NCBI GenBank assembly: GCA_011389515.1
Contig: JAABUA010000003.1
Location: 1 to 64,000, forward strand
Reading direction: 5' to 3'
DNA length: 64,000 nucleotides
Origin: Desulfobacteraceae bacterium
GTDB lineage: Bacteria > Desulfobacterota > Desulfobacteria > Desulfobacterales > Desulfosalsimonadaceae
In this document: piece by piece, positions 1 through 64,000 of the stretch
Layout: every line of letters begins with the position of its first letter
Position numbering within the stretch: the stretch's first letter is position 1
The notes under the pieces: generated by a model
The model's input: only the letters and a program-made list of their open reading frames with translations
Databases searched by the model: none
Told to the model about the DNA's origin: nothing
Made by a program: the position numbers and the translations under genes

Positions 1-432
1 CACGAATTCAAATCGGTTATTTTTAAGCTGGTGGAAAGCTTCATTGACAGAACATCGGTACAGATCACCATCATGTCTTTTGGTTTCAAGTACGGCATAC
101 CCCATGAAGCGGACCTGATCATGGATGTCCGGTTCATGCCGAACCCCTTTTTTGTCGAAAATTTAAAGCTCCTTGACGGCAGAAACGAGGCCGTCAAGCA
201 ACATGTCCTTTCCGAGGAGTCCAGTCGTATTTTTTTGAAAAAATTTTATGATTTGGTTGACTTTTTGCTTCCGCTCTACGAAAAGGAGGGCAAGGCATAT
301 CTCACCATCGCGGTTGGCTGTACCGGCGGGAAACATCGCAGCGTTGCCATCGCCGATTCGCTATATGCCCATATGAACAAGCCGGGTCGTTCAATTCGAT
401 TGACCCACCGGGATGTTGATCTTACATTGTAA
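1..432 (+). CDS. rapZ: RNase adapter protein RapZ, C-terminal part (5' end outside window)
   Basis: The reading frame is open from base 1, so the gene begins upstream of the window; the GTG at 31 is only an internal valine codon. What remains is the C-terminal domain of the RapZ/YvcJ family: SFGFKYG, DVRFMPNP and the P-loop-like GCTGGKHRSV motif near the end are family signatures. In E. coli RapZ binds the small RNA GlmZ and guides RNase E; in other bacteria the role is less clear, and the N-terminal ATP/GTP-binding domain is not visible here. A PTS IIA gene follows after 11 bases. In Desulfobacterota this pair commonly ends an rpoN-hpf-hprK-rapZ cluster, so those genes may lie just upstream (inference). 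Confidence 0.93.
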   Translation, partial: HEFKSVIFKLVESFIDRTSVQITIMSFGFKYGIPHEADLIMDVRFMPNPFFVENLKLLDGRNEAVKQHVLSEESSRIFLKKFYDLVDFLLPLYEKEGKAYLTIAVGCTGGKHRSVAIADSLYAHMNKPGRSIRLTHRDVDLTL

Positions 433-443
433 ACAGCAGGAAC

Positions 444-866
444 ATGAATATGATTGGTATTGTCGTAGTGACGCACGGTCCGCTCGGAGAAGCACTTATT
501 GACACGTCGGCCATTATTTTCGGCAGCCCGCCCGAAGCCGTCGTGCCGGTATCCATCGACCTGACCCAGGATATAAACAAGCTCAGACAGAAAATCCAGG
601 ATGGTATCAAGCAGGTAAACTACAAGAACGGGATTATTATTTTAACCGATATGTTCGGCGGAACCCCTTCCAACCTGAGCTACTCGTTTCTGGAAGAGGG
701 TCGTGTAGAAGTGATCTCCGGCGTCAACCTGCCGGTCCTGGTGAAGTCCGTCAACTTGAGAAACAAAAGCACGGATCTTCATGAAATGGCGAAAACCATT
801 GAAGCCTACGGAAAAAAAAGTATTTCTTTGGCAAGCAATATTCTGAAAGGGAACAAAAGGGAATAG
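444..866 (+). CDS. PTS EIIA component, mannose family (regulatory PTS)
   Basis: 140 residues, the length of a single EIIA-Man domain. The N-terminus has the fold signature IGIVVVTHGPLG, with His in VTHG as the expected phosphorylation site, followed by TDMFGGTPSN, the second conserved loop. No IIB, IIC or IID gene is seen, so this is probably a regulatory phosphoacceptor of an incomplete PTS rather than a sugar importer (inference from family knowledge and the rapZ neighbour). AGGA lies just before the ATG at 444; a second ATG at 450 could also serve as start. It is co-directional with rapZ and rimI and probably in the same transcript. Confidence 0.9.
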   Translation: MNMIGIVVVTHGPLGEALIDTSAIIFGSPPEAVVPVSIDLTQDINKLRQKIQDGIKQVNYKNGIIILTDMFGGTPSNLSYSFLEEGRVEVISGVNLPVLVKSVNLRNKSTDLHEMAKTIEAYGKKSISLASNILKGNKRE

Positions 867-884
867 TTTTGTTTTGCTGCCGCC

Positions 885-1379
885 ATGATTATTCAGCCAA
901 TGAACACATCGGATCTTGATTCGATTCTGGAGATAGAGCGGACATCATTTCTGCACCCATGGAGTCGGGAATCTTTTCTATCTGAAATGAAAAACCGCAA
1001 TGCCCGCAATTATATCATAACGAAGGATCCCGGCAAGCCCTTGGAGACGGCGGTTTTGAGGTCCGTTTATGGATATGCGTGTTTCAATGTTGCGGCGGAC
1101 GAACTCCATCTGCTTAAGATGGCTATAAAACAAGAAATGCGGCAGAAGAAGGTCGCAACCCGCCTTTTGCAGGAATGCCTGTCACAGGCGGCCTCAGAAA
1201 GCCTTGAATACGCCTTTCTGGAAGTGAGGCGAACAAACGAGACAGCGATCAGGCTCTATGAAAAACTCGGCTTCTGCCTTATCGCGGTAAGGCCTGCGTA
1301 TTATCCGGAAGATTCAGGCAAACGCGAAGATGCACTTATTATGCGAAAAATATTGAAAGGAGGAAACACATGGCAATAA
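885..1379 (+). CDS. rimI: Ribosomal-protein-alanine N-acetyltransferase RimI-like (GNAT)
   Basis: 164-residue GNAT protein. The N-terminal IERTSFLHPWS segment, the acetyl-CoA-binding region around RQKKVATRLLQ, the EVRRTNETAIRLYEKLGF motif and the closing R-x2-YY-x-EDAL-x-M pattern are those of RimI, which acetylates the N-terminal alanine of ribosomal protein S18. It is somewhat longer than E. coli RimI (about 148 residues), with a short insertion near residues 45-60. Its last codons overlap the start of gap by 10 bases, so the two are likely translationally coupled. Another GNAT substrate cannot be excluded from sequence alone. Confidence 0.85.
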   Translation: MIIQPMNTSDLDSILEIERTSFLHPWSRESFLSEMKNRNARNYIITKDPGKPLETAVLRSVYGYACFNVAADELHLLKMAIKQEMRQKKVATRLLQECLSQAASESLEYAFLEVRRTNETAIRLYEKLGFCLIAVRPAYYPEDSGKREDALIMRKILKGGNTWQ

Positions 1380-2371
1380 AACTTGGAATCAACGGAATGG
1401 GGAGAATCGGAAGGATTGTGTTTCGTTCGGCGCTGAAACGCCCTGATATCGAAGTCGTGGCGGTCAATGATATAATGGATCCGGCAACGCTTGCCCACCT
1501 GCTGATTTACGATTCGGTTCATCGGCAGCTGGACGCAACGATCATCCCGAAGGAAAACGCAATCGAGGTAAATGGCAAGACGATACCGGTGATGGCCGAA
1601 AGAGATCCGGCAAATCTGAAATGGGGACAATATGGTGCCGATATTGTTGCCGAATGCACCGGACTTTTCACGGACCGCGACAGTGCGGCAAAACACATCT
1701 CTGCCGGGAGCAAAAAAGTCATCCTTTCGGCACCGGCCAAGGATCCCGACCATACCCTCGTCATGGGAGTGAATCATGAAACCTACGACACGAGTAAGCA
1801 TCACATCGTTTCGAACGCTTCATGCACCACGAACTGCCTTGCACCCGTGGCAAAAGTCCTTCACGAGAAGTTCGGCATTGTTTCGGGACTTATGACGACC
1901 GTACACTCGTATACCGGCGACCAAAGACTCCTCGATGCACCGCACAAGGATCTTCGTCGCGCCCGCGGTGCGGCACTGTCCATGATCCCGACAACCACCG
2001 GCGCCGCCAAGGCAGTGGGCCTGGTTCTTCCCGAACTGAACGGCAAACTGAACGGCCTGGCAATACGGGTACCGACGCCCAATGTTTCCATAGTTGACCT
2101 TGTCGCCCTGCTCAACACATCCGTTACGGCGGATGATGTCAACCGGGAGCTGCGCAGCGCTTCCGAAAACGAACTTTCCGGCATCCTGGGTTTCAGCGAT
2201 GAGCCGCTGGTATCCATGGATTATAATGGCTGCCCGCTTTCCTCTATCGTTGACAGCAAGCTCACCTATGCCATCGACAAACAGGTGAAGGTGATTTCCT
2301 GGTACGACAATGAAACCGGATACTCGGAACGAATGGTAGACCTTGCGGAGATGATGGGCAAACAGCTGTAA
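1370..2371 (+). CDS. gap: Glyceraldehyde-3-phosphate dehydrogenase, type I
   Basis: 333 residues, normal for the family. The N-terminal NAD-binding motif GINGMGRIGR, the active-site SNASCTTNC with the catalytic cysteine near residue 150, and the C-terminal SWYDNETGYS are diagnostic. The enzyme interconverts glyceraldehyde-3-phosphate and 1,3-bisphosphoglycerate with NAD+ in the cytoplasm. AAAGGAGG precedes the ATG at 1370. The neighbour tpiA follows after 24 bases, forming a glycolysis/gluconeogenesis pair; pgk is not between them. Confidence 0.98.
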   Translation: MAIKLGINGMGRIGRIVFRSALKRPDIEVVAVNDIMDPATLAHLLIYDSVHRQLDATIIPKENAIEVNGKTIPVMAERDPANLKWGQYGADIVAECTGLFTDRDSAAKHISAGSKKVILSAPAKDPDHTLVMGVNHETYDTSKHHIVSNASCTTNCLAPVAKVLHEKFGIVSGLMTTVHSYTGDQRLLDAPHKDLRRARGAALSMIPTTTGAAKAVGLVLPELNGKLNGLAIRVPTPNVSIVDLVALLNTSVTADDVNRELRSASENELSGILGFSDEPLVSMDYNGCPLSSIVDSKLTYAIDKQVKVISWYDNETGYSERMVDLAEMMGKQL

Positions 2372-2395
2372 CGATTACACCGAAAAGGAGTTCTT

Positions 2396-3154
2396 ATGCG
2401 AAATAGAACCCCAATGATCGCGGGCAACTGGAAGATGTTCAAAACCTGCCCCGAAGCGGTCAACAACGCAAGGACGCTGGTTTCTCTTGTGAGCGATGTT
2501 GATGACGTAGAAATCATGATCGCCCCGCCGTTTACGGCACTGACAGGCGTTTTTGATGTAATAAGCCAGTCGGCGATTCATCTTGGCGCCCAGAATCTGC
2601 ACTGGGAGGTCGAAGGCGCTTTCACCGGGGAGATATCCGGCAAAATGATATATTCAGCGGGATGCCGGTATGTTATCATCGGACATTCCGAACGACGGCA
2701 GTATTTCGGGGAAATCGATGAGCGTGTCAACAGGAAAATCAATGCCGCGCTGGATGCGCACCTGCTCCCGGTAATTTGTGTGGGAGAAAGTGAATCGGAA
2801 AGGGAATCGGAAAAAACGTTTTCTGTACTTGACAAACAGATGCAAAAAGGGGTAGAAGGTTTAACTTTAGATCAAATGGGCTCGGCGGTTATCGCATATG
2901 AACCTGTATGGGCGATCGGCACCGGCAAAACCGCGACCCCGCAGCAGGCACAGGAAGTGCACGAACATCTGAGAAACTTTCTGGCAAACCGTTTTGACGA
3001 AACAACCGCACAAAATATACGGATTCTTTATGGGGGAAGCGTCAAACCCGGCAACATCGGGGAGCTGATGTCACTGCCGGATATAGACGGTGCGCTGGTC
3101 GGAGGGGCCAGCCTTGATCCTGAAACGTTCAGCAAAATAATCAAATATAAATAA
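2396..3154 (+). CDS. tpiA: Triosephosphate isomerase
   Basis: 252 residues. AGNWKMFKT at the N-terminus holds the catalytic Lys, GHSERRQYFGE the catalytic His, AYEPVWAIGTGKTA the catalytic Glu and flexible loop, and LYGGSVKPGN plus GALVGGASL form the phosphate-binding end. It interconverts dihydroxyacetone phosphate and glyceraldehyde-3-phosphate as a cytoplasmic TIM barrel. AAAAGGAG lies before the ATG. It sits between gap and secG, with 7 bases to secG, so the three are probably co-transcribed. Confidence 0.98.
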   Translation: MRNRTPMIAGNWKMFKTCPEAVNNARTLVSLVSDVDDVEIMIAPPFTALTGVFDVISQSAIHLGAQNLHWEVEGAFTGEISGKMIYSAGCRYVIIGHSERRQYFGEIDERVNRKINAALDAHLLPVICVGESESERESEKTFSVLDKQMQKGVEGLTLDQMGSAVIAYEPVWAIGTGKTATPQQAQEVHEHLRNFLANRFDETTAQNIRILYGGSVKPGNIGELMSLPDIDGALVGGASLDPETFSKIIKYK

Positions 3155-3161
3155 TACTATT

Positions 3162-3482
3162 ATGCATGCGCTTGTAATCATTATTCATCTGATAGCCTGT
3201 TTTTCGCTCATCATGATCGTCCTGCTGCAATCCGGCAAAGGGCAAGGCATGGGATCGATGCTCGGCGGCGGCTCCGGAAGCCAGTCCCTGTTCGGCAGTT
3301 CAGGGGCATCCTCTTTCATGACCAAGGCCACAACGCTTGTCGCCGTCGTTTTCATGCTGACTTCCCTTTCCCTGGCTTATGTATCCAAAAGCGGACAGGA
3401 ATCGGTTGTCACCGATTTTACTCCGAGAACACAACAGGAGCAGCCGCAGGCTCCGGTAACGGATGGCGAGACCACACAGTAA
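3162..3482 (+). CDS. secG: Protein-export membrane protein SecG
   Basis: 106 residues with two hydrophobic segments (about 1-22 and 50-73) flanking the glycine/serine-rich loop KGQGMGSMLGGGSGSQSLFG, the hallmark of SecG. The C-terminal tail is polar and Gln/Thr-rich. SecG is the accessory membrane subunit of the SecYEG translocon. The order tpiA-secG-tRNA-Leu is common in Proteobacteria and relatives. No clear Shine-Dalgarno is seen in the 7-base gap, suggesting coupling to tpiA. Confidence 0.95.
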   Translation: MHALVIIIHLIACFSLIMIVLLQSGKGQGMGSMLGGGSGSQSLFGSSGASSFMTKATTLVAVVFMLTSLSLAYVSKSGQESVVTDFTPRTQQEQPQAPVTDGETTQ

Positions 3483-3514
3483 AAGAGGTTGCACCGGGCG
3501 ATTTCGATATACAT

Positions 3515-3601
3515 GCCGAAGTGGTGGAATTTGGTAGACACGCTATCTTGAGGGGGTAGTGGGCCACGCCCGTGCCGGTTCAAATCCGGCCTTCGGCACC
3601 A
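3515..3601 (+). tRNA. tRNA-Leu (anticodon GAG)
   Basis: 87 bases that fold as a class II tRNA. The acceptor stem pairs GCCGAAG with CTTCGGC, the D-arm holds TGGTAGAC, the anticodon stem CTATC/GGTAG encloses loop TTGAGGG with GAG at 3550-3552, there is a long variable arm, and the T-arm has GGTTCAAATCC. The 3' CCA is encoded. It lies 32 bases after secG, with a rho-independent terminator right behind it. Confidence 0.97.
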
Positions 3602-3616
3602 CAATTCAGTTGTAAT

Positions 3617-3653
3617 AGAGGGGGCTGTCCTGATGGGCAACCCCCTCTTTTTT
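3617..3653 (+). terminator. Rho-independent terminator after tRNA-Leu
   Basis: AGAGGGGG (3617-3624) pairs with CCCCCTCT (3641-3648) across a 16-base loop and is followed by a T run. It closes the rapZ-to-tRNA-Leu transcription unit just before the convergent kinase gene. Confidence 0.85.
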
Positions 3654-3671
3654 ATTAACGGGCCTGCGTTC

Positions 3672-5285
3672 TCACAAAGGCGATTCTTTTTCTTCCTGCT
3701 GCCCGGATATGGCCGGCCAGTAAAGCATAAAGCGGGTGCCCCGACCGGGTTCACTGCGGCAGGTGATATTCCCTTTGTGCTCCTTCACAATGCCGTAAAC
3801 CGTGGCCAAACCGAGCCCCGTGCCCTTACCCACACCCTTGGTGGTATAAAAAGGTTCAAAAATATGCGACATGACCTCCCGGTCCATTCCGGATCCCGTA
3901 TCCGACACGGTCATGACCACATATTTGCCGGGCGCCAGGTCCACGCCTTGTTCCATGTTTCGCTCATCCAAAACCACATTGCGGGTTTCAATACGTATCC
4001 GGCCTTTTTCATCCATGGCATCCGCCGCGTTGGTGCCAAGATTGATCAAAACTTGCACCATCTGGTGCTGATCCGCATTTACCGCCCAGGCATGCTTATC
4101 AAGCTGAAGTTCAATGGTTATCCCCTTGAGGATTGTCTGCTTCAGAAAGGAGACGGTTTCTTTCACCTGGTAATTCAGATTCATGATTTGCTTTTGGGGC
4201 TGTTCCCTGCAGCTGAAGAGCAAAAGCTGCTGAACGAGCCTTGCGCCGCGTTTTAAATGCGTCTGAATGGTTTTAAGTCGTTTTCTTTGGGGATGGTCTT
4301 CCGGGGTATCCATGCCCAGAATTTCAATATTTCCCTGCAATACCTGAAACAGGTTGTTGAACTCGTGGGCGACCCCTCCGGCCAGAAGGCCCACCGACTC
4401 CATTTTCTGCGCCTGAAGGAGTTGGGCCTGCATCGTGTGACGATCCAGTTCCGCCCGCTTTCGTTCGGTGATATCCCGTATCCATTCCACGAAAAACTCG
4501 ATATTCTGATTTTCATCCAGTATGGGAAGAACACGAAGGCTGATCCATCTGCCATCGGGAAGCTGTCTTTCCTCTTGAAACATTTTCTTTGTTTTCTGGA
4601 CGGATAGCAGCCAACAGTCCTCGCAAATAGATTCAACCCCGCGATACGTTCGATAGCATTTCGTGCCGAGAACCCTTTTTTCTTCCGGAACAGCCCCAAA
4701 TCCGCACCAGTTGGCATATACGATATTCATCTCCGTATCCTGTATCGAGATCATATCCGGAACAAGTGAAAGCATTTTCTGGAACCGCGCCTCGCTCAGC
4801 TGCAGCGACTCCATGGCCTGCCTGCGTTCTGTAATATCCCACCATGCGCTGACGATTTCGACTTTTCCGTCTTCATCGGCCACGACTCTCTGCTGGTCAT
4901 AGATCCATTGATAAGCGCCTTTTTTGTTCCTGACCCGGTATTCAAAAGTTCGCTGCTTACCTTCTGTTTTTTCTGAACGCATATTTTGCATGAATGTATC
5001 GATGTCATCTGGATGAACATGGCTTTTCCATGCATCAAAATCAGCGATGAACGCTTTCGGGGAAAATCCGATGACGCTTTCAATGTTGTCACTGATATAT
5101 GTTATATCCCACCTGCCACCAGACATCTGGTATGAGAAGACAACCGCAGGCGTTTGAAACATGAGTGTGTTGATACACTCTTCGATTTTTCTGAATTGCT
5201 TTTCGGTTAAGGTATCACTGAGCAACCGGGGACTTTTCAGATCGGGCGGCTTGCTGTCTATATGACCTGGTTGTGTTTCAGACAT
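3672..5285 (-). CDS. PAS-PAS sensor histidine kinase (soluble)
   Basis: 537 residues from the chosen ATG at 5285, which has GGAG 7 bases upstream; an in-frame start 12 codons earlier lacks one. No membrane segment is seen. Domains: PAS near residues 40-150, a second PAS near 165-285 with the cysteine cluster KCYRTYRGVESICEDCW, a HisKA-type helix with phosphoacceptor His in GGVAHEFNN, and a C-terminal HATPase with DTGSGM and GTGLGLATVYG. The Cys-rich PAS resembles those of the kinases in the Hdr locus and may sense redox state or bind metal (inference). No dedicated response regulator is adjacent; the neighbouring hybrid kinase runs in the same direction, 127 bases upstream. Confidence 0.92.
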   Translation of the reverse strand: MSETQPGHIDSKPPDLKSPRLLSDTLTEKQFRKIEECINTLMFQTPAVVFSYQMSGGRWDITYISDNIESVIGFSPKAFIADFDAWKSHVHPDDIDTFMQNMRSEKTEGKQRTFEYRVRNKKGAYQWIYDQQRVVADEDGKVEIVSAWWDITERRQAMESLQLSEARFQKMLSLVPDMISIQDTEMNIVYANWCGFGAVPEEKRVLGTKCYRTYRGVESICEDCWLLSVQKTKKMFQEERQLPDGRWISLRVLPILDENQNIEFFVEWIRDITERKRAELDRHTMQAQLLQAQKMESVGLLAGGVAHEFNNLFQVLQGNIEILGMDTPEDHPQRKRLKTIQTHLKRGARLVQQLLLFSCREQPQKQIMNLNYQVKETVSFLKQTILKGITIELQLDKHAWAVNADQHQMVQVLINLGTNAADAMDEKGRIRIETRNVVLDERNMEQGVDLAPGKYVVMTVSDTGSGMDREVMSHIFEPFYTTKGVGKGTGLGLATVYGIVKEHKGNITCRSEPGRGTRFMLYWPAISGQQEEKESPL

Positions 5286-5412
5286 TGTCAGCTCCGCAAC
5301 ATTTTGATGCAATAATATCAAATACGGCTACCTGATAACAATCGGCCGGCGCTTCCCGGTCCTCTTGCTCAGCCGGAAACAATTACCGGATTCGGGGGGC
5401 AATGTCAAATGA

Positions 5413-7380
5413 TTATAGATTGCAGGAAGGGGTTAATATCTCCTGTACCTTTCCGGCCAGTTTTTTTAGGGTGAAGGGCTTTTCAATGAAATGCAGCCCT
5501 TCATCTAATACATTATGGTGGGCGATCACGTTGGAAGTGTAGCCGGACATAAACAGTACCTTGATTTCCGGATAAAGCGCATTCAGTTGATCGGCAAAAT
5601 CGCGTCCGTTCATTTCAGGCATTACGATGTCGGTGATCAGCAGGTCAATTCTGCCGTTATGGTCCAAAACCAGCGACATGGCTTTTTCAGCCACGGTGGC
5701 TGTCAATACCTTGTATTCCAAACGTTCCAGCATGATTTTTGTTACACCCAGAACCTCGGTCTCGTCTTCCAGGATCAAGATGGTTTCGCCACGCCCCTTT
5801 AGCGGCGCCTCTTCCTTTTTTGCCATAGCAGCACAAGTGTCGCCTGACAAGTGACGGGGGAGATATATCCTTACCGTTGTGCCTTTTCCCGGTTCGCTGT
5901 AAACATTTACAAACCCGCTGTTTTGTTTGACAATGCCATAGACTGTGGGCAGTCCAAGCCCCGTACCCTTGCCAACCGTCTTGGTCGTAAAAAACGGCTC
6001 GAACAGATTCTCCAGAATTTCCTTATTCATGCCGCAGCCGTTATCACTTATGGCAAGCATAACAAACTGCCCCGGAGAAAAACCTGACTGAGAGGCGCAG
6101 TATGCTTCATCGATCTCTGTATTTCCCGTCTCAATGATGATTTTTCCTGCTGCTTCAATGGCATCACGGGCATTGACCACCAGGTTTGCCAGGATCTGGT
6201 CAACCTGAGAATAATCGACTTTTACCATCCATAGATTATTTCCGGGTTTCCAGAGCAATTCAATGTTCTCGCCGATAAGCCGGTGCAGCATTTTGAGCAT
6301 GCCGGATACGCCGCTGTTCAGGTTAATAGGTACAGGGGAAATGGTTTGCTTTCTTGCAAAAGCCAAAAGCTTGCGAACGACAACCGCTGACCGCTTACCG
6401 GCGTCGTGAATTTCCTGGACGCTTTCATACATGGGATCGGAAGGGGAGAGCACCTCGGCCATCATTTCTGCGTATCCATTGATAATGGTCAGCATATTAT
6501 TGAAATCATGTGCAATACCACCTGCCAAACGACCGATGGATATCATTTTCTGCGCCTGGTTCAACTGTTCCTGGAGTGTTATCTGCTCCTTTTCAGCCTT
6601 TTTGCGTTCGGTGATGTCTTCAACTATACCCACGCAACCAAGAATCCGCCCCTTATCATCCTTTATGGGAGCAAAGTTCACTTTTACCGGGGTTGCCTTT
6701 TCGGCCGTAACAGAATGATAAATATCTTCATAAAAACCGGTTTTCCCCGCCAATGCTTTCCGGACTTCACCGACAAGCTTATTGTCCGGCAGATTTTGCA
6801 TGTTCATGCCGATCAGCATTTCTTTTGATGAGCCGATAATCTGGACAAAGTTGTCATTGCAGTCGACAATGACACCGTTTATGTCAAAATGGAAAACACC
6901 AAGGGGGGAATACTCAAACAACAGGCGATAACGCTCTTCGCTTTTGCGCAGCGCCTCTTCAATCCGTTTGCGATCGGTAATATCTGTTGTAAAACCCTCG
7001 TAATAAAAAATGTTTCCTTCATCATCCCTTACAACCCTGGCATTTTTGGACGCCCAGAAAACAGACCCGTCCCTCCGACAAGCCTTATATTCAAAGTTTT
7101 CAACTTGGCCATGTGCCTCCAGGACCTGCCTGAAATTTTCTCTGTCAGCTGCATACAAATGCAACTGTCGACCGATATCGGCTATGGTTTCAACTATCTC
7201 TTCCGGCGTTTCATAGCCGTACATCCTGGCCAGCGCAGGATTGACAGAGAGGAAACGACCTTCCGGGGTTGATTGGAATATACCGATTGCCGCATTCATG
7301 ATAAAATCCGGGCCGTCTAATAGACTGTTTCGAGGGGATCGCCGCTTCCTGTTTTTATGAGGGATACTGTTTTCAGACAT
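5413..7380 (-). CDS. PAS-PAS hybrid sensor histidine kinase with receiver domain
   Basis: 655 residues from the ATG at 7380; GGAG lies 6 bases upstream, and the start context mirrors that of the next kinase. Order: PAS (about 20-145), PAS (about 145-270), HisKA with His in [11 protein letters not shown], HATPase with SDNGCGMN and [11 protein letters not shown], and a C-terminal receiver (about 535-655) with LEDE, phosphoacceptor Asp in [13 protein letters not shown] and Lys in IEKPF. It is a cytoplasmic hybrid kinase, so phosphate probably moves from His to its own receiver and then to an unlinked phosphotransfer protein. Its signal is unknown. It is likely co-transcribed with the kinase at 3672-5285. 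Confidence 0.93.
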
Positions 7381-7705
7381 GGCCGGCTCCATATGTGCTT
7401 ATGAAGGATTTCTACGCAGCAAGCAGTATTTTTTGAAATACAGAGAAATTATACACAAAGAGCCTTCACTTATCAAAACATAATACTGACATAATACGGA
7501 TAGTATCCCAAATGCAATCCTACAGATTCTCTTGACTCGATATATAAAAAAGATATAATTTTTAGATGGAATTTGAATTCGATGAAAATAAAAGCAGCGC
7601 AAATAACAAAAAGCACGGAAGTACAGTAGAACCCATCTCAGCCCGCGGTCATGAAAAGTTCATGAGAGATATCACCCAGCATTTCAATGATTACCTGTTT
7701 TTTCA

Positions 7706-7930
7706 TTGAAAGGGGTTCCCTTCTGCAGTAAAACCTATGAAAATCTGGAAAAGGTGGTAAAGTCCGCAAACAGGGCGAGGGATCTCATAGTGCAGATACT
7801 CAATTTCAGCCGGCATTCCGTTGAAAAAAATCTCCAGCCGGTTTTGATCCAGCCGGTGATCAAGGAAACCCTGAAACTGCTTCAGACCACATTCCGATGT
7901 GGCAATCGCCCTGAGAAATGTTTTGGATGA
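7706..7930 (+). pseudogene. Histidine kinase remnant (dimerisation-helix region)
   Basis: From about base 7738 the frame encodes ENLEKVVKSANRARDLIVQ followed by QILNFSRHSVEKNLQP and VIKETLKLLQTTF. This matches the second HisKA helix and linker common to Desulfobacterota hybrid kinases. There is no PAS, no phospho-His box and no HATPase, and the frame ends abruptly after RCGNRPEKCFG. Flanking DNA is AT-rich with broken repeat pieces, including AGAACCCATCTCA at 7629. This is best read as decayed kinase DNA; the nominal start is probably not used. Confidence 0.7.
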
Positions 7931-7974
7931 AGAATCTTACTGACGCCGATAAAACCGGTTGGCATATAAGGGGA

Positions 7975-8090
7975 TAAAGCGCTTTTTACGACGCCGTCAA
8001 GCTTGCAAATAAAAAAAAACAACGCAGATATTGGATTTTTTACAAAGTCGTCAAAACTGATGAACTCGTAAAAGTCTGATTTCAGAAATA
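7975..8090 (+). repeat. Decayed copies of the GTAAAAAGT hairpin element
   Basis: Fragments of the interspersed element seen whole at 19623-19775 and 53181-53332: a right end (CTTTTTACGACGCCGTCAA) at about 7982, another right-end-like piece with AACGCAGATATTGGA near 8021-8040, then a left end (TGATGAACTCGTAAAAGTC) at about 8059. Together with the kinase remnant upstream this makes 7381-8112 a non-coding graveyard between the kinase genes and the small gene at 8113. Confidence 0.65.
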
Positions 8091-8112
8091 CTGTTTACCG
8101 GAGGGTTCACAA

Positions 8113-8277
8113 ATGGCCGGCTGGCTGAAATACATGCTCAAAAACCTGCATTTTTATGCAATAAAGCTTCCGTTTTATTATTTTCTCATGGTGACCGGAT
8201 TTATCTTTGAATTTCTTACAACATTTCCTTTTGCCATTATGGTATCTATCGACGCATACCGTCGAAAAAACCGATAG
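8113..8277 (+). CDS. Small membrane protein of 54 residues, function unknown
   Basis: ATG at 8113 is preceded by GGAGG at 8100-8104, an excellent ribosome binding site with 8 bases of spacing. The product begins MAGWLKYMLKNLHFYAIKLP and continues with a strongly hydrophobic stretch rich in Phe (FYYFLMVTGFIFEFLTTFPF) and a basic tail DAYRRKNR, as expected of a single or hairpin membrane segment with a cytoplasmic C-terminus. I recognise no family. It lies between decayed repeats and the convergent pilZ gene. The good initiation signal and coherent topology are the only support for expression. Confidence 0.55.
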   Translation: MAGWLKYMLKNLHFYAIKLPFYYFLMVTGFIFEFLTTFPFAIMVSIDAYRRKNR

Positions 8278-8298
8278 CGCGCGTTTTGAATATTTTTC

Positions 8299-8658
8299 CT
8301 ACGAAGTGTTCATCCGGTCGAGAATGCATTTCTGAAGTTTTGCCAGGTCAATGCGGGTAAAACGGATACCGATACCTTCCGAATCATTCCTGACGGTTTT
8401 TCCTTCTGCCGCCAGTGCGGATCTTCCCGGTTGCCGAGGATTGAAATCGATCATGATCTCGGCCTTGGAACCGATAGGGACTCTTTCCCCGGCGACCAGA
8501 AACATCCCATAGGCGCCGATATCTCTAACCCGCCCATGAATTTTAAGCTTCGGCTTTTTTATGGAAGAAAGATGATCGTCAACCTGTACCGTCGCGGTGA
8601 TATCCTCCCAAACGATGGAACGGGTATTTTTCCGCTTGTTTTTTTTTCGTCCGTGCAT
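8299..8658 (-). CDS. PilZ domain protein
   Basis: 119 residues from the ATG at 8658, which has GGAGG 5 bases upstream; an earlier in-frame ATG at 8676 sits on the wrong side of that site. The N-terminus is strongly basic (HGRKKNKRKNTR), providing the arginine motif, and RDIGAYGMFL matches the second part of the c-di-GMP-binding pattern ([D/N]-x-[S/A]-x2-G), with Ala in place of Ser. It is a single PilZ domain and a probable c-di-GMP adaptor. It is last in the leftward asnB-GCS2-glutaredoxin set, 82 bases behind glutaredoxin, so it may or may not belong to that unit. Confidence 0.75.
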   Translation of the reverse strand: MHGRKKNKRKNTRSIVWEDITATVQVDDHLSSIKKPKLKIHGRVRDIGAYGMFLVAGERVPIGSKAEIMIDFNPRQPGRSALAAEGKTVRNDSEGIGIRFTRIDLAKLQKCILDRMNTS

Positions 8659-8740
8659 TTGCTCCTCCAAAAACATAGCTGAAAAGCAGCCATTGCAGTC
8701 GGTGACTCAGGTGAACGGCAGTCTTTGACTGCCGCCTCAT

Positions 8741-9001
8741 CTATGCAATACCGATCATTGAATCAAGCTTTCCCGCATTATCGAGGGCCTTTAGTTCATC
8801 ATACCCGCCCACATGGACGTTATCAATAAAAATCTGGGGAACTGTCATGCGCCCCCCGCTTCTTTTTTTGGCCTCGGCCATTTTCTCCGGATTTCCTTCA
8901 ATGCGGATTTCGGAAAAAGAAACTCCCTTCTGGGTCAACAGATCCTTGGCGCCAACGCAATACGGGCAGCTAAGGGTCGAATAGATTTCTATGGTTGCCA
9001 T
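8741..9001 (-). CDS. Glutaredoxin (CPYC, GrxC type)
   Basis: 86 residues, a complete monodomain dithiol glutaredoxin: IEIYSTLSCPYCVGAKDLL with the CPYC active site, TVPQIFID with the cis-proline, and HVGGYDEL, the glutathione-loop motif. Classical glutaredoxins are reduced by glutathione, which many anaerobes of this group lack. Here the gene lies 19 bases downstream of a gamma-glutamylcysteine-ligase-like gene, suggesting a matching small thiol (inference). GGAG precedes the start. Confidence 0.93.
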   Translation of the reverse strand: MATIEIYSTLSCPYCVGAKDLLTQKGVSFSEIRIEGNPEKMAEAKKRSGGRMTVPQIFIDNVHVGGYDELKALDNAGKLDSMIGIA

Positions 9002-9020
9002 TTCTTCTCCTTTCGGTGTT

Positions 9021-9947
9021 TTATTTTACTTCTCTGGCTGATGCTACAAATTGTAACCATTTGGGTTTGAAACTACAAGGGGGAACACTATCCAGTGTTC
9101 TGAGTTCGAGCGTAGGCCCTTTCAGGTTAAATCGAACATTGGTGAATATTGTTGTCATATGATACAAAAAGGCGGAAAAGGACTGATCGGAGGATTTTTC
9201 AAAAGGGACCTCTTCGCCCAGCACCACGGCCTGGAGAGCGTACCGGACCAGCCTGTCTATCAATTGATCCGGAGACGCAAGTGCTTCCTTGCAGCAAGGC
9301 GGGTTTCCACATCGGCTCGGATCGGTATGGTTCCATATATCAAGGCGCTCTCCGTCCATTCCAAAATCCCTGCTCCTGCTCAGGTCGCAGAGAAAATAGA
9401 ACAAGGGAAGAAGTTCATCCATGCGGCTTATGGAAACATGAAGATGAATCGATGCCGTCCCTTTCATCATTTCATGCCCCCGGGTTCCGCTTTTTGAAAG
9501 ACGCCTGTGCAGCTGCAGATACCGGGCCGTCCGGAGGCATAACGGATAATTGGCCCTTCCGGGAAGGAATCCGATCCCCATGTAGTTTATTCCCAAACGG
9601 TCCCGTATGGTTCCGTTTACATCCTCGATGAATTCAAGCAGGAAATTCAATTTTTTATGGTCGTCGGCAAGCATGGGCGGGCTGCAGTATTCGATCTGCC
9701 CCCCGGGTTCGAACGTCACCAGCATGCCATTATCAAACAACCGATCCGATCCGATTTTTTCTCCGCCAATGTCGCCAAGGAGCGCATCAATACGTGCCAT
9801 ATCCTCAATGCCAAGCATGCCCCCCGGCAGAAACTCATATTCAAAACCGTAGGTCCGATATTTTTTGGGCAGGGTACGGCACAACGTATCCATGTACTGC
9901 TGCCGGAAGGCATCGGCAAGTTCGTTTTTACGGCCGTCTTGTTTCAA
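9021..9947 (-). CDS. Glutamate-cysteine ligase-like protein (GCS2 carboxylate-amine ligase family)
   Basis: 308 residues starting at a TTG with AGGAAAG 5 bases upstream; no ATG gives a better start. Motifs of the GCS2 fold are visible: GFEYEF (34-39, metal and nucleotide binding), FEPGGQIEYCSPP (79-91), MMKGTASIHLHVS (160-172) and the late LELRTLDSVPPCSF. The family joins glutamate to an amine or thiol with ATP (plant-type GshA, EgtA, YbdK). It is shorter than most family members (about 370-450 residues), so substrate assignment is open. It lies 19 bases after the AsnB-like gene and 19 before glutaredoxin, implying one operon that makes and uses a gamma-glutamyl compound (inference). Confidence 0.8.
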   Translation of the reverse strand: MKQDGRKNELADAFRQQYMDTLCRTLPKKYRTYGFEYEFLPGGMLGIEDMARIDALLGDIGGEKIGSDRLFDNGMLVTFEPGGQIEYCSPPMLADDHKKLNFLLEFIEDVNGTIRDRLGINYMGIGFLPGRANYPLCLRTARYLQLHRRLSKSGTRGHEMMKGTASIHLHVSISRMDELLPLFYFLCDLSRSRDFGMDGERLDIWNHTDPSRCGNPPCCKEALASPDQLIDRLVRYALQAVVLGEEVPFEKSSDQSFSAFLYHMTTIFTNVRFNLKGPTLELRTLDSVPPCSFKPKWLQFVASAREVK

Positions 9948-9966
9948 TATGCTTTCCTGTATATGG

Positions 9967-11871
9967 TTATTGAATCATCTGCTCGACCCACAAGGTGAAT
10001 ACAATCACCGAAAAAAGCCGGTCCGCGGACGAAACCAGGGTGTGCGGGCCCACCCCTGCCCCTGTCACGCTTGATGCGAGCGCCTTTACCGAATCTGGAT
10101 CAAGCAGGTTCTGTTTTGCAACGATGCTGCCAAACATAATATCTTTTATAAAATCCGGCAAAGCATTTCTGTCTGAAAGCCAGTCGGCCATGGGAAACGT
10201 AAACGGCTGCTTTCTGCGAAAGGTGGAGACAGGGTCAAGAATCCCGTACTTCAGATATGTATAGCTGCAGATGAACTTTTCCCGGTTCATTGAGAGATTT
10301 GTTTTCATGGATACGGGAAGACCGGCGGCAAATTCCGCGATGCGAAAATCCAAAAGGGGCGTCCGGGTTTCCAGAGAATGGCGCATTGAAATTTTATCAA
10401 GGCGCAGCACCACGTAATCCGGCAGGCGAAATCGTGTTTCATATGCGATGGCCCTGTTGACAGGGTGTTCATCGCCGCATATCACGGGTTTTGCCTCTTC
10501 TTCAAAAAGAGGGTTATCCGGCAGAAATCCAAGCATCCTGTCAAGTTCGTCCATGGAAAACAGGGCCTCTGACTGTATATATCGCTTTCCGGGATCGGTT
10601 CCACCATTCCCGTTGTGCAGCAGGTTTATCAACTCCGGGAATTGAAGGACAAGCTTCCTTCGCTGCGCTGGGGTAAAATCCGGGAAACCGGCAGCGGCCG
10701 CTTCGATCATGAATTTCCGGTAGCCTGCAAAAATTTCATCGGCCCCCTCCCCGGTCAATACGGCCTTGACATCTTTTCCGGCAAGTTCACAGAGCTGGTT
10801 GGTGGGGAGCATCGTGCCCAGCGAAATCGGTTCCTCCACGGCGCTGATGATTTCCGGCAAATCCTTCAGCATTTCCCTGCCACAAGTCGCATGCGTAAGC
10901 CTGGAACGTTCAAATCGCCGGGGCATGGCGGCAAGAAGCTGTTTTACAAAGGGAAGCTCATCGTATTTTTTTTCCGCAAATGAAATGGTGTAGAGGCGCA
11001 TGGACGGCAGAGATACCGATGCAGCAGAAGATACGGCAGACGAATCAATTCCCCCGCTGATAAAACTTCCCAGTTCGACATCCGATCGCAGCCGGATTCT
11101 GACGGCATCTTCGAACAATTCATGAAACCGTTCGGCCGCTTCCGGAAGCGTCATGCGGCTGTGCCTGTCATCGGGACAATAGTTCCAGTATCGAACAATT
11201 TCAAATGTTCCCGTATTCAGGTCAAAAATCAAAAACGACCCCGGCGGCACACGGTGAATCCCTTGAAACAGAGTCTTGCTTCCAGGCACGTAGCGATATG
11301 TAAAATAGGTATGAAGCTTTTCCCGATGGATGGCAGGCCGCATGTTCAATGCCGTAAACAGGGGCTTTATTTCAGAGGCGAAAGCGAATCCTTCGTCATT
11401 ACGGGCATAATACAGGGGCTTGATTCCAAACCGGTCCCTGAATAGTACCAGTCTGTTTCTTACCGGATCATAAATCGCCCCGCCGTACATGCCGTTTACC
11501 AGATCGAGAAAGGCGGTTCCGTTTTTCCGGTACAGATGCAACGCAACCTCGATGTCCCCGCTCGAAACAAAATCACAATCCGATACCATGGGGCGCAGCT
11601 CGATATAATTGTAAATCTGTCCGTTGCAAACGATGGCAGTACCGTCAGCCCTGCTGCATATGGGCTGCATACCGGTGACAAGATCCAGAATGGCGAGCCT
11701 TGCAAGCCCCATTCCTACCGTAAACTTTCCATTTTCCGCCTGGGGGGGGAAAATGGATTCCTTCTGCCCGTCCGGCCCCCTGTGCGACTGCTGCACGCCC
11801 ATTTGCGCGAGCCTCTTTCGAAAGAGATCTTCTTTCAGGCCGTTGGAAACGATGCCATATATTCCGCACAT
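9967..11871 (-). CDS. asnB: Asparagine synthase (glutamine-hydrolysing), AsnB family
   Basis: 634 residues. Met is followed by the catalytic CGIYGIV, so Cys2 is the class II glutaminase nucleophile. The first half has SHRGPDGQ, ARLAILD, CNGQIYNY and SSGDIEV; the second half holds the ATP-pyrophosphatase P-loop SGGIDSSAV and the LTGEGADEIFAGY motif. The family amidates aspartate or, in specialised pathways, other carboxylates using glutamine. It leads a four-gene leftward set with a GCS2 ligase, glutaredoxin and PilZ protein. That context hints at a secondary-metabolite or thiol role instead of, or in addition to, asparagine supply; sequence alone does not decide. Confidence 0.9.
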   Translation of the reverse strand: MCGIYGIVSNGLKEDLFRKRLAQMGVQQSHRGPDGQKESIFPPQAENGKFTVGMGLARLAILDLVTGMQPICSRADGTAIVCNGQIYNYIELRPMVSDCDFVSSGDIEVALHLYRKNGTAFLDLVNGMYGGAIYDPVRNRLVLFRDRFGIKPLYYARNDEGFAFASEIKPLFTALNMRPAIHREKLHTYFTYRYVPGSKTLFQGIHRVPPGSFLIFDLNTGTFEIVRYWNYCPDDRHSRMTLPEAAERFHELFEDAVRIRLRSDVELGSFISGGIDSSAVSSAASVSLPSMRLYTISFAEKKYDELPFVKQLLAAMPRRFERSRLTHATCGREMLKDLPEIISAVEEPISLGTMLPTNQLCELAGKDVKAVLTGEGADEIFAGYRKFMIEAAAAGFPDFTPAQRRKLVLQFPELINLLHNGNGGTDPGKRYIQSEALFSMDELDRMLGFLPDNPLFEEEAKPVICGDEHPVNRAIAYETRFRLPDYVVLRLDKISMRHSLETRTPLLDFRIAEFAAGLPVSMKTNLSMNREKFICSYTYLKYGILDPVSTFRRKQPFTFPMADWLSDRNALPDFIKDIMFGSIVAKQNLLDPDSVKALASSVTGAGVGPHTLVSSADRLFSVIVFTLWVEQMIQ

Positions 11872-11895
11872 ACTCGCCTTGCCACCAAACCGTTT

Positions 11896-11924
11896 TTGAC
11901 AACACGGTCTATTCTATTTATATT
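11896..11924 (+). promoter_or_regulatory. Sigma-70-type promoter for the CULT gene
   Basis: TTGACA (11896-11901), a 17-base spacer and TATATT (11919-11924) give a near-consensus housekeeping promoter reading rightward. The predicted start of transcription near 11931 leaves an untranslated leader of about 40 bases before the ATG at 11970. It sits in the 98-base gap between the divergent asnB and CULT genes. Confidence 0.65.
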
Positions 11925-11969
11925 ATAAATGCATGGTTGGTAAAAGTAAGTCTTTAATAGAAAAATGCG

Positions 11970-12416
11970 ATGAAATCAACAGTTTCCGGTATAAATCATT
12001 TCGCCTTACGGCAGCATAGAACGCCGTCACAAAACGACTTCTTCGTTACTTTACGCGCGGATACGAACCAAGAGCCCGAAAATGCAGAAAAAGACACATG
12101 CGATGACGATCTCATATGCCGACAGTGCCGGTTTGCCATAACCAACGAAACAAACCGTATTACCGTCAATGGCGCCCATTGCCATACCTTTGCCAATCCT
12201 CATGGTATCGTATTTGAAATCGGCTGCTTCAAGAAAGCGGACGGATGCGCTGTCATAGGGCACCCGACAAGCGAATTTTCATGGTTTCCGCCCCACTTGT
12301 GGCAAACGGCCATATGCGGATTCTGCCTGTCTCACCTGGGATGGCGGTTCTCCACCTCCGGCAATATGGTTTTCTGGGGGTTGATTCTTGATCGTTTGAT
12401 ACAGGCGGATCTCTGA
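11970..12416 (+). CDS. CULT-domain protein (bacterial cereblon-like, thalidomide-binding fold)
   Basis: 148 residues. Residues from about 45 onward match the CULT domain: a CRQCRFAIT zinc knuckle, GAHCHTFANPHG, a second knuckle CGFCLSHLGWRF, and the three tryptophans of the ligand cage in SWFPPHLW and GWRF, equivalent to human cereblon W380, W386 and W400. FWGLILDRL closes the domain as in cereblon. The four cysteines for Zn2+ are present. The N-terminal 40 residues are unassigned. Single-domain CULT proteins are known in other bacteria (for example Magnetospirillum); their physiological ligand is debated, cyclic imides from protein damage being one idea. The start lacks a clear Shine-Dalgarno. 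Confidence 0.9.
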   Translation: MKSTVSGINHFALRQHRTPSQNDFFVTLRADTNQEPENAEKDTCDDDLICRQCRFAITNETNRITVNGAHCHTFANPHGIVFEIGCFKKADGCAVIGHPTSEFSWFPPHLWQTAICGFCLSHLGWRFSTSGNMVFWGLILDRLIQADL

Positions 12417-12555
12417 TTTTATTTTTTTATATTGACTTTATATCTTTACATTCGGTATTAAGAAAAATTTTACCAAAACCATCCGGTCATTCACCGCCTG
12501 ACAGTGGCACAAAAATGCAAAAGTAGCAGATTCCGGTTGGCATATTCTATGCTAA

Positions 12556-12680
12556 AAGCTATCTCAAAAAAAAGATCGCGCCCGCTGGCAAGGCGTGAGG
12601 CGATGAAAAAGCGGAACATATACGTAATATGTGAGCATTTTGAAGAGCCTCACAACGCCGCCAGAGGGTGTTGTTTTTTT
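12556..12680 (+). repeat. Hairpin element with CAAGGC/AACGCC core
   Basis: Begins AAGCTATCTCAAAAAAAAG, the same end as the elements at 24629 and 59358. CTGGCAAGGCGTGAGGC (12585-12601) pairs imperfectly with GCCTCACAACGCCGCCAG (12647-12664), and a small inner palindrome ACATATACGTAATATGT marks the apex. It is non-coding; the stretch 12417-12948 otherwise holds only this and the next repeat. Confidence 0.7.
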
Positions 12681-12712
12681 ATGTAACATTTGTAATGGTA
12701 TGAAACAATTTT

Positions 12713-12887
12713 GATGAACTCGTAAAAAGTCGGTTTTTAGATGGTGCTGTAAAAAGTTCAAGATCAAGGCTTGCGCGATTCCGAAGAATGCAGTGTACTT
12801 AGCTGTACGTGTATGTGTACAAGGCGTAAGCCGCAAATTCTGAGGAATCGCGCATAACGCAGATATTGGACTTTTTACGGTGCCATC
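12713..12887 (+). repeat. GTAAAAAGT hairpin element, copy 1
   Basis: A lead GATGAACTCGTAAAAAGTC precedes the 18-base end at 12740-12757, which pairs with its imperfect inverse ACTTTTTACGGTGCCATC at 12870-12887. The inner part has TTCAAGATCAAGGC on the left and AACGCAGATATTGGA on the right. Further copies are at 19623-19775 and 53181-53332; this copy is about 23 bases longer in the apex. Confidence 0.85.
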
Positions 12888-12948
12888 AATTTTCGAAACA
12901 TCGGGAATACCGTTTAATCATTATCACTATTTGAAGGCAGCATAATCG

Positions 12949-15039
12949 ATGGCATCTAATGAAATTATAAACGTCCGAAACATTGGTATCAGCGCACATA
13001 TCGACTCGGGCAAGACAACACTGACGGAACGCATACTGTTTCTCACAAAACGCATCCACCGCATTCATGAAGTACGGGGGAAAGACGGCGTTGGCGCCAC
13101 AATGGACTCCATGGAGCTGGAGAAGGAACGCGGTATTACCATTGCGTCCGCTGCAACCTATTGCACATGGAAAAACCACGAAATCAATATTATCGACACC
13201 CCCGGTCACGTGGATTTCACCATAGAAGTCGAAAGAGCCCTCCGGGTAATGGACGGCAGCGTTCTGGTGCTGTGCGGCGTAGGGGGCGTCCAGTCGCAGT
13301 CCATAACGGTGGACACGCAGATGAAGCGCTATAATGTCCCCTGCATCGCATTTATCAACAAATGCGACAGAAGCGGCGCGAACCCGGATAGGATTATATC
13401 CCAGCTGAGGGAAAAACTGGGGCATAATGCCATTGCCCTGCAGGTTCCCATCGGCCTCGAATCCGCGCACGAAGGGGTGATCGACCTGGTTACCATGAAG
13501 GCGCTTTACTTTGACGGCGAATCCGGCCAGGAAATCAGGGAAGCGGAAATCCCGGATCACCTTGTTGAAACCGCACGCAGCAAAAGGGAAGAAATGCTGG
13601 ATGCCGCATCCATGTTTTCAGATGAATTAACCGAAGCGATCTTAGACGATGCAGAAATTGATGAAAAACTCATCCGCGGCGCCATTCGCAAGGGCTTGCT
13701 GCTGCACAAACTGACTCCGGTGCTTATGGGATCGGCATACAAAAACAAGGGCATTCAACCGCTGCTGGACGGTTTTTGCCATTATCTGCCGTCTCCGAAA
13801 GATGTTGAAAACCATGCCCTCGATATTGAAGACAATGAGGCAAAAGTAATCCTGAAGCCGGACAGCACAGCCCCCCTGGTTGCCCTTGCATTCAAGCTTG
13901 AAGACACCAGCTACGGCCAGTTGACCTATATCCGGGTGTATCAGGGTCGCCTGGCAAAATCCGAAACCATGTTCAACATGCGGACGGGCAAAAAAATCAA
14001 AATTGGACGGATTGTCCGGATGCATGCCAATAAAATGGAAGATGTTGAAGTAATTGGGGCAGGTTTTATCGGAGCGCTTTTTGGCATTGATTGTGCCTCC
14101 GGTGACACATTTGTCGCTCCCGGCATCAATGTTTCCATGTCTTCCATGTATGTCCCCGACCCGGTTATCTCCTTGTCCGTGAAACCAAAGGATCACAAAT
14201 CCGAAGCAAACATGTCCAAGGCGTTGAACCGGTTTGTAAAAGAGGACCCGACCTTCAACACGAGCTTTAACGACGAAACCGGCGAAACGCTTATCTCCGG
14301 AATGGGAGAGCTGCACCTTGAAATCTATATCGAACGGATGAAAAGGGAATACAGCGTGGAAATCACCACCGGCGAACCCAGGGTTGCCTATCGTGAGACC
14401 ATCACCCAGACCGCCCCGTTTGATTATATCCACAAAAAACAGACCGGCGGCTCCGGACAGTTCGGCCGGGTGGCCGGATACATGGAACCGGCCCCGGATA
14501 TCGAATTTGAGTTTGAAAACAAGGTAACCGGCGGAAACATCCCGACCCAGTACATTTCGGCTTGTGAAAAAGGCTTTGCCGCCTCCATGAAAAAAGGACC
14601 GTGGATGAAGTATCCCGTCAATGGAATCAAGATTGTATTGAATGACGGTGCCTCTCATGCGGTGGATTCTTCGGAAATGGCGTTCCAGGCTGCGGCACGC
14701 GGCGCGTTTCAACAGGCATATAACAGGGCCACCCCGGTACTGCTTGAACCGGTTATGAAAGTTGTGGTGGAAACGCCCGGTGAATTTTTCGGCAATGTCA
14801 TGGCGTCGCTCAACCAGCGCCGTGGTATGATCGTCGGTTCCCACGATGAAGGTGTCACCTCCTCGATCGAAGCCCAGGTCCCCCTTGCTGAAATGTTCGG
14901 ATATGCCACGGTGCTGCGTTCGCTCACTCAGGGCAAGGCGCAGTTTACAATGGAGTTTTCCGCATATAAGGAGGTCCCCAAGTCCATTGTTGAAGAAATT
15001 TCGAAAAAACGCGCTTCCGCAGACAGTTCCGGCGCCTGA
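12949..15039 (+). CDS. fusA: Elongation factor G, mitochondrial-EFG1-like (spd) type
   Basis: 696 residues, full length. G1 is AHIDSGKTT, with Ser where most bacterial EF-Gs have Ala (AHIDAGKTT); G3 is DTPGHVDFT and G4 NKCDR. The C-terminal domains include the IV/V signatures and end [20 protein letters not shown]. The HIDSGKTT form and overall sequence resemble mitochondrial EFG1 and the spdEFG1 translocase known from spirochaetes, planctomycetes and deltaproteobacteria, where a second paralogue (spdEFG2) usually serves recycling. The gene is not in a str operon; it follows two repeats and precedes an unknown ATPase gene. AAGG precedes the ATG. Confidence 0.95.
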
Positions 15040-15149
15040 CAGGCGCTGTGGACAAAGGGAGAATCGCATGATCATGGCCGGCCCGGGTCTATGGACAGGG
15101 GCTGAAAATACGCCAAACATAAAAACCATATATATGGAGCACAGTATAG

Positions 15150-15857
15150 ATGTTAAAAAATATTTTCAATGTACCCTATCCCGGCGAGCCGGACGGCGAC
15201 AGGCCCATAGAAATCATTAAGCCGGGTGGATTCGCCGCCATAATTGCCAGGGCCGGGGTCGGCAAAACTGCATTGCTTGTTCAAATCGCCATCAACGGCA
15301 TGCTCCGCGAAAAAAACATTCTCCACATTTCTACGGCGGATCCGGTTGAAAAGGTTGACTTGTGGTACAAGGAAGTGTTTCAACGGTTGGGCCAGGAACA
15401 TGACTCCCTGAAGAGCAACAAAATTAAGGATCAACTGCTCAGGCATCGCTTCATAATGACCTTTGAGACGGAAACCTTCAGTATCGCCAAGCTCAAGAAA
15501 AGAGTCAACGAACTGATCTCACAGGAAATTTTTATACCGGCACAAATCATGATCGATGATTTTTCCTTTGAAAAGGTTTCCGAGGAAGAGATTGCCGATC
15601 TCAAAAAATTCGTGGAAAGCAACAACCTGGTATTCTGGTTCACCATACGGTCACACCGGGATGAACCGATCAGTGAAATTAACATTCCTACCCGGTTAAT
15701 GCCCATGATCGGCTGGTTCAATTATATGATCCGTCTCGAACCGGAAAACGATCGCATCTACGTCAGGCAGGTTGCCACCGACGGGAATGCCAATGAAAAC
15801 GGCAGCGTCTTGTTTCTCGACCCCTCATCCCTTCTGATCCGCGAACTGGAGGGATAG
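15150..15857 (+). CDS. P-loop ATPase of the RecA/KaiC-like fold, function unknown
   Basis: 235 residues. IIARAGVGKTALLVQIA (around 31-47) is a Walker A motif of the RecA superfamily, and the hydrophobic strand QIMIDDFSF with tandem Asp is the likely Walker B. No zinc finger, DNA-binding loop or membrane segment is evident. The N-terminus FNVPYPGEP and C-terminus are not of a family I can name. It lies 110 bases after fusA and 19 before mnmA, so it may share the tRNA-modification transcript. A GGAG about 10 bases before the ATG supports the start. Confidence 0.75.
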   Translation: MLKNIFNVPYPGEPDGDRPIEIIKPGGFAAIIARAGVGKTALLVQIAINGMLREKNILHISTADPVEKVDLWYKEVFQRLGQEHDSLKSNKIKDQLLRHRFIMTFETETFSIAKLKKRVNELISQEIFIPAQIMIDDFSFEKVSEEEIADLKKFVESNNLVFWFTIRSHRDEPISEINIPTRLMPMIGWFNYMIRLEPENDRIYVRQVATDGNANENGSVLFLDPSSLLIRELEG

Positions 15858-15876
15858 GAAATCCGGTCACTTTCCA

Positions 15877-16932
15877 ATGCCCCGAATCGAGAAAAACATA
15901 ACCGCCGTTGCAGTAAGCGGCGGCATCGACTCCCTTGTCAGCGCCTTTTTGCTTAAACAGCAGGGCGTTGACATATTCGGGGTGCATTTTATCACCGGGT
16001 ACGAAACCCTCTCCGGGCGGTATGACCCGCAGCCGCGAATCAATCATCTTTCCCGCCTGCTCGGCATAAAAATCCACGTCATAGACATTCGTGATATATT
16101 TGAGAAGCGGGTTGTCACGTACTTTGTCAACTCGTATGTCTCTGGAAAGACGCCCAATCCATGCATGCTCTGCAACCGGGAAATCAAGTTCGGCGTAATG
16201 CTCGAGCACGCACGCAAACAGGGTGCCACGCGGCTTGCGACCGGTCATTACGCAAGAATGGAAAAGGATGAGAATGAACGTTTTTACCTGAAAAAAGGCA
16301 TTGATGCCAAAAAAGACCAGAGTTATTTTCTGGCAATGCTTGATTCGGACCAGCGGGCACATGCGTGTTTCGTGCTGGGCGAAAAAACAAAAACAGAAGT
16401 CCGCCGGATTGCGGAAAAAAACAGCCTGCAGCCGTTCAGCGAAAAAGAAAGCCAGGATATATGCTTTATAAAGGGGATATCCTGCCAGGATTTTATCGCA
16501 TCAAAGCTCCATAGACGCTTTGAAAACGGCGATATTGTCAATGCAAAAGGCGATATCGTTGGACGTCATCACGGGTTGTTCCGCTATACAATAGGCCAGC
16601 GCAGGGGCATCAACTGTCCTGCTTCAAAACCCTATTACGTGCGGGAAATAGACGTAGCGCAAAATCGACTGGTGGTGGGCTTCAAAGATGAATTATATAA
16701 AAACCGATGCGATATTTCCGGTGTCAACTGGATCTTTCCCGGAATAAGAGGGCCGGTGAACGTAAAAACCCGGATCCGGTACAGACACAAGGCGGTTGAT
16801 TCCCTCTTGACACCAACGGGTGACCACACGGCGACCATTGACTTCAAGGACCCGCAAGCCGCTGTCACGCCGGGGCAGGCGGCCGTCTGCTACATTGAAG
16901 ATCGCATCGTCGCTGCGGGATGGATCGAATGA
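15877..16932 (+). CDS. mnmA: tRNA-specific 2-thiouridylase MnmA
   Basis: 351 residues, typical length. The PP-loop AVSGGIDSLVS binds ATP, NPCMLCNREIKFG carries the first catalytic cysteine (of the pair CMLC), and SQDICFIKG carries the second. GQRRGI and YVREIDVAQNRLVVG belong to the tRNA-binding and C-terminal beta-barrel domains. MnmA thiolates uridine 34 of Lys, Glu and Gln tRNAs using persulfide sulfur. The stop overlaps the downstream mtaB start (ATGA), so two tRNA sulfur-modification enzymes are translationally coupled. Confidence 0.95.
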   Translation: MPRIEKNITAVAVSGGIDSLVSAFLLKQQGVDIFGVHFITGYETLSGRYDPQPRINHLSRLLGIKIHVIDIRDIFEKRVVTYFVNSYVSGKTPNPCMLCNREIKFGVMLEHARKQGATRLATGHYARMEKDENERFYLKKGIDAKKDQSYFLAMLDSDQRAHACFVLGEKTKTEVRRIAEKNSLQPFSEKESQDICFIKGISCQDFIASKLHRRFENGDIVNAKGDIVGRHHGLFRYTIGQRRGINCPASKPYYVREIDVAQNRLVVGFKDELYKNRCDISGVNWIFPGIRGPVNVKTRIRYRHKAVDSLLTPTGDHTATIDFKDPQAAVTPGQAAVCYIEDRIVAAGWIE

Positions 16933-18314
16933 AACCTGCATTTATAACACTGGGCTGCAAGGTCAACCAGGCCGAATCCGAAGCGCTTGCGTCATACGCC
17001 GAAACCCACGTCGGTGCGGCCCATTCCGGTGACGCAACAACCGGTATATGCGTTGTCAACACCTGCTGTGTCACTGCAAAAGCGGCGATGCAATCGCGCC
17101 AGGCCATACGAAAAGTTATACGAAATCACCCGGCCGCGACCATTGTCGTCACCGGTTGCTATGCCCAGGTGCAGCCGGATGAAATCCGTTCTATCCAAGG
17201 GGTTGACTATATCATCGGGCAATCGGATAAACACCGCATTCTTGATATCATTGATGCTGCCCCTGGGAAAAAGTCTGTCTCGCCCCTTGTCATAAATGAA
17301 TCCATATCGGCAAAACGGATTTTTGACCGGATGCCGGCGCCTTCCTTTGGAAAAAGGACGCGCCCGTTTCTAAAAATTCAGGATGGCTGCAATTCCTTCT
17401 GCACGTATTGCATCGTCCCGTACAGCCGGGGCAGGAGTCGCAGCCTGCCGCCGGATCAGGTCATGGCAGAACTCGATGCGCTGATTCAAAAAGGGGCAAA
17501 AGAGATTGTGCTCACGGGCATTCATCTTGGCCGATGGGGAACGGATATTTCCGGCGGGTTTGATCTTCTTCGGCTTCTGGAAACCATCCAGCATCGCCCC
17601 GGCTTGCAAAGACTGCGCCTGAGTTCCCTGGAACCGACCGAAATATCCGATCCGCTGCTTGATTTCATCAGCAGATCCCCCAAGATCTGCCGCCACTTTC
17701 ATGTTCCGCTTCAAAGCGGGGACCCTGAAATACTGAAGCGGATGAACCGCCATTATCCGCCGGCAAATTTTGCGGAAATCATTAGGAAAATACACGAACG
17801 GATGGAAGATGCCGCCATAGGTGCGGATGTTATGGTCGGCTTTCCCGGAGAAACAGACGCTGCTTTTGCAAACACCCGAAACCTTATCGCAGGCCTTCCA
17901 ATTTCCTACCTGCATGTTTTTCCCTTTTCCCCGCGGCCCCCTGCTCCTGCAGCGGACTACCCGGATCAGGTCCCTGCACAGATCGCCAGGCAGCGGGCCG
18001 ACATTCTTTCTGCACTTGGGAAATCCAAGAAAGCCTGTTTTTACAAAAAAATGACAGGGAAAACCCTGGAAGTGATCATTGAAAAAAAAATTGATAAACC
18101 CGGTTTTTTTTATAAAGGACTTTCTTCAAACTATATTCCGGTATATATTCAAAATAGTATACAGACCGAAACGAATCGTATGGCATCCTGCCGTATTACA
18201 GGTGTCGATGAAGATCTGTGCGTATCGGCCATGCTTCAAAGCAGCTGCACTAAAAAGCGAGAAGGTGCACTTCCCGACTCACCATTAACCGATATCAACC
18301 GGACAACATCATGA
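16929..18314 (+). CDS. mtaB: tRNA t6A37 methylthiotransferase MtaB (MiaB-like radical SAM)
   Basis: 461 residues from the ATG at 16929, which overlaps the mnmA stop; the family begins with M-x3-F-x-TLGCKVNQ, matching this start better than the ATG 9 bases earlier. The N-terminal UPF0004 domain has cysteines in TLGCKVNQ, NTCCVT and GCYAQ for the auxiliary [4Fe-4S] cluster. The radical SAM motif is CNSFCTYC, and a TRAM-like tail follows. It adds a methylthio group to threonylcarbamoyladenosine 37. The merR start overlaps its stop (ATGA). Confidence 0.93.
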   Translation: MKPAFITLGCKVNQAESEALASYAETHVGAAHSGDATTGICVVNTCCVTAKAAMQSRQAIRKVIRNHPAATIVVTGCYAQVQPDEIRSIQGVDYIIGQSDKHRILDIIDAAPGKKSVSPLVINESISAKRIFDRMPAPSFGKRTRPFLKIQDGCNSFCTYCIVPYSRGRSRSLPPDQVMAELDALIQKGAKEIVLTGIHLGRWGTDISGGFDLLRLLETIQHRPGLQRLRLSSLEPTEISDPLLDFISRSPKICRHFHVPLQSGDPEILKRMNRHYPPANFAEIIRKIHERMEDAAIGADVMVGFPGETDAAFANTRNLIAGLPISYLHVFPFSPRPPAPAADYPDQVPAQIARQRADILSALGKSKKACFYKKMTGKTLEVIIEKKIDKPGFFYKGLSSNYIPVYIQNSIQTETNRMASCRITGVDEDLCVSAMLQSSCTKKREGALPDSPLTDINRTTS

Positions 18315-18739
18315 ACATTAAAAAAATTTCAGGGAACGAATCTTTTTCCATATCCGATCTTGCCGATGAACTGGACATCAGCACACGGACCATCCGTTTC
18401 TACGAAGAAAAGGGACTGATTTCTCCACGGCGGACAAAGGGGAATCACCGCATTTATAACCGGCGTGACCGGGCCCGCCTCCGGCTTATACTACGCGGCA
18501 AGCGCCTGGGATACTCTTTGGACGAAATCGCCGAAATGATCGGTATGGCGGATTTCGACATGGATGAAGAAAAGCAGCTGATCAAGGCGCTTCAATACGG
18601 AAAGATCAAATTGAAGGAAATAAACAGCCGCATGGAAGAGCTGCAGATTCTGAAGCAGGAACTTCTATCCGTGCAGGAAAAAATAGAAAACCGCCTCGAG
18701 GATCTCAAAAAAAAAATACCACTGGAATCAAACAACTAG
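18311..18739 (+). CDS. MerR-family transcriptional regulator
   Basis: 142 residues. The winged-helix N-terminus has ISTRTIRFYEEKGLISPRR and the wing GNHRIYNRRDRARL, both diagnostic of MerR. A long coiled coil (about 85-140) serves for dimerisation, and there is no cysteine cluster for metals. In this lineage similar regulators often sit beside acyl-CoA metabolism genes; here an enoyl-CoA hydratase-family gene follows after 156 bases, separated by a repeat element. The TAG stop is formed by the first bases of that element (TAGAACCCATCTCA), so the insertion may have set the present C-terminus. Confidence 0.9.
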   Translation: MNIKKISGNESFSISDLADELDISTRTIRFYEEKGLISPRRTKGNHRIYNRRDRARLRLILRGKRLGYSLDEIAEMIGMADFDMDEEKQLIKALQYGKIKLKEINSRMEELQILKQELLSVQEKIENRLEDLKKKIPLESNN

Positions 18740-18889
18740 AACCCATCTCAACAGTAGAACAGGTCACTTGGACACCAAAAGCTTGGTGATTGCCGTATTT
18801 CAAAAGGAAGATGTCGTGTTCTGTGGATTTGAAAAAACCGATTTCGATTGCGATTTCGATTTCGAAAAAACGAAATTCAAACAAGCGGA
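18737..18889 (+). repeat. TCGATT-hexamer element (H element), copy 1
   Basis: Runs from TAGAACCCATCTCA through a GTGATTGCCGTATTTCAAAA core to hexamer tracts CGATTTCGATTGCGATTTCG and ends CAAACAAGCGGA. Related copies: 20711-20916, 29369-29561, 45535-45588, 58083-58206 and 59020-59357. It starts on the stop codon of merR and ends inside the Shine-Dalgarno of the next gene. Confidence 0.85.
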
Positions 18890-18895
18890 GAAATT

Positions 18896-19618
18896 ATGCC
18901 GATGATCCACTGGGAAAAATCCGAATCCGTTGCCGTCATATATATGGATAATGACGAAAACAGGCACAATATTATATTTGCGGACAGGCTGAATGCCGTT
19001 CTCGATGAAGTGGAAGCAGACAAAACGGTCACTGCCGTTGTGCTTGCCTCAAAAAGTACGAAATTCTGGTCTCTGGGGATCGATGTGGACTGGATTGGAA
19101 GCCAGATGCAGCAAGAGTCTTTTGAGGCAATAAAATCCTTCATGTACAAGATGAACGAGGTATTCAAAAGGCTGCTTCTGTACCCCGTGCCGGTCATCGC
19201 CGCTATCAACGGGCATGCTTTCGGGAACGGGGCCATTCTGTCGTGCGCGTGCGATTTTCGCTTCATGAAGGCCGATCGCGGTTATTTCTGTCTGCCGGAA
19301 GTTGATCTCGGCATTCCTTTTCTGCCGGGCATGATAGAAACGATTAAAAAGGCCATTCCCCAATACAAGCTCAATGAACTGAAGCTAACCGGAAAACGAG
19401 CGGGCGCAAAAGAACTCGAAGCTCATCACGTCATTGAAAAAGCAAGCATTAATGCAGAGGCCCTCATGGAGGATGTATTGCTGTTCGCAAAAGGCTTCAA
19501 CAAAAAAAGAGGCATTTTTGCGGAGCACAAAAAGCGTATGTACAAAGCCGCCATCGATGCCATCGACAACGCCGACGCCGAATACATCGAGCCGCTGTTT
19601 CTTTTTGTGACGGATTAA
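18896..19618 (+). CDS. Enoyl-CoA hydratase/isomerase family protein
   Basis: 240 residues from the ATG at 18896 with GGAG 7 bases upstream; in-frame codons further upstream lie in the hexamer repeat and are not real coding sequence. The crotonase fold shows ASKSTKFWSLGIDVDW (first oxyanion strand, SLG instead of the usual SAG), PVPVIAAINGHAFGNGAIL and the PEVDLGIPFLPGM loop. Glu in PEVD could be the single acid/base, as in isomerase-type members; the second hydratase Glu is not obvious. The substrate is unknown. Neighbours are merR upstream and a GTAAAAAGT hairpin element downstream. Confidence 0.88.
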   Translation: MPMIHWEKSESVAVIYMDNDENRHNIIFADRLNAVLDEVEADKTVTAVVLASKSTKFWSLGIDVDWIGSQMQQESFEAIKSFMYKMNEVFKRLLLYPVPVIAAINGHAFGNGAILSCACDFRFMKADRGYFCLPEVDLGIPFLPGMIETIKKAIPQYKLNELKLTGKRAGAKELEAHHVIEKASINAEALMEDVLLFAKGFNKKRGIFAEHKKRMYKAAIDAIDNADAEYIEPLFLFVTD

Positions 19619-19622
19619 AGAA

Positions 19623-19775
19623 TGATGAACTCGTAAAAAGTTTGATTTCAGATGGCGCCGTAAAAAGTTCAAGATCAAGGCTTGCGCAATTTCGAAGAAT
19701 GCAGCGTACTTATCCGTACGTAAAATTCTGAGAAATTGCGCGTAACGCAGATATTGGACTTTTTACGGCGCCATC
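19623..19775 (+). repeat. GTAAAAAGT hairpin element, copy 2
   Basis: Lead TGATGAACTCGTAAAAAG at 19623, then an 18-base end (19651-19668) that is the exact inverse of 19758-19775. The inner arms contain GCGCAATTTC and GAAATTGCGC with an apex around CGTACTTATCCGTACG. It sits 5 bases past the stop codon of the hydratase gene, where it may act as a transcript-end hairpin. Confidence 0.88.
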
Positions 19776-19816
19776 AAAGAATAAAAGGCTCCGGAAACCC
19801 TACAGGACAGGTGCCA

Positions 19817-20671
19817 ATGGACCAATCACCCGGCAGTCTTGAAAACAGCATCGATGTCTCTGTGAAGACCATCACCGATCCTGCGGGCAAAGATGCATCC
19901 GTCATTTTCGAGGCGGATGCAATAGCGATTTCAAAGACTCACCAATGCATGCTCAAAGATGTCTATGCTTTGGCCATGGGGAAAAACATTTGGCCCATGC
20001 GCTATATCCGGAACCGCGGAAGTATCGGCATCAATGAGCAAATCAAGTTGGCCCGAAGCCGGATAGCGGTCATCGGTGCAGGAGGATTGGGCGGATATGC
20101 GATTGAACTTCTTGCAAGAATCGGCATCGGGGGGCTTACCATTGTCGACTGCGGCCGTTTTGACGAATCCAATCTGAATCGGCAGCTTCTATCAAACACC
20201 GCGGCTGTGGGAAACGAAAAAGCGACAATGGCGGCGCAAAGGGTCGCCGGGGTCAACCCGGCAGTGGATGTTACCGCACATGCTGTATCCCTGGCTAAAG
20301 ACAATGCAGAAAGTCTTGTTTATGGATGCGACCTTACCATCGATGCCCTGGACAATATGGAAACACGGCGCATTTTGTATGACGTCTGCCGCAGGCACAA
20401 CATTCCACTTGTCCACGGGGCAATATCCGGTTTCGAAGGCCGGATAATGGGCATATTTCCGGATGATCCGTATATACGGGCGTTATTCGACAGCGACGCG
20501 CAGCCGGGTGCGGAAACGGTCCTGGGGACGCCCGCCATCGTACCCGCTGTCATTGCTTCTCTGCAGGTCATGGAGGCATTGAAAATTCTTTTGAGTCGCG
20601 GCCGTGGTTTCCGGAAAAAAATGCTGTACGCCGATCTCGAAAACGGGCATTTTGACGAATTCACTTTTTAA
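19817..20671 (+). CDS. ThiF/MoeB/HesA-family E1-like adenylyltransferase
   Basis: 284 residues from the ATG at 19817 (AGGACAGG upstream); earlier in-frame codons lie in the repeat. From about residue 80 the E1 fold is clear: VIGAGGLGGYAIELLARIG binds ATP, VDCGRFDESNLNRQLL has the Arg finger region, and LTIDALDNMETRR is the second nucleotide motif. The CxxC pairs that bind zinc in MoeB and ThiF are absent. The N-terminal 75 residues are unassigned. Such proteins activate the C-terminus of a ubiquitin-like sulfur carrier (MoaD/ThiS); no carrier gene is adjacent. Confidence 0.85.
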   Translation: MDQSPGSLENSIDVSVKTITDPAGKDASVIFEADAIAISKTHQCMLKDVYALAMGKNIWPMRYIRNRGSIGINEQIKLARSRIAVIGAGGLGGYAIELLARIGIGGLTIVDCGRFDESNLNRQLLSNTAAVGNEKATMAAQRVAGVNPAVDVTAHAVSLAKDNAESLVYGCDLTIDALDNMETRRILYDVCRRHNIPLVHGAISGFEGRIMGIFPDDPYIRALFDSDAQPGAETVLGTPAIVPAVIASLQVMEALKILLSRGRGFRKKMLYADLENGHFDEFTF

Positions 20672-20710
20672 TCCTGCCCGCTTTCAAAGCTCAAATTTTG
20701 GCCCATCCAC

Positions 20711-20916
20711 TTTGAATTTCGTTTTTTCGAAATCGATATCGATATCGAAATCGGTTTTTTTCAAATCCACAGAACCCGACATCTTCCTTTTGAAATACGG
20801 CAACCACCAAGGTTTTCGTGTCCAGGGGACCTATTTTTTTCTTTTTCTTTTCTTTCGATTGCGATTTCGATTATCCAACGAAAAAATCGGGCCGTAAGAC
20901 AATTTTGAGATGGCTT
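20711..20916 (-). repeat. TCGATT-hexamer element (H element), copy 2, complete form
   Basis: Two blocks of ATCGAA/TCGATT hexamers (20730-20755 and 20855-20875) flank a core with CACAGAACCCGACATCTTCC and GAAATACGGCAACCACC. The right end reads AATTTTGAGATGGC. It fills most of the 303-base gap between the ThiF-like gene and hisF; nothing else is recognised there. Confidence 0.82.
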
Positions 20917-20974
20917 CTCAAGTTTTTGAATTTTTACTGGGGCAGCAGTAACAAAATATATTATACTATTCATA

Positions 20975-21733
20975 TTACATTTGAATATTTATGCCTTTTT
21001 CCTTCAAGTACTTTTTCAACTCTGGAATGGATATGATATTGAAATGAAAAACCGATGCGGCCAGCAGAATATCGGCCCCAGCCTGCGCCGCCTCGTAAAA
21101 GTGCTCCATCGTTCCCGCACCGCCGGATGCAACGATTTCCGCTGAAACGGCACTTTTCAACCGTTTGATCAAATCAAGGTCATAGCCGGTTTTCACACCA
21201 TCGGTGGTTTTGCTCGTGGGAAGTATGGTTTTTACGCCGAAACCGTCCACGGTTTTTGCCCATTCAACAGCGTCCGCTCCCGTGGGCGTCCGCCCGCCAT
21301 CAACGTATACCTCGTAACCGGACGGAAGCGAGGGGTTCACTGCCGCATCAATGGCAACGGTCACGCGATCCTCACCCAGTTCCTTGATCATTTCCGCAAT
21401 CATGGCCGGCTTCCGGAAAGCGGCGCTGCTGGTCGATACCTTATCCGCCCCGGCATCGAGGACCGCCTTTGCGGATGCCGCGTCGCTGATGCCGCCGCCG
21501 ACAGTAAACGGCACCGTGGCCGCCCGGGACACTTGCCGTACAACATCGAGCATGGTGGCACGCCCTTCAACCGTTGCGGTGATATCGAGCAGCGCCAGTT
21601 CATCGGCGCCCGCTTCGCAATAGGCACGGCAGCATTCCACGGGATCTCCGGCATCACGGATATCCACGAACTGTACACCCTTGACGACCCGTCCATTTTG
21701 CATATCAAGGCAAGGCATTATTCTGACTGTCAT
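20975..21733 (-). CDS. hisF: HisF-like imidazole glycerol phosphate synthase cyclase subunit
   Basis: 252 residues from the ATG at 21733 with GGAG upstream. IMPCLDMQNGRVVKGVQF holds the first catalytic Asp and VTVAIDAAVN the second. GGGIS, DKVSTSSAA and the late VASGGAGTMEHF are phosphate-binding loops. The usual LTSMDRDGTKxGYD is here LPTSKTTDGVKTGYD, so two positions of the fourth loop differ while the Thr and last Asp are kept. No hisH or other his gene is adjacent; its partner is a GuaA-type ATP pyrophosphatase gene 87 bases upstream. Histidine synthesis is likely but another cyclase reaction is possible. Confidence 0.85.
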   Translation of the reverse strand: MTVRIMPCLDMQNGRVVKGVQFVDIRDAGDPVECCRAYCEAGADELALLDITATVEGRATMLDVVRQVSRAATVPFTVGGGISDAASAKAVLDAGADKVSTSSAAFRKPAMIAEMIKELGEDRVTVAIDAAVNPSLPSGYEVYVDGGRTPTGADAVEWAKTVDGFGVKTILPTSKTTDGVKTGYDLDLIKRLKSAVSAEIVASGGAGTMEHFYEAAQAGADILLAASVFHFNIISIPELKKYLKEKGINIQM

Positions 21734-21820
21734 CTTTTTTTCTCCATATCGATACGGTTTGTTTGACAGGGGCACGGCGCGCCTTTTTGCCCCTACAGCA
21801 TTCCGGCCGCCGGGCTCCGG

Positions 21821-22786
21821 CTATAGCGCTTCAATGGTCGATGGCGGTTTTGTTGTTATATTGTATGTGACACTGACAACCTCAGGGATTTCACCGGTAA
21901 TACGGTTTGCCATTTTTTCCAGCAGTTCAAAAGGAAGCCGCGTCGGTTTTGCAAGAACCGCGTCCATGCTGTCCCAGCAGCGGATTTCTATCTGATTGCC
22001 ATAACGGCGGGCTCCCTGATATACGCCGGTTACCCTGTCCTCGTGAAGGATGGCAAGATACTGAAAAGCGTCCACACCGGAAAGCTCCTCCTCGACAATG
22101 GCCGTTGCCCGGCGCACCAGTTCGATTCTTTCCGGCAGGGCTTCACCAATAACCCTTGTGACAAGCGCCGGACCCGGAAACGGGGGGCGGTTGTAAACGG
22201 ATTGGGGCATCCCAAGTGCTTTTCCCACGGCACGCACGCCGGTTTTTCTCAACGCAATGAGCGGTTCGATCACCCGGTATCCATATGCAGATTCCGTATC
22301 GATGCCAAGCTGTGACAGGATGTTATGTTGCCGCTTGATACCGGCGACAGTTTCCTCAACGTCCGTATAGATCGTGCCCTGGAGCAAAAACTTCGCCCCG
22401 CTTTGCCTGACCAGACGTCCGAATACGGTTTTATAAAAGGTGTCCGTGATCGCCTGTCTTTTTTTCTCGGGATCGACGACCCCTTTCAGCGCGGAAAAAA
22501 ATTCATTTCTTGCATCAATCCGCTCCACGGGCACACCAAGCCCGGTCATGGTTTCCATGACAGACTCGGGCTCTCCCTGCCGCATCAGGCCGTTGTCAAT
22601 AAAATACGTTTTCAGGCGGGTGCCGATGGCGCGGTGGGCGAGCATCGTGGTCACGGATGAGTCGACGCCTCCGGACAATGCATTTACCGCTATCTCATTT
22701 TCTGTTTCAACAGCCAGTGCCCGGCATTGTTCATCGATGAATTTTTCGACGTCCAGTGCTTCAATGGGTATTTCTTTTATTGTCAT
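21821..22786 (-). CDS. guaA: GMP synthase-type ATP-pyrophosphatase lacking the glutaminase domain
   Basis: 321 residues from the ATG at 22786, which has GGAGG upstream; in-frame sequence further upstream has no ribosome site. It contains the N-type ATP-PPase loop ALSGGVDSSV, the QGTIYTDVEE motif typical of GuaA, NRPPFPGPALVTRVIG, and the C-terminal dimerisation domain ending KPPSTIEAL. The class I glutaminase half of ordinary bacterial GuaA is absent, as in the two-subunit enzymes of archaea (GuaAa plus GuaAb). A separate glutaminase or free ammonia must supply nitrogen. It is probably co-transcribed with hisF. Confidence 0.85.
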   Translation of the reverse strand: MTIKEIPIEALDVEKFIDEQCRALAVETENEIAVNALSGGVDSSVTTMLAHRAIGTRLKTYFIDNGLMRQGEPESVMETMTGLGVPVERIDARNEFFSALKGVVDPEKKRQAITDTFYKTVFGRLVRQSGAKFLLQGTIYTDVEETVAGIKRQHNILSQLGIDTESAYGYRVIEPLIALRKTGVRAVGKALGMPQSVYNRPPFPGPALVTRVIGEALPERIELVRRATAIVEEELSGVDAFQYLAILHEDRVTGVYQGARRYGNQIEIRCWDSMDAVLAKPTRLPFELLEKMANRITGEIPEVVSVTYNITTKPPSTIEAL

Positions 22787-23004
22787 GCATCCTCCGGAAT
22801 GGGTTGTCTTTTGTTTCTTCTTAGAACCTGCTGCCTCCATGCTGCCATGAAAACCGGTTATACTTCTACCGGTTATGTTCATCGGCGTCAAGCGGGAATA
22901 TCCGCCGGCATTCCCGTATTTTTTTGTTTCCTTGTTGAAATTTCAACCCAAAAGAAGTTATTATTCAGTTGGTCAGATAACCTTTTTCCCAGGGATACCC
23001 GCTG

Positions 23005-24627
23005 ATGAAAAGAATGTTCGAGTTCACCGGAGTTTTATTCTTCCGCCGCTTTGTTTTGTGCACCTGGATTCTGCTTGCAACCATTGCTGCCGGATGCCAG
23101 TCAACTCTTCCGCCAAAACCCTACCAGGCGCCTCCTGACGCTGTGGAACAAAGCGGCAGGCCCTACGTGTTTTATTCCGCCGCAAAAATGGCCAACGCCA
23201 TACGCAACGGGGAAATCAGCTCCCGGGAACTGGTCAGGATTCACATCGAGCACATTCATCTGTACAATCCGGATCTCAACGCCATTGTCATCATGGATGA
23301 AAAAGCCGCACTGGAACGAGCCGCACAAGCGGACAGGGCGCTTGCACGGGGTGACCTGTGGGGGCCGTTGCACGGGGTCCCGGTCACCGTAAAGGATCAT
23401 TTCGCGGTGAAAAATACGCGAACCACAAACGCCCACCCGGACATGTCCGAACAGGTAACGCTCTTTGATGCTACGGTTGTTGACCGTCTGAAAGGGGCCG
23501 GCGCCATTATCCTCGGGAAAACGAACCTGCCTTTTCTCGGCATGGATTTGCAGACCCACAACGCCATTTTCGGGAGAACAAGCAATCCATGGGATCTCAC
23601 CCGCACGCCCGGGGGGAGTACCGGCGGAGGTGCGTCCGCGGTTGCGGCAGGACTTTCTCCGCTGGACATCGGCAGCGATATCGGCGGTTCGCTTCGTCTG
23701 CCGGCGCATTTTACCGGAACATACAGCCTGAAGCCCACAGAAAATACGGTTTCAAACTATGGGAGTTTTCCCGGCATATTCAATCCAGATGAAAGAAGCG
23801 TGCGGTATATGGCGTCATTTGGCCCCATTGCAAGATCGATTGAAGATCTGAAACTGGCCTTTGATATCATATCGGGTATAGATGATAAAGACCCCCTGGT
23901 GATACCGCTCCGGCAATATGACAATGAGCCGGAAAAAACGATCGATTCCCTTCGGATTGCATGGTCCAGCAATTTTGGTGGCGTACCCATATCCGAGGAT
24001 ACGCGCGATATAATGAACAGTCTCATCAAAAAACTCTCAGCGTCCGGAGCCGCAGTGGTCAGAATCAATCCGGATCTGAATTTTCCGGACACATGGAAAA
24101 CCTGGGGCGAAATGATCGACGTGCAAATCATGCATAACCAGCCGGAGCATTTCCGGTTTTTCACTTTCCTGTTCGGGTGGTCATACCGGGCCCAAACGCC
24201 CCTGCTTCAAATGGTCTATCCCCTTTCAACACAAAAATACTTCCAGGTCCTCAGCCGCAGGGACCATTTGGCCGCCGGATTCGACCGTTTTATCGAAGAC
24301 TGGGATGTTTTCATATGTCCGGTTGCTTCCGTACCGGCCATTGAACACTATCCACCCGACGCAATCCGGTCGAACCTGCCTATTTATACCCGGCAGATCA
24401 CGGTCAACGGGCATAAGCTGAATTACTACACGGCTCTGTCGGGATACACCGTTCCCTTCAACGTTACCGGGCATCCCGTTGTAACGATACCGGCGGGGTT
24501 TTCCGTGGATGGCTTGCCCATCGGTATCCAGATTGTCGGCAAACGATGGGAGGATGTAGAACTGCTGGAAATCGCAAAAATCATCGATGAAGTGATCGAC
24601 GCCTACCGGGAACCAGCGGGCTATTGA
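23005..24627 (+). CDS. Amidase-signature family protein, predicted lipoprotein
   Basis: 540 residues. A hydrophobic signal ends in TIAAGCQS, a lipobox placing the enzyme on the outer side of a membrane. The amidase-signature core has VTVKDHF (catalytic Lys), GGSTGGGASAVAAGL (cis-Ser, with Thr replacing the second Ser) and GSDIGGSLRLPAHF (nucleophile Ser). The C-terminus VTIPAGFSVDGLPIGIQIVG is also typical. Family members hydrolyse amides such as fatty amides or nitrile-derived amides; most are cytoplasmic, so surface anchoring is notable. AGGGA lies before the start. A short perfect-ended hairpin follows the stop. Confidence 0.9.
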   Translation: MKRMFEFTGVLFFRRFVLCTWILLATIAAGCQSTLPPKPYQAPPDAVEQSGRPYVFYSAAKMANAIRNGEISSRELVRIHIEHIHLYNPDLNAIVIMDEKAALERAAQADRALARGDLWGPLHGVPVTVKDHFAVKNTRTTNAHPDMSEQVTLFDATVVDRLKGAGAIILGKTNLPFLGMDLQTHNAIFGRTSNPWDLTRTPGGSTGGGASAVAAGLSPLDIGSDIGGSLRLPAHFTGTYSLKPTENTVSNYGSFPGIFNPDERSVRYMASFGPIARSIEDLKLAFDIISGIDDKDPLVIPLRQYDNEPEKTIDSLRIAWSSNFGGVPISEDTRDIMNSLIKKLSASGAAVVRINPDLNFPDTWKTWGEMIDVQIMHNQPEHFRFFTFLFGWSYRAQTPLLQMVYPLSTQKYFQVLSRRDHLAAGFDRFIEDWDVFICPVASVPAIEHYPPDAIRSNLPIYTRQITVNGHKLNYYTALSGYTVPFNVTGHPVVTIPAGFSVDGLPIGIQIVGKRWEDVELLEIAKIIDEVIDAYREPAGY

Positions 24628-24628
24628 A

Positions 24629-24670
24629 TACAAGCTATCTAAAAAAAAGATTTTTTTGAGATGGCTTGTA
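24629..24670 (+). repeat. Minimal TACAAGC hairpin, possible terminator
   Basis: TACAAGCTATCT is inversely matched by AGATGGCTTGTA, with A8 and T7 tracts between, giving a 42-base hairpin one base after the amidase stop codon. The same ends bound the 146-base element at 59358-59503. It may serve as terminator for the amidase gene. Confidence 0.7.
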
Positions 24671-24726
24671 GAAGGCTGTGGGCCGGGGCGGACACCAGAT
24701 GTCCAGGGACGGAGGACCGGTCAACC

Positions 24727-27216
24727 ATGGCGGATTATGGGGAAAAACGGATTTGGCATCCGCTCGAAGAAGATGCCGTCAACGCCATTGACGACCTTTT
24801 TGCGGAGATCTTCCCGGAATCGGAATACGGCCGGCTTTGCGACGATATTGCCGATTACTGGATCGAACGACTGGAGAAGACGTGGGGGGCCAAGCCTGAA
24901 GCCATAAAGCAGAAAGATCTCGCCTTCAATCCGGCTGACCCCCTTTCGCGCATTCTCCCGAAAACGGTTGTCATCGCCTACCCGGACAGCGTCTTTCGGA
25001 AAAACGAATCAACGCTCGATACACTTGACTTCTTTCTGGAGGGTTATTTCCCCTCTGCAGGAGGTCTTCATATCCTTCCGGCCTGCCCTGTGGTTTCCGA
25101 CCGATTCAATGACGGATACTTTTCCCAAATCAAAAGGGATGCAATTCACCAACCCTTTGGCACCGGTGAAACCTTTTCGCGCCTCATGGAAAAGTATTTT
25201 TCAATGGCCGATTTTGTATTGAACCACGTCGATATCGAAAATCCGAATTTCAAGGCCTATCTTGAGGGGGATGATAATGCGGGATGCTGCTTTTACGCAT
25301 ATTCCGAAAACATGTACCGTAAACTCCTGGCATCCGGGGCCTTTGACGATATTTTCAGGCCCAGGCCGTTTCCACTCTTCACGATTTTCAGGCGAACCCC
25401 CGCAGATGAGATATTCGCGCAGATGGATTTTGAACAAAGATGCGCGGCCGTCAATGCCGTACTGGCACCGGACGTTCTTGATAATGCAGTTATCGGTATG
25501 TTGTCGATTTTTGATAAGATCAGAAACGACCAGGTCCTTCTGGACGAGGATTACACGCACATCCCGATTTTCCGGGAATATCTCGTAAAAATGGGGATTC
25601 ATCCGGATGTGGTTTTCCAGCGTTCCAATACCCAGGAAAGCAGAAATACGCCATATATTTTCAGTCAATTGATTGAAACGAGGTTTGATCTGCTTTCCTC
25701 TTCCGGGTATGATGTAAACGATGCAGCCCGCATTGTACGGCACTATGAATTCTACGACGCCGCCGTTTTCGGAGAGCAGATTCGTGCAATGACCACGTTT
25801 TCCCATGTCCAGGTGGATGTGAACACATCCACCTTTGAAGGGCTGAAAATGCTTGCCGATGATTTTTCCTGGTATCTGGGTCTCGACATCAATATGCTGC
25901 GGCTGGATGCAGCCAACTATGCCTTCAAAAAATTTCACACGTCCTGTTTCGGCCTGCCCGAAGTAAAAAAACTCATGAAAATCCTGTACCTTTCCATGGA
26001 ATGCGTTGCGCCCCGGATCGTGGCGAACCTCGAGGTCAATGACGGCCTGGACGTTGTCTTATCACAGATGGCGGATACCGAATCGCCGCCGCCCATGATG
26101 TACGATTTTCATCTGCCATGCGTACTTCCCGTTGTATTTAACACCGAAAACGCCCGGATTCTCGACCGGATATTTGAACGCATCGATCAATATGAGATTC
26201 CAAAGAAATGCATCCGGTTCAGCCTGGCAGAAAGCCATGACGGCAAATCCGTCCGGGGAAGTATGGATCTGCTTCGCTTTTCAGAGAGATGGATGCTCTC
26301 TGAAATCGTGGAACAAAACAGCGGCCGCATAAAATACAAAACCGCGCCCTTTGGCAGGTGCAGCACGAAACTGTTCCGGAAAATCTGCCTGGAAGCAGGC
26401 ATTGAATATGACAATGCGGTCAAGCGCCTGTTTACGGCACCTGCGAAATCATCCGATGAAGATCTCACATTGAAAAACAGCATCCACACAACCCGGCAGA
26501 TATTTGACGCACTGGATATCCAACCGGATGATCCCGACAAAAAAAGCGCGATCCTGTTTTTTGCAGACAAGGTGCTCAAAGGGCGGGAGCCCTACGAACT
26601 CTGCTGCTCCACCCGGGACAGCCTGATTCGCATAACCGATGAAAAAATGGAGGCAAAACGGTTTCTTGGATTTTACGCCCTTGCCTTCGCCCTTATGGGG
26701 AGAAATGTCAAGTCCTTGTATTTCAACGAGATGCCCGGGCTGCCAAATGACCTGAAACGGATGAACAAAACGGGTGAGTACCGGGATATCAAGCGGACCC
26801 GTTCCCGGTTGCCGGACCTTGTAAAAAAAATAACGGGCACCGGCATCCATTCTGTTATTGCCCGGGGAATCGACGGGCTCATAAAAATCGTGGACAATGA
26901 CAGGGCGCTTTGCCCCCAGGGAAATGAAGCAAAAACGATTCCCTGTAAAAATCGTTCGGTTGCAGTGGTCTGCAATCATTTTCCGCCGCATTGCAGCCTG
27001 ACCATCGTCAATACCACAGGGGGCAGGCAGGAGATACATGTGGACATGAAAGCAATATTGATGCAAGGGGATGCTTCTGCTCCGGCCAAATGGATCGATT
27101 GCTTCGAAAACCAATCCTTTCAGGCAGACGGTAAAACCCTTGCCATTGCCCTTTCCCCCTATGAGCGTCTCTGGCTGAAGCCATTGGAAGATTGCTGTAG
27201 CGCCCCTATCGCTTGA
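24727..27216 (+). CDS. GH13 alpha-amylase-fold enzyme, sucrose-phosphorylase-like, with a long insertion
   Basis: 829 residues from the ATG at 24727 (GGAGG 10 bases upstream). Barrel motifs in order: GGLHILPACPVVSDRFNDG (113-131), ADFVLNHVD (161-169), the nucleophile strand MLRLDAANYAF with Asp394, acid/base ANLEVND with Glu436, and SLAESHDGKSVRG with His504-Asp505. These best match subfamily GH13_18 (sucrose and glucosylglycerate phosphorylases), but those have about 490-590 residues. Here there are extra N-terminal residues, about 120 residues inserted between the second and third motifs (about 220-340) and a longer C-terminus. Donor and acceptor are unknown. The gene converges on and overlaps polX by 11 bases. 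Confidence 0.82.
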   Translation: MADYGEKRIWHPLEEDAVNAIDDLFAEIFPESEYGRLCDDIADYWIERLEKTWGAKPEAIKQKDLAFNPADPLSRILPKTVVIAYPDSVFRKNESTLDTLDFFLEGYFPSAGGLHILPACPVVSDRFNDGYFSQIKRDAIHQPFGTGETFSRLMEKYFSMADFVLNHVDIENPNFKAYLEGDDNAGCCFYAYSENMYRKLLASGAFDDIFRPRPFPLFTIFRRTPADEIFAQMDFEQRCAAVNAVLAPDVLDNAVIGMLSIFDKIRNDQVLLDEDYTHIPIFREYLVKMGIHPDVVFQRSNTQESRNTPYIFSQLIETRFDLLSSSGYDVNDAARIVRHYEFYDAAVFGEQIRAMTTFSHVQVDVNTSTFEGLKMLADDFSWYLGLDINMLRLDAANYAFKKFHTSCFGLPEVKKLMKILYLSMECVAPRIVANLEVNDGLDVVLSQMADTESPPPMMYDFHLPCVLPVVFNTENARILDRIFERIDQYEIPKKCIRFSLAESHDGKSVRGSMDLLRFSERWMLSEIVEQNSGRIKYKTAPFGRCSTKLFRKICLEAGIEYDNAVKRLFTAPAKSSDEDLTLKNSIHTTRQIFDALDIQPDDPDKKSAILFFADKVLKGREPYELCCSTRDSLIRITDEKMEAKRFLGFYALAFALMGRNVKSLYFNEMPGLPNDLKRMNKTGEYRDIKRTRSRLPDLVKKITGTGIHSVIARGIDGLIKIVDNDRALCPQGNEAKTIPCKNRSVAVVCNHFPPHCSLTIVNTTGGRQEIHVDMKAILMQGDASAPAKWIDCFENQSFQADGKTLAIALSPYERLWLKPLEDCCSAPIA

Positions 27217-28936
27217 GCATCTCCCGCATCTCGCCAAGGGACCTCGTATTGACAACGTCCTCTTTGGTGAGCCACCCCCTGCGGGCTTCGGTTATGCCGT
27301 TTGCCATTCGCCGTAAATTCTCCGTACTGTGGGCATCCGTCGAAAGTACGATTGTAACCCCCATATCCGCAGCAAACTTACAGTAATTGTGAGGCAGATC
27401 AAGCCTGTCCGGCTGGGCATTCAATTCCATTGCCACTTTTTTTTCTTTTGCCGCTTCAATAATTCTTTCCAGATCGATATCCATGGGGTCTCTTTTATTT
27501 AACAACCGCCCCGTGGGATGTCCCAGGATCTGGAGATACGGGTTGTCCATTGCCCGTATGATCCGCTCGGTCTGCTGTTTCATCGGAAAACGCTGCTGGT
27601 AATGGACAGAACCGATGACGATATCGAGATCTTTCAGAACCGAATCGGGGAGATCAAGCCCGCCGTCCTGCAGAATATCCACCTCGATTCCCTTGAGGAT
27701 CTCGATCCCTTCGATTTGTGCATTTACTTGTTCGATCCTGGCCATGTATTCACGCAAATCCTTTTCATCGAGCCCGTTTGCCATGGCTACTTTCCGGGAA
27801 TGCTCGGTGACGGCGATATACTCGTATCCAAGGGCCTTTGCCGCTTCCGCCATCTCCGAAAGCGAATTTCTGCCATCCGTGCGGGTCGTATGCATATGGA
27901 GATCCCCCCGCATGTGGCCGGGTTCGATCAGCGCCGGCAGCCTGCCGGATTTTGCCGCCTCTATTTCCCCCATATTTTCGCGAAGCTCTGGTTCAATGTA
28001 ATGCAGCCCCAATGCTTCATAGACGTCTCGTTCGGTTTTTCCGGCAACCTGTCTGCTTCCGTCAAAAACCCCGTATTCGTTGACCTTGTATTTTTTTTGA
28101 ACAGCAAGCCGTCGAATGGCGAGATTATGCGCCTTGGAGCCCGTGAAATAATGAAGCGCTGCACCATAGGATGACTCAGGGACGATTCTTATGTCCACCT
28201 GCAGGTCGTTCCGCAGCAAAACCGCACTTTTCTTATTCCCCTTTGCATAAATGCGGTTAACTTCTTCAAAGGTCACAAAAGCGTCCATGACCTCTTTTTC
28301 GCGACCCGTATCGCAGGTCACCAGGATATCGAGATCTCCGATGGTTTCCTTCCCCCTTCTGAAAGAACCGGCGAGGTTCACAGATTTGACGCCGGGTTTG
28401 CTTTCCAGGTATTTCTTGTAGGCAAGGGCGGAAGGTTCCGCATCGATGAGGAGCGTTCGCCTCCCGAACTCTTTTTTCGGCCGTGAAATGGATTTGAAAA
28501 TTTTCTGTTCGGTTTTTTCCCCGAATCCTTTTAAAGCGGATATTTTTTTGGCTTCAACGGCCTTTTTAAGATCCTCCATTGTCGTAATGCCAAGTTCCCT
28601 GTACATCGCGGCCACTTTCTTCGGGCCGAGATCGGGTATTTTCATCAGTTCAAGCAGCGATGCCGGGATTTCTTTCTCAAGGGATTCAAGAAATTCCAGC
28701 TGACCCGTTGTTACGATCTCCCTTATTTTTTCCGCGAGATCCTTTCCGATTCCTTTCAGTTCAGTAAGATCCCGATCATCGTGCACCATCTGCGCCACTT
28801 GTTCGGACATATCCCCGATGACACGGGAAGCCTCCCGGTATGCCCGTATCCTGAAAGGGTTTTCCCCCTTAATTTCCATCAAATCGGCGACCGTTAAAAA
28901 TATTTCAACGATTTCATTGTTATGAACATCCATCAT
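27206..28936 (-). CDS. polX: DNA polymerase/3'-5' exonuclease PolX
   Basis: 576 residues. The N-terminal helix-hairpin-helix part has KGIGKDLAEKI, IPDLGPKKVAAMYRELG and LKGFGEKTEQ. The nucleotidyltransferase centre is SFRRGKETIGDLDILV with the metal-binding Asp pair, then VDIRIVPES with the third. The C-terminal PHP exonuclease domain starts GDLHMHTTRTDG and includes AVTEHS, EVDIL and STDAHS. Bacterial PolX fills gaps in base-excision repair. AGGGG lies 5 bases before the first of two adjacent ATGs. It ends inside the last codons of the convergent GH13 gene. Confidence 0.96.
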   Translation of the reverse strand: MMDVHNNEIVEIFLTVADLMEIKGENPFRIRAYREASRVIGDMSEQVAQMVHDDRDLTELKGIGKDLAEKIREIVTTGQLEFLESLEKEIPASLLELMKIPDLGPKKVAAMYRELGITTMEDLKKAVEAKKISALKGFGEKTEQKIFKSISRPKKEFGRRTLLIDAEPSALAYKKYLESKPGVKSVNLAGSFRRGKETIGDLDILVTCDTGREKEVMDAFVTFEEVNRIYAKGNKKSAVLLRNDLQVDIRIVPESSYGAALHYFTGSKAHNLAIRRLAVQKKYKVNEYGVFDGSRQVAGKTERDVYEALGLHYIEPELRENMGEIEAAKSGRLPALIEPGHMRGDLHMHTTRTDGRNSLSEMAEAAKALGYEYIAVTEHSRKVAMANGLDEKDLREYMARIEQVNAQIEGIEILKGIEVDILQDGGLDLPDSVLKDLDIVIGSVHYQQRFPMKQQTERIIRAMDNPYLQILGHPTGRLLNKRDPMDIDLERIIEAAKEKKVAMELNAQPDRLDLPHNYCKFAADMGVTIVLSTDAHSTENLRRMANGITEARRGWLTKEDVVNTRSLGEMREMLKR

Positions 28937-29001
28937 TACTGCCCCTCGTATTTTTCCCCTTCAGACAAACCATGACCGACAATACCCCCCTCCCCCGCTC
29001 C

Positions 29002-29256
29002 CTAAGGGGCCTTATCACCCAGGATCAATTTTTTACATATGCGGGTGATCAGCCTGGCCGGAAGCCCTGCCGCTGCGAAACCAATTCCCGCAAGCATTAT
29101 GTACAAAACCAACCGGCCGGGAATACCGGTATCAGGTGTAAAGGTGTGGGGCGCAATGATCAGCGAAAAAACAATCGCGATCAATATCCGCCATGTATCC
29201 TGTGAAAAAAGAATATAAAAAAAAATATAGCTTGTTGTGATGGGTCTTTTTGCCAA
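29002..29256 (-). CDS. Small membrane protein, two predicted helices, unknown function
   Basis: 84 residues starting at a TTG with GGAG 6 bases upstream. Hydrophobic segments lie at about 8-35 (IFFYILF and IAIVFSLIIAP) and 48-68 (LVLYIMLAGIGFAAAGL), followed by a basic tail RLITRICKKLILGDKAP. I recognise no family. It stands alone between polX and a repeat-filled gap, with no partner on either side. The good ribosome site and membrane-protein composition argue it is real. Confidence 0.6.
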   Translation of the reverse strand: MAKRPITTSYIFFYILFSQDTWRILIAIVFSLIIAPHTFTPDTGIPGRLVLYIMLAGIGFAAAGLPARLITRICKKLILGDKAP

Positions 29257-29368
29257 AATATCTCCTTTTTTTTCCTGTTATCATAAACGCCATTATTTTT
29301 TTTCACGTTTTAATCCATGGCAGGCCCATTGACAAGTACAATTAAAACAAAAACGGTTACTGCCAAGC

Positions 29369-29561
29369 AGAACCTGTCTGAAATTGTCATGTCCCAATAT
29401 CTTTGTTGGTGTTATCGAAATCGAAAAAAGAATAGGACGCTTGGATACGATTCGTTTGGTGGTTGCCGTATTTCAAAAGGAAGCTGTCGTGCTGTGGATT
29501 TGTAAAAAACCGATTTCGATTTCGATTTCGATTTCGAAAAAAAGAAATGCAAACAAGCGGA
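29369..29561 (+). repeat. TCGATT-hexamer element (H element), copy 3, complete form
   Basis: Starts AGAACCTGTCTGAAATTGTC, carries ATCGAAATCGAAAAAAGAAT, then GGTGGTTGCCGTATTTCAAA, CTGTGGATTTGTAAAAAACC and a run of four CGATTT hexamers, ending AAACAAGCGGA. It accounts for most of the gap 29257-29631; the rest of that gap is AT-rich with no gene seen. Confidence 0.82.
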
Positions 29562-29585
29562 TGGAAAGGGGGGGGTGCGGAATCA

Positions 29586-29618
29586 TATGCATGGTGCCGT
29601 TTTCCGGCACCATGCATA
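29586..29618 (-). terminator. Strong hairpin at the end of the OmpA-fusion gene
   Basis: A perfect 14-base stem (TATGCATGGTGCCG with its exact inverse) around a 5-base loop lies 14 bases beyond the stop of the leftward OmpA-family gene. There is no T run, so it could be an RNA-stabilising end, a non-canonical terminator or a protein-binding palindrome. Confidence 0.6.
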
Positions 29619-29631
29619 CATGACCGTCAGA

Positions 29632-30825
29632 CTATTTCACGCCAAGTTGAACGCGCCGGTTTTCTTCATAATCGCCGGTGGTAATTTCTCCGATGACGAC
29701 AAGCTCGATGCGCGCGGGATCGATTCCCGCCTCGTACAGATAATTCTTTACACTCTCGCCGCGCATCTGGGCCAGCCATTGGTTGTAGGCAGCGGGGCCC
29801 TGCTCGTCGGTAGACGCCTCGAGGACAACGGATGCGCCCGGGTTCGCTTTTAACCATTCAATTTTTTGATCGAGGGTTTTCTGCGCATCCGCTGAAAGGG
29901 ATGAATCATCAAAGCCAAAGTAAACAGCGTCGGTATCAACGGCATCGACTTCTTCTACGACTTCCTCTACAGCTTCTTCTACAGTTTCCTTGGCTTCTGC
30001 AGCTTCTTTGGCTGCCATTTCAGCGGCTTTTCTTGCTTCAGCTTCCGCTTTGGCTTTTTCTTCCGCTGCTTTTTCTTCCGCCAGTTTCATGGCTTCTTCG
30101 GCTTTGGCCTTTTCCTCAGCGGCCTTGACCGCTGCGGCTTCCGCTGCGGCTTCCGCTTCAGCTTCGGCACGGCGGGCGGCTTCTTCCACTTCGGTTTCGG
30201 CCTGGGCAAGGCTCATTTCTTCCGCCTTGATATCGGCCATATCCACTTGCATGTCCCCAGCAAGCATGGCTGTTTTCAAGTCTGCATCCGCCGGGCTTTC
30301 TTCATTGAACCAGATGCCGAAAAATGCCTGTTTAAAATCCAGTCCTTCCAGGGTACCGCGCAATTCATCGTTCTTGATGATCTGCACGCCCTCCTCGGGA
30401 AAATACGCGAATTTAAAGACGTCTCCTTCATTGAAATCGTCGTTTAAAAGCTCGGTAAATTTTTCATACCGGGGTTCCACCGCATCCCAGCTTGCGCCTA
30501 TGGAACCGGCACCCGCGCGCATTCCGTTTTTGAAAGCACGCAGAAACAGCGTTCTGCTCTGGCCGCTGAGAAGTTCCAGGCGGATCACCTGGAGTTCATC
30601 GGCCATCATTATTTTGGACGCATCCGTTTCTGCATCCCTCAGGTACAACCCGGCAACATACGGCTTCATGAACATTATTTTTCTTACCCCGGTACCATTC
30701 AAGGCAACCGTCTGATCACCTGCTTTCAGCGTCTCCGGCATTTCCACATCTTGTATTTCACGAGCCGAAACAGACGGTGCCATCATCAGCAAGACAATCA
30801 AGGATAATATTATTCTTTTCAACAT
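29632..30825 (-). CDS. Chalcone-isomerase-like domain fused to an OmpA-family peptidoglycan-binding domain
   Basis: 397 residues. A signal peptide ends near SVSA-RE. Residues about 25-190 match the bacterial chalcone-isomerase-like domain: LNGTGVRKIMFMKPYVAGLY, the FLRAFKNGMRAGAG helix and a late FFGIWFNEE. Residues about 200-295 are an Ala/Glu/Lys-rich coiled coil. The C-terminus (about 300-397) is OmpA-like, with YFGFDDSSLSADAQKTLDQ, ASTDEQGPAAYNQWLAQMR and ENRRVQLGVK. The protein is probably periplasmic, tethered to peptidoglycan, and may bind a small ligand or lipid. The family is related to plant fatty-acid-binding CHI-like proteins, and catalysis is doubtful. It is monocistronic, flanked by repeats. 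Confidence 0.85.
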   Translation of the reverse strand: MLKRIILSLIVLLMMAPSVSAREIQDVEMPETLKAGDQTVALNGTGVRKIMFMKPYVAGLYLRDAETDASKIMMADELQVIRLELLSGQSRTLFLRAFKNGMRAGAGSIGASWDAVEPRYEKFTELLNDDFNEGDVFKFAYFPEEGVQIIKNDELRGTLEGLDFKQAFFGIWFNEESPADADLKTAMLAGDMQVDMADIKAEEMSLAQAETEVEEAARRAEAEAEAAAEAAAVKAAEEKAKAEEAMKLAEEKAAEEKAKAEAEARKAAEMAAKEAAEAKETVEEAVEEVVEEVDAVDTDAVYFGFDDSSLSADAQKTLDQKIEWLKANPGASVVLEASTDEQGPAAYNQWLAQMRGESVKNYLYEAGIDPARIELVVIGEITTGDYEENRRVQLGVK

Positions 30826-31038
30826 GGCGGTCTCCTTGCTACAGTTATAGAATTTTCGTTACTTGCCGCAAACAATGTTCAATAGTACGGCTACCATAAT
30901 TTGAAAAGGCACTTTCCGGTAAAACCGGTCGATGCCCACAGACGGGACAAACAAGTATAACTTTAATCTAACATCTATAACAACGCTTCTTCCGCATGTC
31001 AAATCGTAATTTCCGATCAATGGAGAACGAATAAAAAG

Positions 31039-31070
31039 CCGATTTCGATATCGATTTCGATTTCGAAAAA
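31039..31070 (-). repeat. H-element remnant (hexamer tract only)
   Basis: CCGATTTCGATATCGATTTCG followed by ATTTCGAAAAAAAG is the hexamer arm of the H element without its core, 10 bases beyond the last gene of the Hdr operon. Confidence 0.6.
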
Positions 31071-31080
31071 AAGATCCTTT

Positions 31081-32592
31081 TCAATCCCCCACTCCTGGAA
31101 TGTAGACGGATACTATGGTTCCCTCGCCGGGTGTTGACTCGACGCGGATCTCGCCGCCGTGATCCTCTATAATCTTCCGGGTGATGAACAAACCGAGACC
31201 GGTCCCCTTGCTTCCCCGGGTAGAAAAAAACAGGTTGAACATGTTTTTCCTGGTTTCATCATCCATTCCGATGCCGTTGTCCGTTATGGCAAAACACACC
31301 CGGCCGTTTTCCGGATGCACCGACAGCACGATCTCATGGTCGCGCGCTTCTCTCTTGTCATCAATGCACGCACTGATCGCGTTTTCAAATACATTGATAA
31401 GCGCCTGGATCATGAAGTTGACGTCGATTGCCAATTCCCCCATGCCGTCTTTGAAATCCTTCCGAAATGCAATGCCATGGGACTGAATCCGGGCCTCCAC
31501 CACCTTGCTCAAATCATCGGCAAAAGCCTTGACCGGGACTCTTTCTTTTTTGAATTCCCTTTCCTTGGCGTAAAAAAGAATGTCCAGAACCACCTTTTTC
31601 AACCTTTCAGTGGTTTCCTTGACAATTTGCAATCCTTCTTTGGTGCGCTGGCCGTTTTCTTTGGCCATGCCGGAATTGATCAGGTACATACCGGAATCGA
31701 GTCCGGTTAAAAGCCCCTTTATGCCGTGGGAAAGGGAGCCGATCATAAGCCCCAGGGAGGAAAGGTGGTCCTGAAGCTCACTGACCTGCTCCAGGTCGGT
31801 GGCAACCGACATGACCTGTTCAACGGACTTCTCCAGCGCATCAAAAACAGGGAGCGTCCAGACAAGCACTTTTCGTGTCCGGCCGTCGATTGTAATGTAT
31901 TGGGTTTCATGCTGGCAGGATTTTCCCCGGGAAAATGTTTTTTTTACCGGGCAGTCCTGGCACGGCTCATCTCTTCGTTTGCATACATCGTAACAGTGTT
32001 TTCCTGCCGCATCGCCAAAGTTTTCGATAAAATAGGAGTTTGCCTCTATGATTCGCAGATCTTCGTCGTACAGGCTGATGTAGCAAGGCAGATGTTCGAG
32101 TACCCGCTGCATGGTGCTTGCCGTAGTTTGATCGGATTCTTCCGGTCGTCGGCCGCTTTTTTCAGAAAGCATGGCTTCAAGATTCCGGGTATACGCGTAA
32201 AACTGCCTGCGAACCGTAATTTTATCCCGGGCGCGCTTCAGGGCGCGTTCAAGGGCCTCCATGGCGATCGGCTTGGTAATGAAATCCGTGGCGTCAAACC
32301 GGAAGCTTTTTATGGCAAAGTTCATATCCCCGTGGCCGGTGATCATGATCACTTCTGTTTCCGGATCCATCCGCTTTATCTTTTCAAGCAGTTCAATACC
32401 GTCCATCCCGGGCATTTTGATATCGGTCAGGACAATGGGGGGTGAATGCTCTTTAAACAGATCCACCGCCTGTTGGCCGTCTTCCGCACAGATGACGGTA
32501 TACCCGAGATCCTCCAGGGACATTCGCATCACGTCGCGAACGTCCGCTTCATCGTCTGCGAGCAGTATGGTATTGTCCACCGTTTTTGGCAT
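31081..32592 (-). CDS. Receiver-PAS-histidine kinase, last gene of the Hdr operon
   Basis: 503 residues, soluble. The receiver (about 6-120) has LADDEAD, phosphoacceptor Asp in PIVLTDIKMPGMDG, Thr in MITGHGD and Lys in ITKPI. A PAS domain follows (about 170-290) with the cysteine cluster HCYDVCKRRDEPCQDCPVK. The kinase core shows the variant phospho-His box IGSLSHGIKGLLTGLD, then ITDNGIGMDD and GTGLGLFITRKI. It lies 34 bases after the stand-alone receiver gene. With the membrane kinase upstream it gives the Hdr operon a self-contained phosphorelay. The receiver at the N-terminus suggests it is controlled by another kinase, perhaps the one at 33002. Confidence 0.93.
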   Translation of the reverse strand: MPKTVDNTILLADDEADVRDVMRMSLEDLGYTVICAEDGQQAVDLFKEHSPPIVLTDIKMPGMDGIELLEKIKRMDPETEVIMITGHGDMNFAIKSFRFDATDFITKPIAMEALERALKRARDKITVRRQFYAYTRNLEAMLSEKSGRRPEESDQTTASTMQRVLEHLPCYISLYDEDLRIIEANSYFIENFGDAAGKHCYDVCKRRDEPCQDCPVKKTFSRGKSCQHETQYITIDGRTRKVLVWTLPVFDALEKSVEQVMSVATDLEQVSELQDHLSSLGLMIGSLSHGIKGLLTGLDSGMYLINSGMAKENGQRTKEGLQIVKETTERLKKVVLDILFYAKEREFKKERVPVKAFADDLSKVVEARIQSHGIAFRKDFKDGMGELAIDVNFMIQALINVFENAISACIDDKREARDHEIVLSVHPENGRVCFAITDNGIGMDDETRKNMFNLFFSTRGSKGTGLGLFITRKIIEDHGGEIRVESTPGEGTIVSVYIPGVGD

Positions 32593-32626
32593 AAAAGAAA
32601 ATTCCCATTTATCCTGAAAAGCCGGT

Positions 32627-32977
32627 TTACCCGATTGTATTTTTGACGATTTTCAGCAGCTCGTCCGGTTCGAACGGTTTATGGACAACCGCCACCGCAC
32701 TGTTGATGGCATGGGTGATGCCGGAAAGCCCGCTGACGACGATGACAGGAATATCTTTGTATTCCGGTTTTTTGGCGTATCTGCGATAAAAACGGGGCCC
32801 CCATTCCGGCATTTCAAGATCAAGGGTAATCAGGTCCGGCGTTTCTTTTTTCAACACCTCATATGCCTCGTTTCCGTCACTGGCACTGCACGTTTCATAA
32901 CCGGCATCCTCCAGGATGGCCGTTATGTATTTCACGATATTGGGGTCGTCATCCACGACCATGACTTTTTTTGCCAT
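32627..32977 (-). CDS. Stand-alone receiver protein (CheY-like)
   Basis: 116 residues, one receiver domain: MVVDDD, phosphoacceptor Asp53 in LITLDLEMP, Ser in VIVVSGL and Lys in VVHKPFEPDEL. The segment after the Asp is EMPEWGPRFYRRY instead of the usual MPGMDG, and the switch-region Thr is Ser. There is no output domain, so it acts by protein contact or as a phosphate shuttle. It lies 24 bases after the membrane kinase and 34 before the receiver-PAS kinase. GGAG precedes the ATG. Confidence 0.93.
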   Translation of the reverse strand: MAKKVMVVDDDPNIVKYITAILEDAGYETCSASDGNEAYEVLKKETPDLITLDLEMPEWGPRFYRRYAKKPEYKDIPVIVVSGLSGITHAINSAVAVVHKPFEPDELLKIVKNTIG

Positions 32978-33001
32978 CGGGATCTCCTTTGTTTGATTGA
33001 T

Positions 33002-34843
33002 TCATCTGTTTTGCGCCCCTGCACCTTCCGGAATCGGGGTCCCAACCGGAAACCGCATGGTGAAACAGACCCCCCCGGACTTTCTGTTTGATGTCTGTAT
33101 CGTACCTCCGCATTCCTTGATAATACCATAACTGATGGACAAGCCCAATCCGGTGCCGCTGCCAACGGGCTTGGTGGTGTAAAACGGCTCGAATATTTTG
33201 TCCATAATCGCTTCGGGAATCCCCTTTCCGGTGTCACAGATCTCCACAACCACGGCACCTTTTCTCATTCCTGTTGCAATGCTTATGGTTTTTTCTTCCG
33301 GTACTGCATGGGTATCACCCCATTTTTCCTCGATGGCATCCCTCGCATTGATCAGGATATTCACAAAAACCTGCTCAAGGCGGCTGGGGTTGGCCCGAAT
33401 CAGCGGCAGATTCTCTCCGGTCTCCCATTTGACATTAATCCCCCGGACTTTCAGCTGCTCGGAAAAAATTTCCGAGGCCATCTGGAGCACATGGTTTACC
33501 TCCACGCTTTCCAGGTCCAGCTCCGATTTCCGGGCAAACTGCCGCATATGGCCGATGATATTGCTGGCCCGGTCTACGTTGATATCGATTTTCTTCAACA
33601 TGTTTTCCATGATGTCTTTTTGCACCGCCCCGCCGGACTCGAATTTCTTGAGCATGAAACTGCTGGCGGTTTTCATAACGGAAAGCGGCTGATTCAGCTC
33701 ATGGGCGATACCGGTTGCCATTTCACCCAGTGTGGTCATTTTGCTTGCCTGTATCAGCTGCTGTTCGGTTTCAAGCTGCTGGGTGATATCCGAGGTCGTG
33801 ACCAGGAGCACTTCCCATTCCGGGTATGCGGTTTTGGCGGATCGGATATCCACGAACAGCCTGTTTCCCTGCCGGTCGAACTGTTTTACCTGGTGGAGGA
33901 ACGCTTCTTTTCGGATTTTTGATGCATACGTATCGCGTTCCTCTTTTTCAAAAAAATCAAGGAAGGATTTTCCCTTCAGTTCCTCCTGCGTGTAACCGTA
34001 AACCGGTTCTACCGAATCATTGCAGTCAAGGATCTTTATCGTATCCGGATCCAGAACAAATACCGGATTGGGAATATTGGAAAAGATCGCCTGGTAGCGC
34101 TGCTGCGAAGCCTCCAGCCTTTCTTCCAGCTGCCTTTTGAGAGTCACGTCCAGGCTCATTTCCATGGCTGCCACCACTTCGCCGTTTTCATCCATAATGG
34201 GAGCCGTACGGGCAACCCAGCGGATAGGCTTGCCGTCACGATTGTATCCGGTTTCCTCAAAGGTGTGGGATTTCCCGTCCTGGAATGTTTTTTCGACCGG
34301 ACAGCAGTCGCATTTTCGGGTACGGCCTTTATACACGGAATAGCAGAAATCCCCCTGCCGGGGATCAAATTTTTCAGCAAATTCATTGTTGTAGCGGATA
34401 AGACGAAGATTCCGGTCCTGGACGGTGATCAGGCAGGGAACGGTTTCAAAAAGATTCTGATATTCGCTGTGCTCCTGGGCAAGCTCCTGCTGCTTGCACG
34501 CAAGGAGGCTTGATACCGTTTCCATGCACCGGGAAAGGGCATCGATTTCATTTTCAGCGGATATGGGCAGGCTATTCCCAGAATTTTTTCCTGCAACCGT
34601 TAATGCCTTTTCGCAGGCGTTCAAAATCGGTTTTTCGATGTGAAAAACAAGCACCATCCGCATCAGAAACAGCCCCGCGGCAAGCAGTGCGCCACCGGCA
34701 AGAATAAGGACGACAGGGGTCTGCATAGGGAGCCCGGGATACAGAAGCAATCCGGTCCACGCCGCCATCAGCAGGATGAAAATCCCGCCGAGACGCAAAA
34801 TAAGGACAGGAAGGATGCGCTTTTCTGAAATACCATGGCTCAT
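33002..34843 (-). CDS. Membrane PAS-PAS sensor histidine kinase of the Hdr operon
   Basis: 613 residues. Two membrane helices (about 10-32 and 39-62) are followed by a HAMP-like linker, a PAS domain (about 120-235) with FCYSVYKGRTRKCDCCPVEK, a second PAS (about 240-360), HisKA with His in GIAHELNQPLSVMK, and HATPase with CDTGKGIPE and GSGTGLGLSISYG. There is almost no periplasmic sensor loop, so the signal is probably intracellular, with the Cys-rich PAS a candidate redox sensor. It lies 14 bases after hdrB and is thus joined to a redox operon. Receivers available in the same operon are the small protein at 32627, the hybrid at 31081 and the receiver inside HdrA. Confidence 0.93.
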   Translation of the reverse strand: MSHGISEKRILPVLILRLGGIFILLMAAWTGLLLYPGLPMQTPVVLILAGGALLAAGLFLMRMVLVFHIEKPILNACEKALTVAGKNSGNSLPISAENEIDALSRCMETVSSLLACKQQELAQEHSEYQNLFETVPCLITVQDRNLRLIRYNNEFAEKFDPRQGDFCYSVYKGRTRKCDCCPVEKTFQDGKSHTFEETGYNRDGKPIRWVARTAPIMDENGEVVAAMEMSLDVTLKRQLEERLEASQQRYQAIFSNIPNPVFVLDPDTIKILDCNDSVEPVYGYTQEELKGKSFLDFFEKEERDTYASKIRKEAFLHQVKQFDRQGNRLFVDIRSAKTAYPEWEVLLVTTSDITQQLETEQQLIQASKMTTLGEMATGIAHELNQPLSVMKTASSFMLKKFESGGAVQKDIMENMLKKIDINVDRASNIIGHMRQFARKSELDLESVEVNHVLQMASEIFSEQLKVRGINVKWETGENLPLIRANPSRLEQVFVNILINARDAIEEKWGDTHAVPEEKTISIATGMRKGAVVVEICDTGKGIPEAIMDKIFEPFYTTKPVGSGTGLGLSISYGIIKECGGTIQTSNRKSGGVCFTMRFPVGTPIPEGAGAQNR

Positions 34844-34857
34844 CGTTTTTTTTCCAA

Positions 34858-35739
34858 TTACGCTGTCTGCCGGGCCATCAGTTTATTCCGGAAGGCATCC
34901 GGTACGCACAGGTTGAGGTCCATCCGGACCTGATCATCGGGAAGGCCCATGGCCAGGCCCATCAACTGCGGCAGATAGAGCACAGGAATGTCGTAGTGCA
35001 TTTGCCGCTTTTTGGAAGCCCTCTTCTGGTATGCTTCCAGGTTCATCTGACACATGGGGCACACCGTTACCACGGCATCGGCATCCTGTGCAGTTTCCAG
35101 GAGCCCGGCAACCAGTTCGATGCCCGCATCGGGTGCCGTGCTCATGAGAGAGGCGCCGCAACATCTGCCCCCCATGTCCCATTCATAGACAGAAGCCCCC
35201 AGGGCTGTAATGATCGGTTCCATGGAAACAGGTTCTTCCGGGTCATCGAAAACCGCATACGGCCGCAGGCACTGACACCCGTAGTACGGGGCGATGCGAA
35301 GCCCTTCCAGGGGCTTTATCACCCGTGATGCGATATCGCTGACAGGGATGTCGGAGGCCAGAACATCCAGCAGGTGGCGCGTTTTCAGTTTCCCTTTGAG
35401 CACCAGGTTTTCGGTTTCCAGAACCTGGTTGACTTTCTTCAGAAGAGAGGGATCAAGCCTGGTTTCATGTTCGACCCGTTTCAGGTTCAGGTAGCATGCG
35501 CTGCACGGGACGAGAATATCGCAGTTGAGCTTCATCTTTTCTGCAACGGCGATATTCCTGGCGGGAAGCGCAAAGGAAAGCAGATGACTGATGCCTTCGG
35601 CCGCAGTCGCACCGCAGCACGTCCAGTCATCGAGTTCAACCAGCTCCACCCCCAATGCGCCCAGAACCGCCATGGTGGAAATGCTGTATTCCGCTGCCGT
35701 ACCTTCAAGGGAGCAGCCCGGATAATAAATATATTTCAT
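34858..35739 (-). CDS. hdrB: Heterodisulfide reductase subunit B-like (two CCG domains)
   Basis: 293 residues. Two copies of the cysteine-rich CCG domain: YYPGCSLEGTAAEY, WTCCGA and PCSACYLN in the first half; YYGCQCLRP, RCCGASLM and CPMCQMNLEAY in the second. In methanogens this subunit holds the noncubane [4Fe-4S] clusters that cleave CoM-S-S-CoB. Non-methanogens use HdrB-like subunits for other disulfides or as electron-transfer partners. All ligand cysteines appear present. Its start overlaps the hdrC stop by 4 bases, the usual C-B coupling. Confidence 0.94.
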   Translation of the reverse strand: MKYIYYPGCSLEGTAAEYSISTMAVLGALGVELVELDDWTCCGATAAEGISHLLSFALPARNIAVAEKMKLNCDILVPCSACYLNLKRVEHETRLDPSLLKKVNQVLETENLVLKGKLKTRHLLDVLASDIPVSDIASRVIKPLEGLRIAPYYGCQCLRPYAVFDDPEEPVSMEPIITALGASVYEWDMGGRCCGASLMSTAPDAGIELVAGLLETAQDADAVVTVCPMCQMNLEAYQKRASKKRQMHYDIPVLYLPQLMGLAMGLPDDQVRMDLNLCVPDAFRNKLMARQTA

Positions 35740-36326
35740 GATTGATCCTCAATTTCCTTTGCTTTTCTGAAAAGGGCATCCAGTTTTCCGCTGCCCTTTG
35801 ACGGAATTTCAAAAGACACCTTTCCCTTCGCCATGAGCTTCATGCCAAGAGGCGTGAATTTCAAAGGAATCATCGGGTTTTTCATGGACATGAAATACAG
35901 GGTCATGAATTCCATCTCCCGGACCCTGCCATGGCGCCGGACGCTTTCCATAAAGCTCTGGTAAAAACGGACGCTTCTCCTGTAAATATAGATATTTTCC
36001 GCTGCAGCCACCTGCTTCAGCAGGCTCATGGCATCCGTAAGGGGGAGCCCCCGGGGGCACCGGAGGGTGCACGAGTAACAGGTGGAACAAAGGGCGAACG
36101 TCCGGCTTTTGAAAATCTCTTCCCCGTTGTGGGTCAGCAAAAGGCGCCACAAATGCCGGGGGGAGGAATCCATCGCCCAGGCGTTGGGACAGGACCCGCT
36201 GCACGTGCCGCACTGTATGCAGGCCAGCAGCATTTTCCTTACAGGCGCAAGCCTTTCTTCAAGGGTTTTTGGCTTCCCCGGTTCGCCGCTGCCGTCGATT
36301 GCTGCTTTCATGGAATTTCCTTTCAT
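35736..36326 (-). CDS. hdrC: Heterodisulfide reductase subunit C-like ferredoxin
   Basis: 196 residues. Two [4Fe-4S] motifs: CIQCGTCSGSCPNA and CSTCYSCTLRCPRG. The C-terminal half (VRFYQSFMESVRRHGRVRE onwards) is the helical extension of HdrC. It passes electrons from HdrA to HdrB. The ATG at 36326 overlaps the stop of the HdrA gene (ATGA); a second ATG at 36311 has AAAGGA upstream and could be the true start, shortening the protein by five residues. Confidence 0.93.
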   Translation of the reverse strand: MKGNSMKAAIDGSGEPGKPKTLEERLAPVRKMLLACIQCGTCSGSCPNAWAMDSSPRHLWRLLLTHNGEEIFKSRTFALCSTCYSCTLRCPRGLPLTDAMSLLKQVAAAENIYIYRRSVRFYQSFMESVRRHGRVREMEFMTLYFMSMKNPMIPLKFTPLGMKLMAKGKVSFEIPSKGSGKLDALFRKAKEIEDQS

Positions 36327-39300
36327 TCAATCACCATATCAATCATGTCGAGCATTCGACCGTCAAAAAAACCATCGACAACCGAAGCGCTGTTCGGACA
36401 TTCAGAGGCACAGTTTCCACATCCCTGACACATGGCTGCATTAACGATGACTTTCTGCAAATCCAGGTCAATGGATCTTGCGCCATAGGGGCAGACATCG
36501 ATGCAGCGCTCGCACAGGGAGCAAAGGCTTTGCCTGACCCTTGCGGTTACCCCGGCTCTGGACAAGGCGCTTTTTGTCAGTATTCTCATTGCCCGCTGTG
36601 CCGCAGCCTCGGCCGTTGCAACGGACTCTGTCACGGACCTGGGGGAAAGCGCGATGCCGCATGCAAACACCCCTTCCTTCAGGCTGTCCACCGGCCGCCA
36701 TTTGGGTTCTGCTTCCTGAAAAAACCCGTCCGCATCGACATGGGCGCCATAAGCGGCGGCAAGGGATTCCGGCAGGGAAGGCACAATGCCTGTCGCCAGA
36801 ACCAAAAGGTCGGCGTTTATCTCGACATTGGCATCCAGAAGCGGCTCATATGCGCTTATTTTCACGTTGGAACCATCACCGGGTACCGAAACGACCGGCT
36901 TTTTATCTACGGTGTACGGGATAAATACGGCCCCGGCCTTTCGCGCTTCCGTAAACCAGGTTTCCGAAAACCCGTAAGACATCATGTCCCGGTACAATAC
37001 GTATATGGAAAGATCGGCGTTTTCCTTTTTCATGTGGAGAATATGCTTCAGGGTGGAGGCGCAGCAGACCCGGCTGCAGTAATTTCTCGGTTCCTCCCTC
37101 GAACCGGCGCACTGAATCATCACAACCGTATCCATTGATGTAACGTCGATCTGTTTGTCTGAGACCTTCTGCTCGAGTTCCTTCTGGGTGATAATGGCGT
37201 CATTTTCCCCGTGGCTATACATATTTGCCGGGGCTTCGCCCCCACCGGTGGCGATAATGGCCACACCGTGATGGAGCGTTTCCACCGAAGACTGCGAGCC
37301 GGTTTCAATGGTCGTGAAAAAGTTTCCCACCTCGCCAAAAGCGCTCATTACGCTGCTGTCTACATGGATGGTAACCTGCGGATGCTTTTCAAGGCGCTGG
37401 CGAACACTGTCCATGAATGCATGGACATCGTACCCTTCAATCGTACGGGCAAGCCAGTTGAGATTGCCTCCGAGCTCCGGGTCATTTTCAACAAGCGTCA
37501 CCGGGTATCCGTGGTCCGCGATTGCAAGCGCAGCAGTCATGCCGGCAATGCCGCCGCCGACCACCAGCGCTTTTCGCGCCACCGGAACCGATGTTTTCGG
37601 AAGCGGATCGACCCCCCGCAGCCGGGAGATGCCGGATCGGAGATTTCGCTCCATCGCCTTCTGTATATAGGACGCTTCGGCATCCGCATACCTGAACGCC
37701 GGCGCGCGGATATCCTCGACCTCCATCAAAACAGGATTCATCAGCACCTTCTCCCCCAACTCCTTTAGCCGGCGGGCATGGGCGTACGGCATGCAAGCGC
37801 CGACCAAAAGACGGTTGTACCCTTTGGCCTTGGCTTTTTCTACCAGCAGATCCCAGCCTTCCGTCGTGCATATCCTGGGGATGGTAAAAACGTTTTCCAC
37901 AACCGGATCGGTCTTCAGGTCGGCCGCAATGGCCTTCATGTCGATACCTCCGGGCAGCGTTGATCCGCATTCGCAAAGGACGACCCTGACTTTCGGCGCC
38001 TGGATAGACACATCGATGTATTCCGGCGCATCACCCGTTACCTCGGCCATCCCGCGGCCGGCGGAATGGAGCGCGACAGACGCGCAAAGGGATGCCGAGC
38101 CGGCGGAAATGACGGATTCCGCAATATCTTTGGGTCCGGAAAAAGCCCCTCCGAAAAAAATCCCCTCTCTTTTTGTTTTCGATGGCGCAAAAGGCTCTGC
38201 CAGGGCAAACCCCCACTGGTTCAGATCGAAATCCGCTGTTTGAGCCAGTTTATCCATCCCTCCGGCAGGCTGCTGTCCTGTGGACAGTACCACCATGTCA
38301 AACGCCTCTTCTATCCGTTGGCTGTTTTCACCCGGGTAGGAAATCATCAGTTTTCCGGTTTTTTCATCCAGGTAGACCGTATGCACACGCCCCCGAGTAA
38401 ACCGTATAGCGTGATCTTTTTCCGCGCTGTCCCGGAAACGCTGAAAGGTTTTGCCGAAGGTTCGCATGTCCATGTAAAAAATGGTCGCATCCAGATCTTC
38501 CGGGCCTTTCTCCTTGGCCAGCATGGCTTCCTTGATGGCATACATGCAGCAGAAACCGGAGCAAAAATCCGCATCGGTCTGCAGATCCCGTGACCCTACG
38601 CACTGGATCCAGGCAATTTTCCGGACGGGCTCTCCATTGGACGGCCGTACCAATTGACCGCCGCCGGGGCCGGTGCCGCTGATCAAACGCTCGAATTCCA
38701 GACCTGTCACCACGTCGGGGAACTTCTTGTATCCAAAGGTGTTTTTCCCCGTGGACGGATCATAGCCTTCCGTCCCCCCGCAGAACACAACCGCGCCGGC
38801 TTCCACTTCCTCACCCCTGGAAGCCTCCTGGATTTCATATACGTCGATGACCTTTGAAACCAAATCTTCCGGATCAAAAGGCTTCATGAGATAATCCATG
38901 GCGCCGGTTTTCATTGCCTCGACCGCAGTTTCAACGGTCGCGTAGGCGGTCATCATGACAACCGCCATATCCGGGAAGGTCTCCATGGTTTTTTTAAGCA
39001 CTTCCACCCCGTCCATGCCGGGCATCTTGATGTCCAAAAGCATCATCTTAAAGGGCTGCTTTTTCATAAGATCAAGCGCCTCTTCGCCGGAACCGGCCGT
39101 TTCAACAGAAAAACCATCTTCGACAAGCCATTCCTTGATGGAATCGCGCACGGTGTATTCATCGTCGACCACAAGGACGCCAAAATCCTGACGCCCCTGC
39201 CTAAAAAGGCGGATCGCACCCGTGGGGCACGCAGTAACGCACTCACCACAGCGTGTGCAGGCAGCGGGATCAATGACATACGTATTGGGCATCATATGCG

Positions 39301-39751
39301 GCACCGGCAAATAGACGGCCTTTCTTTCAGACAGACCGGCGTTGAATTCGTCTGCAACGTCAACCGGGCAAACCGCTGCACATTCACCGCAGCCGATGCA
39401 TTTTTCCGGATCAACAAAGCGCGGCTGTTCTCGCAGCCGGACCATAAAACTGCCCGCCTCCCCCTCGATTCCAACCACTTCCGTGGACAGGCGGATGTCT
39501 ATGTTTTCATGAAACAGCCCTTTTCTCAGACAATACTGGGAGCCGGCATCCCGTTCCACAAGGGGGAGCATCTTGCACATGCCGCATTGATTGGTCGGGA
39601 ACTGGTTGTCCAGTTGACTGAGAACCCCCCCAATGTGCGGGGCCCTGTCCACCAGGGTCACCCCGTACCCGGTTTCGGCCAGGTCCAGTGCGGCGCGGAT
39701 GCCGCTGATGCCGCCCCCGACGACAAGGGCGCGTCCGATCTTGGGTTTCAT
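36323..39751 (-). CDS. hdrA: Double HdrA flavoprotein with an embedded response-regulator receiver domain
   Basis: 1142 residues. Order: FAD Rossmann motif VVGGGISGIRAALDLAE (9-26), two [4Fe-4S] motifs CIGCGECAAVC (118-128) and CTRCGECVTAC (165-175), a complete receiver (about 190-305), the rest of the first FAD module (about 315-570), an HdrA N-terminal domain (VVLCECG, about 590-715), a second FAD module (VVGGGIAGMTAALAIAD from 730), and C-terminal clusters CSLCERCIDVC and CQGCGNCASEC. The receiver keeps Asp196-Asp197, phosphoacceptor Asp240 in LLDIKMPGMDG, Thr268 and Lys290. HdrA is the electron-bifurcating hub of Hdr complexes; an inbuilt receiver implies control by phosphorylation. AAGGAG lies before the ATG; the stop overlaps hdrC. 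Confidence 0.93.
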   Translation of the reverse strand: MKPKIGRALVVGGGISGIRAALDLAETGYGVTLVDRAPHIGGVLSQLDNQFPTNQCGMCKMLPLVERDAGSQYCLRKGLFHENIDIRLSTEVVGIEGEAGSFMVRLREQPRFVDPEKCIGCGECAAVCPVDVADEFNAGLSERKAVYLPVPHMMPNTYVIDPAACTRCGECVTACPTGAIRLFRQGRQDFGVLVVDDEYTVRDSIKEWLVEDGFSVETAGSGEEALDLMKKQPFKMMLLDIKMPGMDGVEVLKKTMETFPDMAVVMMTAYATVETAVEAMKTGAMDYLMKPFDPEDLVSKVIDVYEIQEASRGEEVEAGAVVFCGGTEGYDPSTGKNTFGYKKFPDVVTGLEFERLISGTGPGGGQLVRPSNGEPVRKIAWIQCVGSRDLQTDADFCSGFCCMYAIKEAMLAKEKGPEDLDATIFYMDMRTFGKTFQRFRDSAEKDHAIRFTRGRVHTVYLDEKTGKLMISYPGENSQRIEEAFDMVVLSTGQQPAGGMDKLAQTADFDLNQWGFALAEPFAPSKTKREGIFFGGAFSGPKDIAESVISAGSASLCASVALHSAGRGMAEVTGDAPEYIDVSIQAPKVRVVLCECGSTLPGGIDMKAIAADLKTDPVVENVFTIPRICTTEGWDLLVEKAKAKGYNRLLVGACMPYAHARRLKELGEKVLMNPVLMEVEDIRAPAFRYADAEASYIQKAMERNLRSGISRLRGVDPLPKTSVPVARKALVVGGGIAGMTAALAIADHGYPVTLVENDPELGGNLNWLARTIEGYDVHAFMDSVRQRLEKHPQVTIHVDSSVMSAFGEVGNFFTTIETGSQSSVETLHHGVAIIATGGGEAPANMYSHGENDAIITQKELEQKVSDKQIDVTSMDTVVMIQCAGSREEPRNYCSRVCCASTLKHILHMKKENADLSIYVLYRDMMSYGFSETWFTEARKAGAVFIPYTVDKKPVVSVPGDGSNVKISAYEPLLDANVEINADLLVLATGIVPSLPESLAAAYGAHVDADGFFQEAEPKWRPVDSLKEGVFACGIALSPRSVTESVATAEAAAQRAMRILTKSALSRAGVTARVRQSLCSLCERCIDVCPYGARSIDLDLQKVIVNAAMCQGCGNCASECPNSASVVDGFFDGRMLDMIDMVIE

Positions 39752-39795
39752 ATATAAAAACTCCTTTTTATGGATGCGTACACAATACCGCCGCC

Positions 39796-40941
39796 TTAGT
39801 GCTTCACCTCAACCACTTCGGCAAATTCGTCTTCCTTGAAAACCGCAAGGGGCGGTTCTTCTTCCAGACTTCTGCCCGGTTCATACTCAAACGCCGCCTG
39901 GGTCTGGCTTGCGGTTGCGGTAAACAGCTCTACAAGGGGAATGTCGTTGGGGCAGGCATTGCTGCACTGCCCGCACCCCACGCACGCCAGGGACATGTGG
40001 GCCATCCGGGTAATATGGTAAAAAACCGTGTCCGTGGGCATCCGGATCTTGCCCTTGCGCCGGGCCCACCGGAGATACTGATACGGGTCATGGTCGAAAA
40101 CATCGGTGACAAAAACACATTCCCGGCAATAGCATACCGGACAGGCCACGCGGCAGTTGTAGCAGTTGATGCACCCGGACAGATATGCTGCAAGCTTTTC
40201 AGGGGTATCGGTTTTTGAACGGGTATCTTCAAACATCTCGTTTTTGAATTTCTCCCGAACGGCAACCAGAGACTCGATTGTCTCCTCCCGCTTGCCCGGC
40301 GCATCCTGCTCTTTTAATCCCAGCTTGTCAAAAAGCGCCTCCCCCTTTTCGGTTTCTGCTGAAACCAGAAACTGCCTGTCGATATCCATGCCGAATATGC
40401 CGATGGCCAGATCCGCGCCATTCGGAACCATATGGGTGCAGGCCCTGCAAGCCGCCGACAAATCCACCTCGCCATCAAAACGGGTTTCCCCGGACAGCAC
40501 CCCCTTGAGAAACCTGGCGGTCGAAGTTTCCGGATCCTTTTCTGCGAATTTTTTGTAGTCGGTATTTTTAAAGGAACCCGCACAGTCAATGCCCGCAATG
40601 ACAATATCTTCCATGGAACCCTGCTTGAGCTTCACCAGTTCGATATGCGCCCTGATTTCGCATGGACGGAGAACGACCACAACCTTTCCACCGGCCGGCC
40701 TTTTGGTCAGCCGGGATACCAGGCGCGCGGCGTTCATGGGAAATGCGGGGGCAAAAGGATCGATTTGATCCACCTGCTCCGGGTTCGTGACCAGCGTCTG
40801 CATGACCATGTCCCCCGCAGGAAGACGCATGGGTGCCATAATGGCGCTGATCTCATCCTGCCCGAGCATGGATCTGAAAAAGGATGCAAGCGATGTCTGC
40901 AGGTTCTGATCCGCTGCATCGCATAAAGATGTTTTTGCCAT
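39796..40941 (-). CDS. FrhB/FdhB-like iron-sulfur flavoprotein subunit
   Basis: 381 residues. The first half resembles the F420-hydrogenase/formate-dehydrogenase beta subunit domain (VVVVLRPCEIRAHIELVKLK, IAGIDCAGSF). The second half carries a dense cysteine block CINCYNCRVACPVCYCREC and a second cluster motif CVGCGQCSNACPND. FrhB-like subunits carry FAD and exchange hydride with F420 or NAD(P), or pass electrons to ferredoxin. In this lineage they recur beside HdrA and MvhD, presumably as the electron-input module. GGAGG precedes the ATG. It lies 46 bases after mvhD and 44 before the receiver-bearing hdrA. Confidence 0.85.
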   Translation of the reverse strand: MAKTSLCDAADQNLQTSLASFFRSMLGQDEISAIMAPMRLPAGDMVMQTLVTNPEQVDQIDPFAPAFPMNAARLVSRLTKRPAGGKVVVVLRPCEIRAHIELVKLKQGSMEDIVIAGIDCAGSFKNTDYKKFAEKDPETSTARFLKGVLSGETRFDGEVDLSAACRACTHMVPNGADLAIGIFGMDIDRQFLVSAETEKGEALFDKLGLKEQDAPGKREETIESLVAVREKFKNEMFEDTRSKTDTPEKLAAYLSGCINCYNCRVACPVCYCRECVFVTDVFDHDPYQYLRWARRKGKIRMPTDTVFYHITRMAHMSLACVGCGQCSNACPNDIPLVELFTATASQTQAAFEYEPGRSLEEEPPLAVFKEDEFAEVVEVKH

Positions 40942-40987
40942 GAAATGCCTCCATCCATGTATGTAGATAATTGATGCGGGTCAGATG

Positions 40988-41410
40988 TCAGACGACCGCC
41001 GCATGCTTTGCCTCGTTGGGACCGAGCTCCTTGATCTCGGAAACCATATCCCGTATCGTCCGGGCAAACTGGATTCCGTCGGAAGCGCCGATCCACGTCA
41101 ATTTGAGCCGTTTTTCATCAAAGCCATACTGGGGCAGAATCGCCTTGAGCAGTTTCATGCGCCTGCGCGCCTTGTAATTCCCGTTGATGTAATGGCAGTC
41201 ACCGGGATGGCACCCGCTGACCAGAACCGCATCGGCCCCTTCCAGAAAGGCCTTTATAATATACTTGGGATCCACCATGCCCGTGCACATTACGCGGATA
41301 AGCCGTACATTGGTTGGATAGGACTGCCGGGATGTCCCTGCGAGATCCGCCGCCGTATAGGTGCACCAGTTGCAAACAAATGCTATGATGGTCGGTTCAA
41401 AATCTTCCAT
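40988..41410 (-). CDS. mvhD: MvhD-like [2Fe-2S] electron-transfer subunit
   Basis: 140 residues with the family cysteine pattern FVCNWCTYTAADLAG, VMCTGMVDP and SGCHPGDCHY, closing with LTWIGASDGIQFA. MvhD links the electron-donating enzyme (hydrogenase or formate dehydrogenase) to HdrA. No hydrogenase large or small subunit is in the window, so another donor such as the FrhB/FdhB-like protein next door is implied. GGAGG with a second AAGG precedes the ATG; 83 bases separate it from the NfnB-bearing hdrA. Confidence 0.95.
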   Translation of the reverse strand: MEDFEPTIIAFVCNWCTYTAADLAGTSRQSYPTNVRLIRVMCTGMVDPKYIIKAFLEGADAVLVSGCHPGDCHYINGNYKARRRMKLLKAILPQYGFDEKRLKLTWIGASDGIQFARTIRDMVSEIKELGPNEAKHAAVV

Positions 41411-41493
41411 CGATCCTTTCCTCCGGTTTCCGTGTTATATATCGTGTTCTGTATGTTCTTCTGCCGCCATTCGCATCGGGTCTGCTACCCGTC

Positions 41494-44400
41494 TTAGAGT
41501 CCTACCACGTGAATCGTGTCGATAATGCCCTCCAGCTCGGCGAGCAGCTGACCCGGCTTGAAGTGCCGGACCTGGGCCGCGTTGCTCGGACAGAACCCGG
41601 AACAGCTGCCGCATCCCTTGCACAAGGCTTCATTGACCACGGATATGCTTTGGCGCGGATCGAACTCAATGGCGCCGTATGCGCAAAGCCCGATGCACAC
41701 CTGGCATCCGGCGCAGATATCCGGATCAATCCAGGAAATGGCGGAAGGCACCTCGACCACGCCGCGATGCGCCAATGAAAGCGCCTTTGCCGCAGCGCCG
41801 GAGGCCTGGGCCGTGGTATCGGGAATATCCTTGGCCGACTGGCACGCCCCTGCCAGAAAAACCCCGTCCGTGGAGGTATTCAACGGGCCAAGCTTTGGAT
41901 GCTCTTCCAGAAAAAACCCATCCTTACCCTGGCTGATGCCAAACAGGCTGCAGATGCTGTGGGCATCGGGACGGGCCTCCATGGCCAGGCAGAGCACGAC
42001 CATGTCCACCGGGACCCGGATACGCTTGTTCAACAGGGTATCTTCCCCGATGGCGATAAGCTTTCCTTTTTCCTCCGGCCGGATGGCCTTGTCGGTGATC
42101 TCGGCTACCTTGCCCCGTATAAAATTGGTTCCCTCCTCCTGGCAGCGGCGGTAGAATTCTTCATACCCTTTGCCGAAACAACGCATATCAATATAAAATT
42201 CATACACTTCAGTATCATGCCCCACCTTTTCCTTCAGCAGGTGGGAGTATTTCAGGGCATACATGCAGCAAACCCGCGAGCAGTATTCATGATAATTGGC
42301 ATCCCGGCTGCCGACGCAGTGAATCAGGGCGACGCTTTTGGGCATGCCTTCAAATTCCCCCTTCTCATTTCGCATGAGAATCTGACCGCCCGTCGGACCC
42401 GTGGCATTGTTTAGCCTTTCGAATTCTAGGCTTGTGAACACGTTGGGGTACTTGCCATATCCGTACTGCTTGAGCGGTTTTGGGTCCATCAGGTCAAAAC
42501 CGGTGGCAATAACGATGCTTCCCACTTTTACTTCCAGGTCCTGGGCCTGCATTTCATGATTGATGGCATTGGGCTGACAGGCCTTGAGGCATTCGTAGCA
42601 TTCGGAACAGACGCCGCATTCCAGGCATCGCGATGCCTCGAGAAGCGCCTGTTCTTCGGTGTAGCCCTCGTACACTTCACAAAAATTCGCTTCTCGCTCT
42701 TCGGGGTCCAGGCATTTGACCGGAACCCTGTTCTGCCGGATCTCCGCGATGGTTTCCTCCGGGAATTCAGGCCTTGCAAAATCCCACTTCTTTTCCCGCC
42801 CCTCATAAAGGTCCATGCCGTTGACGTACCGGTAGATGCTTTCTGCCGCCTCTTTTCCACAGGCAACCGCCTCGACCACGGACTTGGGGCCGTAAAGCGC
42901 ATCTCCACCGGCAAAAACCCATTCAAGGGGTGTCTGAAGGGTAACCGGATCGGCTTCAAGACCGCCCCGTGAAGTGACGGAAACCTTTTGCGATGCAGCG
43001 AAATCAAGAATTGCGGCCTGTCCGATGGATATGATGACGGTATCGGCAAAATAGGGTTGACAGGCATTTTCATCATAGACGGGGTTGAAACGGCCGTCGT
43101 CATCAAATACCGCCATGCAGGATTTGAACTCGAGTCCGGATACCCGGCCGGAAGCCTTGTCGACAAAAAAGGCTTTCGGGCCATAGCTGTTGACGATTTG
43201 GATATTCTCGTCGATTGCGTCTTTGATCTCGTGCTCCCATGCAGGCATTTCGTCCCGTTTTTCCAGGCATATCATGGTGACGTTCTGCGCCCCCGTGCGC
43301 TTTGCAGTGAGGGCCACATCCACGGCAACGTTGCCGCCGCCGATGACCAGCACGTCTTTTCCGATGTTCACCTCTTTTCCCATGGCCACATCCCGCAGGA
43401 AGTCAACCCCCTGGAGAACCCCGTCGGTATCCTCGTTCTCGACCCCCAGTTTGCGCCCCCCGTGCAGACCCACCGCCATAAAAACCGCTTTACACCCATC
43501 TTCTTTAAGGCTTTCCAGGGTAATGTCCGTTCCGAATGAAACGCCGGTTTTTATGGTTACCCCCAGTTTTTCAATCTGCTCGATCTCATGGGAAAGGATA
43601 TCGCGGGGAAGCCGGTATTCGGGAATGCCAACGGCCATCATGCCGCCGGCAACCGGCAGTTTTTCAAAGATGGTAACTGCATACCCCTTCAACGCCAGAA
43701 AACAGGCGGCGGAAAGCCCGGCCGGACCGGACCCGATAACCGCCACTTTTTCATCCCCCGCTTTCGGCGCTTCAGAAACAACGGCTTCGGCTTCTTTGCC
43801 CCAGTCCGCCAGAAAACGGTGCAGCTCCCGAATCGCCAGCGGCTGGTCCACATCGTTTCTGGTGCATTCCCCTTCGCAGGGATGGTGGCATACACGGCCG
43901 CATACCCCTGGAAACGGATGCGCCTGCCGGAAAAGCCCCAGCGCTTCAGCGTATTTTCCCTGGTTCATCAGCGCGATATACCCCTGAATGGATACGTGGG
44001 CCGGGCACGTGGCCTTGCAGGGCGCGGTACCCCGCTTGTCAATGACATAGGAGATGGGAACGGCCTGGGGAAAAGACCGGTATATGGCGTGTCGCTCCTT
44101 GAGCCCGACATCCCATTCACTGGGCCGGGTAATGGGGCAGACTTTTTCGCACTCGCCGCACCCGGTGCACACCCCTTCTGTTACGTAGCGGGGCTTGCGG
44201 TGAACCGTCACGTTGTAGTTGCCGATGTACCCGTTAACGTCAATTACCTCGGAATAGGTCATTAAATTGATATTGGGCTGCTGCCCCACTTCCACCATAA
44301 CGGGCGTACCGATGCATGCTGCGCAGTCCAGCGTCGGGAACGTCTTGTCGAACTGGAGCATATGCCCTCCGATCGTGGGATCTTTTTCAACCAGGTAGAC

Positions 44401-44898
44401 CTTGTTCCCCGCCCTTCCGATATCCAGGGCCGCCTGCATACCCGCAATGCCGGCGCCGACAACCATGATATCGGGATGCACGGACACCTGCCGCGTTTCC
44501 AGCTTTTCATGGTGGCATACGCGGTTCACCGCACCGGCCACCTGGGTCTTCGCCTTCCGCGTGGCGTCATCGGGGTCCGCCGTGACCCAGGACACCTGCT
44601 CCCTGACCGATGCCATCTGAAAATAATAGGGATTGATGCCGGACCGTTGACATACACCCTGAAACGTCTTTTCATGGAGGCGCGGTGAACACGAGGCAAC
44701 CACTACCCGGTTGAGTCCGTATTCATGGATGTCCTTTTCAATCATTTCCTGTCCGGGATCAGAACACATGAATTTGTAATCCCTGGCGACAACCACGGAC
44801 CGGAGCGTTCTGGCAAATGCGGCCACCTCTTCAACACGCACCTTTCCGGCAATGTTGATACCGCAATGACAAACATAACAGCCAATTTTTAATGTCAT
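41494..44898 (-). CDS. hdrA: HdrA flavoprotein with an embedded NfnB/GltD-like oxidoreductase domain
   Basis: 1134 residues. The HdrA N-terminal domain (1-140; YVCHCGINIAG, VVASCSPRLHEKTF) is followed by FAD motif VVGAGIAGMQAALDIG (146-161) and cluster motif CTGCGECEKVC (244-254). A GltD/NfnB-like module occupies about 290-775, with its own CPAHVSIQGYI, CGRVCHHPCEGEC, FAD motif VIGSGPAGLSAAC (387-399) and NAD(P) motif VIGGGNVAVDVAL. HdrA then resumes with CLECGVCSECYEC, the second FAD half and C-terminal clusters CAGCQVCIGLC and CKGCGSCSGFC. The fusion offers an NAD(P)H site directly on HdrA, suggesting confurcation between NAD(P)H and ferredoxin. GAGGGAAG before the ATG overlaps the stop of the TusA-like gene. 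Confidence 0.93.
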   Translation of the reverse strand: MTLKIGCYVCHCGINIAGKVRVEEVAAFARTLRSVVVARDYKFMCSDPGQEMIEKDIHEYGLNRVVVASCSPRLHEKTFQGVCQRSGINPYYFQMASVREQVSWVTADPDDATRKAKTQVAGAVNRVCHHEKLETRQVSVHPDIMVVGAGIAGMQAALDIGRAGNKVYLVEKDPTIGGHMLQFDKTFPTLDCAACIGTPVMVEVGQQPNINLMTYSEVIDVNGYIGNYNVTVHRKPRYVTEGVCTGCGECEKVCPITRPSEWDVGLKERHAIYRSFPQAVPISYVIDKRGTAPCKATCPAHVSIQGYIALMNQGKYAEALGLFRQAHPFPGVCGRVCHHPCEGECTRNDVDQPLAIRELHRFLADWGKEAEAVVSEAPKAGDEKVAVIGSGPAGLSAACFLALKGYAVTIFEKLPVAGGMMAVGIPEYRLPRDILSHEIEQIEKLGVTIKTGVSFGTDITLESLKEDGCKAVFMAVGLHGGRKLGVENEDTDGVLQGVDFLRDVAMGKEVNIGKDVLVIGGGNVAVDVALTAKRTGAQNVTMICLEKRDEMPAWEHEIKDAIDENIQIVNSYGPKAFFVDKASGRVSGLEFKSCMAVFDDDGRFNPVYDENACQPYFADTVIISIGQAAILDFAASQKVSVTSRGGLEADPVTLQTPLEWVFAGGDALYGPKSVVEAVACGKEAAESIYRYVNGMDLYEGREKKWDFARPEFPEETIAEIRQNRVPVKCLDPEEREANFCEVYEGYTEEQALLEASRCLECGVCSECYECLKACQPNAINHEMQAQDLEVKVGSIVIATGFDLMDPKPLKQYGYGKYPNVFTSLEFERLNNATGPTGGQILMRNEKGEFEGMPKSVALIHCVGSRDANYHEYCSRVCCMYALKYSHLLKEKVGHDTEVYEFYIDMRCFGKGYEEFYRRCQEEGTNFIRGKVAEITDKAIRPEEKGKLIAIGEDTLLNKRIRVPVDMVVLCLAMEARPDAHSICSLFGISQGKDGFFLEEHPKLGPLNTSTDGVFLAGACQSAKDIPDTTAQASGAAAKALSLAHRGVVEVPSAISWIDPDICAGCQVCIGLCAYGAIEFDPRQSISVVNEALCKGCGSCSGFCPSNAAQVRHFKPGQLLAELEGIIDTIHVVGL

Positions 44899-44899
44899 T

Positions 44900-45154
44900 T
44901 CAGCTTCCCTCGATATTTTTTTTCTTCATATGGAACCGAAACGAATGATCGTTTGCGGCCTCTTCCACGAAGATCAGTTCACAGGAGTACGCCGGCAGTA
45001 TTTTCAGCAGGTCGCTGCTTGTATCCGAATCATGGCAGAGAATCTCAAGCGTCTGCTCCGGTGCCATTTCACGAAAGAGCTGGCTGACTTTCAGCAGAGC
45101 GATCGGCAAAATAAAACCCCGTAAATCAAGTATATGATCTGCCTTTTGTGTCAA
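44900..45154 (-). CDS. TusA/SirA-like protein lacking the catalytic cysteine, first gene of the Hdr operon
   Basis: 84 residues. The N-terminal ILDLRGFILPIALLKVSQLF aligns with the TusA signature LDxRGxxCPxPxLK, but Cys is Leu and the second Pro is Ala. The later beta strands TLEILCHDSD and CELIFVEEA fit the small two-layer fold. Without the cysteine it cannot carry persulfide in the standard way, so a structural or regulatory role is more likely. The start appears to be TTG with a weak ribosome site. It ends one base before the start of the HdrA-NfnB gene and shares its ribosome binding site. Confidence 0.72.
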   Translation of the reverse strand: MTQKADHILDLRGFILPIALLKVSQLFREMAPEQTLEILCHDSDTSSDLLKILPAYSCELIFVEEAANDHSFRFHMKKKNIEGS

Positions 45155-45265
45155 AGCATCGATTCCCGACGATGTTGAAATATGCCCGGAGCGACCGCAT
45201 GTAGATGTATGAAGCGGCCTGGTAATCCAGATTTTTAATCAACCTGAACCCTCTGGATAGGACTT

Positions 45266-45281
45266 TGCAACAGCAGTGCCA
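45266..45281 (-). promoter_or_regulatory. Sigma-54 promoter of the Hdr operon
   Basis: On the minus strand the sequence is TGGCACTGCTGTTGCA, an essentially perfect -24/-12 element (TGGCAC-N5-TTGCA). Transcription would begin near 45255, leaving about 100 bases of leader before the TusA-like start at 45154. The divergent gene at 45641 encodes a sigma-54 activator. Confidence 0.85.
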
Positions 45282-45345
45282 ATCCTGCGACCTTTTCAAA
45301 AATGGCGGGAATACCCACTTTTTGGTTGCATTGGATTTTTCTTGA

Positions 45346-45394
45346 CTGTTAATGTGTTTAATATTAACAGTTAACATATGTTAAATTTTTAACA
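45346..45394. promoter_or_regulatory. Palindromic operator or enhancer sites upstream of the sigma-54 promoter
   Basis: CTGTTAAT-N9-ATTAACAG (45346-45370) and ATATGTTAA-N4-TTAACATAT (about 45376-45397) share TGTTAA/TTAACA half-sites; between them is a perfect TTAACATATGTTAA (45371-45384). They lie about 65-130 bases upstream of the -24 box, a normal distance for enhancer sites of a Fis-type activator. The second site also matches the redox repressor Rex consensus (TGTTAA-N4-TTAACA). Confidence 0.75.
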
Positions 45395-45465
45395 TATTGG
45401 TGCCCAACGCAAGATTCGGATTTCGGGTCAATCTTGTTGTTGGATACATATTGTTACAGAATGTG

Positions 45466-45588
45466 GACCCGTAGACACCCCTTGCGGGTGCCCCTACGGG
45501 TCCTTTTGATCATCATGTCTGTTGATAAATGCAAAAAATTGTAAAAAACCGATTGCGATTTCGATTTCGAAAAAACGAGATGCAAGCA
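45466..45588 (+). repeat. Composite of a short GTAGGGGCACCC element and an H-element arm
   Basis: A reduced palindrome (ACCCGTAG, loop around CACCCCTTGCGGGTG, CCCTACGGGT) at 45468-45501 is followed by the usual flank TGATCATCATGTCTGTTGAT and then, directly, GTAAAAAACCGATTGCGATT hexamers. It lies between the Hdr enhancer sites and the start of the sigma-54 activator gene. Confidence 0.78.
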
Positions 45589-45640
45589 AGAGAATTGTGC
45601 GAAATCAGTTATCCGGGCCGGGAATAAAGAGGAATCGACC

Positions 45641-47029
45641 ATGCATGAAAAAGACCTGAATGTTTACTGGAAAACCGTGGTGGATACGATCAAGGACGGG
45701 GTGATGATCGTTGACAAAAGAGGGGTGATTGTTTCTGTCAACCGGGCCATGTCCGAAATCACGGGCTATGACAGGGATGAACTGCTGGGGAAGCCCTGCA
45801 CGTTTCTGAACTGCGACATATGCAACGTGGTGCTTGAAAAAAACGGGGAGCACTGGTGCCATTTGTTCAAAACGGGTTTTCTCAACATGCGTGAGGCGGT
45901 AATCCAGAAAAAAAATGCGGAGATCATCCCGGTTCTCAAGAATGCTTCCATTTTGCGGGACGGCGAGGACAATGTGATCGGCGCCGTGGAGACCATTACC
46001 GACATCACGGAACTCAATGAAAAGGAAACCCAGATCAGCGCCCTTCGCAGCGAATTGCTCCTGGAAAACAGTTTTCACGGACTTCTGGGAAATTCTCTGC
46101 CCATGCAGCAGGTATACGACCTGATCGAAAACGCGGCCCTCTCCGATGCGCCCGTGATCATTTTCGGGGAAAGCGGAACCGGCAAGGAACTGGTCGCACA
46201 GGCCATCCACAACATCAGCCGGCGAAGCGACAATCCCTACGTAAAGGTGAATTGCGCCGCTTTAAACGATTCCCTTCTCGAAAGCGAACTGTTCGGCCAC
46301 CGGAAAGGCGCGTTTACCGGGGCGTACCAGGATCGAATGGGGCGCTTTGAATCTGCCGGAAACGGAACGATTTTCCTCGATGAAATCGGTGATTTGCCGC
46401 TTTCCACACAGGTCAAACTGCTGAGAGTTCTCGAAGACCATGTAATCGAGCGCGTGGGAGACAATCAGCCGCTAAAGATCGATGTGCGGATCATCACCGC
46501 CACCAACCGCGATCTGCAGAAGCTGATGGAGGAAGGAAAGTTCAGGGATGATCTTTTTTACCGCATCAACGTGATCCCGATCCGGGTGCCCCCCTTGAGA
46601 AAAAGGGGCGGAGACATATCCCTGCTGGCAGACGCATTTTTTCAGCGGAACCGCCTGAAAAGCGACAAGCCCGTAAACGGCATTTCAAACGCGGCCATGG
46701 AAGCCCTCGTCAATTATTCCTGGCCCGGGAATGTGCGGGAACTCAAAAGCGCCTTTGAATATGCTTTTGTTACATGCGATGACGCCATGATCCGGCCGGA
46801 ACACCTCCCCCCGGACATTTTGCATACCAATGGAGCCCGGAAAGGATCGCAGGAAAAAACAGCCCGGAACCGGGACGAGAAAAACAGGCAGGAGCTGATC
46901 GATGCCCTTCGCGAAGCCGAAGGAAACCAGTCCAGGGCAGCGGAAATATTAGGGGTTTCCCGGGTGACGGTCTGGAACCGGATAAAGCGCTACAACATTG
47001 CCGTTCTTCGGGATGTGGCGGAAAACTGA
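45641..47029 (+). CDS. PAS-AAA-Fis sigma-54-dependent activator, divergent from the Hdr operon
   Basis: 462 residues. A PAS domain (about 8-125) holds Cys53, Cys58, Cys61 and Cys73 in CTFLNCDIC and HWCHLF. The AAA+ domain has Walker A GESGTGKE (176-183), the sigma-54 contact loop GAFTGA (223-228), Walker B GTIFLDEIG (242-250) and the arginine-finger region. The Fis-type HTH ends the protein (NQSRAAEILGVSRVTVWNRI). There is no receiver domain, so the PAS itself is probably the sensor, perhaps for redox. Given the sigma-54 promoter at 45266 and the palindromes between, it is the prime candidate activator of the Hdr operon. AGAGGAA lies before the ATG. Confidence 0.95.
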   Translation: MHEKDLNVYWKTVVDTIKDGVMIVDKRGVIVSVNRAMSEITGYDRDELLGKPCTFLNCDICNVVLEKNGEHWCHLFKTGFLNMREAVIQKKNAEIIPVLKNASILRDGEDNVIGAVETITDITELNEKETQISALRSELLLENSFHGLLGNSLPMQQVYDLIENAALSDAPVIIFGESGTGKELVAQAIHNISRRSDNPYVKVNCAALNDSLLESELFGHRKGAFTGAYQDRMGRFESAGNGTIFLDEIGDLPLSTQVKLLRVLEDHVIERVGDNQPLKIDVRIITATNRDLQKLMEEGKFRDDLFYRINVIPIRVPPLRKRGGDISLLADAFFQRNRLKSDKPVNGISNAAMEALVNYSWPGNVRELKSAFEYAFVTCDDAMIRPEHLPPDILHTNGARKGSQEKTARNRDEKNRQELIDALREAEGNQSRAAEILGVSRVTVWNRIKRYNIAVLRDVAEN

Positions 47030-47030
47030 A

Positions 47031-48176
47031 TCAGGACGCCACCGGCAGTACTATTCGAAAGGTGGAGGTATTGCCGTCCGTATTCATTACAAGGACATCC
47101 CCCCCGTGGCGCTGCATGATTTCTTTTACCGTTGAAAGGCCGAGCCCCACGCCGTATCCCTCCTGCTTCGTGGTATAAAACGGCTCGAAAATGCGGGGCA
47201 AGTCCTCATTGCTGATGCCCGTGCCGGTGTCTTCCACGTCCAGAAAAAGAACGTCCTTTCCGGGTTCGACGCCTGATGTCAACGTCAGGCGCCCGCCTTT
47301 CGGCATGGAATCGATGGCATTGAAGATAAGGTTCAACAGGCACTGCTGTAACTGATTGAAATCCCCCCTTACGCCGGGAAGCCCTTTGGGAATAGTGGTA
47401 TGCAGCTCAATTTTCTGCAGTTCCAGCTTGTGGGAGCAAAGAAGAATGCACCGGTTCACGAGGTCCGCAATGAATATGGTTTCAAAGGAAGGCGGCGATT
47501 TTCGGGTATAGGCAAGGAGGTTTCCGGTAATATAGGAGCACCGGCTGATTTCCTTGTCTACGATATCCAGGTACCGGGAATATTTTTCGAGCCTGGCGCT
47601 GTCCATATTTCCCTTTTCCACCGTTTTCTTCATCAGGCGAACATAATTCAGGATGCCGGACAGGGGGTTGTTTATTTCATGCACCACGCTTGCCGCAAGC
47701 CGCCCCAATGAAACCAGCTTGTCCTGCTGGAGGATTCGGGCCTGGTCTTCCATGGCCCTTTCCAGAAGGCGCGTATAGTCTTTGAGCTGCTTGCGGGAAA
47801 CAAAACGGTCCCTTGCACGTTTCAGGGCAAGATGAAGGGCTTCATAGTTGAGGGGTTTTGTGACGAAATCGGAAGCATCGAGCTGCAGCGCCCGTATGGC
47901 AAGGTCCATATCTGCAAACGCCGTGATAATGATCACTTCCGTATCGGGCATTTCCTTTTTCACGGTTTCAAGGACCGCAAGCCCGTCCATGACCGGCATG
48001 CGAATGTCGGTAATAATGATCTCCGGTTTTTTTTCGCGCGCCAGGTTCAATCCGGTCTGACCATCGGCCGCCGTAAAAACGACGTACCCCGCATCTTCAA
48101 GGGTAATCTGCACAACCTCCCGAATATCCTCTTCATCGTCGATCAGCACGATGGTCCATGATGCGCCGGAATCCAT
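47031..48176 (-). CDS. Receiver-histidine kinase
   Basis: 381 residues, soluble. N-terminal receiver (about 8-125): LIDDEED, phosphoacceptor Asp in IIITDIRMPVMDG, Thr in IITAFAD and Lys in VTKPL. A coiled linker is followed by HisKA with His in ASVVHEINNPLSGILNYV and HATPase with VEDTGTGISN and GVGLGLSTVKEI. No PAS domain. It is convergent with the sigma-54 activator, one base apart, and belongs to the same signalling neighbourhood. Its architecture resembles the kinase at 31081 without the PAS. Confidence 0.93.
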   Translation of the reverse strand: MDSGASWTIVLIDDEEDIREVVQITLEDAGYVVFTAADGQTGLNLAREKKPEIIITDIRMPVMDGLAVLETVKKEMPDTEVIIITAFADMDLAIRALQLDASDFVTKPLNYEALHLALKRARDRFVSRKQLKDYTRLLERAMEDQARILQQDKLVSLGRLAASVVHEINNPLSGILNYVRLMKKTVEKGNMDSARLEKYSRYLDIVDKEISRCSYITGNLLAYTRKSPPSFETIFIADLVNRCILLCSHKLELQKIELHTTIPKGLPGVRGDFNQLQQCLLNLIFNAIDSMPKGGRLTLTSGVEPGKDVLFLDVEDTGTGISNEDLPRIFEPFYTTKQEGYGVGLGLSTVKEIMQRHGGDVLVMNTDGNTSTFRIVLPVAS

Positions 48177-48204
48177 TCACATGCTCCCAATGATGGTCAT
48201 CTGG

Positions 48205-49863
48205 TTATCTGGCATCAAATGCATCGTTGACAATGCGTTGGGCTTCTTCCTGGATTTTTTTCAAATGCGCTTTCCCCTTGAAGCTTTCCGCATATATTTT
48301 ATAGATATCCTCGGTGCCGGAAGGACGGGCGGCAAACCAACCGTTTTCCGATACGATTTTGATCCCGCCGATGGCCGCGCCGTTGCCGGGGGCCGATGTC
48401 AGCTTTGCCGATACGGCCTCTCCGGCCAGCATATCCGCACGGATAGCATCCGGGGTGAGATTCTTCAATGCTTCTTTCTGCCGCCGGGTAGCCGGAGCAT
48501 CCATCCGCTCATAAACGCATTTTCCAAAACGGCCTTCAAGTTCACCATAGATTTCCGCAGGGTCCTTTCCCGTGACGGCACATATTTCCGCCGCCAGCAG
48601 GTTCATGATGATTCCGTCCTTGTCCGTGGCCCAGGCGGTGCCGTCTTTGCGCAGGAAAGAAGCCCCCGCGCTCTCCTCTCCCCCAAACCCGAAGGTCCCA
48701 TCCAGAAGGCCGTCCACAAACCACTTAAAACCAACGGGAACCTCTGTGAGCGGTTGATTCAGATGCCTGGCAACGCGGTCGATCATGGCCGTGGAAACAA
48801 GCGTTTTTCCGACGGCCGCGGTCTTCGGCCAGCCCGGCCGGTTCTGGAAAAGGTACCAGATGGACACGGCAAGATAATGGTTGGGGTTCAACAATCCGGC
48901 ACCACGCGTGACAATCCCGTGCCGGTCGCCGTCCGGATCATTTCCGAATGCGATGTCAAAGCGTCGCTTCAACGATATCAGACCCTGCATGGCATAACGC
49001 GAAGAGCAGTCCATGCGGATTTTGCCGTCCTTGTCCACCCGCATGAAACCAAAAGCCGGGTCCACTGTCTTGTTGACAACCTCGATATCGATACCGTATT
49101 TTTCCGCAATGGGTTCCCAGAAATAAACGGTGGAGCCGCCCATGGGATCGACGCCCAGCTTTATCCCTGCTTTTGCGATGGCAGCCATGTCCACCACATT
49201 GTCAAGATCATCGACATAGGCAGAGATAAAATCATATTCCCGGGTGGTATCCGCTTTCAGGGCTTTTTCAAACGGCATTCGCCGGATACTGCCGGGGCCG
49301 TTTTCAAGGATTTCGTTGGCCCGTTTTGCAACGGCATCGGTCACCTCCGCGCCTGCCGGCCCGCCATGGGGGGGATTGTATTTGAACCCCCCGTCCTGGG
49401 GGGGGTTATGGGACGGCGTGATCACCACGCCGTCTGCCCGCGCCTTTGTCGCCTTGCGCGTGCGCCCATGGTTCCAGTTCAAAATTGCATGGGAGATCGC
49501 CGGGGTCGGCGTATATCCCATGCCGCTTTGCATCATTACGTTGACGCCGGCAGCAGCAAATACTTCCAAGGCTGTTGCCATGGCGGGTTCGGACAGGGCG
49601 TGCGTGTCCATGCCTAAGAAAAGGGGGCCGGAAATGTGATTTGCCGCCCGGTATTCGCATATGGCCGCGGAAATCGCAATGACATGGTCTTCATTGAAGC
49701 TGCCGTCACCAGATGTTCCCCGGTGCCCGGATGTTCCGAACTCCACCTGCTGGGCGGGATCGCCGGGATCCGGCTGCCTGTTGTAATAAGATGCCACGAG
49801 CCTCGGCACATTGATCAGCATTTCCCGCGGCGCTTTTTTACCGGCAAGTTTATTTGCTGCCAT
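48205..49863 (-). CDS. pgm: Phosphoglucomutase, alpha-D-glucose-1-phosphate specific
   Basis: 552 residues from the ATG at 49863 (AAAGGGG upstream); in-frame codons farther upstream lie in repeat [11 protein letters not shown] opens the first domain; the phosphoserine loop is [15 protein letters not shown], the metal loop [11 protein letters not shown], the sugar-specificity loop [13 protein letters not shown], and the phosphate-binding loop [12 protein letters not shown]. It interconverts glucose-1- and glucose-6-phosphate, feeding glycogen or nucleotide-sugar synthesis. A truncated hexamer repeat lies immediately upstream. Confidence 0.97.
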
Positions 49864-49872
49864 TTTTTCCCC

Positions 49873-49905
49873 TTTATTTCGTTTTTTCGAAATCGAAATC
49901 GGTTT
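49873..49905 (-). repeat. H-element remnant upstream of pgm
   Basis: On the minus strand, ACCGATTTCGATTTCGAAAA followed by AACGAAATAAAG, the hexamer arm of the H element. It lies between the stop of the lipase-like gene and the ribosome binding site of pgm. Confidence 0.7.
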
Positions 49906-49906
49906 C

Positions 49907-50650
49907 TTATTCATTGAAGACGCCGGTTTCAATAAACCGGATCACCAGCTCGGCGGTTTCCCGGGTGTGGTGAATTTCATGATGGTTGTAAGGCACAACG
50001 ACAAAATCATCGAGACCGGGATAATACACGGAATCCACTTCCACCCGACCGTCATTTTCCGCTTCCAATAGCTGGCCGAGCACCAGGTTGCTTTTGTTTC
50101 CGGCGATTGCCCCGATTTTGGTTCCTTCCGGATCTTTCAGCCCCAGCGTGGCAACATACTCCGGCCGGAGCGAATCAAGGGTGGCAAAGGTTTCCACCAG
50201 CAAATCGGAAATATCTCCCGCCATTCCCGCAAGGGTGCTCCCCTGGTTTGGCGTGGCGATCAGCACGGCCTGCCCCACCCTTTCACACTGGGAAAAATGC
50301 GCCAGATAATAGCGGATCACCAACCCGCCGGTGCTGTGTCCGACCATGGCAACCGTTTGATCTTCCGGAATTCCCGAAAAAATTTCCTCCATTTCCCGGG
50401 CAAAAACGATGGCCGCATCCTCGACATGGTCAAATGTAAGGGGGAGATCCACCTTTACCGTTCTGTAGCCGGAAGCTTCAAGAAAATCGGCAAGGGTTCG
50501 CATATCCCTGCTGCCTTTGCTGTATCCGTGCAAAAGGATCACCGTTTTGGGCTCCCTGCCGACTTGTCCGCTTTCTTGGGTTTTCTGCACGGGGTTCTTG
50601 CAGGAGCCGAATATAACCATCAGTAAAAGGCCAAGGGCCAGGATGCGCAT
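49907..50650 (-). CDS. Alpha/beta-hydrolase lipoprotein, lipase-like
   Basis: 247 residues from the ATG at 50650, placed just after the stop of the upstream gene. The signal [12 protein letters not shown] ends in a lipobox. The hydrolase core shows [14 protein letters not shown] (oxyanion loop), [17 protein letters not shown] with the GHSTGG nucleophile elbow, and a C-terminal His in [11 protein letters not shown]. It resembles extracellular lipases or PGAP1-like hydrolases, anchored in the envelope. Substrate unknown. It is co-transcribed with the MltF-like gene. Confidence 0.85.
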
Positions 50651-50657
50651 GTTTCTT

Positions 50658-52094
50658 CTATCCCTCGCTGAGTGCATTCAGCGTATTGTTCAATTCATTG
50701 TTCAGGATGTCATAGTAGTTCCGGATTCTTCTGACATATCTTACCGGTTCGGTCCCCCGGGCGTATCCATAGCGAAGATTCTCATAATACTGGGGCTGCG
50801 ATAAAAGCGGCAGCACCTCGCGGAATTCAACCCATAAATTCGGGTCCTTGCCCAGCACCCGGGCCAGTTTGCGCGCGTCATATACATGCCCCATTCCGAC
50901 ATTATATGCCGCCATTGCGACCCATGTCCGGTCCGGCTCCGGAATTTCTTCCGGAAGCCGTCCGCGCAGGTCGTTAAAATAGCGCGCACCCCCCATGATG
51001 CTTTCACGAATGTCAACGCGGTCATCGATGCCCAGCTGGCCGGCAGTCCGCAGCGTAAGCATCATCATCCCCCGCACCCCGGTGGGACTGCGTGCAAGCG
51101 GATCCCAGTGGGATTCCTGGTATGCCATTGCCGCCAGAAGCGACCAGTCGATGTTGTATATTTCACCCGCTTCTTCAAAAATATCCTTGTAATAGGGAAG
51201 CCTTTTTTGAATCCGTCGTTTAAAACGGGCGGTATCCACATAATCGAAAATTTCCACGTGCGCATAATATCTCCCGTAAAGTATGGTGGAGAGCAATTCG
51301 TCAACGCCGCCAAACCATTCTTCCATGCTTTGTTTGAGATCGTGCGCATCGGCAGGCAGGGCCCAGGCCAGTTCCTGCATTTCGGCAACCGGGAACGCGA
51401 CCACCAGTTCGGGCAGGTAGCGCCTGTTTAAAGAAACGATGTTTGAATCCGCGACAGCGCAGTCAATAGCCCCCTGCCAGACCCGCTCGAGAACCTGCTC
51501 TGTTGACAGTTCCCTCTCCTGCCAGTCAAGGTCCGGAAACTCCTCGCTCAACTCCATAAGCCTGTCCGCGTAGCTGCTTGCAGCAGTGACCTCGATGGAT
51601 ACATCTTTAATGTTTTCCATGGAACGGGGAATCTTTCCTCCCCTTCTGCAGATAAGCTGCTGCTGGACCTGGAAATAGGATGGGCCGAAAAGAAACTCTT
51701 TCTGCCTTGCTTCCGTAAGCGTAAGCCCGGCAGCGGCAAAATCGCCTTCACCTGCCGCAAGCGCCTCGAGCACTTCCTCCACGGTGCCGCGTGTTTCAAA
51801 CCGTATGTCAACACCAAGATATTCCGCATACGCGGAAACCAGGTCATACTCATACCCGGTCTCGCCGTCAGGACCGAAATAGTAGGTTGTGGGCGCGTTG
51901 CGGGTCAAAACGACCATCTCGCCGTTTTGAAGAATGGTATTTAACTTTCCCGGCTTCTCCTGCGCGTCTTCCTGCCGGCTGCAGCCCCCCGAAAACAGGA
52001 AAAACAGCAAAAGTATCATCAGTGCAGGCAGAAAATACCCGCAGCGATACGCACGCGATCTGTCAGGGGAAAAAAATGATGGCACGGATCTCAT
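50658..52094 (-). CDS. mltF: Membrane-bound lytic murein transglycosylase F-like lipoprotein
   Basis: 478 residues from the ATG at 52094, which begins a proper signal peptide (LLFFLFSGGCSRQ lipobox) and has AAGGAG 12 bases upstream; longer in-frame starts would bury the signal. The first part (about 50-290) is a periplasmic solute-binding type 3 domain (YYFGPDGETGYEYDLVSAYA, AAGEGDFAAAGLTLT). The second is a lytic transglycosylase domain with catalytic Glu in MAYQESHWDPLARSPTG, then MMLTLRTA and YNVGMGHV. It cleaves peptidoglycan at the outer membrane. The lipase-like lipoprotein gene follows after 7 bases. Confidence 0.92.
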   Translation of the reverse strand: MRSVPSFFSPDRSRAYRCGYFLPALMILLLFFLFSGGCSRQEDAQEKPGKLNTILQNGEMVVLTRNAPTTYYFGPDGETGYEYDLVSAYAEYLGVDIRFETRGTVEEVLEALAAGEGDFAAAGLTLTEARQKEFLFGPSYFQVQQQLICRRGGKIPRSMENIKDVSIEVTAASSYADRLMELSEEFPDLDWQERELSTEQVLERVWQGAIDCAVADSNIVSLNRRYLPELVVAFPVAEMQELAWALPADAHDLKQSMEEWFGGVDELLSTILYGRYYAHVEIFDYVDTARFKRRIQKRLPYYKDIFEEAGEIYNIDWSLLAAMAYQESHWDPLARSPTGVRGMMMLTLRTAGQLGIDDRVDIRESIMGGARYFNDLRGRLPEEIPEPDRTWVAMAAYNVGMGHVYDARKLARVLGKDPNLWVEFREVLPLLSQPQYYENLRYGYARGTEPVRYVRRIRNYYDILNNELNNTLNALSEG

Positions 52095-52383
52095 GAAGCG
52101 TGCTTTCTCCTTTATATTTCCTTCATATTCCATAAAGACTATCAGTATACTATTTTTTGCATCAATAGGCAACACGTCAAGAATATAACCCTTTTTCACC
52201 GGGCTGAAGTGCAAAAATCTCTTTTCATTTGAAAACACCCGTCATAGATATTACTTTTAGTTGGTTTTATTGTTTTGCATGGATGTTTGGTAAAAATACG
52301 ACTGTGCGTTTTTTACGACAAAGCAATATGGCGCCTGCCGGCCGTTGCCGTGAAATCGTGAACCGGACAACAAGGAGGTTTTA

Positions 52384-52887
52384 ATGAAGGAAAAGACCAG
52401 AAAAAATGTATACGATGCTTTTTTGGGTGAAGCAAAAGCATATTTCAGGCTCCTGGCATATGCGGAAAAAGCCGAAGAAGAAGATGTGCCCCAGGTCGCC
52501 CTGCTGTTTCGGGCCATAGCAGAGGCGGAGCGCGTGCACGCCACGTCCCATCTGAACCTGGTAAAGGATATACTGGTAAAGGATACGGATACGAACCTTG
52601 AAAAATCGTTTAAAAAAGAAAAATCGATCAGTCAGAACGAGTACCCGGATTTTATAAAAGAAGCCGAGGAGGAAGGGGAAAAAGCCGCCACCATTACCTT
52701 TTCTCATGCCCGGGATGCCGAGGCGCATCATGCAAAATTATACGAACAGGCCATCTATCATCTGATCAAAGACGAAGTTGCCGCCTACCACGTATGCCAG
52801 GTGTGCGGGTATGTCACGGAGAAAAAAATTCCGGACAAGTGCCCCATATGCGGCGCCCCTAAAGAAAAATTCAAAACGGTCGAATAA
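52384..52887 (+). CDS. Rubrerythrin-family protein
   Basis: 167 residues. A four-helix diiron domain has EAKAYFRLLAYAEKAEEE, IAEAERVHATSHL and DAEAHHAKLYEQA, supplying Glu and His iron ligands. The C-terminal rubredoxin-like site is CQVCGY-x11-CPICGAP. Rubrerythrins reduce hydrogen peroxide in anaerobes using rubredoxin electrons. Loss of a classical N-terminal Glu pair would need alignment to judge. AAGGAGG 4 bases before the ATG is an excellent ribosome site. The gene is solitary, flanked by long non-coding stretches. Confidence 0.93.
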   Translation: MKEKTRKNVYDAFLGEAKAYFRLLAYAEKAEEEDVPQVALLFRAIAEAERVHATSHLNLVKDILVKDTDTNLEKSFKKEKSISQNEYPDFIKEAEEEGEKAATITFSHARDAEAHHAKLYEQAIYHLIKDEVAAYHVCQVCGYVTEKKIPDKCPICGAPKEKFKTVE

Positions 52888-52909
52888 AACCCGCAAATAC
52901 CCCACCCCC

Positions 52910-52952
52910 AAAACACCGCCGCCCTGGAAAATCGAAAGGTCGGGGGTGTTTT
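52910..52952 (+). terminator. Possible terminator of the rubrerythrin gene
   Basis: AAAACACC (52910-52917) pairs with GGTGTTTT (52945-52952) across a 27-base loop that can pair further through C- and G-rich runs. The T run is short. Weak candidate. Confidence 0.4.
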
Positions 52953-53039
52953 GCCTCATAACCGCTGTTAATTATTTTTTCCGCTGTTCTTGACATCCGG
53001 TTCTTTTTTTTATTACAACCATTTTTACTTCGATAGCCG

Positions 53040-53178
53040 GAAAAATTAGACATGATGATCAGAAAGACCTCGTAGGGGCACCCCTTGCGGGTGCCCGGAA
53101 TCAGGGCACCCGCAAGGGGTGCCCCTACAGGCCCATATTCTGAGGGATTATTTATCGTGTTTATACAAGAATACAAAA
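53040..53178 (-). repeat. GTAGGGGCACCC palindromic element (P element), copy 2
   Basis: Perfect 25-base arms (53072-53096 and 53104-53128) around a 7-base loop. The flanks are also conserved in other copies: GACATGATGATCAG on one side and CCCATATTCTGAGG through TCGTGTTTATACAAG on the other, matching the inverse of 59091-59235. So the repeated unit is about 140 bases, not just the palindrome. Confidence 0.88.
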
Positions 53179-53180
53179 AA

Positions 53181-53332
53181 TGATGAACTCGTAAAAGTCT
53201 AATTTCAGATGGCGCCGTAAAAAGTTCAAGATCAAGGCTTGCGCAATTTCGAAGAATGCAGCGTACTTAGCCGTACGTAAAATTCTGAGAAATTGCGCGT
53301 AACGCAGATATTGGACTTTTTACGGTGCCATC
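53181..53332 (+). repeat. GTAAAAAGT hairpin element, copy 3
   Basis: Lead TGATGAACTCGTAAAAGTC, left end 53208-53225 paired with right end 53315-53332, and an apex almost identical to copy 2. It directly follows the P element; together they fill the gap 52888-53388 upstream of the RND operon. Confidence 0.88.
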
Positions 53333-53388
53333 AAAATTAGAACCCATCGCTTCATGGACGACGAACACGGTCTGGGAGAAAAAAACCG

Positions 53389-54570
53389 ATGCCTTCAGAA
53401 AAGAAAAGCATGATCAGCAGACTCATCACCCCTATTTTATTACTCGTTATGATTTTGATTATCACCGTTATCATTGCCAGGCGGGGGGATGAGGCAAAGG
53501 AAAACAACGACCAGCAAAGAGCAGCCCGGCCCATATCCGTCGAACTTGCGCCGGTCGTCGCAACGACCCTGCAGGACACCGTATTCGGCGTGGGTACGCT
53601 CGATCCCATGCAGACCGTGCAGATCAAGACCGAAGTGAACGGCAAGATCATGGCCGCCAACTTCGAAGAGGGAGGCTTTGTAGAAAAAAACCAGGTGCTA
53701 TTTGAAATTGAAGATGAAAAGATCACCAAGCACTATGAAGCCCGAAAAGCCGCCCTCGAATCCGCGCGTATACGCCTGGAAAACCTGAGGCGCAATTACG
53801 AACGGATCTCTACCCTTCGCGAACGAAACCTGGTTTCCGAAGACCAGTTTGATAATGCAAAAACCGAACTCGAAGCGGTCACGTCCGATCTGCAGCGGCT
53901 GGAGGTGGAGCTTTCCCTTGCGGAAAGAGAGGTAAGAGACACCATTGTCCGCGCGCCGTTTGACGGATATATTTCCCGGCAGCTTGTCGATCCCGGCACT
54001 TTTGTCACCGTGGGAACCCCCCTGGCCGTTGTTTATGAAATCGATCCGTTGCAGATATCTTTTTTTATCGCGGAAAGATACGCCGGCCGGGTGGAACGGG
54101 GGCAGGATGTGTTTGTCCATATTGCCTCCTATCCGGAAAAAAGCTTCAAAGGAAACGTAGACTTCATAAGCCCCGTCATTGATCAGGGCACCAGAAAGTT
54201 CAGGGTCCGGGCCAATATCGACAACCCCGAAAACATGCTCATGCCCGGCGCATTCGCATCCGCACGGCTCGTGATGGCCCTTCGGGAAGACCGCCCGGTT
54301 GTCCCGGAAGAATCGCTGGTAACAACGAGAGAAGGCTACATCGTCTATGTCGTCGATCCCGGCGGCGATACCGCAAGTATGCGGTCGGTGAAAACCGGGC
54401 TCCGGGAACCCGGCCGCGTTGAAATCATGGAAGGGCTTTCCGCGGGGGAACAGGTCGTGGTTTACGGCCATATGCAACTGGACGACGGCTCCCCGGTAAA
54501 CATTGTCAGCACGTGGGAAAAAGATTGGGCCGCTGATTCTGTCAACATGCCGATGGTACAGGGAGGTTGA
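53389..54570 (+). CDS. RND efflux periplasmic adaptor (membrane fusion protein)
   Basis: 393 residues. One N-terminal membrane anchor (LITPILLLVMILIITVIIA), then the lipoyl half GTLDPMQTVQIKTEVNGKI, a coiled-coil hairpin (about 110-175, rich in Glu/Arg/Leu), the second lipoyl half TIVRAPFDGYISRQLVDPG and beta-barrel DPLQISFFIAERYAGRV. It joins the inner-membrane pump encoded next to an outer-membrane channel; no TolC gene is present here. The pump start follows the stop by 4 bases. Confidence 0.95.
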   Translation: MPSEKKSMISRLITPILLLVMILIITVIIARRGDEAKENNDQQRAARPISVELAPVVATTLQDTVFGVGTLDPMQTVQIKTEVNGKIMAANFEEGGFVEKNQVLFEIEDEKITKHYEARKAALESARIRLENLRRNYERISTLRERNLVSEDQFDNAKTELEAVTSDLQRLEVELSLAEREVRDTIVRAPFDGYISRQLVDPGTFVTVGTPLAVVYEIDPLQISFFIAERYAGRVERGQDVFVHIASYPEKSFKGNVDFISPVIDQGTRKFRVRANIDNPENMLMPGAFASARLVMALREDRPVVPEESLVTTREGYIVYVVDPGGDTASMRSVKTGLREPGRVEIMEGLSAGEQVVVYGHMQLDDGSPVNIVSTWEKDWAADSVNMPMVQGG

Positions 54571-54574
54571 TCAC

Positions 54575-57500
54575 GTGATCTGGAATTTTTGCATCCGCCG
54601 CCCCGTTTTTACCATCGTCATCTTCATAGTCGTTGCCATCTTCGGGATTTACGGGTATCAGCAAATGCCGGTACAGGAAAACCCGGACGTTGAATTTCCC
54701 TACGTCAGCGTCTCGGTCATACTGCCCGGCGCCGCCCCCGAAATCATCGAACAGGAAATCGTGGAACCGCTCGAAGCTGAAATCAACGCCATCGAGGGGA
54801 TTCGCGTTCTGATGTCCACGTCACGGGATCAAATGGCCCAGATCGTTGCGGAATTTGAATTATGGCGCGACCAGGACCTTGCCGCCCAGGACGTTCGGGA
54901 TGCCGTGGAAAGGGCCCGGCGGCTGCTGCCTGAAGATGCGGAATCGCCCATTGTTCGAAAGCTGGATTTGGACGCGCAGCCCATCATGTGGATTGCCCTT
55001 GTGGGGGATGAAAGATGGGATGACACCCGTCTCAGCGAATATGCGGACAACATTCTCCGGCCGCAGCTTGAAACACTGCGCGGCGTTGGCCAGATCATGG
55101 TCGGCGGGGGGGGCAACTATGCCGTCCGCGTTCGTCTCGACACAAGACTGCTTGCCGCGCACGGCCTGACCGTCCAGGACGTGGTCGGCACGATCCAGCG
55201 GGAAAATGTCGATGTTCCTTCCGGCCGGATCGAAGGCCCATCGCGTGAGTTTATCATCCGCACAAAGGGGCAGTTCTCCGAAGCCAAACCCTTCAACGAT
55301 CTGATCATCACGTACCGGAACGGATCACCCATCCGGCTTTCCGATGTGGGGGAAGCAGTGGACGGTCTGCGAACCGAGCGGGTGCTTGCACGGTTTTCAG
55401 GCGTACCGAGCACCGGCCTGGGCATCGTCAAGCAAACCGGCGCCAATACGGTTGCACTTGCCGGGCTCCTCAAGGAATCCATTGAAGAATTGTCCAACGA
55501 TTTTCCCCCGGGGCTTAGGTACCGCATGGCAATGGACAGCTCCGAGTACATCGAGGAAAACATCCGGGATCTTTTGATCACCGTTCTGATCGCTTCTTCC
55601 CTGGTTATTTTCGTGGTTCTTGCTTTCCTTCGAAACTGGCGGGCAACAGTCGTCGTCGGTCTGGCCATTCCCACGTCCATTCTGGGAGGGCTTGCCGTTA
55701 TTTATCTGTTGGGTTTTTCCATCAACACGCTGACCCTCTTGGGGATGATCCTGGTGATCGGCATTGTGGTGGATGACGCCATTGTCGTGCTTGAACGAAA
55801 CTACATGCACATGGAAATGGGCGTCGACCCCGTACCAGCGGCCCGGGTGGGCACCACCGAAGTGGCATTCGCGGCCATTTCAAACTCTCTTTCCCTCGGC
55901 GCGGTTTTCATCCCGGTGGCCTTTACCGGCGGACTGATCGGCCGTTTCTTTTTCGAGTTCGGCCTGACTGTTGCCGCAACCGTTTTCACCTCCACGCTTG
56001 TGGCCCTCACCCTGACCCCGATGCTTTGCGCACGGGTCTTGCGATACAAGCCGGAGAAGGGCTACCTGTTTCAACTCTCCGAGCGGCACATCCGAAAGCT
56101 GGAATCCGGATATGCCTGGGTCCTGGGAAAAGCCCTCAAGCGGCGCTTTTTGTTAATTGCCATCGCGCTGTTTGCTTTTGTTTTGGGCATTATGGCACTC
56201 ATGGACATTCCCCGGGAGTTTGCCGCGGACCAGGACCGATCCAGGTTCATGCTCATCATTGAAACACCGGAAGGCGCGACAATCGAGGAAACCGACAGGT
56301 TCGCAAGAAAAATTGAAGCGATGCTGGAAGAAGACCCCAATGTCAGCCACCAATTTTTGGGCCTTGGCATGGCAAGACGGGGCATTGGGCAGCCCAACCA
56401 GGGAATGGCGTTTGTCACCCTGACACCCCGCCATGAAAGGGAGCTTCACCAGTTTGAAATCATGCAGCAATACCGGCAAAAGCTTGCCCAGCTGCCGGAA
56501 GGAAGGGCCTTTGCCGTGGAAATTACCCTCACGGGATCCGGCGGAGAGCCGGTGCAGGTGGTCCTGAAAAACCCGGACCTGCTCGAACTCGACCGCCTAC
56601 AGGAAACGGTCATGGACTGGATGGATACCCAGCCGGACCTGTTCGTCGGGATCCGCACAGACCTCGAACTCAACAAACCGCAGTTAAATGTGACCATCAA
56701 CCGGGACCGGGCCGCTGAAATGAACGTTTCGGTTTTCGAAATTTCAAACACCCTCCGATATCTTTTCGGAGAAGTCGATATCTCGAAAATTGAGAGACAG
56801 GGAGAAAGATACGATGTTTTGACGGATGTCATCGGCCGCGGGGAAATGACCCCGGACGTCTTGAAGGATGTATACGTGCGCAACAAGGCCGGAACCCTGG
56901 TGTCGCTGGACAATCTCGTTTCCTTTGAAGAAGCGGCGGGGCCCAGCCAGATCAACCGCTACAACCGGCTTCGCTCGGCAACGATTACAACGAACACCCC
57001 GCCGGGAGTCCCCATGGGCAATGCGGTTGCAGCACTGGAAAACTACCTTGAATCCGAGCTCCCACCCGGCACGGATTACGAGATGGCCGGCCTCTCCCAG
57101 ATATTCGCGGAATCGTTTTATTATCTATCCGTTACCATCTTGTTTTCCATCATCTTCATTTACCTTGTTCTGGCAGCCCAGTTCGAGTCCTTTATTCACC
57201 CGTTGACCATCATGACGGCGCTCCCTCTGGCAACGGTGGGCGCCTTTGGCTCCCTGTGGATTTTTGGCCTTAATTTCAACGTATACGCGTTTATCGGGGT
57301 CATCATGCTGATGGGAATGGTTACCAAGAACTCCATTTTGCTGATCGATTACACCAATACCCTTGTGGAAAGGGGGCAGACGCCCGTCGACGCGGCTTAT
57401 TCCGCCGCCAAGGAAAGGTTCCGCCCCATCCTCATGACGGCCATTTCGACCATCCTGGGGATGACGCCCATTGCGATCGGATTCGGCGCAGGGGGGGAAG

Positions 57501-57649
57501 CCAGGGCGCCATTGGGCCTTTCAGTGGCGGCCGGATTGATATCGGCCACTTTTCTCACCCTGCTGGTGATCCCGGTGGCCTATACCGTCTATGACCAGAT
57601 CGAGAAATTCCTTGCAGCCTTTTTCAGCCGTCAATCAAAATCCCGATAA
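54575..57649 (+). CDS. RND efflux transporter permease (AcrB/MexF-like family)
   Basis: 1024 residues from the GTG at 54575, which has GGAGG 8 bases upstream; starting farther upstream would add 24 residues read from the adaptor gene in another frame. The protein has twelve expected membrane helices and two large periplasmic loops. FPYVSVSVILPGAAPEIIE and YGYQQMPVQENPDVE form the first-helix region; GIVVDDAIVVLERN is the conserved fourth helix with the proton-relay Asp pair. The second half has MVTKNSILLIDYTN. It resembles drug or lipid exporters, not the metal-type CzcA. It is coupled to the adaptor and a small PII-like gene. Confidence 0.96.
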   Translation: MIWNFCIRRPVFTIVIFIVVAIFGIYGYQQMPVQENPDVEFPYVSVSVILPGAAPEIIEQEIVEPLEAEINAIEGIRVLMSTSRDQMAQIVAEFELWRDQDLAAQDVRDAVERARRLLPEDAESPIVRKLDLDAQPIMWIALVGDERWDDTRLSEYADNILRPQLETLRGVGQIMVGGGGNYAVRVRLDTRLLAAHGLTVQDVVGTIQRENVDVPSGRIEGPSREFIIRTKGQFSEAKPFNDLIITYRNGSPIRLSDVGEAVDGLRTERVLARFSGVPSTGLGIVKQTGANTVALAGLLKESIEELSNDFPPGLRYRMAMDSSEYIEENIRDLLITVLIASSLVIFVVLAFLRNWRATVVVGLAIPTSILGGLAVIYLLGFSINTLTLLGMILVIGIVVDDAIVVLERNYMHMEMGVDPVPAARVGTTEVAFAAISNSLSLGAVFIPVAFTGGLIGRFFFEFGLTVAATVFTSTLVALTLTPMLCARVLRYKPEKGYLFQLSERHIRKLESGYAWVLGKALKRRFLLIAIALFAFVLGIMALMDIPREFAADQDRSRFMLIIETPEGATIEETDRFARKIEAMLEEDPNVSHQFLGLGMARRGIGQPNQGMAFVTLTPRHERELHQFEIMQQYRQKLAQLPEGRAFAVEITLTGSGGEPVQVVLKNPDLLELDRLQETVMDWMDTQPDLFVGIRTDLELNKPQLNVTINRDRAAEMNVSVFEISNTLRYLFGEVDISKIERQGERYDVLTDVIGRGEMTPDVLKDVYVRNKAGTLVSLDNLVSFEEAAGPSQINRYNRLRSATITTNTPPGVPMGNAVAALENYLESELPPGTDYEMAGLSQIFAESFYYLSVTILFSIIFIYLVLAAQFESFIHPLTIMTALPLATVGAFGSLWIFGLNFNVYAFIGVIMLMGMVTKNSILLIDYTNTLVERGQTPVDAAYSAAKERFRPILMTAISTILGMTPIAIGFGAGGEARAPLGLSVAAGLISATFLTLLVIPVAYTVYDQIEKFLAAFFSRQSKSR

Positions 57650-57658
57650 AGGAAGATC

Positions 57659-57961
57659 ATGAAATTCGTTCATATTACATTCCGGTTTGAATACATGGAC
57701 CGGGTCGATCAAATCCTTGACGATAACGGGGTGGTCAACTATGTGCGGCATCCCACGGTACAGGGGAAAGGGATTGATGGAAAGCACTACGGATCAAAGG
57801 TGTTCCCCGGCAACTTTACCGTTGTTCAGGCCGTGGTGCCAGACGACAAGGTGGATAGCCTTCTTGCAGACCTGGAAGCCTTTGGGAAGAAAAAAGCCGC
57901 CCATCATCACCTGCGTGCGTATGTGCTTCCGGTGGAATCGATGATCGGTGCCGAATACTAG
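57659..57961 (+). CDS. Small PII-like protein downstream of an RND pump
   Basis: 100 residues, without signal peptide. The pattern KFVHITFRFEYMDRVDQIL, then GSKVFPGNFTVVQAVVPDDK and VDSLLADLEAF, followed by a late strand HHHLRAYVLPVE, fits a ferredoxin-like alpha/beta fold resembling PII signalling proteins. Short cytoplasmic proteins of this kind recur after RND pump genes and may sense a nucleotide or metal; the HHH run is suggestive of metal binding. It lies 9 bases after the pump gene with AGGAAG before the ATG. Function is not established. Confidence 0.7.
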   Translation: MKFVHITFRFEYMDRVDQILDDNGVVNYVRHPTVQGKGIDGKHYGSKVFPGNFTVVQAVVPDDKVDSLLADLEAFGKKKAAHHHLRAYVLPVESMIGAEY

Positions 57962-57991
57962 GCGCTTCTGCGCCTTGCCATCTGCTTGTTT

Positions 57992-58206
57992 GTAGGGGCA
58001 CCCCTTGCGGGTGCCCTGACTCCGGGCACCCGCAAGGGGTGCCCCTACGGGGTCTTTTGATCATAATGTCTATTGATAAATGCAATAATTGTAAAATACG
58101 GCAACAACCAGGCTTTCCGTATCCAAGTGACCCATTCTTTTCTTTCGATTTCGATTTCAATTGTCTATCAAAAAGATTGGGCCGAAAAACAATTTTGAAA
58201 TAGGTT
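57992..58206 (+). repeat. P element copy 3 joined to an H-element right half
   Basis: Perfect 25-base arms 57992-58016 and 58024-58048 with a 7-base loop, then the P flank TGATCATAATGTCTATTGAT, then ATACGGCAACAACCAGGC, hexamers TTTCGATTTCGATTTC and the H end TTTTGAAATAGGTTCTA. The left half of H is missing. It ends against the stop of the leftward phosphatase gene. Confidence 0.85.
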
Positions 58207-58986
58207 CTACGCGATCAGCGCCAACACTTCCGGCAGCAGCGCTTCTGTCGTGGACAGGGCCTCATTGGCATGGATCGTCGGGGTGCCATTCCAGTCGCCG
58301 AAATACCCTCCCGCTTCAGACAGTATCGGGGGGAACGGCGCACAGTCCCACAAACTCATGATGGGATCCAGCATCAGTTCGGCGCGCCCCGTTGCCACCA
58401 GGCAATGGCCGTAGGCATCCCCCCATCCCGCACGGAACCATGTCGCTTTCTGGATTTTTTCCCAGGCTTCCGCCCGGTTGAACATGGCAAAGCTTCCCGC
58501 GTCGGTAAAGGCCACGGTCGCCCGGTCCAAGGTGTTTACCTGTGACGTGCGGACCAGCCTGCTGTTTAACCGGCATCCGAGGCCGGTTCCCGCAGCGACC
58601 ATTTCATCTAAAGCCGGAAAATATACGACGCCCACTTCCACCCGGCCTTCGATTTCAAGGCCGATCAGCACGCTGTAGAGCGGCACCCCGTGAATAAACG
58701 ATTTGGTGCCGTCTATGGGATCAATGATCCACCGGTGGCTTTCATTTTCCCCCTCTGAAGTGCCGTATTCCTCGCCGATAATCACGTGGCCCGGAAATTT
58801 CCGTTCAATCCGCCTGCGGATCAGTTCTTCGGCTTTCCGGTCCGCTTCGGTCACCGGGGTATTGTCCGACTTGAAATCGGTGGGGATTTCTCCGTGAAAA
58901 TAACCGAGTGTCAGCCGGCCGGCGAGGTATGCCGTTTCCACGGCAAAATCAAGGTAGGATTGATACATCCGATTGATATTATTCAT
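58207..58986 (-). CDS. Inositol-monophosphatase family protein, histidinol-phosphatase-like
   Basis: 259 residues. Metal-binding motifs of the family: VTEADRKAEELI, VIIGEEYGT (Glu), WIIDPIDGTKSFIHG (Asp-Pro-Ile-Asp-Gly-Thr) and the late LWDCAPFPPILSEAGG. The sequence around SFIHGVPLYSVLIGLE and AGWGDAYGHCLVATGRAEL is closest to histidinol-phosphatase HisN-type enzymes, though inositol or 3'-phosphoadenosine-5'-phosphate phosphatase activity is possible. A hisF-like gene exists elsewhere in the window, but not nearby. The gene is monocistronic between repeats. Confidence 0.88.
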   Translation of the reverse strand: MNNINRMYQSYLDFAVETAYLAGRLTLGYFHGEIPTDFKSDNTPVTEADRKAEELIRRRIERKFPGHVIIGEEYGTSEGENESHRWIIDPIDGTKSFIHGVPLYSVLIGLEIEGRVEVGVVYFPALDEMVAAGTGLGCRLNSRLVRTSQVNTLDRATVAFTDAGSFAMFNRAEAWEKIQKATWFRAGWGDAYGHCLVATGRAELMLDPIMSLWDCAPFPPILSEAGGYFGDWNGTPTIHANEALSTTEALLPEVLALIA

Positions 58987-59019
58987 GGCGCAACTGCTTC
59001 CTTTTCTCTCCTCTTGTTT

Positions 59020-59357
59020 TAGAACCCTTCTCAGGTTTCCTTTTTTTCGAAATCGGTTTTTTCAAACCCACAGAACACGGCCTTTTATTTTTGCATTCTT
59101 GTATAGACACGATAAATATATACACAGAATATGGGCTTGTAGGGGCACCCCTTGCGGGTGCCCTGATTACGGGCACCCGCAAGGGGGGTGCCCCTACGAG
59201 GTCCTCCTGATCATCATGTCTATTGATACATGCAAAGAATTGTAAAATACGGCAACCGCCGTGCTTTTCGTGTCCAAAAGACCCATTTTATTCTTTCGAT
59301 TTCGATTGCGATTTCGATCCAACAAATAGGACCGAAGGACAATTTTGAGATAGGTTA
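59020..59357 (+). repeat. Composite element: P nested inside H (complete)
   Basis: Left H end TAGAACCCTTCTCA, CGAAATCGG and CACAGAACACGGC, then a full P element (arms 59139-59163 and 59171-59197, the second with two extra G), then ATACGGCAACCGCCGTGC, hexamers CGATTTCGATTGCGATTTCG and the right H end GAGATAGGTTATA. In simple H copies the two H halves are joined by a few bases, so P looks inserted at one site. Confidence 0.85.
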
Positions 59358-59503
59358 TACAAGCCCTCTCAAAAAGAAGATTTTGGTTCAAGATCAAGGC
59401 GGCGGTGAAATTGAAACCGGAGGCATACTGCAGTATTCCGACGATTTCAATTTCACCGCCAACGAAGATATTGGGGTAAAAGATTTTTTTGAGACAGCTT
59501 GTA
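59358..59503 (+). repeat. TACAAGC hairpin element with 16-base inner stem
   Basis: Outer ends TACAAGCCCTCTC and GAGACAGCTTGTA, inner TTCAAGATCAAGGC and AACGAAGATATTGG, and a perfect 16-base stem GGCGGTGAAATTGAAA (59401-59416) with its inverse (59445-59460); the apex holds the palindrome ATACTGCAGTAT. Together with the composite upstream it fills the 620-base gap 58987-59606. Confidence 0.85.
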
Positions 59504-59606
59504 GTACCAGTGCTTGACATCAATACCAATTTACGTTTTAGTATCTGCAAAGATAGTGAATTATTGCCCCGTCTGTCAAGAAATGGATTTCTCAGGAACG
59601 GCTGTT

Positions 59607-61163
59607 ATGGAAATGAAACATCTGGATAAAAAATGGGACCTCGTGGTCATCGGTGGGGGGATCACCGGCGCAGGCGTTTTGCGGGAAGCCGTTCGAATGG
59701 GCCTGAAAACGCTTTTGGTTGAAAAAAACGATTTTTCCTACGGGACCTCCAGCCGCTCATCCAAGCTGGTGCACGGAGGGCTTCGGTATCTCAAACAGGG
59801 AAGGCTGCATCTGACATACGAATCCGTCCGGCAGCGCCAGCGCCTCCTTGAAGAAGCCCCGGGCCTGGTTGACGAAATCAGCTTTTTGATGCCCGTATAC
59901 CGGAAAAGGGGGCCGGGCAGACTGCCCCTTACCGCAGGGCTGGTCCTCTATGACCTCATGGCCGGGAAAAAGTACCATTCCTACCATGACAAACAGTCTA
60001 TAACCGAAATGATACCGGGGATCGAACCTTCCGACCTGTCCGGCGGATTCCGTTTCATGGACGCGCAAACCGACGATGCACGGCTGGTTTTGCGGCTCAT
60101 CAATGAATCCGTTGAAAACGGCGGCGCCGCAATAAACTATACCTCGGCGACCCGGATTCTCCGCAATGACACGCATGAGGTAACCGGTGTCGCACTGGTC
60201 GATTCCGAAAACGGCCGGCAGATGGAGGTTTCCACGCGGGCCGTCATCAATGCCACCGGCGCATGGGCAGAAACGCTTCACCCGGTCCACGAAAGCGATA
60301 TGCACCTTCGCCCCCTGCGCGGAAGCCACCTGGTTATTCCCGCCGATCGCCTTCCCCTCCTGCAGGCCGTCACCCTGATCCATCCGGAAGACGGCCGCCC
60401 CCTGTTTATCATTCCCTGGGAAGGCGCCCTGATTTTAGGAACGACAGACATCGACCACGGAAAGGATATCAACACAGAGGTCACGGCAACGGCGGAAGAA
60501 GCCAACTACATGATTGAATGCCTGAATTTCTATTTTCCGGAAGCGCGCATTGCCCTTGCCGATTGCGCTTCGTCCTATGCGGGAATCCGGCCGATTCTGA
60601 CAGATAAAAAAGGAACGCTTGATCCGTCCAAGGAATCCCGGGAACATGTTATCTGGGCGGACAAGGGGCTGGTCACCGTAACAGGGGGCAAGCTGACCAC
60701 CTTTCGCATCCTGGCCGGCGACGCCCTTACCGCAGCCGCCCCGTGGCTCCCCGGAAAAACCGCCGTGGACCTGAAAGCGCCGGTTTTTGCAAAAATACGC
60801 CTTCCTGCCCGGGAGAAAAACGGCCTTTCCGCAGACAAATGGCGAAGACTTTACGGGCGATACGGGAAAAAAGCCGAAACCATGGTAAAAAATGCCGCCA
60901 AAAAGGATCTTTCCTTTATTCCGGGAACCCATACCCTCTGGGCGGAGCTGCCGGTGGTGGCAAAGACGGAGCAGATTCGCCACTTGACGGATTTGCTTCT
61001 GCGACGGGTCCGCATGGGAATGCTCCTGAAGCACGGCGGCAAAGAGCACCTGGAAAGGATCCGGCAGCTCTGCGAACCGGTTTTGCCGTGGGACGCCGCC
61101 CGTTGGGAAGAGGAACTGCGGATGTACATGCAATACGTGGATACGGCGCTTCGGGTGCCATGA
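59607..61163 (+). CDS. glpD: FAD-dependent glycerol-3-phosphate dehydrogenase
   Basis: 518 residues from the ATG at 59607 (AGGAACG upstream); in-frame codons before it encode a Cys-containing stretch unlike the family. The N-terminal KWDLVVIGGGITGAGVLREA binds FAD; TSSRSSKLVHGGLRYL is the GlpD/GlpA signature; RPLRGSHLVIP and GTTDIDH follow, then TGGKLTTFR near the end of the FAD part. It oxidises glycerol-3-phosphate to dihydroxyacetone phosphate, passing electrons to quinone. An FGGY kinase gene follows after 114 bases, indicating glycerol or related polyol catabolism. Confidence 0.95.
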   Translation: MEMKHLDKKWDLVVIGGGITGAGVLREAVRMGLKTLLVEKNDFSYGTSSRSSKLVHGGLRYLKQGRLHLTYESVRQRQRLLEEAPGLVDEISFLMPVYRKRGPGRLPLTAGLVLYDLMAGKKYHSYHDKQSITEMIPGIEPSDLSGGFRFMDAQTDDARLVLRLINESVENGGAAINYTSATRILRNDTHEVTGVALVDSENGRQMEVSTRAVINATGAWAETLHPVHESDMHLRPLRGSHLVIPADRLPLLQAVTLIHPEDGRPLFIIPWEGALILGTTDIDHGKDINTEVTATAEEANYMIECLNFYFPEARIALADCASSYAGIRPILTDKKGTLDPSKESREHVIWADKGLVTVTGGKLTTFRILAGDALTAAAPWLPGKTAVDLKAPVFAKIRLPAREKNGLSADKWRRLYGRYGKKAETMVKNAAKKDLSFIPGTHTLWAELPVVAKTEQIRHLTDLLLRRVRMGMLLKHGGKEHLERIRQLCEPVLPWDAARWEEELRMYMQYVDTALRVP

Positions 61164-61277
61164 CCGTTTCCAAATCCACGCGAAGGAAGATGAACATCCC
61201 TTACGGGCACGGCGCTGCCTTGCCCCATACGTCTTTGCTTTGCAACCGACAACCCTCTGCCAAAGGAAAAAACCCCC

Positions 61278-62837
61278 ATGGCCGACAAAGATCTGCTCCT
61301 TTCCATTGACAACGGCACCCAGAGCCTGAAGGCAATGACATTCGACATGGACGGGCAGATGACCGCCATCGTCAAAATTCCTTTTGAGCCCTATTTTTCG
61401 GATAAACCCGGATGGGCCGAACAGGACCCGGAGCTGTACTGGAACACCCTGTGCAGCGCCTGCAAGGGCCTGTGGGAGGACAAACAGGTCGATAAAACCC
61501 GCATTGCCGGCGTCTGCGTCACCACCCAGCGCGGCACGGTCGTCAATGTGGATCCATCCGGAAAACCTCTGCGCCCGGCGATTTTATGGCTTGATCAGCG
61601 GAAAACCGAAGGCCTTCCCCCCATTGGCGGACTGTGGGGGCTGCTGTTCAAGGTAGCCGGTGCAAGCAGCGTCGTTTCCAACTTTCAACGGGAGGCCGAG
61701 GCCAACTGGATCCGGACCCACCAGCCGGACATATGGAAACAAACGCACAGGTATCTGCTTCTATCGGGCTTTCTCAATTACCGGCTCACAGGCGATTTCG
61801 TCGATTCCACGGCAAGCCAGGTGGGCTACGTCCCTTTTGACTTCAAGCGCCTTGACTGGGCCAAATCCTCGGACTGGAAATGGAAGGGGGTAGGAATCCC
61901 CCCGGAGATGCTCCCCCGTCTGTTCGAACCGGGCAATGTCATGGGAAACATCACCGCAGCCTGTTCCCGGGAAACAGGGATTCCCCGGGGGATTCCCGTT
62001 ATTGCCGGGGCCGCGGACAAAGCCTGCGAAGTCATCGGGTCCGGCAGCCTCACGCCGGACATCGGCTGCATCAGCTACGGCACCACCGCCACCATCAACG
62101 TCACCCACAGCAAATACGTGGAGCCGGTGTTTTTGATCCCCCCGTACCCGTCATCCATACCCGGCCAATATTCCATGGAAATTCAGATATTCAGGGGGTA
62201 TTGGATGGTAAGTTGGTTTAAGAACGAGTTCGGGCACAAGGAGATTGAAAAGGCTGAACAAATGGGAACGGAAGCCGAAATTTTGTTTGACCGGCTCATC
62301 GACGACATTCCCCCCGGGTGTACCGGGCTCATGCTGCAGCCCTACTGGACGCCAGGCCTGGTTTTCCCGGGTCCGGAAGCCAAGGGAAGCATCATCGGTT
62401 TCGGAGACATTCATACCCGGGGGCACATCTACCGGGCCATCCTGGAAGGGCTCGCCTACGCGCTGCGCGAAGGAAGGGAGCGCATTGAAAAGCGGACAAA
62501 AATACCCATCACCCAGCTTCGGGTTTCCGGAGGCGGCTCTCAGAGCAGAAATGCCATGCAAGTGACCGCAGACATTTTCAACCTCCCCACCTCACGCCCC
62601 CATCTTTACGAGACATCCGGGCTTGGTGCGGCCATCAACGCGGCCGTGGGGCTGGGGCTGTACCCGAATTACGACAAGGCCATCAGCGCCATGACCCACA
62701 TGGGGGATCGGTTCGAACCCATCGCAGAAAACCACAGGCTCTATGACGATCTCTATCAGAAGGTATATCTCAAGATGTACGACCGCCTGAAGCCTTTGTA
62801 CCAGTCCATCCGGGATATTACCGGTTATCCGGCATAG
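61278..62837 (+). CDS. FGGY-family carbohydrate kinase
   Basis: 519 residues. [18 protein letters not shown] is the N-terminal phosphate loop, [14 protein letters not shown] the sugar-site region, ILWLDQR the catalytic-Asp strand, [12 protein letters not shown] the second ATP loop, and [15 protein letters not shown] with [15 protein letters not shown] the C-terminal FGGY signature. The sequence is nearer xylulokinase-like members than canonical GlpK, yet the upstream neighbour is glpD, so glycerol or a polyol could be the substrate. AAGGA lies before the ATG. Substrate unresolved. Confidence 0.9.
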
Positions 62838-62903
62838 AGGGCGGGCCAACTCTTTCTGCTGGATTATCGAAATCGAAAAAACGAGGTCCTTTTTTGCACC
62901 CCA

Positions 62904-64000
62904 TCATCCCCCGGCGCAGCGGTCAATGGCTTCCAGGCGTTCTAAAATGGGTGGGTGGGAATAATTGAGCAGCACGTAAAACCAGTGCGGGTTGAGGTTT
63001 GCCAGGTTGTGGGACGCCAGCTTCTTCAGCGCCGTTTTCATCGCCTTTGGATCGCGGGTCGTTTCTGCGGCAAAGCAGTCTGCCTGGTATTCATTTCTCC
63101 GGGAAAAGGCCTGGAAAAACAGGCTGATCACCATGTCGATGGGCGAATACAAAATGGAAAAAAACACCAGCCCGGCATACACCGAAACCTCCTCCAGGAA
63201 AAAGGCCTCTGCCAGCATGGGGGATGTGATAAAGAAGGAAAGCAGGTAAAAAAGAAGCCCTGCCTGTGCAACGGCAGCAGCAAGCATCCACAGAATGTGC
63301 CTTTTCTTGTAGTGCCCCATTTCATGGGCCAGCACCGCAACCAGTTCTTCGGTGGTCTGATTCTCCACAAGGGTGTCGTACAACACGATTTTCCGGTGGC
63401 TTCCAAACCCCGCAAAAAAAGCGTTGGATTTCCCCGAGCGTTTGGAACCGTCCATCACATAGATATTTTTTACAGGAAACCGTATTTTTTGGGCATAGTC
63501 GTAAATGGCGGTTTTCAGCGGCCCGGGGGCAAGGGGTTCAAACCGGTTGAAAAGGGGCATGATCCACGTCGGCACCACAAACTGCATGACCAGCATGAAC
63601 AGGGTAACCGCAACCCAGCAATAGAGCCAGGCAAGGGCCCCGGCATAAACAAAAAACGCGAGAATGCAGGCAAGCACAGCACCGCCGATTGCGGCAGCCA
63701 GCAGAAACTGCTTGAGGATATCGGCTGCAAAAAGCCTTGGCGTGGTTTTATTGAACCCGAAGCGCTCTTCGATCACGAATGTTCCATACACGGAAATCGG
63801 CAGTGCAATAACGGCTTTGGCAAAACCAAGCATACCGATAAAAACAATGCCCCGCAGCACTTCTGATTGCGCGATTTCCCGCACCCACTGATCGAGCATC
63901 GCAAATCCGCCCAGCAACCAGAACCCCAAAAACAATACCAGGTTGAATACGGTCACCACCCACTTGAACCGGGTATTGGCCACGGCGTATTGGATGGACA
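62904..64000 (-). CDS. M48-family membrane metallopeptidase (Ste24-like), N-terminus outside window
   Basis: The frame stays open to base 64000; the GTG at 63983 is in the middle of the family motif YxxANTRF, so the true start lies beyond the window. Several membrane helices are visible, with NIYVMDGSKRSGKSNAFFAG, VLYDTLVENQTTEELVAVLAHEMGHY (HExxH zinc site in HEMGH), the second helix pair, and EYQADCFAAE with the third zinc ligand. The family processes CAAX-type prenylated proteins in eukaryotes and takes part in membrane-protein quality control in bacteria. It converges on the FGGY kinase gene, with an H-element scrap (62861-62884) in the gap. Confidence 0.95.
   Translation of the reverse strand, partial: SIQYAVANTRFKWVVTVFNLVLFLGFWLLGGFAMLDQWVREIAQSEVLRGIVFIGMLGFAKAVIALPISVYGTFVIEERFGFNKTTPRLFAADILKQFLLAAAIGGAVLACILAFFVYAGALAWLYCWVAVTLFMLVMQFVVPTWIMPLFNRFEPLAPGPLKTAIYDYAQKIRFPVKNIYVMDGSKRSGKSNAFFAGFGSHRKIVLYDTLVENQTTEELVAVLAHEMGHYKKRHILWMLAAAVAQAGLLFYLLSFFITSPMLAEAFFLEEVSVYAGLVFFSILYSPIDMVISLFFQAFSRRNEYQADCFAAETTRDPKAMKTALKKLASHNLANLNPHWFYVLLNYSHPPILERLEAIDRCAGG

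Follow-up and report, generated by a model that had tools for sequence, protein, structure and literature searches.

Can a two-component system act directly on an enzyme of energy metabolism? The question is raised by hdrA-REC, a gene in the window (the whole stretch of 64,000 nucleotides analysed here) which encodes an HdrA-like flavoprotein with a response-regulator receiver domain inside it. If such control is real, two-component signalling would be linked directly to respiratory electron flow through a receiver that is covalently part of the hub flavoprotein, and the cell may raise or lower an energy-saving enzyme by direct signalling. The matter bears on how flavin-based electron bifurcation is controlled, and the receiver residue Asp240 would offer a single-residue handle for switching, in the purified enzyme or in vivo.

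Domain layout of hdrA-REC

The following features were assigned to the gene.

36323..39751 (-), hdrA-REC, a 1142-aa tandem HdrA-like flavoprotein carrying an inserted receiver
39182..39751 (-), first half of FAD module A with an inserted 2[4Fe-4S] ferredoxin domain (residues 1-190)
38849..39178 (-), receiver domain (residues 192-301; Asp196, Asp197, Asp240, Thr268, Tyr287, Lys290)
39032..39034 (-), codon of the predicted phosphoacceptor Asp240
38054..38809 (-), second half of FAD module A (residues 315-566)
37607..38002 (-), part resembling the HdrA N-terminal domain (residues 584-715; Cys593, Cys595, Cys628, Cys653)
36572..37576 (-), FAD module B, which lacks an inserted ferredoxin domain (residues 726-1060)
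36377..36544 (-), C-terminal 2[4Fe-4S] domain (residues 1070-1125)

The frame runs from ATG to stop without interruption. The order of its parts, module A with the receiver (1-566), the N-terminal-like part (584-715), module B (726-1060) and a ferredoxin domain (1070-1125), makes hdrA-REC a double (tandem, pseudo-dimeric) HdrA, a property absent from the original prediction. The full HdrA feature set of N-terminal FeS domain, Cys197 equivalent and C-terminal ferredoxin is present and split between the two halves, Cys59 being the counterpart of Cys197 in HdrA 5odc. The inserted ferredoxin domain holds Cys118/121/124/128 and, as the second motif, Cys165/168/171/175, and all eight are invariant in 22 receiver-bearing proteins. 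The receiver is located on the half with the sole inserted ferredoxin domain and directly after it, so the second motif, Cys165-Cys175, precedes the receiver as was predicted.

Judged from sequence and model, hdrA-REC is an HdrA-type flavoprotein with a FAD/TrxR core and an inserted 2[4Fe-4S] domain. It scored below the curated equivalog cut-offs for CoB-CoM heterodisulfide reductase (NF040770, 681.7 against 1100; NF041778, 557.2 against 1400), hence we call it HdrA-like and not the methanogen enzyme. Profile matches revealed no HdrL-type insert (Fer4_20/GltD) inside the insert of hdrA-REC, while the neighbouring gene at 41494-44898 has one. The AlphaFold model (pLDDT 86.9, pTM 0.86) superposed over residues 3-565 on HdrA 8rwn_A with Z 28.5 and an rmsd of 2.1 A over 421 residues. 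The receiver appears there as an extra domain, and the HdrA core is undisturbed by the insertion in the model.

Integrity and origin of the receiver

Residues 192-301 matched Pfam Response_reg (PF00072) with 111.8 bits (cut-off 30.2, E 2.5e-32), and residues 188-312 of the model superposed on 3crn_B with Z 23.3 and an rmsd of 1.1 A over 125 residues, showing the (beta-alpha)5 fold. Score and fold together rule out a chance Pfam match. The complete receiver predicted at about residues 190-305 was thus recovered with D196, D197, D240, T268 and K290 all in place. The domain does not belong to the aspartate-less or atypical receivers, as phosphoacceptor and acidic pocket are intact. In the model, helix alpha5 (294-311) continues directly into strand 314-318 of the FAD domain.

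The search for other HdrA proteins with a receiver at the same place gave more than 50 relatives, mostly from Desulfobacterales, an order of sulfate-reducing bacteria with an important place in marine sediments; the cultured isolate Desulfospira joergensenii carries the system. With the same architecture in so many independent genomes and an uninterrupted frame, a frameshift or assembly error joining two genes is ruled out. The DD-D-T-Y-K active-site set is complete in 52 of 58 aligned relatives, and three of the others are truncated there. Mean column identity was 0.74 for the receiver against 0.74, 0.66 and 0.48 for the HdrA parts, so at the sequence level the receiver is as conserved as the best-conserved HdrA part. 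Phosphoacceptor or acidic pocket is lost in L122, L123, L133 and L071; Asp240 is retained in all close relatives. These data support a genuine, conserved receiver that is predicted to be competent for phosphorylation.

The edges of the insertion are clean against relatives that lack a receiver, lying between '..CPTGAI.L....R..F' and '..EVGAVVL'. In a tree built without the receiver columns the receiver-bearing proteins form one clade with support 1.0, and we therefore conclude that there was one insertion event.

Gene neighbourhood

The genes around hdrA-REC form a tightly packed string, with a divergent activator gene beyond hdrL.

45641..47029 (+), divergent PAS sigma-54 activator
45266..45281 (-), sigma-54-type -24/-12 match with 1 mismatch upstream of hdrL, TGGCACTGCTGTTGCA
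41494..44898 (-), hdrL, HdrA whose ferredoxin domain contains a GltD/NfnB-like NAD(P)H module as an insert
40988..41410 (-), mvhD (FlpD, [2Fe-2S] electron-entry subunit; E 3.1e-54)
39796..40941 (-), FrhB/FdhB-C-like iron-sulfur protein
35736..36326 (-), hdrC-like, with a 4-base overlap with the hdrA stop
34858..35739 (-), hdrB-like, two CCG domains
33002..34843 (-), PASHK, a PAS-PAS histidine kinase with His381
32627..32977 (-), free receiver of the DVU0259/DivK family (NF045717, 186.5 bits against a cut-off of 160)
31081..32592 (-), RECPASHK, a REC-PAS-histidine kinase with His289

The two kinases and the free receiver expected in the operon are hence found. Two hydrophobic N-terminal stretches suggest that PASHK is membrane anchored, and its PAS cysteines 137, 167, 178 and 181 are invariant in orthologs. 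In HdrL a GltD-like module separates the two ferredoxin motifs; together with the receiver of hdrA-REC this insert marks the inserted ferredoxin domain as a repeated insertion site. An apparent REC-HdrL fusion in the relatives L174 and L175 proved to be an upstream receiver ORF of its own, which had been joined to hdrL over a stop codon. A true REC-REC-HdrL occurs only in the genome of the window.

Receiver integrity and the operon kinase

PASHK was found near 43 of 52 loci with an intact receiver against 1 of 18 other loci (p 6e-9). By genome, it was present in all 24 with an intact receiver and in 9 of 35 without (p 2e-9). Nine intact-receiver loci had no PASHK in the stretch searched, and in two of these cases (G057 and G192) PASHK lies elsewhere in the genome.

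Genome G012 has the operon, but the search gave no PASHK ortholog there, and no kinases were found in the 12.5 kb that follow hdrB downstream. Compared with a sister from the same genus, the G012 receiver is 70% identical and the rest of the protein 87% (p 2e-6), and the receiver changes include D197E and E198A. The acidic pocket is lost in the kinase-less L122, L123, L133 and G331. In G012 and in a clade labelled Desulfovibrio/Desulfomicrobium, PASHK is absent, and decay is seen in the receiver but not in the HdrA domains. The pattern lends support to a receiver that functions through phosphorylation, with PASHK or its module as the probable donor, and the sequence comparisons support an evolutionary dependence of receiver integrity on the operon PAS histidine kinase.

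Covariation of receiver and kinase distances was weak. The partial correlation was 0.25 (p 0.002) with the ATPase part, the one significant result of nine comparisons, and 0.09 (not significant) with the DHp part, which should set specificity. An exclusive pairing of kinase and receiver is ruled out, as PASHK occurs in nine searched genomes that have no intact HdrA receiver, and the kinase module of L156 stands beside a receiver-less HdrA; the kinase therefore has other partners too. Of the predicted gating of HdrA by a kinase, the analysis supports the conserved receiver and its evolutionary tie to PASHK, a tie that is not exclusive.

The degenerate receiver of L133 keeps its fold in the model, as read from predicted secondary structure; against the PDB, the HdrA parts of this model were matched, with no receiver chain among the matches listed. 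Decayed receivers thus persist as folded domains, hence a structural role without phosphorylation seems to exist as well.

Proposed mechanism and alternatives

Taken as a whole, the somewhat probable explanation, and the one we prefer, is that a receiver inserted once is phosphorylated via PASHK and tunes the low-potential branch of the complex. The insertion would date to an ancestor of the sulfate-reducer relatives that bear the receiver, which are mainly Desulfobacterales, and its site would be the closing loop of the ferredoxin domain inserted in the first half of the tandem HdrA. Asp240 would be phosphorylated by PASHK, with RECPASHK and the free receiver as possible intermediates, and the change of shape may be transmitted through helix alpha5 into the FAD-domain strand, with the short linker behind the last cysteine of the ferredoxin domain as a second route. 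The target would be the low-potential branch of a complex that bifurcates or confurcates electrons and consists of HdrL-MvhD-FdhB-HdrA with either HdrCB or a QmoC-HdrCB protein. For methanogen Hdr, electrons are anticipated to leave through the inserted ferredoxin domain, and the HdrA arms shift during turnover (PMC12350162; PMC9012536). In hdrA-REC the adjustment would most likely concern this domain, by which electrons would leave, in its position or its docking surface, and we infer that ferredoxin reduction may be gated in this way. The four-cysteine PAS of PASHK may sense redox state; that a redox-sensing PAS kinase reversibly gates the bifurcating complex through a receiver in its hub flavoprotein, independent of transcription, is quite conceivable, and we put it forward tentatively.

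It is unlikely, yet worth weighing, that the receiver controls assembly, docking or location instead of electron transfer, its phosphorylated face recruiting a partner (a ferredoxin, HdrC, the kinase at the membrane or another HdrA) and switching which complex is built. The ferredoxin exit has a predicted docking side, to which the polyferredoxin MvhB or FmdF attaches in methanogen HdrA (PMC12350162), and the receiver is located there; the partners are modular (HdrBC at 55 loci, a QmoC-HdrCB fusion at 9, both together at none), and the folded state of degenerate receivers suggests an interaction role. The long alpha5 and the short linkers, however, suggest mechanical coupling to the FAD domain and not a free recruitment arm.

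Rather improbable is a reversed signal, in which the redox state of HdrA alters uptake or loss of phosphate by the receiver and electron flux is thereby signalled from the enzyme to the kinases, to DivK and to the sigma-54 regulator, the receiver being a phosphate sink or the enzyme a trigger. Kinases, free receiver, sigma-54 activator and the sigma-54-like site upstream of hdrL do flank the operon, and the kinase module persists alone in other genomes and so has targets of its own. Further, the receiver of USP-REC-USP proteins is nested among the HdrA receivers in a receiver-only tree, which has too few columns for general resolution and was used solely for this placement; the nesting suggests one kinase with several receivers. 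Against this, the four invariant PAS cysteines of PASHK imply that a separate sensor is already present, and the inside of an enzyme is an unusual site for a mere sink.

A passive structural insert without phosphorylation function is very improbable. Some clades do keep the domain after its active site has broken down, but 52 relatives have a complete active site, and its decay goes with the absence of the kinase; a passive insert would not follow a kinase in this way.

Comparison with known systems

With the Hdr that uses CoM-S-S-CoB, hdrA-REC shares the core fold, the FAD module, the inserted ferredoxin exit and the MvhD and HdrB/C partners; that enzyme is a homodimer without receiver, while hdrA-REC is a tandem with one. 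Tandem or fused HdrA are known as HdrA3/HdrA4 of ANME archaea and HdrA of the Moorella MetFV-HdrABC-MvhD complex, where the N-terminal FeS domain is on one half and Cys197 on the complementary one, an arrangement read as an internal heterodimer (PMC9012536). Like these, hdrA-REC has two HdrA cores per chain, arranged with Cys59 and the inserted ferredoxin domain in the first half and the N-terminal domain preceding the second; unlike these, it has a receiver. HdrL and HdrA9-11 likewise have a whole domain inserted in the HdrA ferredoxin region (PMC2702500, PMC9012536). Their insert is a GltD/NfnB-like redox module between the motifs which adds NAD(P)H chemistry, whereas that of hdrA-REC is a signalling module after the second motif.

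Locus VIII of Db. autotrophicum HRM2 (hdrL/hdrA4, fdhB, hdrB, hdrC), described in 2009, has the same gene content, and response-regulator, kinase and CheY-like genes are among the numbered genes in the figure of the HRM2 loci (PMC2702500). The main text of that paper makes no mention of a receiver in HdrA4 (the word 'receiver' occurs 0 times). In the open-access literature we found no earlier description of HdrA with a receiver, descriptions of loci being the nearest.

Response regulators with enzymatic output include CheB, those with GGDEF or PP2C outputs and annotated REC-thioredoxin reductase fusions. To our knowledge their receivers sit at one end. As in these proteins, the receiver of hdrA-REC is joined to an enzyme and not to a DNA-binding domain; unlike in them, it lies within a FAD module, that of a respiratory enzyme predicted to bifurcate electrons.

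The receiver in the HdrA-like protein

The original prediction was of an HdrA flavoprotein with a complete receiver inside it, and this was confirmed: hdrA-REC (36323-39751, minus strand) runs from ATG to stop without interruption and encodes 1142 aa, with Asp196, Asp197, Asp240, Thr268 and Lys290 all in place. Pfam assigns residues 192-301 to the receiver (111.8 bits, E 2.5e-32), flanked by FAD-module and ferredoxin matches, and its conservation equals that of the best-conserved part of HdrA; this score and conservation exclude a chance match. In the predicted structure, residues 188-312 superpose on the solved structure 3crn with an rmsd of 1.1 A (125 residues aligned). The insertion is clean when aligned against receiver-less relatives. 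The receiver begins about 17 residues past the last Cys of the inserted ferredoxin domain, and its alpha5 helix (294-311) passes almost directly into a predicted FAD-domain strand (314-318).

Tandem HdrA architecture

Comparison with solved HdrA chains, along with the predicted structure, shows that the protein is built as two HdrA units in tandem. Its residues 3-565 align with 421 of the 428 residues of the 8rwn HdrA core (149-576; Z 28.5, 2.1 A), the receiver being an additional domain, and residues 584-1142 match a whole HdrA chain (7bkd, Z 32.5). The second half consists of, in order:

N-terminal-like domain
FAD module without inserted ferredoxin domain
C-terminal ferredoxin domain

Judged by the residue offset in this comparison, Cys59 is the counterpart of Cys197 in 5odc, hence the first half could complete the N-terminal-type cluster of the second (Cys593, 595, 628 and 653), as has also been proposed for the halves of the fused HdrA of ANME archaea (PMC9012536). 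The sole inserted ferredoxin domain lies in the first half; in methanogen Hdr this domain is the proposed exit to ferredoxin (PMC9012536; PMC12350162).

Operon and regulatory signals

In the window, neighbouring genes of the operon are separated by, or overlap by, a few to 84 bases; their order, below the promoter match that precedes them, is:

45266-45281, match to a sigma-54-type promoter, upstream of hdrL and directed towards the operon, beside a divergent PAS sigma-54 activator
41494-44898, minus strand, hdrL (HdrA with GltD/NfnB-like insert)
mvhD
fdhB-like gene
36323-39751, minus strand, hdrA-REC
hdrC
hdrB
33002-34843, minus strand, PAS kinase
32627-32977, minus strand, DivK-type free receiver
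31081-32592, minus strand, REC-PAS kinase

The order hdrL-mvhD-fdhB-hdrA is near constant among relatives. A QmoC-HdrCB protein (HdrF-like fusion) replaces the HdrBC partner in nine receiver-HdrA loci, including L106:2594-4957, never together with hdrCB at one locus, and is likely a menaquinone-linked version of that partner. The sigma-54-like site is retained in two same-genus relatives, and a site of this kind occurs in 8 of 53 orthologous upstream regions versus 4 of 1060 shuffles.

Distribution and origin

Of five same-genus genomes, four have a full-length relative, split across two contigs in one of them. Full-length relatives also occur in several further genomes of the family and are spread over many families within the order. 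Among 297 evenly sampled genomes of the phylum, nine, counting the window's own, have a match that is full-length or nearly so with 44% identity or more. A named collection gave mainly Desulfobacterales, among them Desulfospira joergensenii DSM 10085, along with records labelled Syntrophobacteraceae, Desulfovibrio and Desulfomicrobium. When receiver columns are left out of the tree, all 34 receiver-bearing HdrA proteins used form a single clade (support 1.0), within which those with degenerate receivers are nested; the insertion therefore took place once, with the receiver intact.

Other Hdr-associated receivers were also seen. The same genome holds a second, separate fusion, a 1465-aa HdrL whose N-terminus bears two intact receivers (contig C95, L058:4363-8757), adjoining a REC-kinase, a further kinase and sigma-54 regulators; this receiver-HdrL fusion was absent among the 59 relatives searched. 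USP-REC-USP proteins of about 441 aa (L050:11694-13016, L051:14808-16145, L054:10827-12149 and L091:15169-16500), three of the four encoded directly downstream of hdrB, have a receiver and linker (R..F/Y) that group among those of HdrA, and the module has apparently been exchanged between HdrA and a universal stress protein. Two HdrA paralogues of the genome (contigs C107 and C139; L006 and L008) contain, within the ferredoxin/FAD half, a single in-frame TGA codon, which likely encodes selenocysteine, as reported in HdrA of other Desulfobacteraceae (PMC5109826, PMC2702500).

Receiver integrity and the PAS kinase

Four observations support a receiver in use: conservation of its sequence and active site, kinase linkage by locus, kinase linkage by genome, and decay where the kinase is missing. 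Of 58 aligned family members, 52 have a complete active site, and three of the other six are truncated there, wholly or partly. Counting loci with enough flank, the PAS kinase adjoins 43 of 52 intact-receiver loci versus 1 of the 18 loci whose receiver is degenerate or lacking (p 6e-9); some intact-receiver loci have it elsewhere in the genome. By genome, an ortholog is present in 24 of 24 with an intact receiver versus 9 of 35 others (p 2e-9), where incomplete genomes could hide kinases. G012 and G023 were scored as decayed after the kinase result was seen, the G023 contig lacking the first part of the receiver; taking both doubtful genomes as intact gives 24 of 26 versus 9 of 33 (p 3e-7).

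The receiver is decayed where the PAS kinase is absent. In G012 the operon is kept, though the 12.5 kb that follow hdrB contain no kinase genes and genome search found no PAS-kinase ortholog; compared with its sister G020 of the same genus, the receiver is 70% identical and the remainder of the protein 87%, while in ten other close pairs the receiver is the more conserved in nine and equally conserved in the tenth. The acidic pocket is lost at L122, L123 and L133, where the PAS kinase is missing near the locus, and in G331, where it is missing from the genome. Despite this loss, the L133 model retains the full (beta-alpha)5 pattern, predicted with high confidence. A distance-correlation pairing test of receiver against kinase gave a weak signal, not in the kinase region expected.

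The kinase module itself is not dedicated to HdrA, as it is present in genomes without this HdrA (G008, G036, G041 and G045) and as orthologs of both kinases and DivK adjoin a receiver-less tandem HdrA at L156, the one counter-example to the linkage. The invariance of Cys 137, 167, 178 and 181 in the PAS domain of the PAS kinase (53 orthologs) suggests a candidate metal, iron-sulfur or redox sensor.

Proposed mechanism and comparison with known systems

Most likely, the PAS kinase would phosphorylate Asp240, and the resulting change at the alpha4-beta5-alpha5 side would pass via alpha5 to the FAD domain and via the short N-terminal linker to the ferredoxin domain, tuning the low-potential branch. 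Such tuning would fit the insertion place and the conformational gating known for Hdr complexes (PMC12350162). Less probably, the receiver could control docking or assembly, or the enzyme could signal back to the kinase.

There is precedent for a tandem HdrA host, for an insert at the ferredoxin domain (HdrL, HdrA-NfnB) and for a receiver coupled to an enzyme output; the combination of tandem HdrA and inserted receiver was not found in the open-access literature searched. HdrA-REC would be a response regulator whose predicted output is an electron-bifurcating complex.
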